From contig QKGI01000109.1 of assembly GCA_003250475.1 (NCBI GenBank), positions 1-40,387 of the forward strand: a DNA stretch of 40,387 bases, written 5' to 3'. The notes under the pieces are model-generated. The model worked only from the letters and a program-made list of their open reading frames with translations, was not told where the DNA came from and made no database searches. Positions 1 through 40,387 of this stretch are shown piece after piece. The position numbers were made by a program, and so were the translations under genes. The stretch's first letter is position 1, and every line of letters begins with the position of its first letter. Source of the DNA: Bacteroidota bacterium (lineage in GTDB: Bacteria > Bacteroidota > Bacteroidia > Bacteroidales > VadinHA17).

Positions 1-125
1 GTTACACTCCTCAACTTGCAGTCTTGCGGTCTTGCGGTCTTGCAGTCTTGCTCCTTCTCCGTCAGCTGGCGGATCGGTTCAGCCTGAAGGTCAGAAGGTC
101 AGAAGGTCAGAAGTCTGAAGGTCCG
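1..125. repeat. Intergenic octamer tandem repeat block
   Basis: About five tandem copies of an 8-bp unit like GTCTTGCR (positions 15-51) are followed by 8-bp units like AAGGTCAG (about 85-125). The same two word families recur at 29738-29790, 37441-37555, 37860-37940 and 40218-40365, in both orientations. No open frame of note crosses the block. Positions 126-218 hold nothing that I recognise. Confidence 0.85.
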
Positions 126-218
126 GGGGCGAAATTGGGCTGTGGATACTGAAACTTTTGCAGTGATACCTGTGCAACGGATGCCCGCCGTGAGATAATT
201 CCGGCCAGACCTGCCATT

Positions 219-746
219 TCAGAATACGAGGGTGAGAATGGTATATTTGACTGTCAGCCCGAGGACAGTACAGATGACAGCATCACGTAAACGGTAACGA
301 AGCATGCCTGCTGCCAGTGTGATGACAGGAGAGGAGAGAGGAAGGGCATTGAAAACAAAGATTGTGAGATTACCGTATTTGAGGATCTTATCTTTTGCCT
401 TTTCATACCTGATTCTTCCGATAAGCTTATCTATGAACCTGTTGCTGACAAGTAACCCGATCGCATAGTCTATCGATTGCGAAAAGAGGGCAGTGCCTAT
501 GGCCACCGCATTAAGTTCCCAGACATTGATGTCTCCCTGGAGATAGTAAAGGAAAGCAACCTCCACCGGCATAAACAGGAAGAAAAGATATCCGGAAGCA
601 TTGACTATGGCAAAAGAGAGCAAACCATCGTCCCGGGAACCGTAATAGATATCACGGCCGATGGTCATGGAGGCAATGGTGATCGCTGCCACAACAAAGA
701 CAACTGCCATGGTTACCCTGATGATAGAGCCTCTGGTAAATCTCAT
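219..746 (-). CDS. VTT/DedA-like integral membrane protein
   Basis: This 175-residue, strongly hydrophobic protein has about four to five membrane segments. The region around residues 125-155 (aromatic-rich helix, then NALPLSSPVITLAAGM, then a basic turn) resembles the VTT/SNARE-associated (DedA) domain, whose proteins act in the inner membrane as lipid scramblases or transporters. It is shorter than typical DedA proteins (about 200 or more residues). Its ATG directly follows the stop of the upstream gene (TGAATG), so translation is probably coupled. The substrate is unknown; the family call is from sequence feel only. Confidence 0.6.
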   Translation of the reverse strand: MRFTRGSIIRVTMAVVFVVAAITIASMTIGRDIYYGSRDDGLLSFAIVNASGYLFFLFMPVEVAFLYYLQGDINVWELNAVAIGTALFSQSIDYAIGLLVSNRFIDKLIGRIRYEKAKDKILKYGNLTIFVFNALPLSSPVITLAAGMLRYRLRDAVICTVLGLTVKYTILTLVF

Positions 747-1130
747 TCAGACAATTATGAGTTTCCATAAATGTAAATATTTTCGGCAGAAGAGTAATGA
801 AATCTTCTGAAAGGAATCAACTTTTAGAATACCCGACCGGTTAAAGGTGATCCTGTAGACATTATTCTGTCTCTCTCCGTTATACCGGAGATCGATGACC
901 ATAGTCATATAATATATCTTTTGTCCGCTGATCTCAACATACCCGTCATCAGTCAGACGCCTGAACGGTATCTCCGGGTAAAACATGCCATTAATGAGGT
1001 CTGAGACCGGGAGCGTAGTCTGGATACCGGGAGATAAACATATGATCAGCATCCACGGTAAGTCGATTGAAAACATATTTCGGATTTTGAACAGGCCTTT
1101 TCTGGTAGCAATCCAACCTTTCTTACTCAC
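747..1130 (-). CDS. Hypothetical protein, GTG start
   Basis: I do not recognise this 127-residue protein. It begins at a GTG (1130) and stops exactly one codon boundary before the ATG of the VTT-like gene. That TGAATG junction is the best argument that it is real. The C-terminal half (about residues 60-110) has alternating hydrophobic and polar residues like a small beta-rich domain, and the N-terminal part has one short hydrophobic stretch (about 24-37). It probably belongs to one transcription unit with the CYTH gene 67 bp upstream. Codon use looks like that of the neighbours. A spurious frame is possible. Confidence 0.45.
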   Translation of the reverse strand: MSKKGWIATRKGLFKIRNMFSIDLPWMLIICLSPGIQTTLPVSDLINGMFYPEIPFRRLTDDGYVEISGQKIYYMTMVIDLRYNGERQNNVYRITFNRSGILKVDSFQKISLLFCRKYLHLWKLIIV

Positions 1131-1197
1131 CTGTTAAAGGTAAGAGCACTCTCATAAAATCTGAATCTGTAAGTAAAGAGTAATTCTCAAAACTATT

Positions 1198-1665
1198 TTA
1201 CCAGCTTTTATAAGGTTGTATTGCCAGCATCGAGTTGTAATACCTGGCATCGCCGGTGACCTCCTCACCCAACCATCCGGGTCTGGTAAACTCTTCATTC
1301 TCGGATTTAAGCTCCACCTCTGCCAGTAGCAGCCCTTCATTTTCACCATAAAACTCGTCCACCTCAAATGTATGGATGCCGGAGGCGACGATATAGCGTG
1401 TCTTGTCAATGATCCCCGGTTCGCATAACTTAAGAAGCTGAAGGACTTCCGGCACCGGAATTTCCTTTTCCCATTCGAATCGGGTAGCTCCGGTGGCACT
1501 GCCGATACCTTTGACCGTAATGTATCCTTTGTCACCCTTTACCCTTACTCTCACTGTTCTCCCCGGGACTGTACTCAGGTAGCCCTGAGTGATCCTTGTG
1601 GCTTGGGTGGCAAATTTTTTAAAATCGCCTTTAACAAGAAATTTTCTTTCAATTTCCAGTGCCAT
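1198..1665 (-). CDS. CYTH domain protein (class IV adenylate cyclase/triphosphatase-like)
   Basis: The 155-residue protein opens with the CYTH signature ExExK (EIERKF, residues 4-9). It then has the alternating charged strands of a triphosphate tunnel: RVRVKGDKGYITVKG (about 39-53), FEWEKEIP (about 63-70), DKTRY and EVDEFYGE, then the acidic AEVELKSE (about 115-122). Family members bind triphosphates with a divalent metal. Short bacterial stand-alone forms are mostly inorganic triphosphatases, and a few are adenylate cyclases. The length fits the short NE1496-like group. It is the first of three minus-strand genes. The exact substrate cannot be read from the sequence. Confidence 0.85.
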   Translation of the reverse strand: MALEIERKFLVKGDFKKFATQATRITQGYLSTVPGRTVRVRVKGDKGYITVKGIGSATGATRFEWEKEIPVPEVLQLLKLCEPGIIDKTRYIVASGIHTFEVDEFYGENEGLLLAEVELKSENEEFTRPGWLGEEVTGDARYYNSMLAIQPYKSW

Positions 1666-2064
1666 GTCAGTTCCTGTTATTCGTTTTCCGGACGGATATT
1701 ATCTTACCGATGACAACCTGATTGTATCGAAAAAAATCTCAATAGCATCTGTCACACCTGTCGCATTTCTGAAAAAAGACATTTTATAACTCTATTTGTA
1801 ATGTCAAAAATACTAGATCTGCTTAATATATGCCTGCACAAACCAATATAGTTGTTATGTGTGCCGGCGAGTGACTGTGTTTGGTTTGAAATAAATTTAA
1901 GAATGCTAATAATCAATGATACAGAAATCAAAAGATATTCTGAAGCCGAGGCAGAATAGTGAAACCGGGTCTTAATGCAGAACTTTTGTAATGGTCTTTC
2001 AATGACAAAAAATCCGTCCGGGGATCTCTATAATTTAATTTTTTTTAAAAAAAACGACCTTCTG
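1666..2064. other. Intergenic region, no gene seen
   Basis: This AT-rich gap lies between the divergent CYTH gene and the aromatic operon. I see no convincing coding frame, tRNA or strong hairpin. A plus-strand frame at its left edge (1589-1789) overlaps the CYTH start and looks like a shadow. Confidence 0.6.
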
Positions 2065-2094
2065 TTGAACATTTATGTTTTTTCTTTAATTTAG
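2065..2094 (+). promoter_or_regulatory. Bacteroidota-type promoter of the aromatic operon
   Basis: A TTG (2065-2067) is followed after 19 bp by TAATTTAG (2087-2094), one mismatch from TAnnTTTG at the spacing usual for this phylum. It predicts a transcript start near 2100, only a few bases before the leader-peptide ATG at 2106. Confidence 0.6.
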
Positions 2095-2105
2095 CATCCG
2101 CAATT

Positions 2106-2177
2106 ATGAAGACAATATTCGGACATAACTATTTCTTTTATTACTTCTATTTTCAGGGGAAGGTAGGGGCTGAATAG
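2106..2177 (+). CDS. Phe/Tyr leader peptide of the aromatic amino acid operon
   Basis: This is a 23-codon frame with ATG at 2106 and TAG at 2175. Residues 9-16 read YFFYYFYF: eight consecutive aromatic codons, and nine of 23 residues are Phe or Tyr (five Phe, four Tyr). It lies just upstream of an intrinsic terminator and of genes that make Phe and Tyr, which is the arrangement of amino-acid-dependent transcription attenuation (known for enterobacterial pheA). The peptide is presumably made only so that ribosome progress can sense charged tRNA-Phe and tRNA-Tyr. No Shine-Dalgarno sequence is evident, which is common in this phylum. Confidence 0.85.
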   Translation: MKTIFGHNYFFYYFYFQGKVGAE

Positions 2178-2219
2178 TTATGTCTTAATAGATAAAAGAA
2201 CATTGATTAGAGAGGTCCC
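2122..2219 (+). promoter_or_regulatory. Attenuator: leader stem and candidate antiterminator
   Basis: Positions 2122-2133 (GACATAACTATT) are perfectly complementary to 2173-2184 (AATAGTTATGTC). The first arm runs into Tyr codon 9 and the second covers the leader stop codon. GGGGCT (2166-2171) can pair with GGTCCC (2214-2219), the left arm of the terminator, giving a six-pair antiterminator with two wobbles. Inferred logic: a ribosome stalled on the Tyr/Phe codons covers the first arm and leaves GGGGCT free to block the terminator. A ribosome that reaches the stop codon covers GGGGCT, so termination occurs. Pairings were found by eye. Confidence 0.65.
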
Positions 2220-2243
2220 GCGTAAAACGGGGCCTTTTTTTTT
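2213..2243 (+). terminator. Intrinsic terminator of the attenuator
   Basis: AGGTCCCG (2213-2220) pairs with CGGGGCCT (2228-2235), with one G-U pair, around a 7-nt loop, and a run of T follows. It lies 10 bp before the pheA start, so it can only make sense as a regulated terminator. Confidence 0.9.
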
Positions 2244-2253
2244 ATCATAGAAA

Positions 2254-3138
2254 ATGAAAAAAGAACAGGAGAAAATCAGAGTTGCGATCCAGGGAGTACA
2301 GGGATCATTCCACGAGATTGCTGCAGTTGAATATTTCAGTGGCAAAGAGATAACCACCTATCCCTGCGATACGTTTGACGATTTATTCCGTGTCCTTTCA
2401 GAGGGGGCGGTCGACTATGGAATAGTAGCATTTGAGAATTCTGTCGCTGGGAGCATTCTTCCCAATTACGGGCTGCTGCGAAGGTCTCAGCTACCTGTTA
2501 TTGGAGAGATATACCTTCGTATTATTCAGAACCTGATTGCGCTACCGGGACAGCATCTGTCAGACCTGCACGAGATTCATTCCCACCCGATGGCCATTCA
2601 GCAATGCAATGTTTTCCTTGACAAGATGCGGAAGCGCGGTGTCAAGGTAGTGGAGACAGTGGATACGGCTCTCAGTGCCAGGCTTATAAGCGAAGGCAGG
2701 CAACAGGGGATTGGCGCCATTGCCAGCAGCAGCGCTGCAGCTATCTACAATCTGTCGATAATAAAAAAGGAGATAGAAGCCGATAAGCAGAACTTCACGA
2801 GATTCCTTATCATCAGCGGCAACAGGAACAACACAGATTCGGACAATACTGATGCAGGTTCCGATAAGGCTATGGTGTGTTTCTCCCTGCCTCACAAGGT
2901 AGGTTCACTCTCACAGGTTCTTTCCGTGCTTGCATTCTACCAGATCAGCCTTACCAAGATACAATCACTCCCTATCGTAGGCACTCCATGGGAATACCAG
3001 TTTCATATAGACCTGGTTTACAGCGATTTTAAGCGTTACCGCCTTGCTCTTGACGCCATCAAACCGTTGACGGAAGGGCTCGAGATAATAGGGGAGTTCA
3101 GACAGGGTATAATGCCATACGCTACAGGAAAGAACTAA
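2254..3138 (+). CDS. pheA: Prephenate dehydratase
   Basis: The enzyme converts prephenate to phenylpyruvate in Phe synthesis. The 294-residue chain has the catalytic PDT domain first (about 8-187), with the family TRF motif at 182-184 (FTRFLII). A regulatory ACT domain follows (about 206-285) and carries VGSLSQVL. There is no chorismate mutase domain; that activity is supplied by the fusion gene downstream. The usual ACT ESRP segment reads QSLP here (237-240), so feedback by Phe may differ from the textbook enzyme. It is the first structural gene after the attenuator, and 12 bp separate it from the aminotransferase. Confidence 0.95.
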   Translation: MKKEQEKIRVAIQGVQGSFHEIAAVEYFSGKEITTYPCDTFDDLFRVLSEGAVDYGIVAFENSVAGSILPNYGLLRRSQLPVIGEIYLRIIQNLIALPGQHLSDLHEIHSHPMAIQQCNVFLDKMRKRGVKVVETVDTALSARLISEGRQQGIGAIASSSAAAIYNLSIIKKEIEADKQNFTRFLIISGNRNNTDSDNTDAGSDKAMVCFSLPHKVGSLSQVLSVLAFYQISLTKIQSLPIVGTPWEYQFHIDLVYSDFKRYRLALDAIKPLTEGLEIIGEFRQGIMPYATGKN

Positions 3139-3150
3139 AGCCTTACGACG

Positions 3151-4344
3151 ATGATTACGATTGGCAAGACAACTATCAAAGCTGCAGCACGTACCGGGTT
3201 GGTAAATGAGTATTATTTCTCTGCCAAGCTGGCAGAAATAGCCCGCATGCGCGGTCAGGGCATCGATGTTATAAACCTCGGCATCGGAAGTCCCGATATG
3301 CCTCCTGCAGAAAATGTCAGGGATGAGCTGACGGTCAGCGCTACGGACAGAAATAACCACGGTTACCAGAGTTACAGGGGGATCCCCCGCCTGCGTAACG
3401 CCTTCGCAGACTGGTATGCCAGGTATTTCAGGGTAGACCTTGATCCGGAAACAGAAATACTCCCTCTGATAGGATCCAAGGAGGGCATAATGCATATCAG
3501 CATGGCGTTTCTTGACCCGGGTGATGAAGTCCTTGTGCCCGATCCGGGTTATCCTGCGTACGGTGCAGCAGCCAGGCTTGCAGGCGGGACAGTCCGTTAC
3601 TATGACCTTAAGGAAGAGACCGGCTGGCTCCCTGACATAAAGGCAATAGAGACGGAAGGTGTGGAGAGAGTTAAGATGATGTGGATCAACTACCCGCATA
3701 TGCCTACCGGGACGAAAGCAACACCGGCACTGTTCGGTGAGCTGGCAGACTTTGCACAAAGAAACGGTATCCTCCTATGTAATGATAATCCCTACAGCTT
3801 TATTCTTAATAATGAACACCTGAGCATTCTGTCAGTCCCGGGTGCGGCGGAAACGGCCCTTGAACTAAACTCGCTCAGCAAGTCACACAACATGGCGGGA
3901 TGGAGGATAGGCATGGTAGCCGGTAACAGTGTCTTTATCAATGATATCCTGAAGGTGAAGAGTAATATGGACTCAGGCATGTTCTTGCCCCTGCAGGCTG
4001 CTGCTTCTGTCGCGCTTTCTGCATCCGACAGCTGGTATGAAAGCCTTAATGAGATGTACAAACGGCGCCGAAAGAAAGCTGCTGAAATAATGGATTCGCT
4101 CTCCTGTTCCTTTGATGATGCCCAGGCCGGACTCTTTCTCTGGGGCAGGATTCCCACCCGGTATGCTGATGCTACGGCCCTCACGGAGGAGCTTTTACAT
4201 GAAAGGCATATCTTCATTACCCCGGGTTCTATCTTCGGCAATAATGGTGCAAGGTATATCAGGATCTCCCTGTGCGCCACCGAGGAGATCCTCGATGCCA
4301 CCCTTGCCCGTATACATTCACCGGCTAACTCCAACATTCAGTAA
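3151..4344 (+). CDS. Class I/II aminotransferase, probably for aromatic amino acids
   Basis: This is a PLP-dependent fold type I aminotransferase of 397 residues. The PLP lysine is K244 in SLSKSHNMAGWR. NDNPYS (211-216) holds the PLP-ring Asp and Tyr region, and the carboxylate-binding Arg lies in YIRISLC near residue 372. It is related to the aspartate/LL-diaminopimelate aminotransferase group. Lying between pheA and tyrA with short gaps (12 and 14 bp), it most likely transaminates phenylpyruvate and 4-hydroxyphenylpyruvate, or prephenate to arogenate. The last is an inference from context. The sequence alone does not fix the substrate. Confidence 0.85.
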   Translation: MITIGKTTIKAAARTGLVNEYYFSAKLAEIARMRGQGIDVINLGIGSPDMPPAENVRDELTVSATDRNNHGYQSYRGIPRLRNAFADWYARYFRVDLDPETEILPLIGSKEGIMHISMAFLDPGDEVLVPDPGYPAYGAAARLAGGTVRYYDLKEETGWLPDIKAIETEGVERVKMMWINYPHMPTGTKATPALFGELADFAQRNGILLCNDNPYSFILNNEHLSILSVPGAAETALELNSLSKSHNMAGWRIGMVAGNSVFINDILKVKSNMDSGMFLPLQAAASVALSASDSWYESLNEMYKRRRKKAAEIMDSLSCSFDDAQAGLFLWGRIPTRYADATALTEELLHERHIFITPGSIFGNNGARYIRISLCATEEILDATLARIHSPANSNIQ

Positions 4345-4358
4345 ATAACCAAACAGGT

Positions 4359-5210
4359 ATGTCAGCAAATATCACCATTGTCGGACTGGGCCTTATCGGT
4401 GGCTCACTTGCACGCAGCCTGAGGCTCAACGGTTTCTCAGGCAGGATCACCGGGGTGGAAAGCAATCCTCATCACAGGACTATTGCCATGTACAGGGGAC
4501 TCGCTGACGAGTTCCTCTCACTCGACGAGGCAGTAGAGAAGTCTGATATTATTATCCTTTGTGCCCCGGTTGACATTAACTGCCGTCTTCTTCCCGGTAT
4601 CCTTGATATGATCGGCGGTACGTCGAAGGTTGTCACGGATATGGGATCCACCAAAGCCGATATTGCCTCTGTGGCAGAGAAACACCATGCCCGCGGGAGG
4701 TATGTCTCTGCTCATCCTATGGCAGGAACCGAAAACTCCGGCCCGGCAGCAGCCCTTGACAGGCTCTTCGAGAATAAAGTTGCCATAATATGCGACGCGG
4801 AGCAAAGCGATGATGATGCCATGGAGCTTATCACTGCCCTGCTGCAGTCGCTCAGCATGCGTATTCAATATATGAATTCCCGTGAACATGACGTTCACGT
4901 AGCCTATGTCTCCCATATATCGCATATAACCTCTTTCGCTCTGGCATTATGTGTCCTGGCCAAAGAGAAAGACTCCAGGAACATCATGTCGCTGGCTGCC
5001 GGCGGTTTTGAGAGTACAGTCCGTCTTTCCAAGAGCAAGGCCGAGACATGGGCGCCCATTTTCGCAGGCAATTCAGGACCCATCATTGAAGTTATCGATA
5101 CCTATATAGAAAAAATGAGACTCTTCAGGACACATATAAAGAATGGTGACAGTGATGCCCTGAGAGAATTGATGGTAACAGCGAACGAGATTGGTAATAT
5201 CCTAAAATGA
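4359..5210 (+). CDS. tyrA: Prephenate dehydrogenase
   Basis: The protein oxidatively decarboxylates prephenate (or arogenate) with NAD(P) in Tyr synthesis. It is 283 residues long, with a Rossmann motif GLGLIGGSLARS at 9-20 and the catalytic His (H119) in SAHPMAGTE. The all-alpha C-terminal domain carries HVAYVSHISH (about 180-189). It has neither a mutase nor an ACT domain, so Tyr feedback is not obvious in the protein. The Tyr codons in the leader peptide would supply that control instead. It sits 15 bp before the next gene. Confidence 0.93.
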   Translation: MSANITIVGLGLIGGSLARSLRLNGFSGRITGVESNPHHRTIAMYRGLADEFLSLDEAVEKSDIIILCAPVDINCRLLPGILDMIGGTSKVVTDMGSTKADIASVAEKHHARGRYVSAHPMAGTENSGPAAALDRLFENKVAIICDAEQSDDDAMELITALLQSLSMRIQYMNSREHDVHVAYVSHISHITSFALALCVLAKEKDSRNIMSLAAGGFESTVRLSKSKAETWAPIFAGNSGPIIEVIDTYIEKMRLFRTHIKNGDSDALRELMVTANEIGNILK

Positions 5211-5225
5211 AACAAACAGAGAATC

Positions 5226-6341
5226 ATGAATGCACAGAACACAGCTATAAGGACAAACAGGTTAAACATCTCACCGATCGAAGAGTGGTCTGTATATAAA
5301 CAGCGACCCCTGGTGATAGCAGGCCCCTGCAGTGCTGAGAGTGAGGAGCAGGTGATGAGTACGGCTGCTGCCATTGCAGCATCAGGCCGTGTCGACCTCT
5401 TCAGGGCGGGTATCTGGAAGCCACGCACACGTCCGGACCAGTTTGAAGGTGTCGGCGCCATAGGTCTTAAATGGCTCAGGCAGGTGAAGGAGGAGTATGG
5501 TTTGCCCGTCTCGGTGGAGGTGGCCACGGAGAAGCATGTTTATGAGGCGCTGAAACACGGGCTTGACGCTGTATGGATCGGAGCCCGTACCAGCGTCAAC
5601 CCATTTGCAATGAACGAGATAGCCTCTGCTCTCAGAGGCTGCGACGTGATGGTATTCGTCAAGAACCCGGTAAATCCTGATCTTGAACTGTGGCTTGGTG
5701 CCCTGGAGAGAATAAGCAAAGCCGGGATCACAAGACTGGCTGCCATCCACCGTGGTTTCTCCACATGGGAGAAGTCAGCATTCCGCAACCAGCCACGGTG
5801 GCAGATTGCCGTGGAACTGCGCCAGCGCATACCTGATCTGGGCATGATACTTGACCCGAGCCATATGGGCGGTAACAAATCTTTCATCACAGACCTGTCA
5901 CAGAAAGCGATGGACCTGAATTATGACGGCCTGATGATAGAGACACATATCGATCCTGCTTCGGCACTGAGTGACAAAAAACAACAGGTGACCCCGGCAG
6001 AGCTGATGGCATTGCTTGACAGGCTCATTTTCCGGTCACCGACATCCAATGACCCCGAATACCTTGAGACCATTGAGGATCTCAGGAATCAGATTGATAT
6101 CTATGACAATCTCCTTCTTGACATCCTGGAGAGCCGTATGCAGGTGGCTGAGACAATCGGAAGGTTCAAGAAAGAACATAATATCACCATTCTTCAGAGC
6201 AACAGGTGGAAGGAGGTGAAGGATAATGCAGTTGATAAAGGTGTAAGGAAAGGGCTGACGCCCGAATTTGTGAATATAATCCTCGAGGCTATTCATCAGG
6301 AATCGATCACACACCAGATGAATGTGATGAAAGAAGAATAA
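5226..6341 (+). CDS. Bifunctional DAHP synthase / type II chorismate mutase
   Basis: This fusion joins the first step of the shikimate pathway (PEP plus erythrose 4-phosphate to DAHP) to the chorismate-to-prephenate branch step. Residues about 20-265 form a KDO8P-synthase-like (type I beta) DAHP synthase, with the PEP-site GPCSAES at 33-39 and later LDPSHMGGNKS. Residues about 278-365 are an AroQ-type helical mutase (EDLRNQIDIYDNLLLDIL, then RMQVAETIGRFKK). Such fusions are common in Bacteroidota, and the mutase domain often lets prephenate or chorismate inhibit the synthase. It is the fourth gene of the operon. Confidence 0.93.
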   Translation: MNAQNTAIRTNRLNISPIEEWSVYKQRPLVIAGPCSAESEEQVMSTAAAIAASGRVDLFRAGIWKPRTRPDQFEGVGAIGLKWLRQVKEEYGLPVSVEVATEKHVYEALKHGLDAVWIGARTSVNPFAMNEIASALRGCDVMVFVKNPVNPDLELWLGALERISKAGITRLAAIHRGFSTWEKSAFRNQPRWQIAVELRQRIPDLGMILDPSHMGGNKSFITDLSQKAMDLNYDGLMIETHIDPASALSDKKQQVTPAELMALLDRLIFRSPTSNDPEYLETIEDLRNQIDIYDNLLLDILESRMQVAETIGRFKKEHNITILQSNRWKEVKDNAVDKGVRKGLTPEFVNIILEAIHQESITHQMNVMKEE

Positions 6342-6383
6342 CTTAGCAGTAATTATCTTGACTACCGGCAACCTGGAAGAATA

Positions 6384-7634
6384 ATGAACATTACCGTACA
6401 TCCTTCGGTCATTAAGGGAAGTGTTGATGCTCCCCCAAGCAAGAGTCTTACTCAGAGGGCTATTGCTGCGGGCCTTCTGGCACCGGGGACTACCGTGATT
6501 CATAGTCCTTCCTTTTGCAATGATTCACTGGCAGCGCTGGAGATGGCCGAAGCCCTGGGAGCTTTCACCTCAAAGAACGAAAGCTCGTTTACCGTGGAAG
6601 CCGGAAACAGGCCGGATTATCCCGTGACGCTTGTGTGCGGTGAATCCGGCCTCGCGTTGCGTATGTTCTCGCCTGTTGCGGCACTGCTCTCAGGCAATGT
6701 AACCCTCACGGGAGAGGGATCACTACTGTCCAGGCCTGTGGGTATGATCACAGACGCTCTTAGTCAGCTGGGTGTAAAAGTGTGGTCAAATAACGGTTTG
6801 CTGCCGGTAAGAATAAGCGGTAAACTGTCAGGAGGGAGGGCAGTTATAGACGGCTCTTCAGGATCACAGCTGCTGACAGGATTGTTGATGGCATTGCCTC
6901 TGGCTGAGTCAGACAGCTTCATAGAGGTTCTCAACTTACGGAGCACACCTTATATTAATCTTACGCTGGAGCTTCTGTCAGCCTTTGGCATAGAAGTTCA
7001 TAATGAGCATTTCAGGTACTTCACCATCCCTGGCAGACAATCTTATTCAGCCCGTGAATACACAGTTGAAGGAGACTGGAGTGGAGCGGCGTTTCTTCTT
7101 GTCTCCGGGGCCGTTGGTGGCCAGGCGGTCGTTCACAATCTGAATTCCGGGAGCGCTCAGGCAGACAGGGCTGTCATGCAGGTCCTTAAAGATGCGGGGT
7201 GCCTGGTTGCCGAAAGCAACGGTGCTGTCACTGCATCACGGTCGAATCTTAAAGCCTTTGATTTTGACGCTACCGACGCGCCCGATCTCTTCCCGCCGCT
7301 GGCTGCCCTGGCATCATATTGTGACGGAACAAGCATTATCAGTGGGGCGGGCAGGCTGAGACACAAGGAGAGTGACAGGGGAGAAGCGATAATGGATGTT
7401 CTTGCAGCAATGAACATAAGATCATATATCAGGGATGATGAGATGCTGATAGAAGGCGGAAGCGTCAGAGGGGCTGTCGTCTCATCTCATAACGACCACC
7501 GCATCGCAATGATGGCAGCTGTCATGGCCCTGGGAGCAGGACAGCCGGTGACAATAACAGGTGCCGAGGCCGTAGCGAAGTCATTCCCGGAGTTCTTCAG
7601 TACCATGGCTGATCTCGGCACCAGGATCCAATAA
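6384..7634 (+). CDS. aroA: 3-phosphoshikimate 1-carboxyvinyltransferase (EPSP synthase)
   Basis: The enzyme joins shikimate 3-phosphate and PEP to EPSP. It is 416 residues long. SKSLTQRA (19-26) is the N-terminal substrate motif, DFDATDAPDLFPPLAAL lies near 290-306, and NDHRIAMMAA is near the C-terminus. The loop equivalent to E. coli GNAGTAMRP reads GESGLALRM (86-94), so the positions matching T97 and P101 are Leu and Met. It closes the aromatic operon, 42 bp after the fusion gene, and converges on the ABC permease gene 22 bp away. Confidence 0.93.
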   Translation: MNITVHPSVIKGSVDAPPSKSLTQRAIAAGLLAPGTTVIHSPSFCNDSLAALEMAEALGAFTSKNESSFTVEAGNRPDYPVTLVCGESGLALRMFSPVAALLSGNVTLTGEGSLLSRPVGMITDALSQLGVKVWSNNGLLPVRISGKLSGGRAVIDGSSGSQLLTGLLMALPLAESDSFIEVLNLRSTPYINLTLELLSAFGIEVHNEHFRYFTIPGRQSYSAREYTVEGDWSGAAFLLVSGAVGGQAVVHNLNSGSAQADRAVMQVLKDAGCLVAESNGAVTASRSNLKAFDFDATDAPDLFPPLAALASYCDGTSIISGAGRLRHKESDRGEAIMDVLAAMNIRSYIRDDEMLIEGGSVRGAVVSSHNDHRIAMMAAVMALGAGQPVTITGAEAVAKSFPEFFSTMADLGTRIQ

Positions 7635-7656
7635 GCTAATAACTGCAGGCGAACAG

Positions 7657-8658
7657 TTACCTTGATCTTATCTCCCGGCGCATGAATAATATATATGCTA
7701 TGACGAAACTGACTATTGTCCCTGCCATCAGTCCGGTCACCTGTGGCCATACCAGTAAAATGCTTTGTCCAAGAGGCAGGGGACCGGGAATGGCACCTAT
7801 CATCTGTTCCATCGTCAGCGGACCCAGGCTTCTCACCGATGGCATCATGAGTGTGGTCGTTGCCTCGCTGAAGAGCTGGTTGGGCATGACGCGCATCAGC
7901 GTGAGATGAAACTGTTCAAAAGCCATCAGCTGTTGTGGTGAAGCCGTGGCTGCGGGCTCCATCGACCTGGTAATAAGATTGACAATCAGAGGATAAAAAA
8001 CTGAGAAGAAGAGCCATACGGCTATTGCCGATAAGGCGGCAGTAGCAGGTTGCCTGAACAAAACAGAAAACAGTATTGACATGTTTAGCCAGAAGGCCAC
8101 GTAAAGAATGCTCAGCAGGATGAAAAACACCATTCTCATGAACTCTTCAGCAGTGGGAGGTATCCCGATGGTTACCAGCCCCGCACCCATAACCATTATC
8201 CCGAGAGAGAGGAGCATGACACTGATGACGAAGAGTGCAGCTGCAAACTTGGCATTAATGATATAGTCGCGGTGTATCGGTTGCGAAAGGACACGACTGA
8301 GGGTGCCCCTGTTGTGCTCAGAGTTTATAGCATCAAATCCCAGCCCTATTCCTAACAGCGGCCCCAGGAAACTGATGAATACAGTGAATGAAGGCATGGT
8401 GCCATCGGTAATGGTGAAGAGTTTAAGAAAGAAAAATGACCCCTCCGGATCATTGGGTTTGACGGCCTGGGATATGTTTGACAATGCTGTATATAAAGAT
8501 CCCATGCATGTAAGTGCAATAATGGCAATAAGTATTATGAACCGCCAGCTGCTTACATGATCGGCGATCTCTTTCTCCATGATAACACGGAAAGGGCGCT
8601 TTGCCCGCTCTCCGTTGTTACGGAGTTTTCCGGTAAGAGTTATTAAATAGTTATACAT
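7657..8658 (-). CDS. ABC-2 type transporter permease
   Basis: This membrane subunit of an ABC exporter has about six membrane helices. The first is near residue 40 and the rest follow LGIGLGFDAINSEHNRGTLSRVLSQP, which is typical of ABC2/NosY-like permeases. I chose ATG 8658 because AAGGAGG lies seven bases before it and it overlaps the stop of the ATPase gene by 8 bp (ATGTATAA). A longer frame begins at 8697 but lacks a ribosome site. It is the last gene of a three-gene operon. The substrate is unknown. Confidence 0.88.
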   Translation of the reverse strand: MYNYLITLTGKLRNNGERAKRPFRVIMEKEIADHVSSWRFIILIAIIALTCMGSLYTALSNISQAVKPNDPEGSFFFLKLFTITDGTMPSFTVFISFLGPLLGIGLGFDAINSEHNRGTLSRVLSQPIHRDYIINAKFAAALFVISVMLLSLGIMVMGAGLVTIGIPPTAEEFMRMVFFILLSILYVAFWLNMSILFSVLFRQPATAALSAIAVWLFFSVFYPLIVNLITRSMEPAATASPQQLMAFEQFHLTLMRVMPNQLFSEATTTLMMPSVRSLGPLTMEQMIGAIPGPLPLGQSILLVWPQVTGLMAGTIVSFVIAYILFMRREIRSR

Positions 8659-9625
8659 GGTCATCACCTCCTTCAAAATAGTGGTAATAAATATCATCGA
8701 GCCCGTAAGATTTCATATTGAGAGAAACGAGCCGTAAATCCGAGTTCATAACGGCATGAACAATTTCATCTGTCAGGTCGGTCGAACAGGCTGCCAGTAA
8801 TCTGCCCTTTTCTTCCCTTACGCTCTTCACTCCGTCTATCTGACTCAGGGCTTTAATAACCTCATCTTTTTTTATGGTTTCGGGTTCTGTTTTCCCTGTT
8901 GAGGAGATACCCACCTCGATGGTATAAGGGTCTTCACCGAAGAGCTGTGATGCAAGGTCCTTAATGTCGCCGACTGCCAGGAGCTTCCCACCGACGAACA
9001 ATCCTACCCTGTCACACACCTGCTGTACCTGGTGCAGGTGGTGTGACGAAAAGAGCACGGTGATCTTTTGTTCATGGCTGAGCTCAGCGATAAGATCGAG
9101 GAACTCCCTTACGCCTGCAGGGTCAATTCCCAGTGTGGGCTCATCGAGAATTATCACTTCGGGTTCTTTTATCAGTACATCGGCTAAACCCAGCCGCTGT
9201 CTCATGCCGCGTGAGTACTTGCCTGTTTTCTTGTTCCCGTGGTCGGCAAGACCAACGCGTTCCAGGAGCAGTGTCGCGTTCTCACGGGCAGCGTTGCGGG
9301 TCATGCCATTGAGACACGCCGTATAAACCAGGTTCTCTAGTCCTGTAAGGTCATCATAGAATCCAACCTCCTCCGGCAGGTATCCAACACGTCTTTTTAC
9401 TTCAACCGGACTGGCAGTGGGATCGAGTCCGCATACGGTCACCCTTCCCTCGTCAGGCTCTGTCAGTCCCAGTATCATCAGGATGGTAGTTGACTTGCCG
9501 GCGCCATTGGGGCCAAGCAACCCGAATATCTCACCCTTCTTAATATTAAGGTTAAGATTGTCTACTGCTGTGAACTGGCCGTACCTCCGTGTCAGGCCTG
9601 TCAGCTCGATAATATTTCCGGCCAC
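8651..9625 (-). CDS. ABC transporter ATP-binding protein
   Basis: This 324-residue ATPase has the Walker A motif GPNGAGKST, the ABC signature YSRGMRQRLGL, Walker B VIILDEP and the H-loop Ser-His (SSHH). About 90 extra residues follow the ATPase core, as in CcmA/NosF-like exporters. I chose GTG 9625, since AGGAGG lies just upstream, formed by the last codons and stop of the preceding gene. A frame extending to 9703 would overlap that gene. It works with the adjacent permease in the inner membrane. Confidence 0.92.
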   Translation of the reverse strand: MAGNIIELTGLTRRYGQFTAVDNLNLNIKKGEIFGLLGPNGAGKSTTILMILGLTEPDEGRVTVCGLDPTASPVEVKRRVGYLPEEVGFYDDLTGLENLVYTACLNGMTRNAARENATLLLERVGLADHGNKKTGKYSRGMRQRLGLADVLIKEPEVIILDEPTLGIDPAGVREFLDLIAELSHEQKITVLFSSHHLHQVQQVCDRVGLFVGGKLLAVGDIKDLASQLFGEDPYTIEVGISSTGKTEPETIKKDEVIKALSQIDGVKSVREEKGRLLAACSTDLTDEIVHAVMNSDLRLVSLNMKSYGLDDIYYHYFEGGDDHV

Positions 9626-9627
9626 CG

Positions 9628-10779
9628 CTACCTCCTTCCGTATTTCCGGAACAGATACCAGACCGTACCTATGCCGGCCAGAATAATAATTACGCCCAGC
9701 CATCCCCAGAGCATGGGTGTCTTGACTGAGATACGGAAAGAAGCCTTTGAGGATGCCTCGGGTGTTCTTGCCTCGAGGTTGGTCACATAGTCGCCGGGGA
9801 TAGCTTTCTTATCAGCCCTGACGGTTGCTGTAACCGTTGCCTCCCTTCCGGCAAGGATGGTCTCAATCTTCTCAGGCTCAAAGGTTACTTCCCAGTTAAC
9901 GGGTGCAGCATGCGTAAGCTTCACATCAGAGAGAACCGAGGTGCCTGTATTTCTTACCACCAGATTGATCTTTCTCTCTTCACCGGCTACTATATCGGTA
10001 CTGAGAAGCCCGGTGGGTGTTGTCAGCTCCATCTTGTAAGTGCCTGTTATGACTGCTTCCAGGCTCAGATCACCTGACGATGTCCCTGAGACTGCCCTGA
10101 CAGGTATGACATACCTGCCCTCCTCCACCTGGTCAGCCGGCTTGACTTCTATACTTATATTTACAGTACCGTTGGCTTCGGCATCGACAGAGGTCACCTG
10201 CTTGCCGTTAGCTTTGAACGTAATGATCCATCCTCTCGGAACCTGTCCCTGCAGGGCATAGGTCTGAGCCTCTGCTGTACGGTTCCTGAGCTCGGCAGTG
10301 TAGTTGAAGGTGGAAGCTGCATGACCCTCCATATTTGACTGCCGGGTTGTGAACTCGGTCCTGAAGGTTCCCTGCTCGGAGATATTAACAGTGAGCGGCA
10401 GGGTATAGGCATCACCTGCAGAGACATATATCCTGTAATTACCCTTGTTAACCTGGTAAGGCACTTCAATCCTGAGTGACAGGCTCTTCTTCTCACCCGG
10501 AAGAACGGAGACCTGCCTGACATTCCATGCTCCCGATTTAAGGGTGTAGCTCCAGCTCCTGGGTATGTTCGAGACTGCCAGATCGAAGGTCTCGAGCGTC
10601 TCACCCTTGTTAAGGACATCAATGGTATAATCTATAGACTCACCCGGCGGGACCGAGATCTTGGTAAAAGGCGTATACAACAGTATACTGTCGATGGCAG
10701 TGGCGGCGTTGATGCCGTAAGAGATTATCCCCCATGAGAGGATAATGAAAACAGCAGTAAGTTTCTTCATCGATAACAT
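9628..10779 (-). CDS. NEW3-domain secreted membrane-anchored protein
   Basis: From ATG 10779 (AGGAGG eight bases upstream) the 383-residue protein has a signal peptide (about 1-26) and three Ig-like beta domains (about 33-120, 130-235 and 240-345). It ends with one membrane helix (about 350-372) and a short basic cytoplasmic tail. The phrases PPGESIDYTIDVLNKGETLETFDLAV and VVRNTGTSVLSDVKL are typical of NEW3/CARDB-like domains. It starts the operon with the ABC ATPase and permease, so it may present or receive the exported substrate on the outer face of the inner membrane. That role is inference. Confidence 0.75.
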   Translation of the reverse strand: MLSMKKLTAVFIILSWGIISYGINAATAIDSILLYTPFTKISVPPGESIDYTIDVLNKGETLETFDLAVSNIPRSWSYTLKSGAWNVRQVSVLPGEKKSLSLRIEVPYQVNKGNYRIYVSAGDAYTLPLTVNISEQGTFRTEFTTRQSNMEGHAASTFNYTAELRNRTAEAQTYALQGQVPRGWIITFKANGKQVTSVDAEANGTVNISIEVKPADQVEEGRYVIPVRAVSGTSSGDLSLEAVITGTYKMELTTPTGLLSTDIVAGEERKINLVVRNTGTSVLSDVKLTHAAPVNWEVTFEPEKIETILAGREATVTATVRADKKAIPGDYVTNLEARTPEASSKASFRISVKTPMLWGWLGVIIILAGIGTVWYLFRKYGRR

Positions 10780-10820
10780 AATAATTTCCTCCTGTTTTTG
10801 TCTTTTTTTTATATCAACTA

Positions 10821-10852
10821 CAAAATTAAAAAGGGTGGATTCACATTTGCAA
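10821..10852 (-). promoter_or_regulatory. Promoter of the NEW3/ABC operon
   Basis: On the minus strand a perfect TAATTTTG (-7 box, 10821-10828) lies 21 bp after a TTG (10850-10852). It would start a transcript about 35 bp before the chosen ATG. Confidence 0.65.
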
Positions 10853-11173
10853 TAGAGACAGAGCGGGTAAGGGCAGGAGGGGAGTGAACCAATCATTATT
10901 TTTTATTGAATTATAATAACTTATGGACGCAACACCCTCACTGTTAAAGTTTTCTTAAAAATTTCCTGACAGCAAATTTGTGCTTCATGAGCCTGGGGAA
11001 GGTCACGGCAAACCGGTCACGGTTGCATATTGACCTTTGACAGGTTATCAGGTACAAGAGGTGTTTGGGGGTCAGTGACGACGGTCATTTTTTATCTTTT
11101 TCATTGGATTTTTAGTTTTTTAATCCCATGTTTGCATCCTCCGGAACAGATGTAAATCACTGATTCTATTATC
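10853..11173. other. Divergent intergenic region
   Basis: The gap between the NEW3 operon and the FemAB-like gene holds no coding frame or strong hairpin that I can support. No perfect TAnnTTTG box is evident for the plus-strand gene. Confidence 0.5.
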
Positions 11174-12298
11174 ATGGTCACCGATTTCAGGCAGAAGGAT
11201 ATAGCAGAGGTGTTCAGTACGCCGATTGTTCAGCAGACAGCTTTCTGGTCGGAAGTGAAGCGCAGGATGGGCGTTGAGTCAATAGCATGCAATTTCAGTG
11301 TCAGCTCGTCAGATATTTATGATGCTGAGTCTCAGGACAAGGTTATAACCTCCGATATTCTCGTGATGCTGAAACCTGTGGATGACCGCCACACAATAGC
11401 ATATGTACCCTATGGTCCGGAGCTGGAGCCTTACGGAGAATTCCAGGGTCTCTTCCTTGAGGAGTTGTCAGAATGTCTTCGTACCCGGCTGCCCGAGGGA
11501 TGTATAATGATAAGGTACGACCTTGCATGGGAGTCGTGGTGGGCCAGGGATGAAAACGCCTTTAACCGCGAGGGAATGTGGCTTGGGCCACCTGCACAGA
11601 GACTTCAGGAGCTCAGGTTCAACTTCAATACAATACAGCACAACTTCAGGAAGGCACCATCGAATATACTCCCTTCAAATACAATATTTCTCGACCTTCG
11701 CAAGGACGAAGCTGATCTGCTCAGGGCGATGAAGCCCAAGACCAAATATAATATCGGCCTCTCCGGAAGGAGAGGGGTGACTGTTACTGTGAGCGGGATA
11801 GAGGATCTTGGGAAGTGGTATATGCTTTATACGGAGACCGCACGCAGGAATGGCTTTTACCTCCATAGCATTGATTATTTCCGCGCAGTACTTGCCAGCC
11901 GTGCAAAAGATACCCTGTCCCCTGCGGAGGTGTATCTCCTTATCGCCGAGAAGGAGGGCCAGCCGCTGGCGGCGATGTTCCTGGTCATCACAAAGAACAG
12001 GGGGACTTATCTCTATGGGGCATCCTCATCGCAACAGAGAAATCTCATGGCGACATATGCGCTGCAGTGGAAAGCCATCCGCCTGGCAAAAGAGAGAGGG
12101 TGTACCGAGTATGATATGTTCGGGATATCACCCAACGCTGATCCTGACCATCCCATGTACGGTCTCTACAGGTTCAAGACAGGATTTGGCGGGCAGATAT
12201 TCCATGCTATGGGATGCTGGGATTACCCGATGCAGGAGGAGGTATACAGCTATTTCACTGCCCGGGAGCTGAAGAGCCAGGGCTATCATATCAACTGA
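11174..12298 (+). CDS. FemAB/FemX-like aminoacyltransferase family protein
   Basis: The 374-residue protein looks like two GNAT-like domains, as in the FemABX peptidoglycan transferases, which use aminoacyl-tRNA to add residues to lipid II side chains. Visible signs are LRAMKPKTKYNIGLSGRRGV (about 183-202, the family's KxRxNI-like stretch) and YLYGASSSQQRNLMATYALQW. A third is the C-terminal MYGLYRFKTGFGG (about 335-347), a strong family hallmark. Its neighbours are unrelated, so it appears to be a single-gene unit. Bacteroidota usually have direct cross-links, so the true acceptor may not be peptidoglycan. Confidence 0.8.
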   Translation: MVTDFRQKDIAEVFSTPIVQQTAFWSEVKRRMGVESIACNFSVSSSDIYDAESQDKVITSDILVMLKPVDDRHTIAYVPYGPELEPYGEFQGLFLEELSECLRTRLPEGCIMIRYDLAWESWWARDENAFNREGMWLGPPAQRLQELRFNFNTIQHNFRKAPSNILPSNTIFLDLRKDEADLLRAMKPKTKYNIGLSGRRGVTVTVSGIEDLGKWYMLYTETARRNGFYLHSIDYFRAVLASRAKDTLSPAEVYLLIAEKEGQPLAAMFLVITKNRGTYLYGASSSQQRNLMATYALQWKAIRLAKERGCTEYDMFGISPNADPDHPMYGLYRFKTGFGGQIFHAMGCWDYPMQEEVYSYFTARELKSQGYHIN

Positions 12299-12339
12299 CG
12301 ACAAAAGCTCACTTTAAATTGAACCAGCCTGCCTGGCGG

Positions 12340-13743
12340 CTATTTTCCTATACAGAAGTTTGCGAAGATCTCACCGAGGATATCCTCCGGGGTGATCCTG
12401 CCTGTGATAAGCCCCAGGTAGTAGATCGCCTGGCGTACGTCGGTGGCTATAAGCACAGTGGGTATGCCGTCGCGGAAACCGTCGAGCACCCGCTGAAGGC
12501 TTTCGGACACACTCCTCAGCGCCTCATAGTGCCGGGCATTGGTGACTATATACTGTGGATTGTCAAGCCGTCCTGTCTCAACCGAGGCGGTAAGGCTCTC
12601 CTTCAGCTTGTCAATCCCGGAAGGCAGGGTAGCGGATAACGCCACCACAGGAATGCCCGTCAGTTCAGCAACGGTCTCTTCAAGATGACCGGCTGTATTA
12701 TCGGAAATTTTGTCAGACTTGTTTATCACCAGGATGATCTTCGTCCCGCTGCCTGAGACCATCGCTGCCACTGACCCGGCAAATGCTGCCATCTCCCTGG
12801 CACTGTCTGTGGCTTCAGTAACGGCGAGAACGATCTCGGAGGCCTCCAGCTGCTTAACAGTCCGCTCAATCCCCAGTAACTCTACCTTATCATCAGAATC
12901 CCTCAGTCCTGCTGTGTCGATGAACCTGAAGAGGAGTCCTCCTACATGCAGTACCTCCTCGATAGTGTCACGTGTCGTGCCGGGGATATCGGATACTATT
13001 GCGCGCTCTTCGCTCAGCAATGCATTCAGCAAAGACGATTTGCCTACGTTGGGTCTCCCGGCAATTACCACGGGAATGCCCTTTTTAATGGCATTGCCAA
13101 GACGGAATGACGCTACCAGGCCATCGACAAGATCTTTTATTTTTATCACGGTCCCCGTCATTGCATAGCGGTCAGCAAACTGAACATCCTCCTCGCTGAA
13201 ATCAAGCTCCAGCTCTATCAGAGAAGCAAAGGATACAAGCTCTTTCCTCAGTTTTTCAATCTCCCTGGAAAACCCGCCCCGGAGCTGTGTTGAGGCAAGC
13301 CTGTGTGCAGCCTCAGAATCGGCAGCTATGATATCCGCCACTGCCTCGGCCTGCGACAGGTCCATTTTCCCGTTGATGAAGGCTCTCATCGTGAACTCGC
13401 CGGGCATAGCGGCGGCAGCGCCGTTATCAATCAGCAGCTCCATCATCCTCTGTTGTATATAAGGTGAGGCATGGTGATTTATCTCAGCTGCATCCTCTCC
13501 CGTATAAGATGCCGGGGCCCTGAAAAGAGTAACAATGACATCGTCAATGAACTCACCGTTATGCAAGACCTGGCCATAGTGTACCCTGTAGCCACCTTCC
13601 TTCATTATATCGCAGTCAAGCGCCGGGACAAAGATCAGGCTAATGATCCGGAAGGTGTCACTGCCGCTGATCCTGATAACCGAAATGGCCCCTCCGTGAC
13701 CTGTTGCCGGGGCTGCAATGGTGGTATCAGATAGTCTCTTCAT
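12340..13743 (-). CDS. mnmE: tRNA uridine-5-carboxymethylaminomethyl GTPase
   Basis: With MnmG this protein modifies the wobble uridine (U34) of several tRNAs. The 467-residue chain has an N-terminal THF-binding domain (about 1-118), a helical domain, and an inserted GTPase. That GTPase shows GRPNVGKSS (229-237), DIPGTTRD, DTAGLRD and NKSD. It ends in the catalytic FCIGK. ATG 13743 gives the standard N-terminus MKRLSDTTIAAPATG; a frame from 13767 adds eight residues. The usual CHG-type segment reads NHHAS here (89-93), which is a mild oddity. It converges on the FemAB-like gene, 41 bp away. Confidence 0.96.
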   Translation of the reverse strand: MKRLSDTTIAAPATGHGGAISVIRISGSDTFRIISLIFVPALDCDIMKEGGYRVHYGQVLHNGEFIDDVIVTLFRAPASYTGEDAAEINHHASPYIQQRMMELLIDNGAAAAMPGEFTMRAFINGKMDLSQAEAVADIIAADSEAAHRLASTQLRGGFSREIEKLRKELVSFASLIELELDFSEEDVQFADRYAMTGTVIKIKDLVDGLVASFRLGNAIKKGIPVVIAGRPNVGKSSLLNALLSEERAIVSDIPGTTRDTIEEVLHVGGLLFRFIDTAGLRDSDDKVELLGIERTVKQLEASEIVLAVTEATDSAREMAAFAGSVAAMVSGSGTKIILVINKSDKISDNTAGHLEETVAELTGIPVVALSATLPSGIDKLKESLTASVETGRLDNPQYIVTNARHYEALRSVSESLQRVLDGFRDGIPTVLIATDVRQAIYYLGLITGRITPEDILGEIFANFCIGK

Positions 13744-13764
13744 ATATATTAAACCGGAAAGCAG

Positions 13765-13772
13765 CAAAGGTA
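13765..13772 (-). promoter_or_regulatory. -7 box upstream of mnmE
   Basis: A perfect TACCTTTG on the minus strand lies about 21 bp before the mnmE ATG. No clear TTG lies at the -33 distance. Confidence 0.5.
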
Positions 13773-13831
13773 ATGAATGAAAGTAAGTTATAATATGCTA
13801 AATTAGGACTCCCAAAAAAAAGAAATCTGAG

Positions 13832-15091
13832 ATGAGAAATTTAACATTATTACCAGTTATTGCTTGCGCAATACTGTTGACAGGTTGTACAGGCAGCAGT
13901 AACAAACTTTCAAAACAGGAAGCGGCCGACGGTTGGGAACTGTTGTTCGACGGAAAAAATCTTGACCAGTGGCGGCTATATAACGGAGAAGGTACCGGCA
14001 GCTGGGGAGCGGTAAAGGGTTGTCTCACCGCTGACGGAACAGGAAGCGACAGCACGGGATATATTGTTACCAGGAAGGAGTATTCCAGTTTTGATCTGAC
14101 ATTCGACTGGAAAATCGCTCCCGGGGGCAACAGCGGGGTGATGTACCATGTAGTCGAATCGGAGAGGTTTCATACCCCCTATGTCACAGGTCCTGAATAC
14201 CAGCTTATTGATGATACAGGGTGGCCCGGGACACTCGAAGAGTGGCAGAAAACCGGAGCTGATTATGCCATGTATCTGCCGGATACAACAAAAAAGAGGT
14301 TAATGCCGGCAGGGGAATGGAACAGCTCAAGAATACTTTTTGATAACGGGCATGTTGAATACTGGCTGAACGGTGAACAACTGCTCTCCTTCGAAGCGTG
14401 GACGCCGGAGTGGTTTGCATTGAAGAACAGCGGCAAATGGGCCGGTGCCCCCGAGTATGGACTTGCTTCCACGGGCCTGATCAGCCTTCAGGACCATGGC
14501 AGCAGGGTGTGGTTCAGAGACATGAAGATAAAAAGACTGCCTGAGAAGGAGAGCAAGCCTATCCAACTGTTTAACGGAACAGATCTTTCGGGATGGACCG
14601 CCTACGGAACCGAAAAATGGTATGTCGAAGACAGCCTCCTGGTATGTGAGAGCGGGCCGGAAAAGGAATATGGCTACCTGGCCACAGACAAATATTATAA
14701 GGATTTCGATCTTACGGCTGATTTCAGACAGATATCTGACGGTAACAGCGGCATATTCTTCAGGTCAGTAATCGAAGGGACGAAAATCTCAGGATGGCAG
14801 GTGGAGGTAGCTCCCAAAAATCATGATACGGGAGGCATTTATGAATCGTATGGCAGAGGATGGCTTGAACAGATTCCTGACGAGAAGGAGGACATACTTA
14901 AGCCAGGCGACTGGAATACTATCAGGATAAAAGTCGTCGGTCCACAGGTGACAACATGGCTTAACGGACAGGAAATGGTCAGTCTCAACGACTCTGTAAT
15001 AGGAAGGGCAGACGGCAGGATTGCCCTTCAGATACATTCAGGAGGTGGCATCAAGGTGCAATGGAAAAACCTCATCATTAAGCCTTTGTAA
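13832..15091 (+). CDS. Two-domain DUF1080 (3-keto-disaccharide hydrolase-like) lipoprotein
   Basis: The 419-residue protein starts with a lipoprotein signal (lipobox LTGC, Cys at about 19). It has two copies of the DUF1080 jelly-roll domain: about 33-235 (GWELLFDGKNLDQWRLY at its start) and about 245-419 (PIQLFNGTDLSGWTAYG). Both copies show the family's NSG(V/I) turn (GGNSGVMYHV and DGNSGIFFRS). The family includes 3-keto-glucoside hydrolases and glycan-binding proteins of Bacteroidota. It is probably on the outer membrane or in the periplasm. No SusCD pair or other glycan gene lies nearby. The substrate is not evident. Confidence 0.88.
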   Translation: MRNLTLLPVIACAILLTGCTGSSNKLSKQEAADGWELLFDGKNLDQWRLYNGEGTGSWGAVKGCLTADGTGSDSTGYIVTRKEYSSFDLTFDWKIAPGGNSGVMYHVVESERFHTPYVTGPEYQLIDDTGWPGTLEEWQKTGADYAMYLPDTTKKRLMPAGEWNSSRILFDNGHVEYWLNGEQLLSFEAWTPEWFALKNSGKWAGAPEYGLASTGLISLQDHGSRVWFRDMKIKRLPEKESKPIQLFNGTDLSGWTAYGTEKWYVEDSLLVCESGPEKEYGYLATDKYYKDFDLTADFRQISDGNSGIFFRSVIEGTKISGWQVEVAPKNHDTGGIYESYGRGWLEQIPDEKEDILKPGDWNTIRIKVVGPQVTTWLNGQEMVSLNDSVIGRADGRIALQIHSGGGIKVQWKNLIIKPL

Positions 15092-15104
15092 ACAGTATGC
15101 AATG

Positions 15105-15142
15105 CGAAGCCCGGTAGATAAGGATTTTTCTACCGGGCTTCG
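15105..15142. terminator. Long hairpin between convergent genes
   Basis: Fourteen perfect pairs (CGAAGCCCGGTAGA with its complement) enclose a 10-nt loop. It lies between the converging DUF1080 and LolA-like genes. No T-run follows on the plus strand, so it may act in both directions or need other factors. Confidence 0.7.
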
Positions 15143-15186
15143 TATTTGAACCTCCTGTTGAATAACCTCACATCAGAGCCAGGTAA

Positions 15187-15978
15187 CTACCTCAACAGGT
15201 TCTCGGGAGTGAAAGTATTATCAGGAATATTTCCGGAGGTGTCAATCTGGTTGAAGAGTACCCTGGAGCTGCGTCCGTTAATGTGGTTTGTGGCAAGCAT
15301 CTCCTTCATAATATACCCGCCGCTGCCGTCGGTCTTCGGTATTGTAGCAAGGATTTCAATTGTCTTGTACAACGTACCCTCGAAGTTATAGAAGTCAATT
15401 TTCCTGGTTTTCAGGTCTGATTTATCCAGCCATGTCACCTTCCTGGAGTAACCGTATTCATCGGCGATATCTTCACTGACAGGGGTGCTTTCTATGGTCC
15501 ACATACCATTGCTTCCCGATCCCTGCAGGTGCTTTATCGTGAAATCGGCATTGCTGCCCGAGGCCATATCGGCATTCGTAAACTCCGAGCTCATAAAACT
15601 CTTGCCTTTTTCTGTGCTGACTATCCGCCGTGTCTTCTTGAGGGCGGGAAGATAGATCCACATATCATCCTGGGTGTCTTTATTATCTATGATCAGCATG
15701 GCTGTTCCCCTTACATCCGGCGGATCGAGGAACTTCATCATCCTCTTTTCCGTTCCACCGTAGGTTTTTGATATCATGTTGATCTTTCGTGTTCGCATAG
15801 CCCCGCTTTTTTCGGTAATAGTAAGTGTTACTGTTGCCTGGAGGCTTCCCGACATACTCAGTTCGCGGGCTTTGTCCATCAGCTGCACCGGATCAGGCTG
15901 CTGGGCCGTCAGCGTCTGCAGAGACAACATCAATAAAGCGGTCATCAGATAGTACATTGTTTTCATCGTTTTTATCAT
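15187..15978 (-). CDS. Outer membrane lipoprotein-sorting (LolA-like, COG2834) protein
   Basis: The 263-residue protein has a signal peptide ending near TLTAQQ, then a LolA/LppX-like half-barrel. Clues are DPPDVRGTAMLIIDNKDTQDD (about 85-105) followed by MWIYLPALKKTRRI, typical of the COG2834 group. Related proteins carry lipids across the periplasm, often beside MMPL permeases, as here. The start is uncertain: ATGs at 15978, 15966 and 15957 are in frame, and each lies inside the end of the permease gene, giving an overlap of 65-86 bp. It is the third gene of the set. Confidence 0.82.
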   Translation of the reverse strand: MIKTMKTMYYLMTALLMLSLQTLTAQQPDPVQLMDKARELSMSGSLQATVTLTITEKSGAMRTRKINMISKTYGGTEKRMMKFLDPPDVRGTAMLIIDNKDTQDDMWIYLPALKKTRRIVSTEKGKSFMSSEFTNADMASGSNADFTIKHLQGSGSNGMWTIESTPVSEDIADEYGYSRKVTWLDKSDLKTRKIDFYNFEGTLYKTIEILATIPKTDGSGGYIMKEMLATNHINGRSSRVLFNQIDTSGNIPDNTFTPENLLR

Positions 15979-18253
15979 TTTTAATTGTTCTGTTCAGGTT
16001 GGCTTCAATGAACGCCGGCTTGAAGAAAAGCATGAAAGCCGGGATCACCAGTATTGCACTCAGCACACACGACCCTATTGACAATAATACCAGGTATCCG
16101 AAATAGCGTATTGAAAGGAACCCTGACAGGAATGTGGCTGAGAAGCCGGCCATGACGCTCAGGGCATTTATTACGATACTCCGGCCGGTAGTGCTGTAGG
16201 TTGCGGCAATTGCCTGGCTGCGCTCCAGGCCTTTACGAAGCTCACTGTTATAGCGCCACAGGAATTGAATCGTGAAGTCAACGCCCACACCTATCATGAT
16301 TGATGAAAGCAGGGCAGTGGCGGAATCGATGGCGATGCCGGCAAGACCCATGATGCCGAACTGTATTATTATAGATACAGCCAGGGGTATTGATCCGATC
16401 AGTCCGCCGCGGACAGACCGGAAGATTACAGAGAGAAGAATAAATACAGTGAGAAGGGCAAAAATCAGTGAGGTGACCTGCCCGTTGATGATCTGTTTTG
16501 CGAAGTCAGCCATTATTATGGCATAACCTCCAAGGGTAATCCTGGCAGGGAAGTCTGCGGTATAGCTCTTTATGTCTTTTCTCAGTGCCTGGATAACATG
16601 GTTATCAGGTTCAGCGAGCTTGATCAGCAGGTGAGCCCTTGTCTCATCGAAATTCATAAGTTGTTTCCAGTCATCCGGGTTGCCGCTCATGTTATACAAC
16701 TCGAACATCTGGGCGATGGCTTCACCTGACTCGGGTATCTCATTATAACCCTCTTCATCGGGTTCGTAGAGAGCCTTACTCATCTCCCTGACAACGTCTG
16801 AGATGGAGAACACACCTCCAACTCCTTTTTGTTCCTTAAGATGGGATGTCAGGTCATCAATGGCCTTCATGACAGCAGGATCCTTGATATCGCCGCTGAC
16901 CATCACCGAGATGGTCTGTGAACCGCCAAGCTTACTGTTAATCAGCTCGGACGCAATCCTTACCGGATGATTATGAGGGAAGTAGTGTTCCTGGTTGGTG
17001 TCTATCCTCAGGAAGGCAATACCTATCGCCAGGACTGACGTTAAGACTGCTGATATGAGCAATACTCTTCCAGGCCTTTTTATTACGACGTCAGAGATTT
17101 TCGATATTGCCCCGGTAAGCAGGTCACGTTTCGCTCTTCGCGGTGGCGGGGCCATTCTTCCCGGCCGGCTCTGAAAATACAAAAGCGCAGGTATCAGTGT
17201 CAGGCTCATTACCAGGGCGATGGCAACCCCGGTCGCTGAGAGTACGCCTACCTGTCGTGCCGGTATTATTGAGTGGGCGAGAAGACCCAGTAAGCCTGCT
17301 ATAGTGGTCAGGCCGCTGAACAGGATGGGCATATTCATCGATCTTGTGATCTCCCTCACTCTCTCCCTCCTTCCTGCCGGAGCCGTCCCGAACTGCTGCA
17401 GCTCCTTGTTCCGTGTCACGAGGTAGATCCCGTAATTGTTGGCAACGGATATCAGTATTATCGGTACAAGAAGGCTCAGGATAGAAAACTTCCATCCGAA
17501 AAGCGGGATCAGCCCCATGGTTATAATCACTGTCAGCACCACTACACTGAACGGCATCAGCACACTCTTCCAGTCGCCCAGACTCAGTTTAAGGACAGCC
17601 AGCATGATTATCAGGGCCAGGGGAATGAGAAAGACAGCGTCGTGATTTACATCCTCCATTATATGACGCCGGATATAGGGCAGGCCTCCTGTAAGAATTG
17701 TGGCACCGTCTTCCTGCGACTTAATGATGGAGTCAACCTTTTCAAGGGTGACATTCTCAGGTATATCAAGCTTTACCGTTCCCGTGACGGCAGCAGCCGT
17801 CATATCCTCTGAAGCAACGATGCCCACTGCAAAACGGTTGTCAAGGATGTCCTGCCTTAGTTGCTCCGTTGCCCCGGGTGTCCGTGGTATCCTCCTGATA
17901 AGAGGATCGACTATCATCATTCCCTGGTCACCCTCTATCTTCCTTGTGGTATACAATGAGTTGACCGACCCGATACCCTGTAACCTTGAAAATCCTCTGT
18001 CAATCTCCCTGAGGTGACCCAGGTTCTCCGGTGTGAGTATGGAACTGTCTGTAAGGAGGACAATGATCATATCCTGTACTCCGAAATCCTTTTCAATAGA
18101 GTCAGTGTTGATCCTTGCCGGGAGACTGCGGGGGATGTAGTTCCTGACATCGGGATCAGTCTTTACCGTAGGGATGAGAAGGCCAAGGGCCACAGCCAGT
18201 GCTGCGCATCCTGAAACGATCCACCAGCGGAATCTTATGATAAAGTCTGCCAT
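15893..18253 (-). CDS. MMPL/RND-superfamily transporter
   Basis: This 786-residue inner-membrane protein has the RND/MMPL two-fold layout. One helix is followed by a periplasmic domain (about 30-190) and five helices, then one helix near 395, a second periplasmic domain (about 415-585) and five more helices. MIGVGVDFTIQFLWRYN (about 665-681) is the conserved helix-10-like segment. The family uses proton motive force to move lipids or hydrophobic molecules. Its partners are the barrel gene 3 bp upstream and the LolA-like gene overlapping its end. The last about 28 residues are hydrophilic and coincide with the overlap. Confidence 0.88.
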   Translation of the reverse strand: MADFIIRFRWWIVSGCAALAVALGLLIPTVKTDPDVRNYIPRSLPARINTDSIEKDFGVQDMIIVLLTDSSILTPENLGHLREIDRGFSRLQGIGSVNSLYTTRKIEGDQGMMIVDPLIRRIPRTPGATEQLRQDILDNRFAVGIVASEDMTAAAVTGTVKLDIPENVTLEKVDSIIKSQEDGATILTGGLPYIRRHIMEDVNHDAVFLIPLALIIMLAVLKLSLGDWKSVLMPFSVVVLTVIITMGLIPLFGWKFSILSLLVPIILISVANNYGIYLVTRNKELQQFGTAPAGRRERVREITRSMNMPILFSGLTTIAGLLGLLAHSIIPARQVGVLSATGVAIALVMSLTLIPALLYFQSRPGRMAPPPRRAKRDLLTGAISKISDVVIKRPGRVLLISAVLTSVLAIGIAFLRIDTNQEHYFPHNHPVRIASELINSKLGGSQTISVMVSGDIKDPAVMKAIDDLTSHLKEQKGVGGVFSISDVVREMSKALYEPDEEGYNEIPESGEAIAQMFELYNMSGNPDDWKQLMNFDETRAHLLIKLAEPDNHVIQALRKDIKSYTADFPARITLGGYAIIMADFAKQIINGQVTSLIFALLTVFILLSVIFRSVRGGLIGSIPLAVSIIIQFGIMGLAGIAIDSATALLSSIMIGVGVDFTIQFLWRYNSELRKGLERSQAIAATYSTTGRSIVINALSVMAGFSATFLSGFLSIRYFGYLVLLSIGSCVLSAILVIPAFMLFFKPAFIEANLNRTIKNDKNDENNVLSDDRFIDVVSADADGPAA

Positions 18254-18256
18254 ATG

Positions 18257-19603
18257 CTAAAAATCAATCTGTATTGTAAAAAACACGCTGTTCATGAAGT
18301 CATCGATGATATCGTACAGTCCACCCTGGGTTCCGGAATAGAAATCCATCCCGGCACTCAGCGTCACTCCGTCTGATGGTTTGAACCTGATCGCTGGCGA
18401 TATCATGAAGTCTTTTGATGTGATGTTGTACATTGTTGTCAGTGAGGGAGTAAGCCTGCCGTACATGAGGTCTCCTTCGAATCTCAGTCCCACCATATGA
18501 TAATATTCGTAAAGCTGATTGTTGTACAGCCTGGAGAATGACTCCGTCTGCATCCTGATGAATTCTACCGGATCAAACCCGGGGGTGCTCATGAGCTGTG
18601 AAAGCTCATTCATGTCCAACTCCGTACCTATAAGCGGGGGATAGGGGGATTCGTAAAAATCAATCACCCTCTTGCCCGAGTATTCGATGGTCATTCGTAC
18701 CGGCCCCGGCGTCCAGTCAAAGCCTGCCACCCATTCAACCTGCGGAAAAGGTATCTCTTCGTTGCCTGTTTTCTCCATGACGGGTCTGCTGTATGCAAGC
18801 GCTCCTCTCAGGATCAGCGGGTTAAGCACTGTCTCAAAATCAAATCCCGCCTGATTTATTATATAAGGTACACCGGAGATAGCTATCAACGGGTTAAGCG
18901 GGTTGGTAAAATCAGCTCCTGTCAGCGACAGACCCGGCATAAGGTCCGGGCCATGATACCACTGTAACCCGGCATCGATGCCGCGCAGCATAAAGTCTGC
19001 CCTGAGACCTGCAGAGTAGTATCCATTGCCAGTGCGTAATCCTTCCGGAATGTTCAGTGTGATATTCTCAGGGAGGTCAAGAGGAGCCGTTACCAGGACT
19101 GACGGGTACCAGAACGGGGTTGCCACTGCCGATAGTTTAATAAATGATGCAGGTGTAAGCACCAGTTCGCCGGCAATGTTACCGATGTCCTTATCTGCAA
19201 AGTCCGGACTATGGTAGGTGAAATCGAAAGGTGTGAAGCGCTGGAGTGGAGTAAAAATATCTGTCTTTCCCCATTTGATGATCTTTTTTCCAAGTGACAG
19301 GCTCATGAAGCTGTTGTAATACATGCCCCATGCCTCTCTCATCTCCAGGTAGTTTACATTCTCTCCGAACTGCTGGCCCATTCTTACCCTGAGGTCTGCA
19401 AATCCCTTATAACTGAGATTGTCCGTTGCAGTAAGCGTAAGAGAGACATCCCCGAGGGCAGCATTCACATCGTTAGTATAGTCGCCTGTGCTGAACCATG
19501 CACCGCCCCTGATGAAACCCCCGGGGGTGAAGGTCTTTTCCTGCGCTGAAAGGGATACAGACATGAGCAGGCACAGCCATAACGTTAGATTCCGTTTTAT
19601 CAT
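18257..19603 (-). CDS. Outer-membrane beta-barrel protein, DUF1302-like
   Basis: From ATG 19603 (448 residues) there is a signal peptide ending at SLSAQ, then many amphipathic aromatic-ended strands and a C-terminal Phe (FFTIQIDF), as in outer-membrane barrels. The segment LSLGKKIIKWGKTDIFTPLQRFTPFDFT (about 96-123) resembles DUF1302/DUF1302-like porins. In proteobacteria such proteins often sit with a DUF1329/LolA-like protein and an MMPL permease. The same three-part set is seen here. A role as the outer-membrane end of a lipid path is inference. A frame to 19627 adds eight residues. Confidence 0.78.
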   Translation of the reverse strand: MIKRNLTLWLCLLMSVSLSAQEKTFTPGGFIRGGAWFSTGDYTNDVNAALGDVSLTLTATDNLSYKGFADLRVRMGQQFGENVNYLEMREAWGMYYNSFMSLSLGKKIIKWGKTDIFTPLQRFTPFDFTYHSPDFADKDIGNIAGELVLTPASFIKLSAVATPFWYPSVLVTAPLDLPENITLNIPEGLRTGNGYYSAGLRADFMLRGIDAGLQWYHGPDLMPGLSLTGADFTNPLNPLIAISGVPYIINQAGFDFETVLNPLILRGALAYSRPVMEKTGNEEIPFPQVEWVAGFDWTPGPVRMTIEYSGKRVIDFYESPYPPLIGTELDMNELSQLMSTPGFDPVEFIRMQTESFSRLYNNQLYEYYHMVGLRFEGDLMYGRLTPSLTTMYNITSKDFMISPAIRFKPSDGVTLSAGMDFYSGTQGGLYDIIDDFMNSVFFTIQIDF

Positions 19604-19715
19604 AACTCTTTTTACCACAAAGGTCATGATGGCAACCGGATCTATCGTCCGGCCCGAATGGGAGGAGGTTCAGATAATGCGGGAAACGGTTCGCGCCACT
19701 CGGACTGAACGCAGG

Positions 19716-20846
19716 CTATACACCGGATACTTCGTTTCTGAAGTCACTGGGAGTTTTCCCAGTATAAGCCTTAAAGAAGGTATTAAAGGTTGATTTTGAG
19801 TTAAATCCGGAATCAAATGCCAGGGCAAGAATGGTGTAATGCTGATATTTCGGGTCTCTCATACGCTCTGTCACCTCTTTTATCCGGTACTCATTTACGA
19901 AGGTAAAGAAGTTGCGCCCATGCTTCTCATTAAGCACCTCCGTGATATAGTGCCTGGGGATACCTGTCTTTTTTGAGAGATCATTGATAGTCAGGGCACC
20001 GTCAAGGAAAGGTTTCTCATCGTCCATGAACCTGAGCAGTTGTGTAAGGTACTCTTCAGCCTGCTCCTCCTTGAGACCGCTCCTGGCATATCGCTCAGTA
20101 TCCGTTGCTTCACCTGAGCCGTTCTCCTTAACGGCAGGAGCAGGATAGTCGAGCATTTCCGGCTGCCGTATGGCATACAGGCTGTAAATGAAGGAGAAGA
20201 TGGTGATAAAGACAAATGTCACCACATAAGGATCGAAGGGTAGAAAGTTGTCAATAATGTTGATCCCGCCAAGGATAAAGACTATAACATAGCCGGCATA
20301 AAAGGTTATCGAGAGTATCTTCAGCCAGTTAAGCGTCAGTCTGGCAGAGGTATATGAGACAAAGTCGCGCAACCTTGACTGGTGACGTCCGATCTCGATG
20401 AAGGAGAGAATACTGTAAACTGTCACGGAAAGGAAGAAAGTGACACCATATACTATTCTCAGAGGTATAAACTTGTCGTTAACCAGGAAACCTGTCAGGT
20501 CGTCAAATATGGGTTCCTCCCTGAAAACGACCGATACGGCAAAGAAGACGATGAACGGAATGAAATGAAGTCCGTTCCATGGGGAGAACCGGAGTGACGG
20601 TTTTGTCATGTGCTGCACGTAGAGAAATAGCAGCGGGCCATAGGTAAGGGAGATGAATGGGAATGAATACATATCCAGCACTGTACGGTTGATCAGTGCA
20701 AAGATCATTTCAGTACAGAAGAGAAAAACCCATGCAGTCATTATCCTGCCTGATGTGGTGAACGGTCTCCTTGTTGCAAGCAGCAGGCCTGCGAAGAACG
20801 ACTGTGATATACCAATATATAGTATGGGTTCAATGAAATCCATCAT
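19716..20846 (-). CDS. Membrane-bound AraC-family transcriptional regulator
   Basis: An N-terminal block of about seven hydrophobic helices (to about residue 225) is joined to a cytoplasmic AraC-type DNA-binding domain (about 275-375). That domain shows LTINDLSKKTGIPRHYITEVLNE and the second helix-turn-helix LALAFDSGFNSKSTFNTFFKAYTGKTPS. I chose ATG 20846 (or 20843), since the longer frame to 20915 runs through the divergent sucD promoter. It lies 112 bp upstream of the barrel gene on the same strand, so it may govern that set. Such fusions are frequent in Bacteroidota. The ligand is unknown. Confidence 0.85.
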   Translation of the reverse strand: MMDFIEPILYIGISQSFFAGLLLATRRPFTTSGRIMTAWVFLFCTEMIFALINRTVLDMYSFPFISLTYGPLLFLYVQHMTKPSLRFSPWNGLHFIPFIVFFAVSVVFREEPIFDDLTGFLVNDKFIPLRIVYGVTFFLSVTVYSILSFIEIGRHQSRLRDFVSYTSARLTLNWLKILSITFYAGYVIVFILGGINIIDNFLPFDPYVVTFVFITIFSFIYSLYAIRQPEMLDYPAPAVKENGSGEATDTERYARSGLKEEQAEEYLTQLLRFMDDEKPFLDGALTINDLSKKTGIPRHYITEVLNEKHGRNFFTFVNEYRIKEVTERMRDPKYQHYTILALAFDSGFNSKSTFNTFFKAYTGKTPSDFRNEVSGV

Positions 20847-20891
20847 TATTATTATATGCAGTAAATTTAACAAAAGGATGAAAAAATACGT

Positions 20892-20899
20892 TACATTTG
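20892..20899 (+). promoter_or_regulatory. -7 box upstream of sucD
   Basis: A perfect TACATTTG lies 30 bp before the chosen sucD ATG. The -33 region is weak (TTTAAC near 20866). Confidence 0.55.
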
Positions 20900-20929
20900 A
20901 GATATCAGCCACCAAAAGAACATGGTAAT

Positions 20930-21802
20930 ATGAGTATTTTGCTTAACTCCGGATCGAAAGTGATCGTTCAGGGTTTCACCGGCAGCGAGGGAACCTTTCA
21001 TGCCTCTCAGATGATTGAGTACGGGACAAAGGTAGTGGGAGGGGTGACGCCCGGCAAAGGGGGACAGACACACCTGGGGCTGCCCGTGTTCAATACCGTC
21101 AGGGAAGCGGTGAAGGCTACCGGCGCCGATACATCTGTGATATTTGTACCACCGGCGTTTGCGTCAGATGCGATAGTTGAATCTGCAGAAGCAGGGATAA
21201 AGCTTATTGTAGCTATCACCGAGGGCATCCCGGTGGCTGATATGGTACGCGTTAAGAAGCTGCTCAGGGACTATGATACAGTGCTGATAGGGCCAAACTG
21301 TCCGGGGATCATCACCCCGGGCGAATCCAAGGTGGGCATAATGCCGGGCTTCATCCACATGAAAGGCCGCATTGGCGTTATTTCCAGGTCAGGGACGCTG
21401 ACTTACGAGGCAGTGGACCAGCTCACAAAAATAGGTCTCGGACAATCGACATGCGTAGGTATAGGTGGTGACCCGGTGATAGGCTCCACCTCCCTTGATA
21501 TTCTGAAACTTATGATGGATGACGATGATACCGATGCTATTGTTATGATAGGAGAGATAGGCGGTGTCATGGAAACCGATGTGGCACACTGGGTGAAGGA
21601 CAACGGTACCAAACCGGTAATAGGCTTCATTGCTGGTCAGACAGCTCCCAAAGGCAGAAGGATGGGACATGCGGGAGCCATTATCGGCGGTGCGAATGAT
21701 ACTGCTGAAGCCAAGATGAAGGTGATGGCTGAATGTGGCATTCATGTGGTAAAGTCACCTGCAGACATAGCAACTGTCGTTGCGGGAGCTCTGCATAAAT
21801 AA
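20930..21802 (+). CDS. sucD: Succinate-CoA ligase subunit alpha
   Basis: This is the CoA-binding and phosphohistidine subunit of the TCA-cycle enzyme that interconverts succinyl-CoA and succinate. From ATG 20930 it has 290 residues. The CoA site is [15 protein letters not shown] (15-29). [13 protein letters not shown] lies at 120-132, and the phosphorylated His is H247 in RMGHAGAI. The frame to 20897 would start inside the promoter. The beta subunit gene (sucC), which often sits just upstream, is not in this window. The next gene is fabG, with its own -7 box. Confidence 0.95.
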
Positions 21803-21807
21803 TTTAA

Positions 21808-21815
21808 TATCTTTG
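21808..21815 (+). promoter_or_regulatory. -7 box upstream of fabG
   Basis: TATCTTTG is a perfect match and lies 20 bp before the fabG ATG, so fabG is probably transcribed independently of sucD as well. No TTG sits at the right distance upstream. Confidence 0.5.
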
Positions 21816-21835
21816 TGCCCAAAATAATTACAGCT

Positions 21836-22582
21836 ATGAGACTACTCGAAGGAAAAACAGCAGTGATCACGGGCGGATCGAGAGGCATTGGCAAGGGTAT
21901 TGCGTTGCGTTTTGCTGCTGAGGGAGCCAATATTGCTATTACTAACATAATTGATAACCAGGAGTTTGCAGACGCCGTTCAGGAGATTGCCGCCCTGGGA
22001 GTAAAGGCAAAGGGATATGTGTCTGATGCATCTGTTTATGCCGATGCTGAGAACGTCATTGATGAAATAGTCAGGGACTTCGGGAACATTGATATTCTGG
22101 TTAACAATGCCGGTATCACCCGCGACACGCTGCTTATGAGAATGACTGAGGAACAGTGGGATCAGGTTCTTACGGTGAACCTGAAGTCGGTGTTCAACCT
22201 GACCAAGGCCGCCATCAGGCCAATGATGAAGCAGAAGGGCGGTTCCATTATAAACATGAGTTCGGTTGTAGGGGTCAGCGGCAACGCAGGACAGTCGAAC
22301 TACTCGGCCTCAAAAGCCGGTATTCTCGGATTCACAAAGAGTGTCGCCAAGGAGCTTGGGTCACGTAATGTAAGATGCAATGCCATCGCCCCGGGCTTTA
22401 TCCTTACCGAGATGACCAGTAAGCTGCCTGAGGATGTCAAGACCGACTGGATCTCAAAGATACCGTTGCGCCGCGGAGGGCTCCCGGAAGATGTGGCCGA
22501 TGTAGCCCTGTTTCTGGCCTCCGACCTGTCCTCATATGTAACCGGCCAGACAATCAGTGTCTGCGGTGGCATGGCGATGTAA
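21836..22582 (+). CDS. fabG: 3-oxoacyl-[ACP] reductase
   Basis: This short-chain dehydrogenase reduces 3-oxoacyl-ACP with NADPH in fatty acid elongation. It has 248 residues. The cofactor motif GGSRGIG lies at 13-19 and NNAG at 90-93. The tetrad N115, S143, Y156, K160 is in place, with IAPGFILTEMT after it and the C-terminal TISVCGGMAM. ATG 21836 gives the usual FabG N-terminus. Other SDR reductases look similar, but the whole pattern fits FabG best. Confidence 0.9.
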   Translation: MRLLEGKTAVITGGSRGIGKGIALRFAAEGANIAITNIIDNQEFADAVQEIAALGVKAKGYVSDASVYADAENVIDEIVRDFGNIDILVNNAGITRDTLLMRMTEEQWDQVLTVNLKSVFNLTKAAIRPMMKQKGGSIINMSSVVGVSGNAGQSNYSASKAGILGFTKSVAKELGSRNVRCNAIAPGFILTEMTSKLPEDVKTDWISKIPLRRGGLPEDVADVALFLASDLSSYVTGQTISVCGGMAM

Positions 22583-22608
22583 AAATGACTTTGAATTGAA
22601 TTATTTAT

Positions 22609-22616
22609 TATATTTG
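22609..22616 (+). promoter_or_regulatory. -7 box of the small RNA at 22621
   Basis: TATATTTG followed by CACC is a perfect Bacteroidota -7 box. The first bases of the predicted RNA stem begin five bases downstream. The nearest TTG upstream gives a spacing of only 15 bp. Confidence 0.6.
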
Positions 22617-22620
22617 CACC

Positions 22621-22705
22621 GGCAGGGCGCTATTCCCTCAAGCACGAGGAAATGCAGCGAGACATAATTATTCCACACTTATTTCTTACGCGCCCTGCTT
22701 TTTTT
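22621..22705 (+). ncRNA. Candidate structured small RNA
   Basis: A run of about 80 bases starts right after a -7 box and ends in a T-run. GCAGGGCGC (22622-22630) pairs perfectly with GCGCCCTGC (22690-22698). Within the enclosed part, TTCCCTC (22633-22639) can pair with GAGGAA (22646-22651) with one bulged C. The closing stem plus T-run also serves as a terminator. I find no coding frame. It does not show the SRP RNA hallmark (GGAA tetraloop in a paired stem). It could instead be a terminator for fabG with a very long loop. The family is not recognised. Confidence 0.5.
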
Positions 22706-22716
22706 ATTGTAAATAT

Positions 22717-22788
22717 GCCTCCTTAGCTCAGTGGTAGAGCAGCTCACTCGTAATGAGCAGGTCGTGGGTTCAACTCCCATGGGAGGCT
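22717..22788 (+). tRNA. tRNA-Thr (anticodon CGU)
   Basis: A full cloverleaf is visible. The acceptor stem is GCCTCCT/GGGAGGC, the D arm GCTC...GAGC, and the anticodon stem GCTCA/TGAGC encloses loop CTCGTAA. The T arm is GTGGG TTCAACT CCCAT. The anticodon CGU reads ACG (Thr). CCA is not encoded. Confidence 0.96.
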
Positions 22789-22867
22789 CTCGGGCCTGCG
22801 TGAGAGGAGGCGCGGAGTGAAAACTGAACATCATGTCATAGCCCCGCTTGCCGGGCGACAATAAAAG

Positions 22868-22939
22868 GCGGGAGTAGCTCAGGGGTAGAGCATCAGCTTC
22901 CCAAGCTGAGGGCCGAGGGTTCGAATCCCTTTTCCCGCT
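22868..22939 (+). tRNA. tRNA-Gly (anticodon CCC)
   Basis: A full cloverleaf is visible. The acceptor stem is GCGGGAG/TTCCCGC, the anticodon stem TCAGC/GCTGA encloses loop TTCCCAA, and the T arm is GAGGG TTCGAAT CCCTT. The anticodon CCC reads GGG (Gly). CCA is not encoded. It is probably co-transcribed with tRNA-Thr, 79 bp upstream. Confidence 0.96.
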
Positions 22940-22943
22940 CAGT

Positions 22944-22975
22944 AAAAAGGCCCAGACAGTGTCCGGGCCTTTTTT
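22944..22975 (+). terminator. Terminator of the tRNA unit
   Basis: AAAAAGGCCC pairs with GGGCCTTTTT around a short loop and lies directly after tRNA-Gly. The T-run is part of the right arm. Confidence 0.9.
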
Positions 22976-23019
22976 AATTTACACATACCAACAAAGAGCT
23001 CGCTGACACTTATCGCACT

Positions 23020-23051
23020 CAAAAACGAGGGCTGCATCTGCAGCCCTCGTT
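23020..23051 (-). terminator. Terminator of the lemA-M48 protease unit
   Basis: An inverted repeat of about 12 pairs (AACGAGGGCTGC and its complement) is followed on the minus strand by a T-run. It lies 31 bp after the protease stop. Confidence 0.88.
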
Positions 23052-23081
23052 GATAAAACTCTGTGATATAGCCATATGTGG

Positions 23082-24017
23082 TTAAAACTGCTTTAAAAGG
23101 GCTATCCTCTTTTCAATGGGAGGATGGGTCATGAATATTGAGGTGAAAGCACCTGATGCCGGCCTGACATTCTTTTCCTGGGGATTTTCTATAAACATCT
23201 GGGCAACATCCTTACGCTTTACAGCTTCTATCCTGGGATCCACAGAGACCTTCTCCAGTGCCGATGCAAGTGCCAGGGGATTCTTTGTCATTAATGCCGA
23301 TCCGGCATCTGCCATATATTCACGCTGCCGCGATATGGCAAATCTGAAGATCGAAGAAAGAAAATATCCCAGGGCGGCAAGCAACAATGCCAGCAGCACG
23401 ACCCTTCCATCCCTCTTTCCCCTGCCGCCGCCGCTGAAGCGTACAGTGCGAAGTAATGCCTCTGTGATGAAGGCAAATATCCCTACGAAGATTATGGAGA
23501 TGATGAGAAGCCTGACATCCCTGTTCCTGATGTGGGTCAGCTCGTGCGCTATAACCGCCTCAAGCTCCTGATCATCAAGCTTGTCGATGATACCCCTTGA
23601 GAGGGAAACAGTAAAGGTCGATCTGTTTATTCCGCTGGCGAAGGCATTCAGGGAGTCATCTTCAATGACATTGATTTTTGGCATCGGCATGCCGCTACCG
23701 ATACAGAGGTTCTCCACGAGATTATAGATCCTTTTGTTCTCCTTCCTGCTTAGAGGAGCTGACCCTGTGGCCCTTTCGATCATGCCTGTGTGCGAGAACC
23801 ATGCAATGGCAAACCATGCAAGCACTCCCGACGTCACCCACGGCACTGTTCTCAGAAAGGTGCTGTTGGCCGCATCAAGGCTTGCCTCCTCGGCCGGCTG
23901 TAAAAAATAGATGAACAACCAGACCAGGCCAAGTATTACAATGGGAAAGAGAATAAGCAGAATGACAGATTTGATGTTGTTGTTCCATACCTGCCTGTTC
24001 AACCCGATGTATTTCAT
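23082..24017 (-). CDS. HtpX-like M48 family membrane metalloprotease
   Basis: This is an inner-membrane zinc protease of 311 residues. Two N-terminal membrane helices (about 17-38 and 58-75) precede the zinc motif HELTH (158-162). Two more helices follow (about 168-188 and 205-225), with the third zinc ligand in REYMAD (about 233-238). The family degrades misfolded membrane proteins. It follows lemA by 6 bp, a pairing seen widely in bacteria, and the two are clearly one transcript with a terminator at the end. Confidence 0.92.
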   Translation of the reverse strand: MKYIGLNRQVWNNNIKSVILLILFPIVILGLVWLFIYFLQPAEEASLDAANSTFLRTVPWVTSGVLAWFAIAWFSHTGMIERATGSAPLSRKENKRIYNLVENLCIGSGMPMPKINVIEDDSLNAFASGINRSTFTVSLSRGIIDKLDDQELEAVIAHELTHIRNRDVRLLIISIIFVGIFAFITEALLRTVRFSGGGRGKRDGRVVLLALLLAALGYFLSSIFRFAISRQREYMADAGSALMTKNPLALASALEKVSVDPRIEAVKRKDVAQMFIENPQEKNVRPASGAFTSIFMTHPPIEKRIALLKQF

Positions 24018-24023
24018 TGTCGT

Positions 24024-24578
24024 TTAAAAGTTCAGTTTGGGCGTCTCCTCGGCCTGAGCCCTGGCTTCTGCCAGATCATACATTGATTCCCTTTTAAACC
24101 CGAACATGCCGGCAATAAGGTTTGAGGGGAATGTCTCCACGGCGTTGTTAAGTTCCCTGGTTGCTGAGTTGAAAAACCTTCTGGCAGCTGCCAGTTTGTT
24201 CTCAATGTCAGATATCTCCTCCTGCAGCTGAATGAAGTTGGTGCTGGCCTTCAGGTCAGGATAAGCCTCTACCGCCACCTTCAATCCCTGAAGAGCTGAT
24301 GACAGCTTCCCGTCAGCAGCTATCTTCTCATCTATACCCCTGGCCTCCATGGCACTGGCACGGGCATTGGTGATATCTGTCAGGACTGTACTCTCATGTT
24401 TCATATAAGCCTTGACAGCTTCGACAAGCTGGGGGATCAGGTCAAGCCTCTGCTTAAGCTGAACGTCGATGTCGGCGAAGGCATTTTCGCGGTTATTCCT
24501 CAGTTTAACGAGTCGGTTGTAAAGACTCACAGCCAGCAGGGCCAGGATCACAATAATGATCAGAAGTGCATAGAACAT
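24024..24578 (-). CDS. lemA: LemA family protein
   Basis: A 184-residue protein with one N-terminal membrane helix (about 2-19) and a long helical bundle. The family motifs are VKLRNNRENAFADIDVQLKQR (about 29-49) and LIPQLVEAVKAY, then the C-terminal YPDLKAS and PSNLIAGMFGFK. The function of LemA is not well defined. It is commonly next to M48 proteases or TPM-domain genes, as here. It is the first gene of the pair. Confidence 0.93.
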   Translation of the reverse strand: MFYALLIIIVILALLAVSLYNRLVKLRNNRENAFADIDVQLKQRLDLIPQLVEAVKAYMKHESTVLTDITNARASAMEARGIDEKIAADGKLSSALQGLKVAVEAYPDLKASTNFIQLQEEISDIENKLAAARRFFNSATRELNNAVETFPSNLIAGMFGFKRESMYDLAEARAQAEETPKLNF

Positions 24579-24695
24579 CTTTTTTGACTTTTTGGTTATT
24601 AGTGTAAAAATACTAAAATATCAGGATAACCGAACCACTGGCTTGTTGTACCCAGGGTGAAAAAAAGGGTAGTCAGGACCGGGCAGAACCATTTC

Positions 24696-25343
24696 TTAAT
24701 TCCCGGGGTTCCACTCCCTGAAAAACTGATCGAGGTAGGTGATCATGAAGTCGTGCCGCTCCTGAGCCAGCCGCCTGCCGGTCTCAGTGTTCATCAGATC
24801 CTTGAGGAGCAGTAGCTTATCGTAGAAATGATGAATGGTCGAGACCGATTTTGAACTGGCATATACCTCTCCGGGGTTACTTGTCAGCCCTTTATGGGGA
24901 TTATATATTTCATTCCCTTTAAAGCCACCGTAGTTGAACGCCCTGGCTATGCCTATGGCTCCCATGGCGTCCAGCCTGTCAGCATCCTGCACAATACGGA
25001 GCGCGATACTTTTTTCTATCGCGTGCCTGCCTTTTGAGAATGAAATATTCTCATTAATGCTTATCACCTCTTTTATCACGCTGCCGTCAACCCTGAGTGA
25101 TTCCAGAAGCCTGCTTATCTCTTCCGGACCGTTATGGGCTCCAAATTTATGATCACCCACATCGTGCATCAGGGCACCCAGCTCAACAACAAACCGGTCA
25201 CCCCTGCCTTCGCAATCGCATATATAAAGGGCTAACCTCACAACCCTCTCTATATGAGACCATCCGTGACCGCTGTCGTGGCTGCTCACTGCCTCCCTCA
25301 CGAAGGCGGTTACAGCCTCAATTATTTCCTTCTCATTTTTCAC
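24696..25343 (-). CDS. HD-domain phosphohydrolase (YedJ-like)
   Basis: This 215-residue soluble HD-superfamily protein has its metal-binding residues in SGHGWSHIERV (about 23-33), the HD pair in ALMHDVGDHK (about 57-66), and a later Asp in VQDADRLDAMGAIG. The last motif, followed by ARAFNYGG, is typical of the stand-alone YedJ-type group, whose substrate is unknown (nucleotide-like phosphates are likely). Translation starts at a GTG (25343). It diverges from cinA, with 72 bp between the starts. Confidence 0.85.
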   Translation of the reverse strand: MKNEKEIIEAVTAFVREAVSSHDSGHGWSHIERVVRLALYICDCEGRGDRFVVELGALMHDVGDHKFGAHNGPEEISRLLESLRVDGSVIKEVISINENISFSKGRHAIEKSIALRIVQDADRLDAMGAIGIARAFNYGGFKGNEIYNPHKGLTSNPGEVYASSKSVSTIHHFYDKLLLLKDLMNTETGRRLAQERHDFMITYLDQFFREWNPGN

Positions 25344-25378
25344 GGGCCGGCTATTTCTTTATTGATACAAAATATTGA

Positions 25379-25386
25379 TAATTTTG
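25379..25386 (+). promoter_or_regulatory. -7 box upstream of cinA
   Basis: TAATTTTG is a perfect match and lies 29 bp before the cinA ATG, in the short divergent gap. No TTG lies at the standard spacing. Confidence 0.5.
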
Positions 25387-25415
25387 CCTCCTCCATCAAG
25401 GAGAGCAAATAAGAT

Positions 25416-26663
25416 ATGAACAGTGCAGAAATCATAACAATAGGGGACGAGCTGCTCATAGGCCAGACTGTTGACACAAACTCAGCCTGGATTGGAGCTC
25501 AGCTTAACCTGTACGGGATTGGTGTCAAACGCATTACTTCAATCCAGGACAGGAGGGAGGAGATTGTCAGCGCACTTAACGAGTCGCTTGGCCGTAGATC
25601 GGGCCTGGTGCTGATAACAGGGGGGCTTGGACCAACAAGCGATGATATCACCAAGGAGACCCTCGCTGAATACTTTGGATCAAAGCTTGTTACAGACTCA
25701 GGTGTGCTGGAGACAGTAACCGAAAGGCTCAGGATAAGAAACCTGGAGATGAATGATAACAACCGTCGCCAGGCAATGGTACCTGAACATTGCACTGTCC
25801 TGCCGAACCAAACAGGTACGGCGCCCGGAATGATGTTTGAGAAAGAGGGTATAATTATAATATCTATGCCGGGTGTGCCCCTGGAGATGAAGCATATTAT
25901 GCAGGAACATGTTTTGCCTATGATTGCCCGTAAGGCAGGAAAAGGGGTGATACTTCACAAGAACATAATGACCTACGGTACTTTCGAGGCAAAGCTGGCA
26001 GAGCGGCTTGAACAATTCGAGAGGGAGCTGCCGGACGACATTAAACTCGCATACCTGCCTGCACATGGGGTGATCAAACTGCGTCTCACAGGCCATGGCG
26101 ATAACTCCTCCGCTGTTAGAGAAAGTATTTCCGGGCAGGTCAGCAAGCTCTACACCATCATACCTGACGTAATATATGGCGAAGATGAAGTGACGCTTGA
26201 GGAAAAGGTGGGCAGCCTACTGCTGGATAATGGGTTAACATTGTCGACAGCCGAAAGTTGTACAGGGGGGAAAATAGCATCGCTCATCACTTCGGTACCT
26301 GGAAGCTCTGCCTGGTTTATGGGCTCGGTTGTGGCCTATGACAACGAAATTAAAACAAAGCTGCTTGGCATTGATCCGGAGACGATCAGGGTTTACGGGG
26401 CTGTAAGCAGGGAGACGGCGGCGGCCATGGCCCGGGGTGTCAGGTTGCTAACAGGAACCGATTATGCTGTCGGAGTGACAGGGATAGCAGGTCCAACAGG
26501 CGGGACACCGGAAAAGCCTGTCGGTACCGTATGGATCGCAGTGGCATCGGATAGTGGCATTGTGACTGAGAGACACAACTTTGCCGATGACAGGATCATA
26601 AACATTTCACGCTCTGCCAACACGGCACTTAACCTTCTCAGGAAGCAGATAATCAGTCGTTAA
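25416..26663 (+). CDS. cinA: CinA family protein (NMN amidase / competence-damage inducible)
   Basis: The 415-residue protein has two domains. The N-terminal MoCF/COG1058 domain (about 1-170) shows IGDELLIGQTVDTNSAW and TGGLGPTSDD, with ADP-ribose pyrophosphatase activity known in some members. The C-terminal nicotinamide-nucleotide amidase (PncC) domain (about 255-415) has the Ser in STAESCTGGKIAS and GIAGPTGGTPEKPVGTV. It takes part in NAD by-product recycling. The old competence link is indirect. It is a single gene; the next plus-strand unit has its own promoter. Confidence 0.94.
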   Translation: MNSAEIITIGDELLIGQTVDTNSAWIGAQLNLYGIGVKRITSIQDRREEIVSALNESLGRRSGLVLITGGLGPTSDDITKETLAEYFGSKLVTDSGVLETVTERLRIRNLEMNDNNRRQAMVPEHCTVLPNQTGTAPGMMFEKEGIIIISMPGVPLEMKHIMQEHVLPMIARKAGKGVILHKNIMTYGTFEAKLAERLEQFERELPDDIKLAYLPAHGVIKLRLTGHGDNSSAVRESISGQVSKLYTIIPDVIYGEDEVTLEEKVGSLLLDNGLTLSTAESCTGGKIASLITSVPGSSAWFMGSVVAYDNEIKTKLLGIDPETIRVYGAVSRETAAAMARGVRLLTGTDYAVGVTGIAGPTGGTPEKPVGTVWIAVASDSGIVTERHNFADDRIINISRSANTALNLLRKQIISR

Positions 26664-26705
26664 GCAGGTGAGAACGGATGCTATTGGAAAAAAATGAGGC
26701 AAATA

Positions 26706-26737
26706 TTTGCTTAATAGAATAAAAATCACGTATTTTG
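26706..26737 (+). promoter_or_regulatory. Promoter of the rpmB-rpmG-DUF4295 operon
   Basis: TTTG (26706-26709) is followed after 21 bp by TATTTTG (26731-26737), a -7 box one base short of the consensus. It lies 46 bp before the rpmB ATG. Confidence 0.5.
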
Positions 26738-26783
26738 CGAACCGATTTTCGGAGTTTTTCAGAACCAGTAAATAAGGATAATA

Positions 26784-27023
26784 ATGTCAAAAGTTTGTCA
26801 GGTCACCGGAAAGAAAGCAGTAGTCGGGAACAATGTTTCCCACTCGAAGAGGAGGACCAAAAGAAAGTTTATGGCCAACCTGTTCACCAAGAGGTATTAC
26901 CTCCCCGAGGAGAACAGGTGGATCACCCTTAAAGTATCAGCAGCAGGAATGCGTAATATCAATAAAAACGGTCTTGCATCGGTTCTTAAGGAAGCAAAGG
27001 AAAAAGGTTACATTATCAATTAA
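26784..27023 (+). CDS. rpmB: 50S ribosomal protein L28
   Basis: This 79-residue basic protein has the L28 start [21 protein letters not shown], then a [12 protein letters not shown] stretch and [19 protein letters not shown]. It keeps only one of the Cys residues of zinc-binding L28 forms. It begins a small ribosomal operon: L33 follows after 16 bp. Confidence 0.97.
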
Positions 27024-27039
27024 TTAAACCGGACACAAA

Positions 27040-27228
27040 ATGGCAAAGAAGAGCAAAGGCAACAGGGTGCAGGTTATCCTTGAATGCACTGAGCATAAGG
27101 AATCCGGAATGCCGGGCACCTCAAGGTACATCACAACAAAGAACCGTAAGAACACACCTGACCGTCTTGAGAGAAAGAAGTACAACCCTGTTCTTAAGAA
27201 AGTTACAGTTCACAGAGAGATCAAATAA
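27040..27228 (+). CDS. rpmG: 50S ribosomal protein L33
   Basis: The 62-residue basic protein has the L33 pattern: [33 protein letters not shown] and [10 protein letters not shown]. It has a single Cys, so it is the zinc-free type. Its neighbours are L28 and the DUF4295 gene, 10 bp downstream. Confidence 0.97.
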
Positions 27229-27238
27229 ATACTGAGTT

Positions 27239-27394
27239 ATGGCAAAGAAAGTTGTTGCAACACTGAAGACAGGAGCCGGGAAATCATTTACCAAATGTAT
27301 CAAGGTTGTGAGATCCGAAAAAACCGGTGCATACCAGTTTAAAGAGGAAGTTGTTCATAACGACCACGTTAAGGACTTCTTCACAAAGAAATAA
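27239..27394 (+). CDS. DUF4295 small basic protein
   Basis: This 51-codon gene starts at ATG 27239 with MAKKVVATLKTGAGKSF and ends KDFFTKK. It matches the DUF4295 family, which I know only from Bacteroidota and which sits right after rpmB-rpmG there. The very basic composition and constant position suggest a ribosome-associated protein, but this is inference. The gene is closed by the terminator at 27421. Confidence 0.88.
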   Translation: MAKKVVATLKTGAGKSFTKCIKVVRSEKTGAYQFKEEVVHNDHVKDFFTKK

Positions 27395-27420
27395 GATCGT
27401 TAATCAGATCATGGATAAAA

Positions 27421-27451
27421 GGGAGACGCCGATAAGTGCGTCTCTTTTTTT
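27421..27451 (+). terminator. Terminator of the ribosomal operon
   Basis: GGGAGACGC pairs with GCGTCTCTT, with two G-U pairs, around an 8-nt loop and is followed by a T-run. The T-run abuts the -7 box of ftsY. Confidence 0.88.
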
Positions 27452-27458
27452 ACTTTTG
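27451..27458 (+). promoter_or_regulatory. -7 box upstream of ftsY
   Basis: A perfect TACTTTTG begins at the last T of the preceding terminator, 19 bp before the ftsY ATG. The -33 area lies inside the terminator stem and has no TTG. Confidence 0.5.
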
Positions 27459-27477
27459 ACGGATCAATACTGATATA

Positions 27478-28443
27478 ATGGCATTATTCGGATTATTCAG
27501 GAAGGAGGAGAAAGAGATTCTTGACCGTGGGCTGGTGAAGACACGGGAAAATGTCTTTTCAAAGCTTACCCGTGCTGTCGCCGGTAAATCAAAGGTTGAT
27601 GACGAGGTACTCGACAACCTTGAGGAGGTGCTGGTCTCTTCCGATGTAGGAGTGGAGACTACTCTCCGTATTATAGAACGGTTGTCTAAAAGGGTGGCAC
27701 GCGACAAATATGTGGGCACATCCGAGCTTAATGCCATTCTCCGCGAGGAGATTGCGGGCCTGCTTGAGGAAAACACGAGCACACAGGACACCTCCTCGGG
27801 ATTTGATGCCCCGTTACCGCAGAAGCCCTACGTCATTCTTGTTGTGGGAGTTAACGGCGTGGGCAAGACAACCACAATAGCCAAGCTGGCATATAACTAC
27901 AGGATGGCAGGCAGAAAAGTCCTGCTGGGAGCTGCCGACACCTTCCGCGCTGCTGCTATTGACCAGCTCAGGATATGGTCGGAGAGAGCAGGGGTTCCCC
28001 TGGTAAGCCAGCAGATGGGTGCCGATCCTGCCTCGGTGGCGTTTGATACTGTCAAGTCAGCTGTCGCAGCAGATACTGACATCGTCATCATTGACACGGC
28101 AGGCAGGTTGCATAACAAGATAGGGCTTATGAACGAGCTGTCGAAGATCAGGAGGGTAATGGAGAAAGTAATACCCTCAGCACCTCATGAAGTATTGCTG
28201 GTGCTCGACGGATCGACAGGACAGAATGCCTTTGAACAGGCGAAGCAGTTTACGGCCGCCACAGAGGTCAACGCACTGGCAGTGACAAAACTCGACGGCA
28301 CAGCCAGGGGAGGGGTCGTAATAGGCATATCAGACCAGTTCAAGATACCGGTCAAGTATATTGGCGTTGGAGAAAAGATGGAAGATCTCCGGGTCTTTAA
28401 CCGGTACGCTTTCGTTGATTCACTTTTCAGCGACCACACATGA
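27478..28443 (+). CDS. ftsY: Signal recognition particle receptor FtsY
   Basis: This SRP GTPase brings ribosomes making membrane proteins to the translocon. The 321-residue protein has an N domain (about 20-105) and a G domain with GVNGVGKTTT (124-133), DTFRAAAIDQL, DTAGRLHN, TKLDGTARGG and GVGEKMEDLRVF. It has almost no acidic A domain (the N-terminus is only about 15 residues before the N domain), as in many compact FtsY proteins. Its stop overlaps the rimO start (ATGA), so the two are translationally coupled. Confidence 0.96.
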   Translation: MALFGLFRKEEKEILDRGLVKTRENVFSKLTRAVAGKSKVDDEVLDNLEEVLVSSDVGVETTLRIIERLSKRVARDKYVGTSELNAILREEIAGLLEENTSTQDTSSGFDAPLPQKPYVILVVGVNGVGKTTTIAKLAYNYRMAGRKVLLGAADTFRAAAIDQLRIWSERAGVPLVSQQMGADPASVAFDTVKSAVAADTDIVIIDTAGRLHNKIGLMNELSKIRRVMEKVIPSAPHEVLLVLDGSTGQNAFEQAKQFTAATEVNALAVTKLDGTARGGVVIGISDQFKIPVKYIGVGEKMEDLRVFNRYAFVDSLFSDHT

Positions 28444-29735
28444 AGAAAAGCAACAGGGTAAATATTATCACCCTGGGGTGTTCCAAAAACACCGTTGATT
28501 CACAGAAACTTATGCGGCAGCTTGAGGCCGGTGGCTATCAGGTAGCAGCCGAATCGGCTGATATGGCCGACATAGTAATAATAAATACCTGCGGATTCAT
28601 CCATGATGCCAAGGAAGAGAGTATTGAAACGATCATCAGGCATGCCGGGGAAATAAAGAAGGAGGGGAGAGGCAGGCTTTTTGTCATGGGATGCCTTGTG
28701 GAACGGTACAGGCGTGAACTCATGGAGTCGCTCCCGGAGGTTGACCAGTGGTTCGGCGTCAACAGACCACAGGAGATAATCACACATCTCGGACTGGCAT
28801 ACCGGAACGAGCTTACCGGTGAGAGAGTTGTCACCGGTCCAAAACACTATGCATATCTGAAGGTTTCTGAAGGGTGCGACAGAACCTGTGCCTTTTGCGC
28901 CATACCCGATATCCGCGGAAGGTATACATCAATACCCATGGAAGTGCTTCTTGAGGAGGCTCTCTTCCTGGCTGCCCGGGGAGTGAAGGAGCTGATACTC
29001 ATAGCCCAGGACCTGACTCTCTATGGCACCGACATTTATGGCAGGCAGATGCTCCCTGAACTGATCAGGAAGCTTACGGCAATAGAGAGCATTGAGTGGA
29101 TCAGGCTCCATTACCTCTATCCCTCGGGTTTCCCTATGGAGATACTTGAGATGATGCAGGATAACCCTAAGATATGCAGATATATAGATATACCAATACA
29201 GCATATTTCAGATAATGTCCTCAGGAGGATGAGACGTGAGCACGACAGCGCCGGGACCCGCAGGCTTCTCGGTGAGATCCGCCGGATGGTGCCGGATGCT
29301 GCTGTCCGCACAACGGTGATTGCCGGCCACCCGGGGGAGACAGAGGATGACTTCCGGGAACTGCTTGAATTCATCGGGGAGTACAGGTTTGACAGGCTCG
29401 GTGCCTTCAGTTACTCTCATGAGGACAATACCTATGCCTTTCTGAATTACAGTGATGAAATCCCGGAAAGGACAAAACAGAAGAGGGTTTCGCAGATCAT
29501 GGCACTACAGCAGCAGATATCGGCTGCCGGCAATGCCACACTGGAGGGGAAGGTAATGAAAGTGATAGTTGACCGCAGGGAGGGACTGTTCCATATCGGC
29601 CGCAGCCAGTACGACTCGCCGGAAGTGGATCAGGAGATACTGATCAGGTCGCGTGGAGATATCAAACCCGGTGCCTTCGTTGACGTGAAGATCACCGGGT
29701 CTACAGAATTCGACCTGTATGCTGAGGAGGTCTGA
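28440..29735 (+). CDS. rimO: Ribosomal protein S12 methylthiotransferase
   Basis: This radical-SAM enzyme adds a methylthio group to an Asp of ribosomal protein S12. The 431-residue protein has an N-terminal UPF0004 domain whose three Cys lie in LGCSKNTVDSQ, INTCGF and MGCLVERY. The radical SAM motif CDRTCAFC follows (about 144-151), with a C-terminal TRAM domain (about 365-431). GCSKN and the motif order separate RimO from MiaB. It overlaps ftsY by 4 bp. Its stop codon lies at the very edge of a repeat block. Confidence 0.95.
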   Translation: MKKSNRVNIITLGCSKNTVDSQKLMRQLEAGGYQVAAESADMADIVIINTCGFIHDAKEESIETIIRHAGEIKKEGRGRLFVMGCLVERYRRELMESLPEVDQWFGVNRPQEIITHLGLAYRNELTGERVVTGPKHYAYLKVSEGCDRTCAFCAIPDIRGRYTSIPMEVLLEEALFLAARGVKELILIAQDLTLYGTDIYGRQMLPELIRKLTAIESIEWIRLHYLYPSGFPMEILEMMQDNPKICRYIDIPIQHISDNVLRRMRREHDSAGTRRLLGEIRRMVPDAAVRTTVIAGHPGETEDDFRELLEFIGEYRFDRLGAFSYSHEDNTYAFLNYSDEIPERTKQKRVSQIMALQQQISAAGNATLEGKVMKVIVDRREGLFHIGRSQYDSPEVDQEILIRSRGDIKPGAFVDVKITGSTEFDLYAEEV

Positions 29736-29737
29736 GG

Positions 29738-29790
29738 GTCTGTCGCTGCGCTATGTCTGAAGGTCAGAGGTCTGATCGTCTGAAGGTCAG
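29738..29790. repeat. Intergenic repeat block between rimO and clpC
   Basis: The block starts with GTCTGTCGCTGCGCT, also present twice at 37441-37555, and goes on with GTCTGAAGGTC-type words. It lies between the convergent rimO and clpC, beginning two bases after the rimO stop. Confidence 0.8.
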
Positions 29791-29823
29791 GTGGGAGAGG
29801 GATGGCAGGAGACAGTGTCGGAG

Positions 29824-32373
29824 CTATTTTTTCTCTTCCTCTGCCGGTCCCGATATTCCCTTCTTCCCGGACACTTTGAATGACAGCTCTTCTTTTCCCT
29901 TGTTATACCCGACATTTATTACAGAACCCTCAGCCACAGAGCTTTTGATTATCACCTCGGCAAGCGGGTCCTCAAGGTATTTCTGAATGGCACGCTTGAG
30001 CGGCCTGGCGCCATACTGGAGGTCAAACCCACGGTCTGCAATGAAATCACGCGCCTGGGCGCTGAGCTTCATCCTGTGACCCAGGGCCTCGATCCTGTCG
30101 AAGAGACCCCTGAGTTCTATATCGATAATCTGGTCAATATCCTCTCTTGAAAGCTGGTTGAACATGATTACATCGTCAATCCTGTTCAGGAATTCAGGAG
30201 CAAAAGTCTTCTGGAGCGCCTTCTGCAGGATGCTCTTGTTCTGTTCATTGCGTGTCGTCCTCTTGGCTGACGTCTCAAAACCCACACCTGACCCGAACTC
30301 GGTAAGCTGCCTGGTCCCGATGTTGGAAGTCATGATGACAATGGTATTCCGGAAGTCAACCCTTCGTCCCAGACTGTCTGTCAGCTGACCTTCATCAAGC
30401 ACCTGCAGCAGTATATGGAACACGTCCGGGTGAGCTTTCTCAATCTCATCAAGCAGCACGACGGAATATGGTTTGCGTCTTACTTTTTCAGTCAGCTGGC
30501 CACCCTCCTCATAACCGACGTACCCGGGAGGCGCTCCGACAAGACGTGAGACCGAGAACTTCTCCATGTACTCGCTCATATCTACCCTGATCAGGTTCTC
30601 TGTCGAGTCGAAAAGGAACTTCGCCAGTACTTTTGCAAGCTGCGTCTTGCCGACACCTGTGGGACCCAGAAAGATGAATGTACCTATCGGCTTGTTCGGG
30701 TCCTTCAGTCCGGCCCTGTTGCGCTGTATCGATTTGACTATCTTGGTTATTGCCTCATCCTGTCCGATGATGCTGGTTTTGAGCTCCTCTGCCATCTGCA
30801 ACAGTCTCGTTCCCTCGGTCTGTGCAATACGTTGTACCGGAACGCCGGTCATCATGGCTACTACCTCGGCCACTTTCTCGGCATCAACCACCTCCCTGTT
30901 CTGGGCAAGCTCCTTCTCCCAGCGTTTCTTCTCGGCTTCTATCAGGTCAAGGATATCACGTTCCTTGTCCCTGAAGCTGGCAGCACGTTCGTAGTTCTGG
31001 TTTTTTACGGCACTGCTCTTTTCCTTCTTGGTCTCCTCGAGCTGCTTCTCAAGGGTCAGTATTTTTTCTGGGACTACAATATTTGAGATATGGACCCTGG
31101 ATCCTGATTCGTCCAGTGCATCGATGGCTTTGTCAGGCAGGTTCCTGTCGCTTATATACCTGTTGGTCAGCTTAACGCATGCTTCTATGGCGTCAGGTGT
31201 ATATGAGACGTTGTGATGTTCTTCGTAACGCTCCTTGATGTTATTGAGAATGTCCATCGTCTCTTCGATGGTGGTGGGATCTACCAGCACCTTCTGGAAC
31301 CTGCGTTCGAGGGCGCCGTCCTTCTCAATATGCTGACGGTACTCATCCAGGGTGGTGGCACCTATACACTGTATCTCCCCCCTGGCCAGCGCCGGTTTAA
31401 GCATATTGGCCGCGTCAAGTGAACCGCTGGCGCCACCGGCACCCACGATGGTGTGTATCTCGTCGATAAAGAGTATTATGTTGTCATTTTTTGCCAGCTC
31501 ATTGAGGATAGCCTTCATCCTCTCTTCAAACTGCCCGCGGTACTTTGTCCCGGCGACAATGGAGGCAAGGTCGAGTGCAACCACCCTCTTGTTGAAGAGC
31601 ACCCTCGAGACATTCCTCCTGGTAATCCTCAGTGCCAGTCCCTCTGCTATAGCGGACTTCCCGACACCAGGCTCGCCGATGAGTACCGGGTTGTTTTTCT
31701 TACGTCTGGAGAGAATCTGGGCAAGCCGTTCTATCTCACGCTCACGGCCTACCACAGGATCGAGGCGGCCCTCCTCAGCTGCTTTTGTCAGGTCGATGCC
31801 GAAGTTATCAAGCACCGGTGTCTCCGAGGAGCTTCTCTGTGCCTGCTGTCCACCCTGCGGCTGTTTGCCCTGTCCGGAACCGGGAAACATACCTTCCTCT
31901 TCCTCATCACGCGGATAGTCGGCCTGGGCTGCCGGATTGCCGGCTTCAACTGTCTTTTTGACAAGTGAATAATCAATGTCGAGCTCCGTGAGGAACCTGG
32001 TGACAAGGTTACTCTCGTCACGCAGTATCGCCATAAGAAGGTGTTCAGTATCTATCACTGTGGTTTTAAGCGCTTTGGCTTCGATATGCACTAGCCTTAA
32101 AACCCGCTCCGTGCTCTTGAGCAGGGGAAGTATGTCATTGTCAGCCAGGGCAACAGGCTTGTCAGCCTTGATGCTCTTTTCTATCGATCCTTTGAGCATC
32201 AGCAGATCAACACCGTTATTCAGTAGTATATCTACGGCAACTCCCTCGCCTTCACGTAGTATGCCCAGGAAAAGGTGCTCAGGACTGATATGACTGTTGC
32301 CCAGCCTGATCGCCTCTTCCTTGCTGTAACCAAGGATATCGTTAACTCTCTGTGAGAAATGTGCGTCCATCAT
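29824..32373 (-). CDS. clpC: ATP-dependent Clp protease ATP-binding subunit ClpC
   Basis: This AAA+ unfoldase feeds substrates to ClpP. The 849-residue protein has two Clp-N repeats (about 1-145) and AAA-1 with GEPGVGKSA. A UVR-type coiled segment follows (NYERAASFRDKERDI, about 460), then AAA-2 with GPTGVGKTQ. VGF in FGSGVGFE is the ClpP-docking loop. The UVR segment between the AAA modules marks ClpC rather than ClpB or ClpA. The ATG could be 32373 or the next codon. It diverges from gyrA; a -7 box at 32441 and a palindrome at 32401 lie upstream. Confidence 0.95.
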   Translation of the reverse strand: MMDAHFSQRVNDILGYSKEEAIRLGNSHISPEHLFLGILREGEGVAVDILLNNGVDLLMLKGSIEKSIKADKPVALADNDILPLLKSTERVLRLVHIEAKALKTTVIDTEHLLMAILRDESNLVTRFLTELDIDYSLVKKTVEAGNPAAQADYPRDEEEEGMFPGSGQGKQPQGGQQAQRSSSETPVLDNFGIDLTKAAEEGRLDPVVGREREIERLAQILSRRKKNNPVLIGEPGVGKSAIAEGLALRITRRNVSRVLFNKRVVALDLASIVAGTKYRGQFEERMKAILNELAKNDNIILFIDEIHTIVGAGGASGSLDAANMLKPALARGEIQCIGATTLDEYRQHIEKDGALERRFQKVLVDPTTIEETMDILNNIKERYEEHHNVSYTPDAIEACVKLTNRYISDRNLPDKAIDALDESGSRVHISNIVVPEKILTLEKQLEETKKEKSSAVKNQNYERAASFRDKERDILDLIEAEKKRWEKELAQNREVVDAEKVAEVVAMMTGVPVQRIAQTEGTRLLQMAEELKTSIIGQDEAITKIVKSIQRNRAGLKDPNKPIGTFIFLGPTGVGKTQLAKVLAKFLFDSTENLIRVDMSEYMEKFSVSRLVGAPPGYVGYEEGGQLTEKVRRKPYSVVLLDEIEKAHPDVFHILLQVLDEGQLTDSLGRRVDFRNTIVIMTSNIGTRQLTEFGSGVGFETSAKRTTRNEQNKSILQKALQKTFAPEFLNRIDDVIMFNQLSREDIDQIIDIELRGLFDRIEALGHRMKLSAQARDFIADRGFDLQYGARPLKRAIQKYLEDPLAEVIIKSSVAEGSVINVGYNKGKEELSFKVSGKKGISGPAEEEKK

Positions 32374-32400
32374 ATTTTGTTTGTGGGCTAAATGAAATTG

Positions 32401-32417
32401 TGTCAGTTATACTGACA
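32401..32417. promoter_or_regulatory. Palindrome in the clpC 5' region
   Basis: TGTCAGT-TAT-ACTGACA has perfect 7-bp arms around a 3-bp centre. It lies 28 bp before the clpC ATG and downstream of its -7 box. It could be a repressor operator or a small hairpin in the clpC leader mRNA. Confidence 0.55.
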
Positions 32418-32440
32418 TAAATACATAAAACGCCCGATTT

Positions 32441-32448
32441 CAAAGTTA
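32441..32448 (-). promoter_or_regulatory. -7 box of clpC
   Basis: TAACTTTG on the minus strand is a perfect -7 box. The closest TTG upstream (32472-32474) gives a 23-bp gap, slightly long. Confidence 0.5.
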
Positions 32449-32490
32449 ATTCTTATGTAATTACTAACAGGCAATAATTGTGCCCAATTT

Positions 32491-32507
32491 TTAACATGCA
32501 ATGTTAA
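32491..32507. promoter_or_regulatory. Second palindrome between clpC and gyrA
   Basis: TTAACAT-GCA-ATGTTAA has perfect 7-bp arms around a 3-bp centre. It lies upstream of the clpC promoter and about 107 bp before gyrA. Its geometry is that of the palindrome at 32401, but the sequence differs. Confidence 0.5.
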
Positions 32508-32613
32508 CAAATAGAGGCCCAAAAAGATTAAAAAATGAGACCTTTTGATTATTTTCGGGCATCAAATTCCGTATGGAATTATTATAACTTAATATATTAA
32601 ATATCAATCTGAT

Positions 32614-35112
32614 ATGTCAGATCAAACAAAAATCATTAAGGTAAATATCGAGGAGGAGATGAAGTCGGCCTATATCGATTATTCGATGTCGGTCATTGTG
32701 TCCAGGGCATTACCTGATGTAAGGGACGGGCTGAAGCCTGTTCACAGAAGAGTTCTCTTCGGTATGTCTGAGCTTGGTGTGCTCTCAAACAGATCCTATA
32801 AGAAGTCGGCCAGAATAGTAGGGGAGGTGCTTGGTAAATATCATCCTCACGGTGATTCATCAGTATATGATGCAATGGTTCGAATGGCCCAGGAGTGGTC
32901 GCTTCGCTACCCGCTTGTCGACGGCCAGGGTAACTTCGGCTCGATAGACGGTGACAGTCCTGCTGCCATGCGTTACACCGAAGCAAAGCTGAAACGTATT
33001 GCTGAGGAGACTCTTTCCGATATCGAAAAGGAGACTGTTGATTTTCAACCCAATTTTGATGACACCCTTCAGGAGCCGACAGTGCTCCCGACCCGCATTC
33101 CTAACCTGCTTGTGAACGGTGCATCGGGTATCGCCGTGGGTATGGCTACCAACATGCCCCCGCACAGCCTGACGGAATCAATAAATGCCATAATAGCATA
33201 TATAGACAACCCCGAGATAACCGTTGATGAGCTTATGCAGCATATCAAGGGTCCTGACTTCCCTACAGGAGGCATTATTTATGGAGAGCAGGGGATAAGG
33301 GAGGCCTATGAGACCGGCAGGGGCCGTATTGTCGTAAGGGCAAGAACCGAGGTGGAACTGACGCATTCCGGGAGGGAGTGCATCGTCGTCACCGAGATCC
33401 CTTACATGGTTAACAAGGCGGAGATGATCAAAAGGATAGCCGACCTGATTAATGAAAAGAAGCTGGAAGGCATCTCCTATATCAACGATGAATCCGACAG
33501 GAATGGGATGAGGATAGTGATCATCCTTAAGAAAGAGATGCCCGCCAATATAGTGCTTAACCATCTCTATAAACACTCTCAGCTTCAGACCTCATTCAAT
33601 GTCAACAATATAGCGCTTGTCAGGGGGCGCCCCAGGATCCTTTCCCTGAAAGAGATCATTGACAATTTTGTGAGTCACAGACATGACATCATAATTAGAA
33701 GGGCAAAATTTGACCTGGAGCAGGCGGAGAAGAGGGCTCACATACTTGAAGGACTGATCATTGCAAGTGACAATATAGATGAGGTTATTGCCATAATCCG
33801 GTCGTCACAGAACGCCGACATTGCCAGGGAACGCCTCATGGAACGGTTCAGCCTGTCAGACCTGCAGTCGAGGGCTATCGTGGAGATGCGCCTGAGGCAG
33901 CTGACGGGCCTCGAGCAGGATAAACTGAGGGCAGAGTATGAAGAGGTGCGGAAACTGATTGAATATCTGAAACAGGTGCTCTCCGACGAGTCGCTGCAGA
34001 TGCAGATAATCAAGGATGAGCTCATCGAGGTAAGGGATAAGTTCGGTGATAAGCGCCGTACGGAGATTATACCGGCAGCAGGTGAGTTCAACCCGGAAGA
34101 CTTCTATGCAGACGACGAGATGGTTATTACCATCTCACACATGGGATACATCAAGCGTACCCCGCTGACAGAATTCCGCCGCCAGAACAGGGGAGGGACA
34201 GGAGCGAGGGGAGGCTCAACACGTGATGAGGACTTCATTGAGCATCTTTATGTTGCAACAATGCATAACACCATGCTCTTCTTTACCCGTAACGGTAAAT
34301 GCTACTGGCAGAAGGTGTACGACCTGCCGGAAGGTACCCGGACAAGCAAGGGGAGAGCAATACAGAACCTGATAAACATTGAACCCGACGACAGTGTCAG
34401 GGCGTTCATAAACGTCAGAACACTTGACGATGAAGAGTATATAAATAATAATTTCATAGTCCTGTGTACCCGTAAAGGGGTTATTAAGAAGACCTCCCTG
34501 GAGGCCTACTCACGTCCCCGTGCCAACGGTGTGAATGCCATAACCGTCAGGGAAGGAGACGAATTGCTCGAGGCAAGGATGACGAACGGCCGTCATGAAA
34601 TAATGCTGGCAGTGAAATCCGGACGAGCCGTCAGGTTTAATGAGGCAACAGTCAGACCTATGGGACGTACTGCATCGGGCGTACGCGGGATATACCTCGC
34701 AGGCAGTGATGATGTCGTTATAGGTATGATCACCGTGGAGAATGAATCATCAGACGTACTCGTCGTCTCTGAGAATGGTTACGGAAAAAGGTCTGCAATA
34801 GCAGATTACCGTATCACCAACAGGGGAGGGAAAGGAGTGAAGACGATAAGCATTACCGAGAAGACAGGCAAACTGATCGCCCTCAAAGGTGTCAGCGACC
34901 AGTATGATCTCATGATAATTACTCAGGCCGGGAACATCCTGAGGATACCTGTAAGCAGTCTCAGGGTGATGGGAAGAGCCACCCAGGGGGTCAGGCTTAT
35001 AAATATCAGGGAAAATGACTCTATCGCCTCAGTGGCCTATGTAGAAGTAAATGAGGAAGATAGCCCTGATGAAACAGAGAGCCCCGAACTCACCGGGGAG
35101 AGTGAAGAGTAA
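32614..35112 (+). CDS. gyrA: DNA gyrase subunit A
   Basis: This is the breakage-reunion subunit of gyrase, which puts negative supercoils into DNA with GyrB. The 832-residue protein has the catalytic Tyr at Y121 ([10 protein letters not shown]). The quinolone region [12 protein letters not shown] carries Ser82 and Asp86, matching E. coli S83 and D87, so the usual resistance changes are absent. The GyrA-box-like [10 protein letters not shown] (about residue 527) starts the C-terminal pinwheel, and the tail is acidic. The GyrA box marks gyrase rather than topoisomerase IV. Confidence 0.97.
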
Positions 35113-35124
35113 TTTGGCAAATTA

Positions 35125-35156
35125 TTTGAAGAATATATTCTAAAGTTATATTTTTG
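35125..35156 (+). promoter_or_regulatory. Promoter of the TPR protein gene
   Basis: TTTG (35125-35128) is followed after 20 bp by TATTTTTG (35149-35156). Both boxes and the spacing are ideal. The transcript would begin about 25 bp before the ATG at 35187, which settles the start. Confidence 0.75.
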
Positions 35157-35186
35157 GAACAACATTTAAAAGCAAATTATCTAGAC

Positions 35187-36338
35187 ATGAAGAAGATCAC
35201 ATTCTTATTACTGGCAGTTGTTATCTCTGCTGCAGCGATGGCTCAGAAGGGGAAAATTACTGCTGCAGAAACATTCATCAGGGAAGGTGCATTTGATAAA
35301 GCAAAGGAAGCTATTGAAACAGCAATAACAAATCCTAAATCGATGGGCCTTGCCAAGACTTATTATGTAAAAGGAAAACTGTGCCAGGCCGCTTTCGATT
35401 CAAGTGACCCGAAATTCGTGGAACTCTATCCTGATATTCTGATGGAGGCTTATAAGAATTTTGAGAAAGCCATTGAGATGGATCCCAAAATCAAAAACAC
35501 AATCATCAGGGACAACGCCTACGCTATGCTCGGCAATTCATTTCTCAATGATGCAATAAACAAGTTCACCAATAAAGATTTCAAAGGTGCGATGGAATCA
35601 TTTGAGAGGAATGTATCCGTCTCAGCCAGTGATATGTATGTCGGCATGGTTGATACCCTTGTGATCTTCAACGCTGGATTGGCTGCATATAATGCAGAAC
35701 TGTACAAGGAGGCAATCGATTACTTCCGCACATGTACCCAATCGGGCACTGAAGACACGAAGCCTTATATCTTCATGAGCGACAGCTATCTCAAGATGAA
35801 GGATACGGTTAATGCCGAGGCCGTTCTCATGGAAGGCTACAAGGCTTACCCTGATACCCTCGATATCATACTCCAGGCCACACAGTTCTATCTTGATGCC
35901 AATAATTCACCCAAAGCCTTTGAATTTGTCCATAAGGCAATGGAAATGGATCCGACAAACCATATCCTCGACCTTGTCGAAGGAAGCCTTTATATGAAGC
36001 TGGAAGATTATCCAAAGGCGATAGAGAGCCTCCAGGCATCACTTAAAAAGAACCCGACACAGTTCGAAAGCAATTACAATATCGGTCTCTGCTATGTTTC
36101 GATTGCAAACAACATGCTTAACGAAGCAAATATGATTGCAGATAACCGTGAATACGAAATTGCCAAGGACAAGGCCTTCGTAGAGATGGAAAAGGCAATA
36201 CCGTATTTCCTGGACGCCGAAAAGGCCAACCCGACATCGGTAGCTACGCTTGAATTCTTGCGTGAGATCTATCTCAAGCTGAAGAAAATGCCTGAATTTG
36301 AGGCTTACAAAGCCAAGATCGATAGCCTCGAGCAATAG
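35187..36338 (+). CDS. Periplasmic TPR-repeat protein
   Basis: From ATG 35187 the 383-residue protein has a signal peptide (MKKITFLLL to AMAQ, about 1-20) and then TPR helices. Canonical-looking repeats include EAYKNFEKAIEMDPK (about 81-95), YKEAIDYFRTC (about 170) and YPKAIESLQASLKKNPTQFESNYNIGLCY (about 270-298). TPR proteins mediate protein contacts. No enzymatic domain is seen. It follows gyrA but has its own promoter and its own terminator, so it is a single unit. An upstream frame to 35154 would start inside the -7 box. Confidence 0.85.
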   Translation: MKKITFLLLAVVISAAAMAQKGKITAAETFIREGAFDKAKEAIETAITNPKSMGLAKTYYVKGKLCQAAFDSSDPKFVELYPDILMEAYKNFEKAIEMDPKIKNTIIRDNAYAMLGNSFLNDAINKFTNKDFKGAMESFERNVSVSASDMYVGMVDTLVIFNAGLAAYNAELYKEAIDYFRTCTQSGTEDTKPYIFMSDSYLKMKDTVNAEAVLMEGYKAYPDTLDIILQATQFYLDANNSPKAFEFVHKAMEMDPTNHILDLVEGSLYMKLEDYPKAIESLQASLKKNPTQFESNYNIGLCYVSIANNMLNEANMIADNREYEIAKDKAFVEMEKAIPYFLDAEKANPTSVATLEFLREIYLKLKKMPEFEAYKAKIDSLEQ

Positions 36339-36360
36339 AGAACGTATTAATTTACATTAT

Positions 36361-36394
36361 AAAGAAGGCACCAGTGACGGTGCCTTCTTTTTTT
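36361..36394 (+). terminator. Terminator of the TPR gene
   Basis: Twelve perfect pairs (AAAGAAGGCACC with GGTGCCTTCTTT) enclose a 6-nt loop and are followed by more T. It lies 22 bp after the stop. Confidence 0.93.
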
Positions 36395-36661
36395 ACCTGC
36401 ATGCAAGCCAGAAATGGGGAAGGGGATGACTTTTACTGCAGGTAATGAGGTCTGGTATATCCTTATTATATTCTACTTAACATAATATTAATTATAGGCA
36501 TTAATATACATCCTGGTCTTTATTGAGAAATCATAGGAATTTACCGGCATCACGCAGAAAGGCACCCTAATATGTTTGTCAGCCGGGTAAGCTAAAGCAG
36601 AACATATTATAACAGCTTTGCTCATTTCATTTTCCGCGGGAATTTTTTGTAATTTCATCAG
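36395..36661. other. AT-rich intergenic region
   Basis: I see no gene here. A perfect -7 box TATGTTTG lies at 36571-36578, 200 bp from the next start codon, and a weak stem with a T-run (TTCC-GCG-GGAA then T6) lies near 36635-36650. These could mark a short RNA, but the evidence is thin. Confidence 0.4.
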
Positions 36662-36697
36662 CTGGTAATGTTTTTCTTTCCGGTAAAAACATTCCAG
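36662..36697. repeat. Inverted repeat upstream of the DUF2461 gene
   Basis: AATGTTTTT (36667-36675) pairs with AAAAACATT (36685-36693). CTGG/CCAG extends the stem outside a single bulged T, giving 13 pairs around a 9-nt loop. It lies 82 bp before the next ATG. It may be an operator or a leader hairpin. Confidence 0.6.
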
Positions 36698-36778
36698 GTG
36701 CCTGGTTGTTCAAATTGATATGATATTTGTTCTCCAGAGCTCATTAAAAAGCAGTATTAATCACTAATACAATGTCAC

Positions 36779-37438
36779 ATGCCCCGGATTAACAGTTCTA
36801 CGTTAAAATTTCTCTCTGATCTCAGCCATAATAATGACAAGACATGGTTTGATGAGAATCGCCGGTATTATACAGAAGCCCGCGACAATTACCTTCAATT
36901 TGTCCAGGCCGTGATAAATGAGATTGTCAGGTTCGAGCCTGAATTCATGGGACTTGAAGCAAGGCACTGTGTCTTCAGGATCAACCGGGATATCAGGTTT
37001 TCGACAGACAAATCCGTTTACAAGACTAACTTCGGGGCTTTCATGGTCCGTGGTGGCAAGAAGAACGGTGATAAATACCCGGGATACTACCTCCATATCG
37101 AGCCCGGAAGCTCATTTGTGGCCGGCGGAGCATACATCCCGCCGTCGCCGTGGCTGAGTGCCATACGCGATAATATTGCGTACAGCGGCGACAAACTTGT
37201 GGAGATAATCACAGGCAGGGAATACAGCAACTATTTCAGCGGACTGGAAGGTGAAAAGCTTAAGCTGCCGCCCAGGGGCTACTCAAAAGATCATCCTCAT
37301 ATAGAGCTCATTAAGATGAAGAGCTTCCTGGCTGAGAGAAGTTTCTCTGACGATGAGGTTACCGATCCTGCCTTTTTCAGTGTTGTCACCGGTGCATTCC
37401 GCGCCATGAAGCCATTGAATGATTTTCTGAAGGTGTGA
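36779..37438 (+). CDS. DUF2461 family protein
   Basis: The 219-residue soluble protein matches the DUF2461 (TIGR02453) family. Signs are LKFLSDLSHNNDKTWFDENR near the N-terminus, then VFRINRDIRFSTDKSVYKTNFGAF (about 66-89) and the GYYLHIEPGSSFVAGGAYIPP stretch (about 102-122). The biochemical role of the family is unknown. The gene stands alone and ends at the edge of a repeat block. Confidence 0.9.
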   Translation: MPRINSSTLKFLSDLSHNNDKTWFDENRRYYTEARDNYLQFVQAVINEIVRFEPEFMGLEARHCVFRINRDIRFSTDKSVYKTNFGAFMVRGGKKNGDKYPGYYLHIEPGSSFVAGGAYIPPSPWLSAIRDNIAYSGDKLVEIITGREYSNYFSGLEGEKLKLPPRGYSKDHPHIELIKMKSFLAERSFSDDEVTDPAFFSVVTGAFRAMKPLNDFLKV

Positions 37439-37440
37439 AG

Positions 37441-37555
37441 TCTGTCAAGTGGTCTTGCAGTCGTGCAGTCATGCAGTCTGTCGCTGCGCTCCGTCTGAAG
37501 GTCTGAGGTCTTTCGTGCAGTCATGCAGTCTGTCGCTGCGCTCCGTCTGAAGGTC
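37441..37555. repeat. Repeat block with a 42-bp perfect direct repeat
   Basis: A 42-bp sequence is present twice without a mismatch (37462-37503 and 37514-37555, period 52). Each copy has GCAGTC words, then GTCTGTCGCTGCGCT, then CCGTCTGAAGGTC. The middle word is also found at 29738. The block lies between convergent genes. Confidence 0.9.
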
Positions 37556-37575
37556 CGGGTGGGGTAACTCTGAAC

Positions 37576-37761
37576 TCACGACAGATCCTGCTCTTTCCTG
37601 ATCTCTGTCTTCCTGGTTTTCCGGGTATACTTCTTCCTGTTCCTGTAGACTTTGGTGCCCGTGATCTTGTCGAGACCGGCTTCCTGAGCCGCTTTGCGTA
37701 CTGCCGTCCTGTAAGCCCTCCGCTTGTCTTTCTCACTGAGTTGTACCTTTCTTATCTTCAT
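37576..37761 (-). CDS. Small, very basic hypothetical protein
   Basis: I do not recognise this 61-residue protein. About 40 percent of it is Lys or Arg, with a run KVYRNRKKYTRKTRK (about 37-51) and no Cys or hydrophobic segment. It has a perfect -7 box (TAAATTTG) 20 bp upstream, which supports it as a real gene. It may bind RNA, ribosomes or DNA. That guess rests only on charge. It ends beside a repeat block. Confidence 0.55.
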   Translation of the reverse strand: MKIRKVQLSEKDKRRAYRTAVRKAAQEAGLDKITGTKVYRNRKKYTRKTRKTEIRKEQDLS

Positions 37762-37780
37762 GGCCAGGGTATATCCGGCA

Positions 37781-37788
37781 CAAATTTA
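37781..37788 (-). promoter_or_regulatory. -7 box of the small basic protein gene
   Basis: TAAATTTG on the minus strand is a perfect match and lies 20 bp before the ATG. No -33 TTG is evident. Confidence 0.5.
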
Positions 37789-37859
37789 ACTCTATTACAT
37801 GAAATGTCTGATATCAGATTATCCTAAAGTCCCGGGTCCAAAACTCCAATCAATTCCAT

Positions 37860-37940
37860 TAGACCTTCAGACCTCAGACCTCAGACCTCAGACCTTCAGA
37901 CCTCAGACCTTCAGACTTCAGACCTTCAGACTTCAGACCC
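37860..37940. repeat. Tandem heptamer/octamer repeat block
   Basis: ACCTTCAG (8 bp) and ACCTCAG (7 bp) units alternate for about ten copies. The block lies in the divergent gap between the small basic gene and the thioredoxin-fold-like gene. It is the cleanest array of the family in the window. Confidence 0.92.
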
Positions 37941-38008
37941 TTCTATGGAGTATCACCGGTTTCAGCTAAATCACAGGTTCAACCCTGTTTTACACATTTT
38001 TCGTAATC

Positions 38009-38040
38009 TTGTGCATGAATATTAAAAAATTGTATCTTTC
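38009..38040 (+). promoter_or_regulatory. Promoter of the gene at 38065
   Basis: TTG (38009-38011) is followed after 21 bp by TATCTTTC (38033-38040), one mismatch from the -7 consensus, 24 bp before the ATG. Confidence 0.6.
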
Positions 38041-38064
38041 GGTAAATTAAAGAATTCGCAAATC

Positions 38065-38598
38065 ATGAAAAAACTGTTATTCACCCTTATTCTGGCAGCC
38101 TTTATTCTGCCATACGCAGCTGCTCAAGCCAGCCTGGAAGTCGGTAAGAAAGCACCTGAATGGACCTTCACTGATGCAGAGAAGAAGCCATTTACCATGA
38201 ACTCCTGGCCGGGCAAGGTACTGCAGATAAATTATGTTGATCCGGATGAGTCAGACCTTAATGATGCATTCAATGACGCCGTTAACAAGGCGACGGATGT
38301 GGACAAGACCATTGACAGGGAGTACTTTAAAGGTTTCGGGATAGTCGATTGCAAATCAACATGGAAGCCGGACGGGCTGGTAAGGTTGATTGCAGGCAAG
38401 AAAGCGAAGAAATATGACACGACTATTCTCTTCGATTACACCGGAACGCTGCAGAATGAGTGGGGAATGCCAAAGGATAGCTATACGGTGGTCATCGTAG
38501 ATAAGAACCGGATAGTCAGGGGTATATATAAAGGTAAGATAGCCGACTCTGAGATTCCGGAAATAATTGATCTGATAGTCCAGCTGACAAAAGAATAA
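38065..38598 (+). CDS. Secreted thioredoxin-fold-like (YtfJ-like) protein
   Basis: A 177-residue protein with a signal peptide (about 1-21, ending AAAQA), then VGKKAPEWTFTDAEKKPFTMNSWPGKVLQINYVDPDES. This is the opening of TlpA/AhpC-like folds and closest in feel to the YtfJ family. No CXXC is present; the only Cys is in DCKSTW (about 98), so a disulfide-exchange role is doubtful. The DGL and VVIVDKNRIVRGIYKGKI segments fit the late strands of the fold. It has its own promoter and a strong terminator, so it is a single unit. Confidence 0.65.
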   Translation: MKKLLFTLILAAFILPYAAAQASLEVGKKAPEWTFTDAEKKPFTMNSWPGKVLQINYVDPDESDLNDAFNDAVNKATDVDKTIDREYFKGFGIVDCKSTWKPDGLVRLIAGKKAKKYDTTILFDYTGTLQNEWGMPKDSYTVVIVDKNRIVRGIYKGKIADSEIPEIIDLIVQLTKE

Positions 38599-38602
38599 AA
38601 AC

Positions 38603-38628
38603 AAAAACCGGCGAAAGCCGGTTTTTTT
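38603..38628 (+). terminator. Terminator of the YtfJ-like gene
   Basis: AAAAACCGGC and GCCGGTTTTT enclose a GAAA tetraloop and are followed by more T. It is a perfect intrinsic terminator. Confidence 0.95.
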
Positions 38629-38698
38629 GTTTGCAGACATATGATTTGTGAAATCCTCAGCAGCAGATTATACGGCTGTGCATCTCATAAAATAGTAG

Positions 38699-39175
38699 TC
38701 AGTTAAGTTTGAATCTGATCCTGAGGATTCCTTCATTGAAATCGGCGGATGTTATAGAGAATGAACCTATTTCCGAGGTGTTTGAGACATGCTGTCCGAT
38801 ACACGGGCATACATCAAAATTGCCTATCCTGATTATCCGGATATTTTCCCCGGCGTCAACCGGAAGCTTGCCGGTGAAGTAGTTTTTATCCGCCTCCCTC
38901 CTGCTGACCATCTCCTCTCCCACCGGTATGCTGAGTTTAATTATCTCATTTACAGTCTTTTCAACTGCAGTGACCTCTTTGTCTGACAATCCCTTTTTAA
39001 TACGGTAATCGCATTTGCTCTTTCTGCTTTCAATATGACTGTTGAACGACCGTCCGCAGTGATACATTTTGTCCATCACCGAATTAAGGATATGTTCAGC
39101 GGTGTGCATGGCGGGATTATATTCCTTTCCTGGCATAAACAGGTTGTTTACTGGAAAAACGTTAAAAGGGCACAT
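38699..39175 (-). CDS. AlaX-type alanyl-tRNA editing domain protein
   Basis: The protein is related to the second additional (SAD) editing domain of alanyl/threonyl-tRNA synthetases, which hydrolyses mischarged tRNA. The zinc motifs are present: HTAEH (24-28) and, near residue 122, CPCIGQHV, which supplies Cys and His. The length of 158 residues fits short AlaX proteins. The start may instead be ATG 39136 (MPGKEYNPAMHTAEH), which leaves the domain intact. The tRNA and amino acid targeted are unknown; Ser or Gly on tRNA-Ala is usual for the family. Confidence 0.85.
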   Translation of the reverse strand: MCPFNVFPVNNLFMPGKEYNPAMHTAEHILNSVMDKMYHCGRSFNSHIESRKSKCDYRIKKGLSDKEVTAVEKTVNEIIKLSIPVGEEMVSRREADKNYFTGKLPVDAGENIRIIRIGNFDVCPCIGQHVSNTSEIGSFSITSADFNEGILRIRFKLN

Positions 39176-39296
39176 TTAATTGTATGAACGGGAAGAGATA
39201 TGCGAACCACATGACCGGGAATCATGGCGCTGTCACCCGGGGTGTTGTACCGGCCCAATGACCTGTCAGTCAATGCTAATACATTGATATTTAATT

Positions 39297-40121
39297 CTAT
39301 ATCTCAGTGGCGTCTTCAATGTCACGCCCGATGCTCTTCTTGAGCTGATTGAGATCCTGTTTCATTGAAGCAACGGTCCTGAGAAGCTGCTTCTCTGGCA
39401 GTACAGGCTCAGGAAGCTCATTGCTGATATAGTGCACAAACTTCCATATCTCCCTTACATCGTTTATGTGAACCTCATATGGTTCATACAACGGATTGAG
39501 TGAGTACAGCACCAGCCGGCCGCTCTTTTCAATGTTATTCTCCACTACCTTGAAGACTATGCCGTCGCCGGAGGTGAGAATTACATATGCCTGCCCGCTT
39601 TTTATATCATGCCAGTCCTGCAGAAACTCACCTGTCACCCATGACCTGTCAGGTATGGGCAGCATGGAGTCACCCCTGAGCTGGAAAGTACGGTACTTGC
39701 GGTCATGTGAAAGGAAAGGCAGGTTAAACAGGGGAAGGTCACCAATGAATTCGGGATCGGCATAGCCGGTTGTATAACCAGCCTTGGCCTTCTCGCTGAC
39801 AAGCTCGATGTTCTCGATGTTGTCAGGGGCAACGGTAGTGGCAAGCACCCTGAGGTTACTGCCCTTTATATAGGCATCATATCCCCTTTCAAGCTCTCCC
39901 AGCTGGCTCTCCGACAGGCGGGTGAGATCAATCTTGAGCATGGTGTCAAGAGAGATGTTATAATACCCGGAGAACGCCACAAGAGCCTCAATGCCCGGCT
40001 GTGCCACGCCGTTCTCATAGCCGCTGAGTGTAGGTCTCTTCATCTGAAGTGCCGATGCTACATCGTCCTGGGTGCGTCCACGGCGCTTTCTTAAAAATTT
40101 TATGTTCGAAGCGAAGTACAT
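39297..40121 (-). CDS. XRE-type repressor with LexA/CI-like S24 domain
   Basis: The 274-residue regulator has an N-terminal helix-turn-helix (TQDDVASALQMKRPTLSGYENG, about 17-38) and a C-terminal peptidase S24 domain. The catalytic Ser and Lys are S152 (RGDSMLP) and K191 (VFKVV). The likely self-cleavage site is A114-G115. A coiled C-terminal tail (about 245-270) is extra. Such proteins cut themselves when RecA filaments or other stress signals form. Two matching palindromes overlap or flank its own promoter, so self-repression is likely. No SOS gene or phage lies beside it here. Confidence 0.9.
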   Translation of the reverse strand: MYFASNIKFLRKRRGRTQDDVASALQMKRPTLSGYENGVAQPGIEALVAFSGYYNISLDTMLKIDLTRLSESQLGELERGYDAYIKGSNLRVLATTVAPDNIENIELVSEKAKAGYTTGYADPEFIGDLPLFNLPFLSHDRKYRTFQLRGDSMLPIPDRSWVTGEFLQDWHDIKSGQAYVILTSGDGIVFKVVENNIEKSGRLVLYSLNPLYEPYEVHINDVREIWKFVHYISNELPEPVLPEKQLLRTVASMKQDLNQLKKSIGRDIEDATEI

Positions 40122-40132
40122 ATTATAAAAAT

Positions 40133-40149
40133 TGATTATATTGTAATCA
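40133..40149. promoter_or_regulatory. Operator-like palindrome 1 of the S24 repressor
   Basis: TGATTA-N5-TAATCA lies 12 bp upstream of the repressor ATG, between promoter and gene. It shares arms and spacer length with the site at 40154. Confidence 0.7.
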
Positions 40150-40153
40150 TAAG

Positions 40154-40174
40154 TTTGATTAATTTCTAATCAAA
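40154..40174. promoter_or_regulatory. Operator-like palindrome 2 of the S24 repressor
   Basis: TTTGATTA-N5-TAATCAAA has perfect 8-bp arms. Its centre is 23 bp from that of the first site, about two helical turns, which allows binding on one DNA face. It overlaps the -7 box. Confidence 0.75.
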
Positions 40175-40201
40175 TATAGATTAAGTTTTTGAAATAACAA
40201 A
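40171..40201 (-). promoter_or_regulatory. Promoter of the S24 repressor
   Basis: On the minus strand TTTG (40198-40201) is followed after 19 bp by TATATTTG (40171-40178). Both boxes are perfect. The -7 box shares four bases with palindrome 2, so a bound repressor would block it. Confidence 0.8.
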
Positions 40202-40217
40202 TAAAAAGTGTAAAAAA

Positions 40218-40365
40218 AGTCTGAAGGTCACAAGACTGCACGACTGCAAGACCGCAAGACTGCAAGACCGCAAGACTGCACGACTGCAAGACCGCAAGAC
40301 CGCAAGACAGACCTTCAGACCCAAGACCTTCAGACTCAAGACCTTCAGACCCTCAGACCTCTAGC
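40218..40365. repeat. Long octamer tandem repeat block
   Basis: About ten 8-bp units of the type CAAGACYG, with CACGACTG variants, are followed by ACCTTCAGAC units. It is the longest repeat of this family in the window and lies just upstream of the repressor promoter. The remaining 22 bases to the window end hold nothing that I can name. Confidence 0.9.
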
Positions 40366-40387
40366 CATGGACTCACGCAGCATACTT

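Follow-up and report, generated by a model that had tools for sequence, protein, structure and literature searches.

Attenuation ahead of pheA has previously been described for the E. coli pheL-pheA leader (Rfam Phe_leader, RF01859), where a leader peptide with control codons, a protector, an antiterminator and a terminator precede the gene. The locus presented here, from a Bacteroidota contig, shares this arrangement, and with pheL as a yardstick in the same footprint model its computed dependence on ribosome position is similar. Two differences should be noted: the E. coli leader lacks Tyr, whereas the leader studied here mixes Tyr and Phe codons in front of an operon that makes both, and the E. 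coli antiterminator holds at equilibrium, whereas this one does not. In the Bacteroidetes, the Bacteroid-trp leader RNA (RF01692; PMC2864571) is according to Rfam a tryptophan peptide leader, whereas the present element is of the Tyr/Phe type. Neither model recovers it: Phe_leader scores 24.2 bits in the window against a cut-off of 55 and has no match in 20 relatives, while Bacteroid-trp scores 23.5 bits against a cut-off of 49 and yields none in the window's own genome. More generally, no Rfam family reaches its gathering score over the leader, be it that of the window or of any of 20 relatives, and no T-box riboswitch appears among the gathering hits in the window or among its 22 matches up to E 10. 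An attenuation survey by Vitreschak and coworkers from 2004 reportedly mentions Bacteroidetes/Chlorobi.

The gene and phylum are the same in Flavobacterium psychrophilum and other Flavobacteriaceae, where a structured 5' element without an Rfam hit was noted before pheA by authors who see strong clues for leader-peptide attenuation ahead of amino-acid operons (PMC9723704); the accessible text of that paper gives no codon run, pheA mechanism or wider distribution. Two candidate uORFs containing Phe and Tyr have been placed near shikimate genes (PMC6429828), in a position like the one found here, in a study whose accessible part covers five genomes, none of them from Bacteroidota. As for serial arrangements, the Salmonella mgtCBR tandem attenuators hold two short ORFs in one leader, which according to the accessible text are expected to affect stem-loops (PMC3641672); genes and signals are other ones there, and the tandem leaders described below have a separate aromatic run and terminator for each ORF. 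The mechanism is hence already known, and the structured element before pheA was noted earlier in Flavobacteriaceae, as far as the accessible text of PMC9723704 goes. In the literature searched, with most subscription papers and supplements outside the search, no description was found of the class-wide family, of codon exchange or of the tandem form. The original prediction, which called the element notable for its phylum and left open whether it had been described, is to be revised on both counts: it is not the curiosity of one genome, being class-wide, and it had been noticed before only in part, again judging from the accessible text of PMC9723704.

The window, i.e. the whole stretch of 40,387 nucleotides analyzed (contig QKGI01000109.1), contains the features collected in Table 1.

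Table 1. Features of the leader region and the operon behind it, in positions of the window.
Feature	Position	Strand	Evidence
Candidate -33 element TTG	2065-2067	+	Sequence; 19 nt 5' of the -7 box
Candidate -7 box TAATTTAG, TAnnTTTG type	2087-2094	+	11 nt 5' of the leader ATG
Leader peptide ORF, 23 codons, MKTIFGHNYFFYYFYFQGKVGAE*	2106-2177	+	Sequence; counterparts in relatives
Region 1 of the protector (1:2) hairpin	2122-2133	+	12/12 Watson-Crick pairs with 2173-2184
Control codons Tyr-Phe-Phe-Tyr-Tyr-Phe-Tyr-Phe (YFFYYFYF)	2130-2153	+	Sequence; longest TWY run of its own genome
Antiterminator strand GGGGCT	2166-2171	+	Pairs with GGTCCC 2214-2219: 6 pairs, 2 of them G-U
Region 2 of the protector hairpin, spanning the stop codon	2173-2184	+	Pairs with 2122-2133
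Intrinsic terminator hairpin GAGGTCCCG/CGGGGCCTT, then T's	2212-2236	+	Sequence
Terminator T tract, 9 T's	2235-2243	+	Sequence; ends 10 nt 5' of the pheA start (2254)
pheA, prephenate dehydratase	2254-3138	+	Pfam PDT 7e-54
Class I/II aminotransferase (AAT)	3151-4344	+	Pfam Aminotran_1_2 1.5e-61
tyrA, prephenate dehydrogenase	4359-5210	+	Pfam PDH_N 1e-32, PDH_C 2e-21
DAHP synthase fused to chorismate mutase	5226-6341	+	Pfam DAHP_synth_1 2.6e-34, CM_2 4e-20
aroA, EPSP synthase	6384-7634	+	Pfam EPSP_synthase 1.6e-85

The Pfam content of the five genes indicates an operon that serves Phe and Tyr both. The closest relatives of its pheA are found in MAGs named Bacteroidales. Upstream, the ORFs of at least 100 aa between 219 and 1665 all lie on the - strand. 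Elsewhere, the window shows two short tandem arrays with 8-base units CTTGCAGT and GAAGGTCA (15-51 and 86-123), and two tRNA genes lie near each other on the + strand (22717-22788 and 22868-22939). A repeat-rich stretch is also present 5' of an aminotransferase gene in L283.

The 23-codon frame with its eight aromatic codons, predicted originally, is present, and so is a Bacteroidota-type promoter candidate ahead of it. Promoters of this phylum have a -33/-7 arrangement, and TAATTTAG is the sole -7-like box (TA..TTTG, TA..TTAG or TA..TTTA) across 1982-2253. The G+C content over 1661-2253 is 34%. TWY runs of six codons occur at two sites of the 3.47 Mb genome and eight codons are reached only by the leader run; the reversed control pattern, however, matches 14 times at six units and twice at seven, so that the aromatic run on its own is the weaker evidence, and the case for a real leader is made by its conservation in relatives. 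Aromatic runs were likewise tried as a genome-wide marker and given up, since TWYx7 is found in 32 of 36 genomes at about the frequency of the reversed control (among the matches listed), and two CAYx5 runs of the own genome, considered as histidine leaders, were set aside as unlike such leaders, one of them lying in a proline-rich coding frame.

The window holds a product-codon ORF upstream, an intrinsic terminator before the first gene and a protector hairpin, which is strong in the folding model (0.97). Both the terminator 10 bp ahead of pheA and the perfect 12-bp pairing of the Tyr/Phe region with the stop-codon region had been anticipated, and the latter is also kept in 8 relatives. The leader as a whole is far more stably folded than its shuffles (z = -4.84, with 0 of 200 equally stable), and the antiterminator strand of the window, taken singly, is no better than in shuffles (p = 0.14).

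An alignment of the window with these 8 relatives keeps the TANTTT box (9/9, with its final G in 8/9), the ATG, the run, a GGGRCY strand and the terminator in all nine sequences. The 1:2 and antiterminator helices together comprise 17 pairs, for which 97.4% of the aligned cells are paired, against 30-44% when the partner is slid by 1-3 columns. Separately, the 1:2 helix has 96% of its cells paired and two pairs changed on both sides, and the antiterminator helix 100% and one such pair; each of these three double changes occurs in one sequence, the window, as judged by alignment position. The 8 terminator pairs are 98.6% formed, and since they are mostly invariant and not above shuffles they provide little covariation evidence. 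Within the run, Phe and Tyr are swapped freely among the close relatives. Both the aromatic peptide and the stems, whose absence from relatives had been named beforehand as the finding that would speak against the element, are kept, and sequence and comparison establish these parts and their conservation.

To follow the element further, a leader was defined as a short ORF, no more than 450 nt upstream, in which a stretch of 8 codons encodes 6 or more aromatic residues, with a looser level of at least 5 of 8. Of 80 pheA loci sampled for the similarity of their PheA, regardless of any leader, 73 reach the stricter level against 9 of 790 shuffles, and 48 reach 7 of 8, against 1 of 790. When all samples, the window among them, are pooled and freed of duplicates, the stricter level is reached by 137 of 194 pheA upstreams; a terminator follows in 130 of these 137, at least two Phe and at least two Tyr are found in 134 and an ATG start also in 134. 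The counts given on 132, 138 or 139 leaders, on 196 upstreams and for the Tyr-share set still contain up to three duplicates. Peptide length has a median of 24 residues.

In the phylum sample, 34 of 52 upstreams from the window's class pass at 6 of 8 or more and 49 of 52 at 5 of 8 or more, the corresponding shuffle counts, made from all 89 upstreams, being 13/890 and 99/890. These 52 come from 56 genomes with a pheA match, the four left out being low-scoring and without a listed place. Other classes give 6 of 37 at the looser level, four of them convincing, with a PheA nearer the class type, and two weak; the 37 were read from about 158 matches, within 900 nt, so leaders of genes with long N-terminal extensions may escape. 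Among Bacteroidales, 27 of the best-scoring 28 of 40 matches have a leader at the looser level and the remaining one (L215) begins inside pheA; at another locus (L045) just 36 nt of upstream sequence are available. A FastTree phylogeny of 135 PheA proteins shows three changes in the presence of a leader, and because this tree lacks 60 upstream-only loci, which include most of the leaderless ones, inheritance of the leader together with pheA is supported within the class only. Other RNA elements near pheA loci are a Flavo-1 RNA (L130, 554-633, - strand) and a cobalamin riboswitch (L028, 712-900, - strand).

The distance between promoter-like box and leader is short in many loci. A TA..TT[TA]G box ends 4-11 nt 5' of the leader ATG in 50 of 138 cases, where 1.9 are expected (49/136 after duplicate removal), and 15-30 nt 5' of it in 44 of 138, where 3.8 are expected. 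If such boxes sit about 3-4 nt ahead of the transcription start, a third of the leaders would be nearly leaderless. As reported in the accessible parts of the respective sources, about 3.7% of the 5' UTRs of B. thetaiotaomicron are shorter than 10 nt, and leaderless mRNAs make up 5.5% in F. psychrophilum (PMC9723704).

Concerning the region between run and gene, a terminator follows the aromatic run in 132 of 139 leaders, compared with 5 of 278 shuffles, and the median distance from the beginning of its T tract to the pheA match downstream is 38 nt (10-90%: 16-129). This bears on translational control, i.e. on the possibility that leader structures or reinitiation determine how accessible the pheA start is. 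In the window, hairpin and T tract end just 10 nt before the start codon, which would suit such a role; nevertheless, they have the form of an intrinsic terminator, as they do after 132 of 139 runs, and the distance to pheA is too variable to mask one start site, which makes control at the level of translation very unlikely.

Transcription attenuation involves an antiterminator that competes with the terminator, and the comparison shows a candidate strand for it. In 111 of 132 loci the terminator 5' arm has a better partner 3' of the run than in shuffles (p <= 0.05). The complementary strand begins a median of 11 nt past the last aromatic codon (10-90%: 7-16; shuffles 2-43), and its placement is tighter relative to the run (IQR 5.25) than relative to the stop codon (IQR 11.25). 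Its start coincides approximately with the leading edge of a ribosome whose A site holds the last control codon, assuming a footprint of 12 nt downstream of the first base of the A-site codon, a value which was varied for the window.

Under this footprint model, with RNA ending at the terminator 5' arm, mean antiterminator pairing over the 132 loci is about 0.72 while the ribosome sits within the run and 0.65 at the last aromatic codon, and falls to 0.48, 0.30, 0.14 and 0.09 from one to four codons past the run. For the window, with RNA ending in the terminator 5' arm or loop, mean pairing is 0.74-0.98 over the Tyr codons in 30/30 settings, 0.91-0.99 over the Phe codons except the last, for which it ranges from 0.07 to 0.99, and 0.00 without a ribosome or from the second codon past the run, again in 30/30 settings. 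The profile suggests that stalling on Tyr and on Phe codons alike would turn the operon on. With the ribosome on codons 3-8, 5' of the run, the modelled switch opens too (0.55-0.90), and hence specificity would rest on codon choice and not on the fold.

It should be noted that the outcome depends on how much RNA has been made. When the full terminator hairpin is allowed, the terminator of the window wins, with 0.99, at every ribosome position, and equilibrium folding brings antiterminator pairing to 0.5 upon stalling in just 28 of 132 loci. Since the antiterminator of the window loses at equilibrium, the switch would have to act kinetically, during RNA synthesis. Folding with part of the leader blocked, along the lines that had been proposed, gives two answers, the antiterminator forming in unfinished RNA and the terminator prevailing once complete; in the same way, the GGGGCT/GGTCCC pairing foreseen as opposing the terminator exists and is kept, and in the model it wins only before the terminator 3' arm is made. 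In unfinished RNA free of ribosomes antiterminator pairing averages 0.57 across loci and is below 0.2 in only 20 of 132, a strong protector being a minority feature. In loci without one, termination would be due mainly to the ribosome masking the RNA as it passes.

On these grounds we regard the element as very probably a transcription attenuator of the pheL/trpL type, ribosome-mediated and responsive to both charged tRNA-Tyr and charged tRNA-Phe. Transcription would begin just 5' of the leader ATG and a ribosome would load at once. With ample Tyr and Phe, it would clear the eight codons and cover GGGGCT (2166-2171) and the stop region, the terminator (2212-2243) would form and transcription would end before pheA. 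If charged tRNA-Tyr or tRNA-Phe is scarce, the ribosome would stall on a Tyr or Phe codon and cover region 1 (2122-2133) or its loop, thereby blocking the 1:2 hairpin, and the GGGGCT ahead of it could pair with the terminator 5' arm (2214-2219) as this arm emerges, with read-through into pheA, AAT, tyrA, DAHP synthase and aroA as the predicted result. In the absence of a ribosome the 1:2 hairpin would form and termination would be restored.

The control codons also vary with the genes that follow. Solitary pheA, taken as a pheA whose flank holds none of the genes for the aminotransferase, prephenate dehydrogenase (tyrA) or DAHP synthase, has a median Tyr share of the run of 0.00 (8 leaders from four genera). 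The median is 0.44 where other genes of the pathway accompany pheA (117 leaders), and 0.82 for tyrA operons of genomes without detected pheA, as judged on draft genomes (10 leaders from ten families, including TYYYYYQ and TYYYNYY). Compared with the 117, p is 2e-6 for solitary pheA and 1e-5 for the tyrA operons, relatedness being uncorrected. Peptides for the Tyr share were chosen by eye, and in the tyrA leader of G302 the first two Tyr fell outside the run as the rule delimits it. In genomes where pheA lies elsewhere, the 8 tyrA operons have mixed leaders with a Tyr share of 0.52 (p = 0.30 against the combined operons), and in the two of these that were followed far enough downstream (G282 and G358) a DAHP synthase, serving both amino acids, is seen behind tyrA. 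The original prediction that mixed Phe and Tyr codons fit an operon making both finds its strongest support in this tracking of operon content, which is read directly from the compared genomes.

The solitary loci emerged already in the first samples, with at most one Tyr in the run in 4 of 4 solitary-pheA leaders against 1 of 127 others, the single exception (L204) having a second leader that contains Tyr. These four loci are scattered over the PheA tree, and the 4 independent pairs all agree (p = 0.125), too few for significance. The follow-up used 294 Bacteroidales genomes, from which split and solitary operons were hand-picked as 38 stretches. Apparently solitary pheA has a leader in 8 of 14 genomes (G302, G553, G487, G358, G520, G282, G292 and G482), those of G292 and G482 failing the terminator filter because of interrupted T tracts, and no leader was seen upstream of it in the other 6 (G398, G549, G505, G428, G334 and G416), the solitary call for G416 resting on about 0.8 kb downstream. 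At L050 pheA stands alone merely because the contig ends. As for operons led by tyrA, 18 have a leader and one (G272) lacks it; the upstream sequence is too short in G281, G553 and G402, the last showing a partial TYYYY at the contig edge.

Serial arrangement is the second source of diversity. Two leader-plus-terminator units stand in series before pheA at 8 of 196 loci other than the window and in 8 of the 18 tyrA-led leaders, and the same test finds a single module in the window. Loci of pheA or tyrA operons showing two aromatic modules in series are L100, L109, L110, L151, L198, L204, L207 and L218, and L256, L274, L281 and L289-L293.

The codon pattern also helps to judge whether the ribosome could be arrested by the nascent chain instead, in the manner of TnaC and ErmCL, with the aromatic peptide, perhaps together with a metabolite, jamming the ribosome and setting the RNA fold. 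Aromatic-rich peptides are indeed kept, and of similar length (median 24 residues), but Phe and Tyr exchange freely and runs become Phe-only or Tyr-only according to the operon, a freedom hardly compatible with a specific arrest sequence. Moreover, the conserved ends of the peptide, GTE and SRD, have their codons in or next to the antiterminator strand, and therefore RNA pairing can explain their conservation. On balance, the pattern favours the codons over the shape of the peptide as the sensor, and nascent-chain arrest appears improbable, on a par with translational control. Least credible of all is a chance ORF in an AT-rich untranslated region whose terminator merely closes an upstream transcript, because, although many TWY runs occur in AT-rich relatives, at about the frequency of the control pattern, and 1661-2253 has 34% G+C, leaders are found at 73 of 80 loci against 9 of 790 shuffles, terminators at 132 of 139 against 5 of 278 and spacing is fixed, while the ORFs of at least 100 aa at 219-1665 lie on the - strand.

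For the attenuator as a family, we lean towards an ancestral Bacteroidia element that has been re-addressed by codon exchange, becoming Phe-only before solitary pheA, Tyr-rich to Tyr-only in tyrA operons of genomes without detectable pheA, and mixed where both amino acids are made. It would be sometimes doubled in series and often have a near-leaderless start; in this phylum, which has no Shine-Dalgarno sites, such a start would link the first ribosome to the polymerase. If this holds, leader codons would tell which amino acids an operon answers to, making regulation readable in uncultured genomes across the class, and transcription and translation would be tightly coupled at the 5' end in Bacteroidia, which the leaders would make directly testable. 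The exchange of Phe, Tyr and mixed codons among relatives would amount to a natural experiment on how attenuator specificity changes, and near-leaderless starts and serial modules raise the question of how ribosome and polymerase are synchronized without Shine-Dalgarno sites.

A final point of notice concerns some individual runs and loci. Among tyrA-led leaders, 10 of 26 have Trp codons within the run, compared with 11 of 117 combined ones, which hints at sensing of all three aromatic amino acids. In family f111 (L267, L268 and L269) an apparently solitary pheA has no aromatic leader, and tyrA has a mixed F/Y/W leader there. The solitary pheA of G302 (L259) has a Phe-only leader and is followed by genes which we take to be involved in branched-chain amino acid synthesis.
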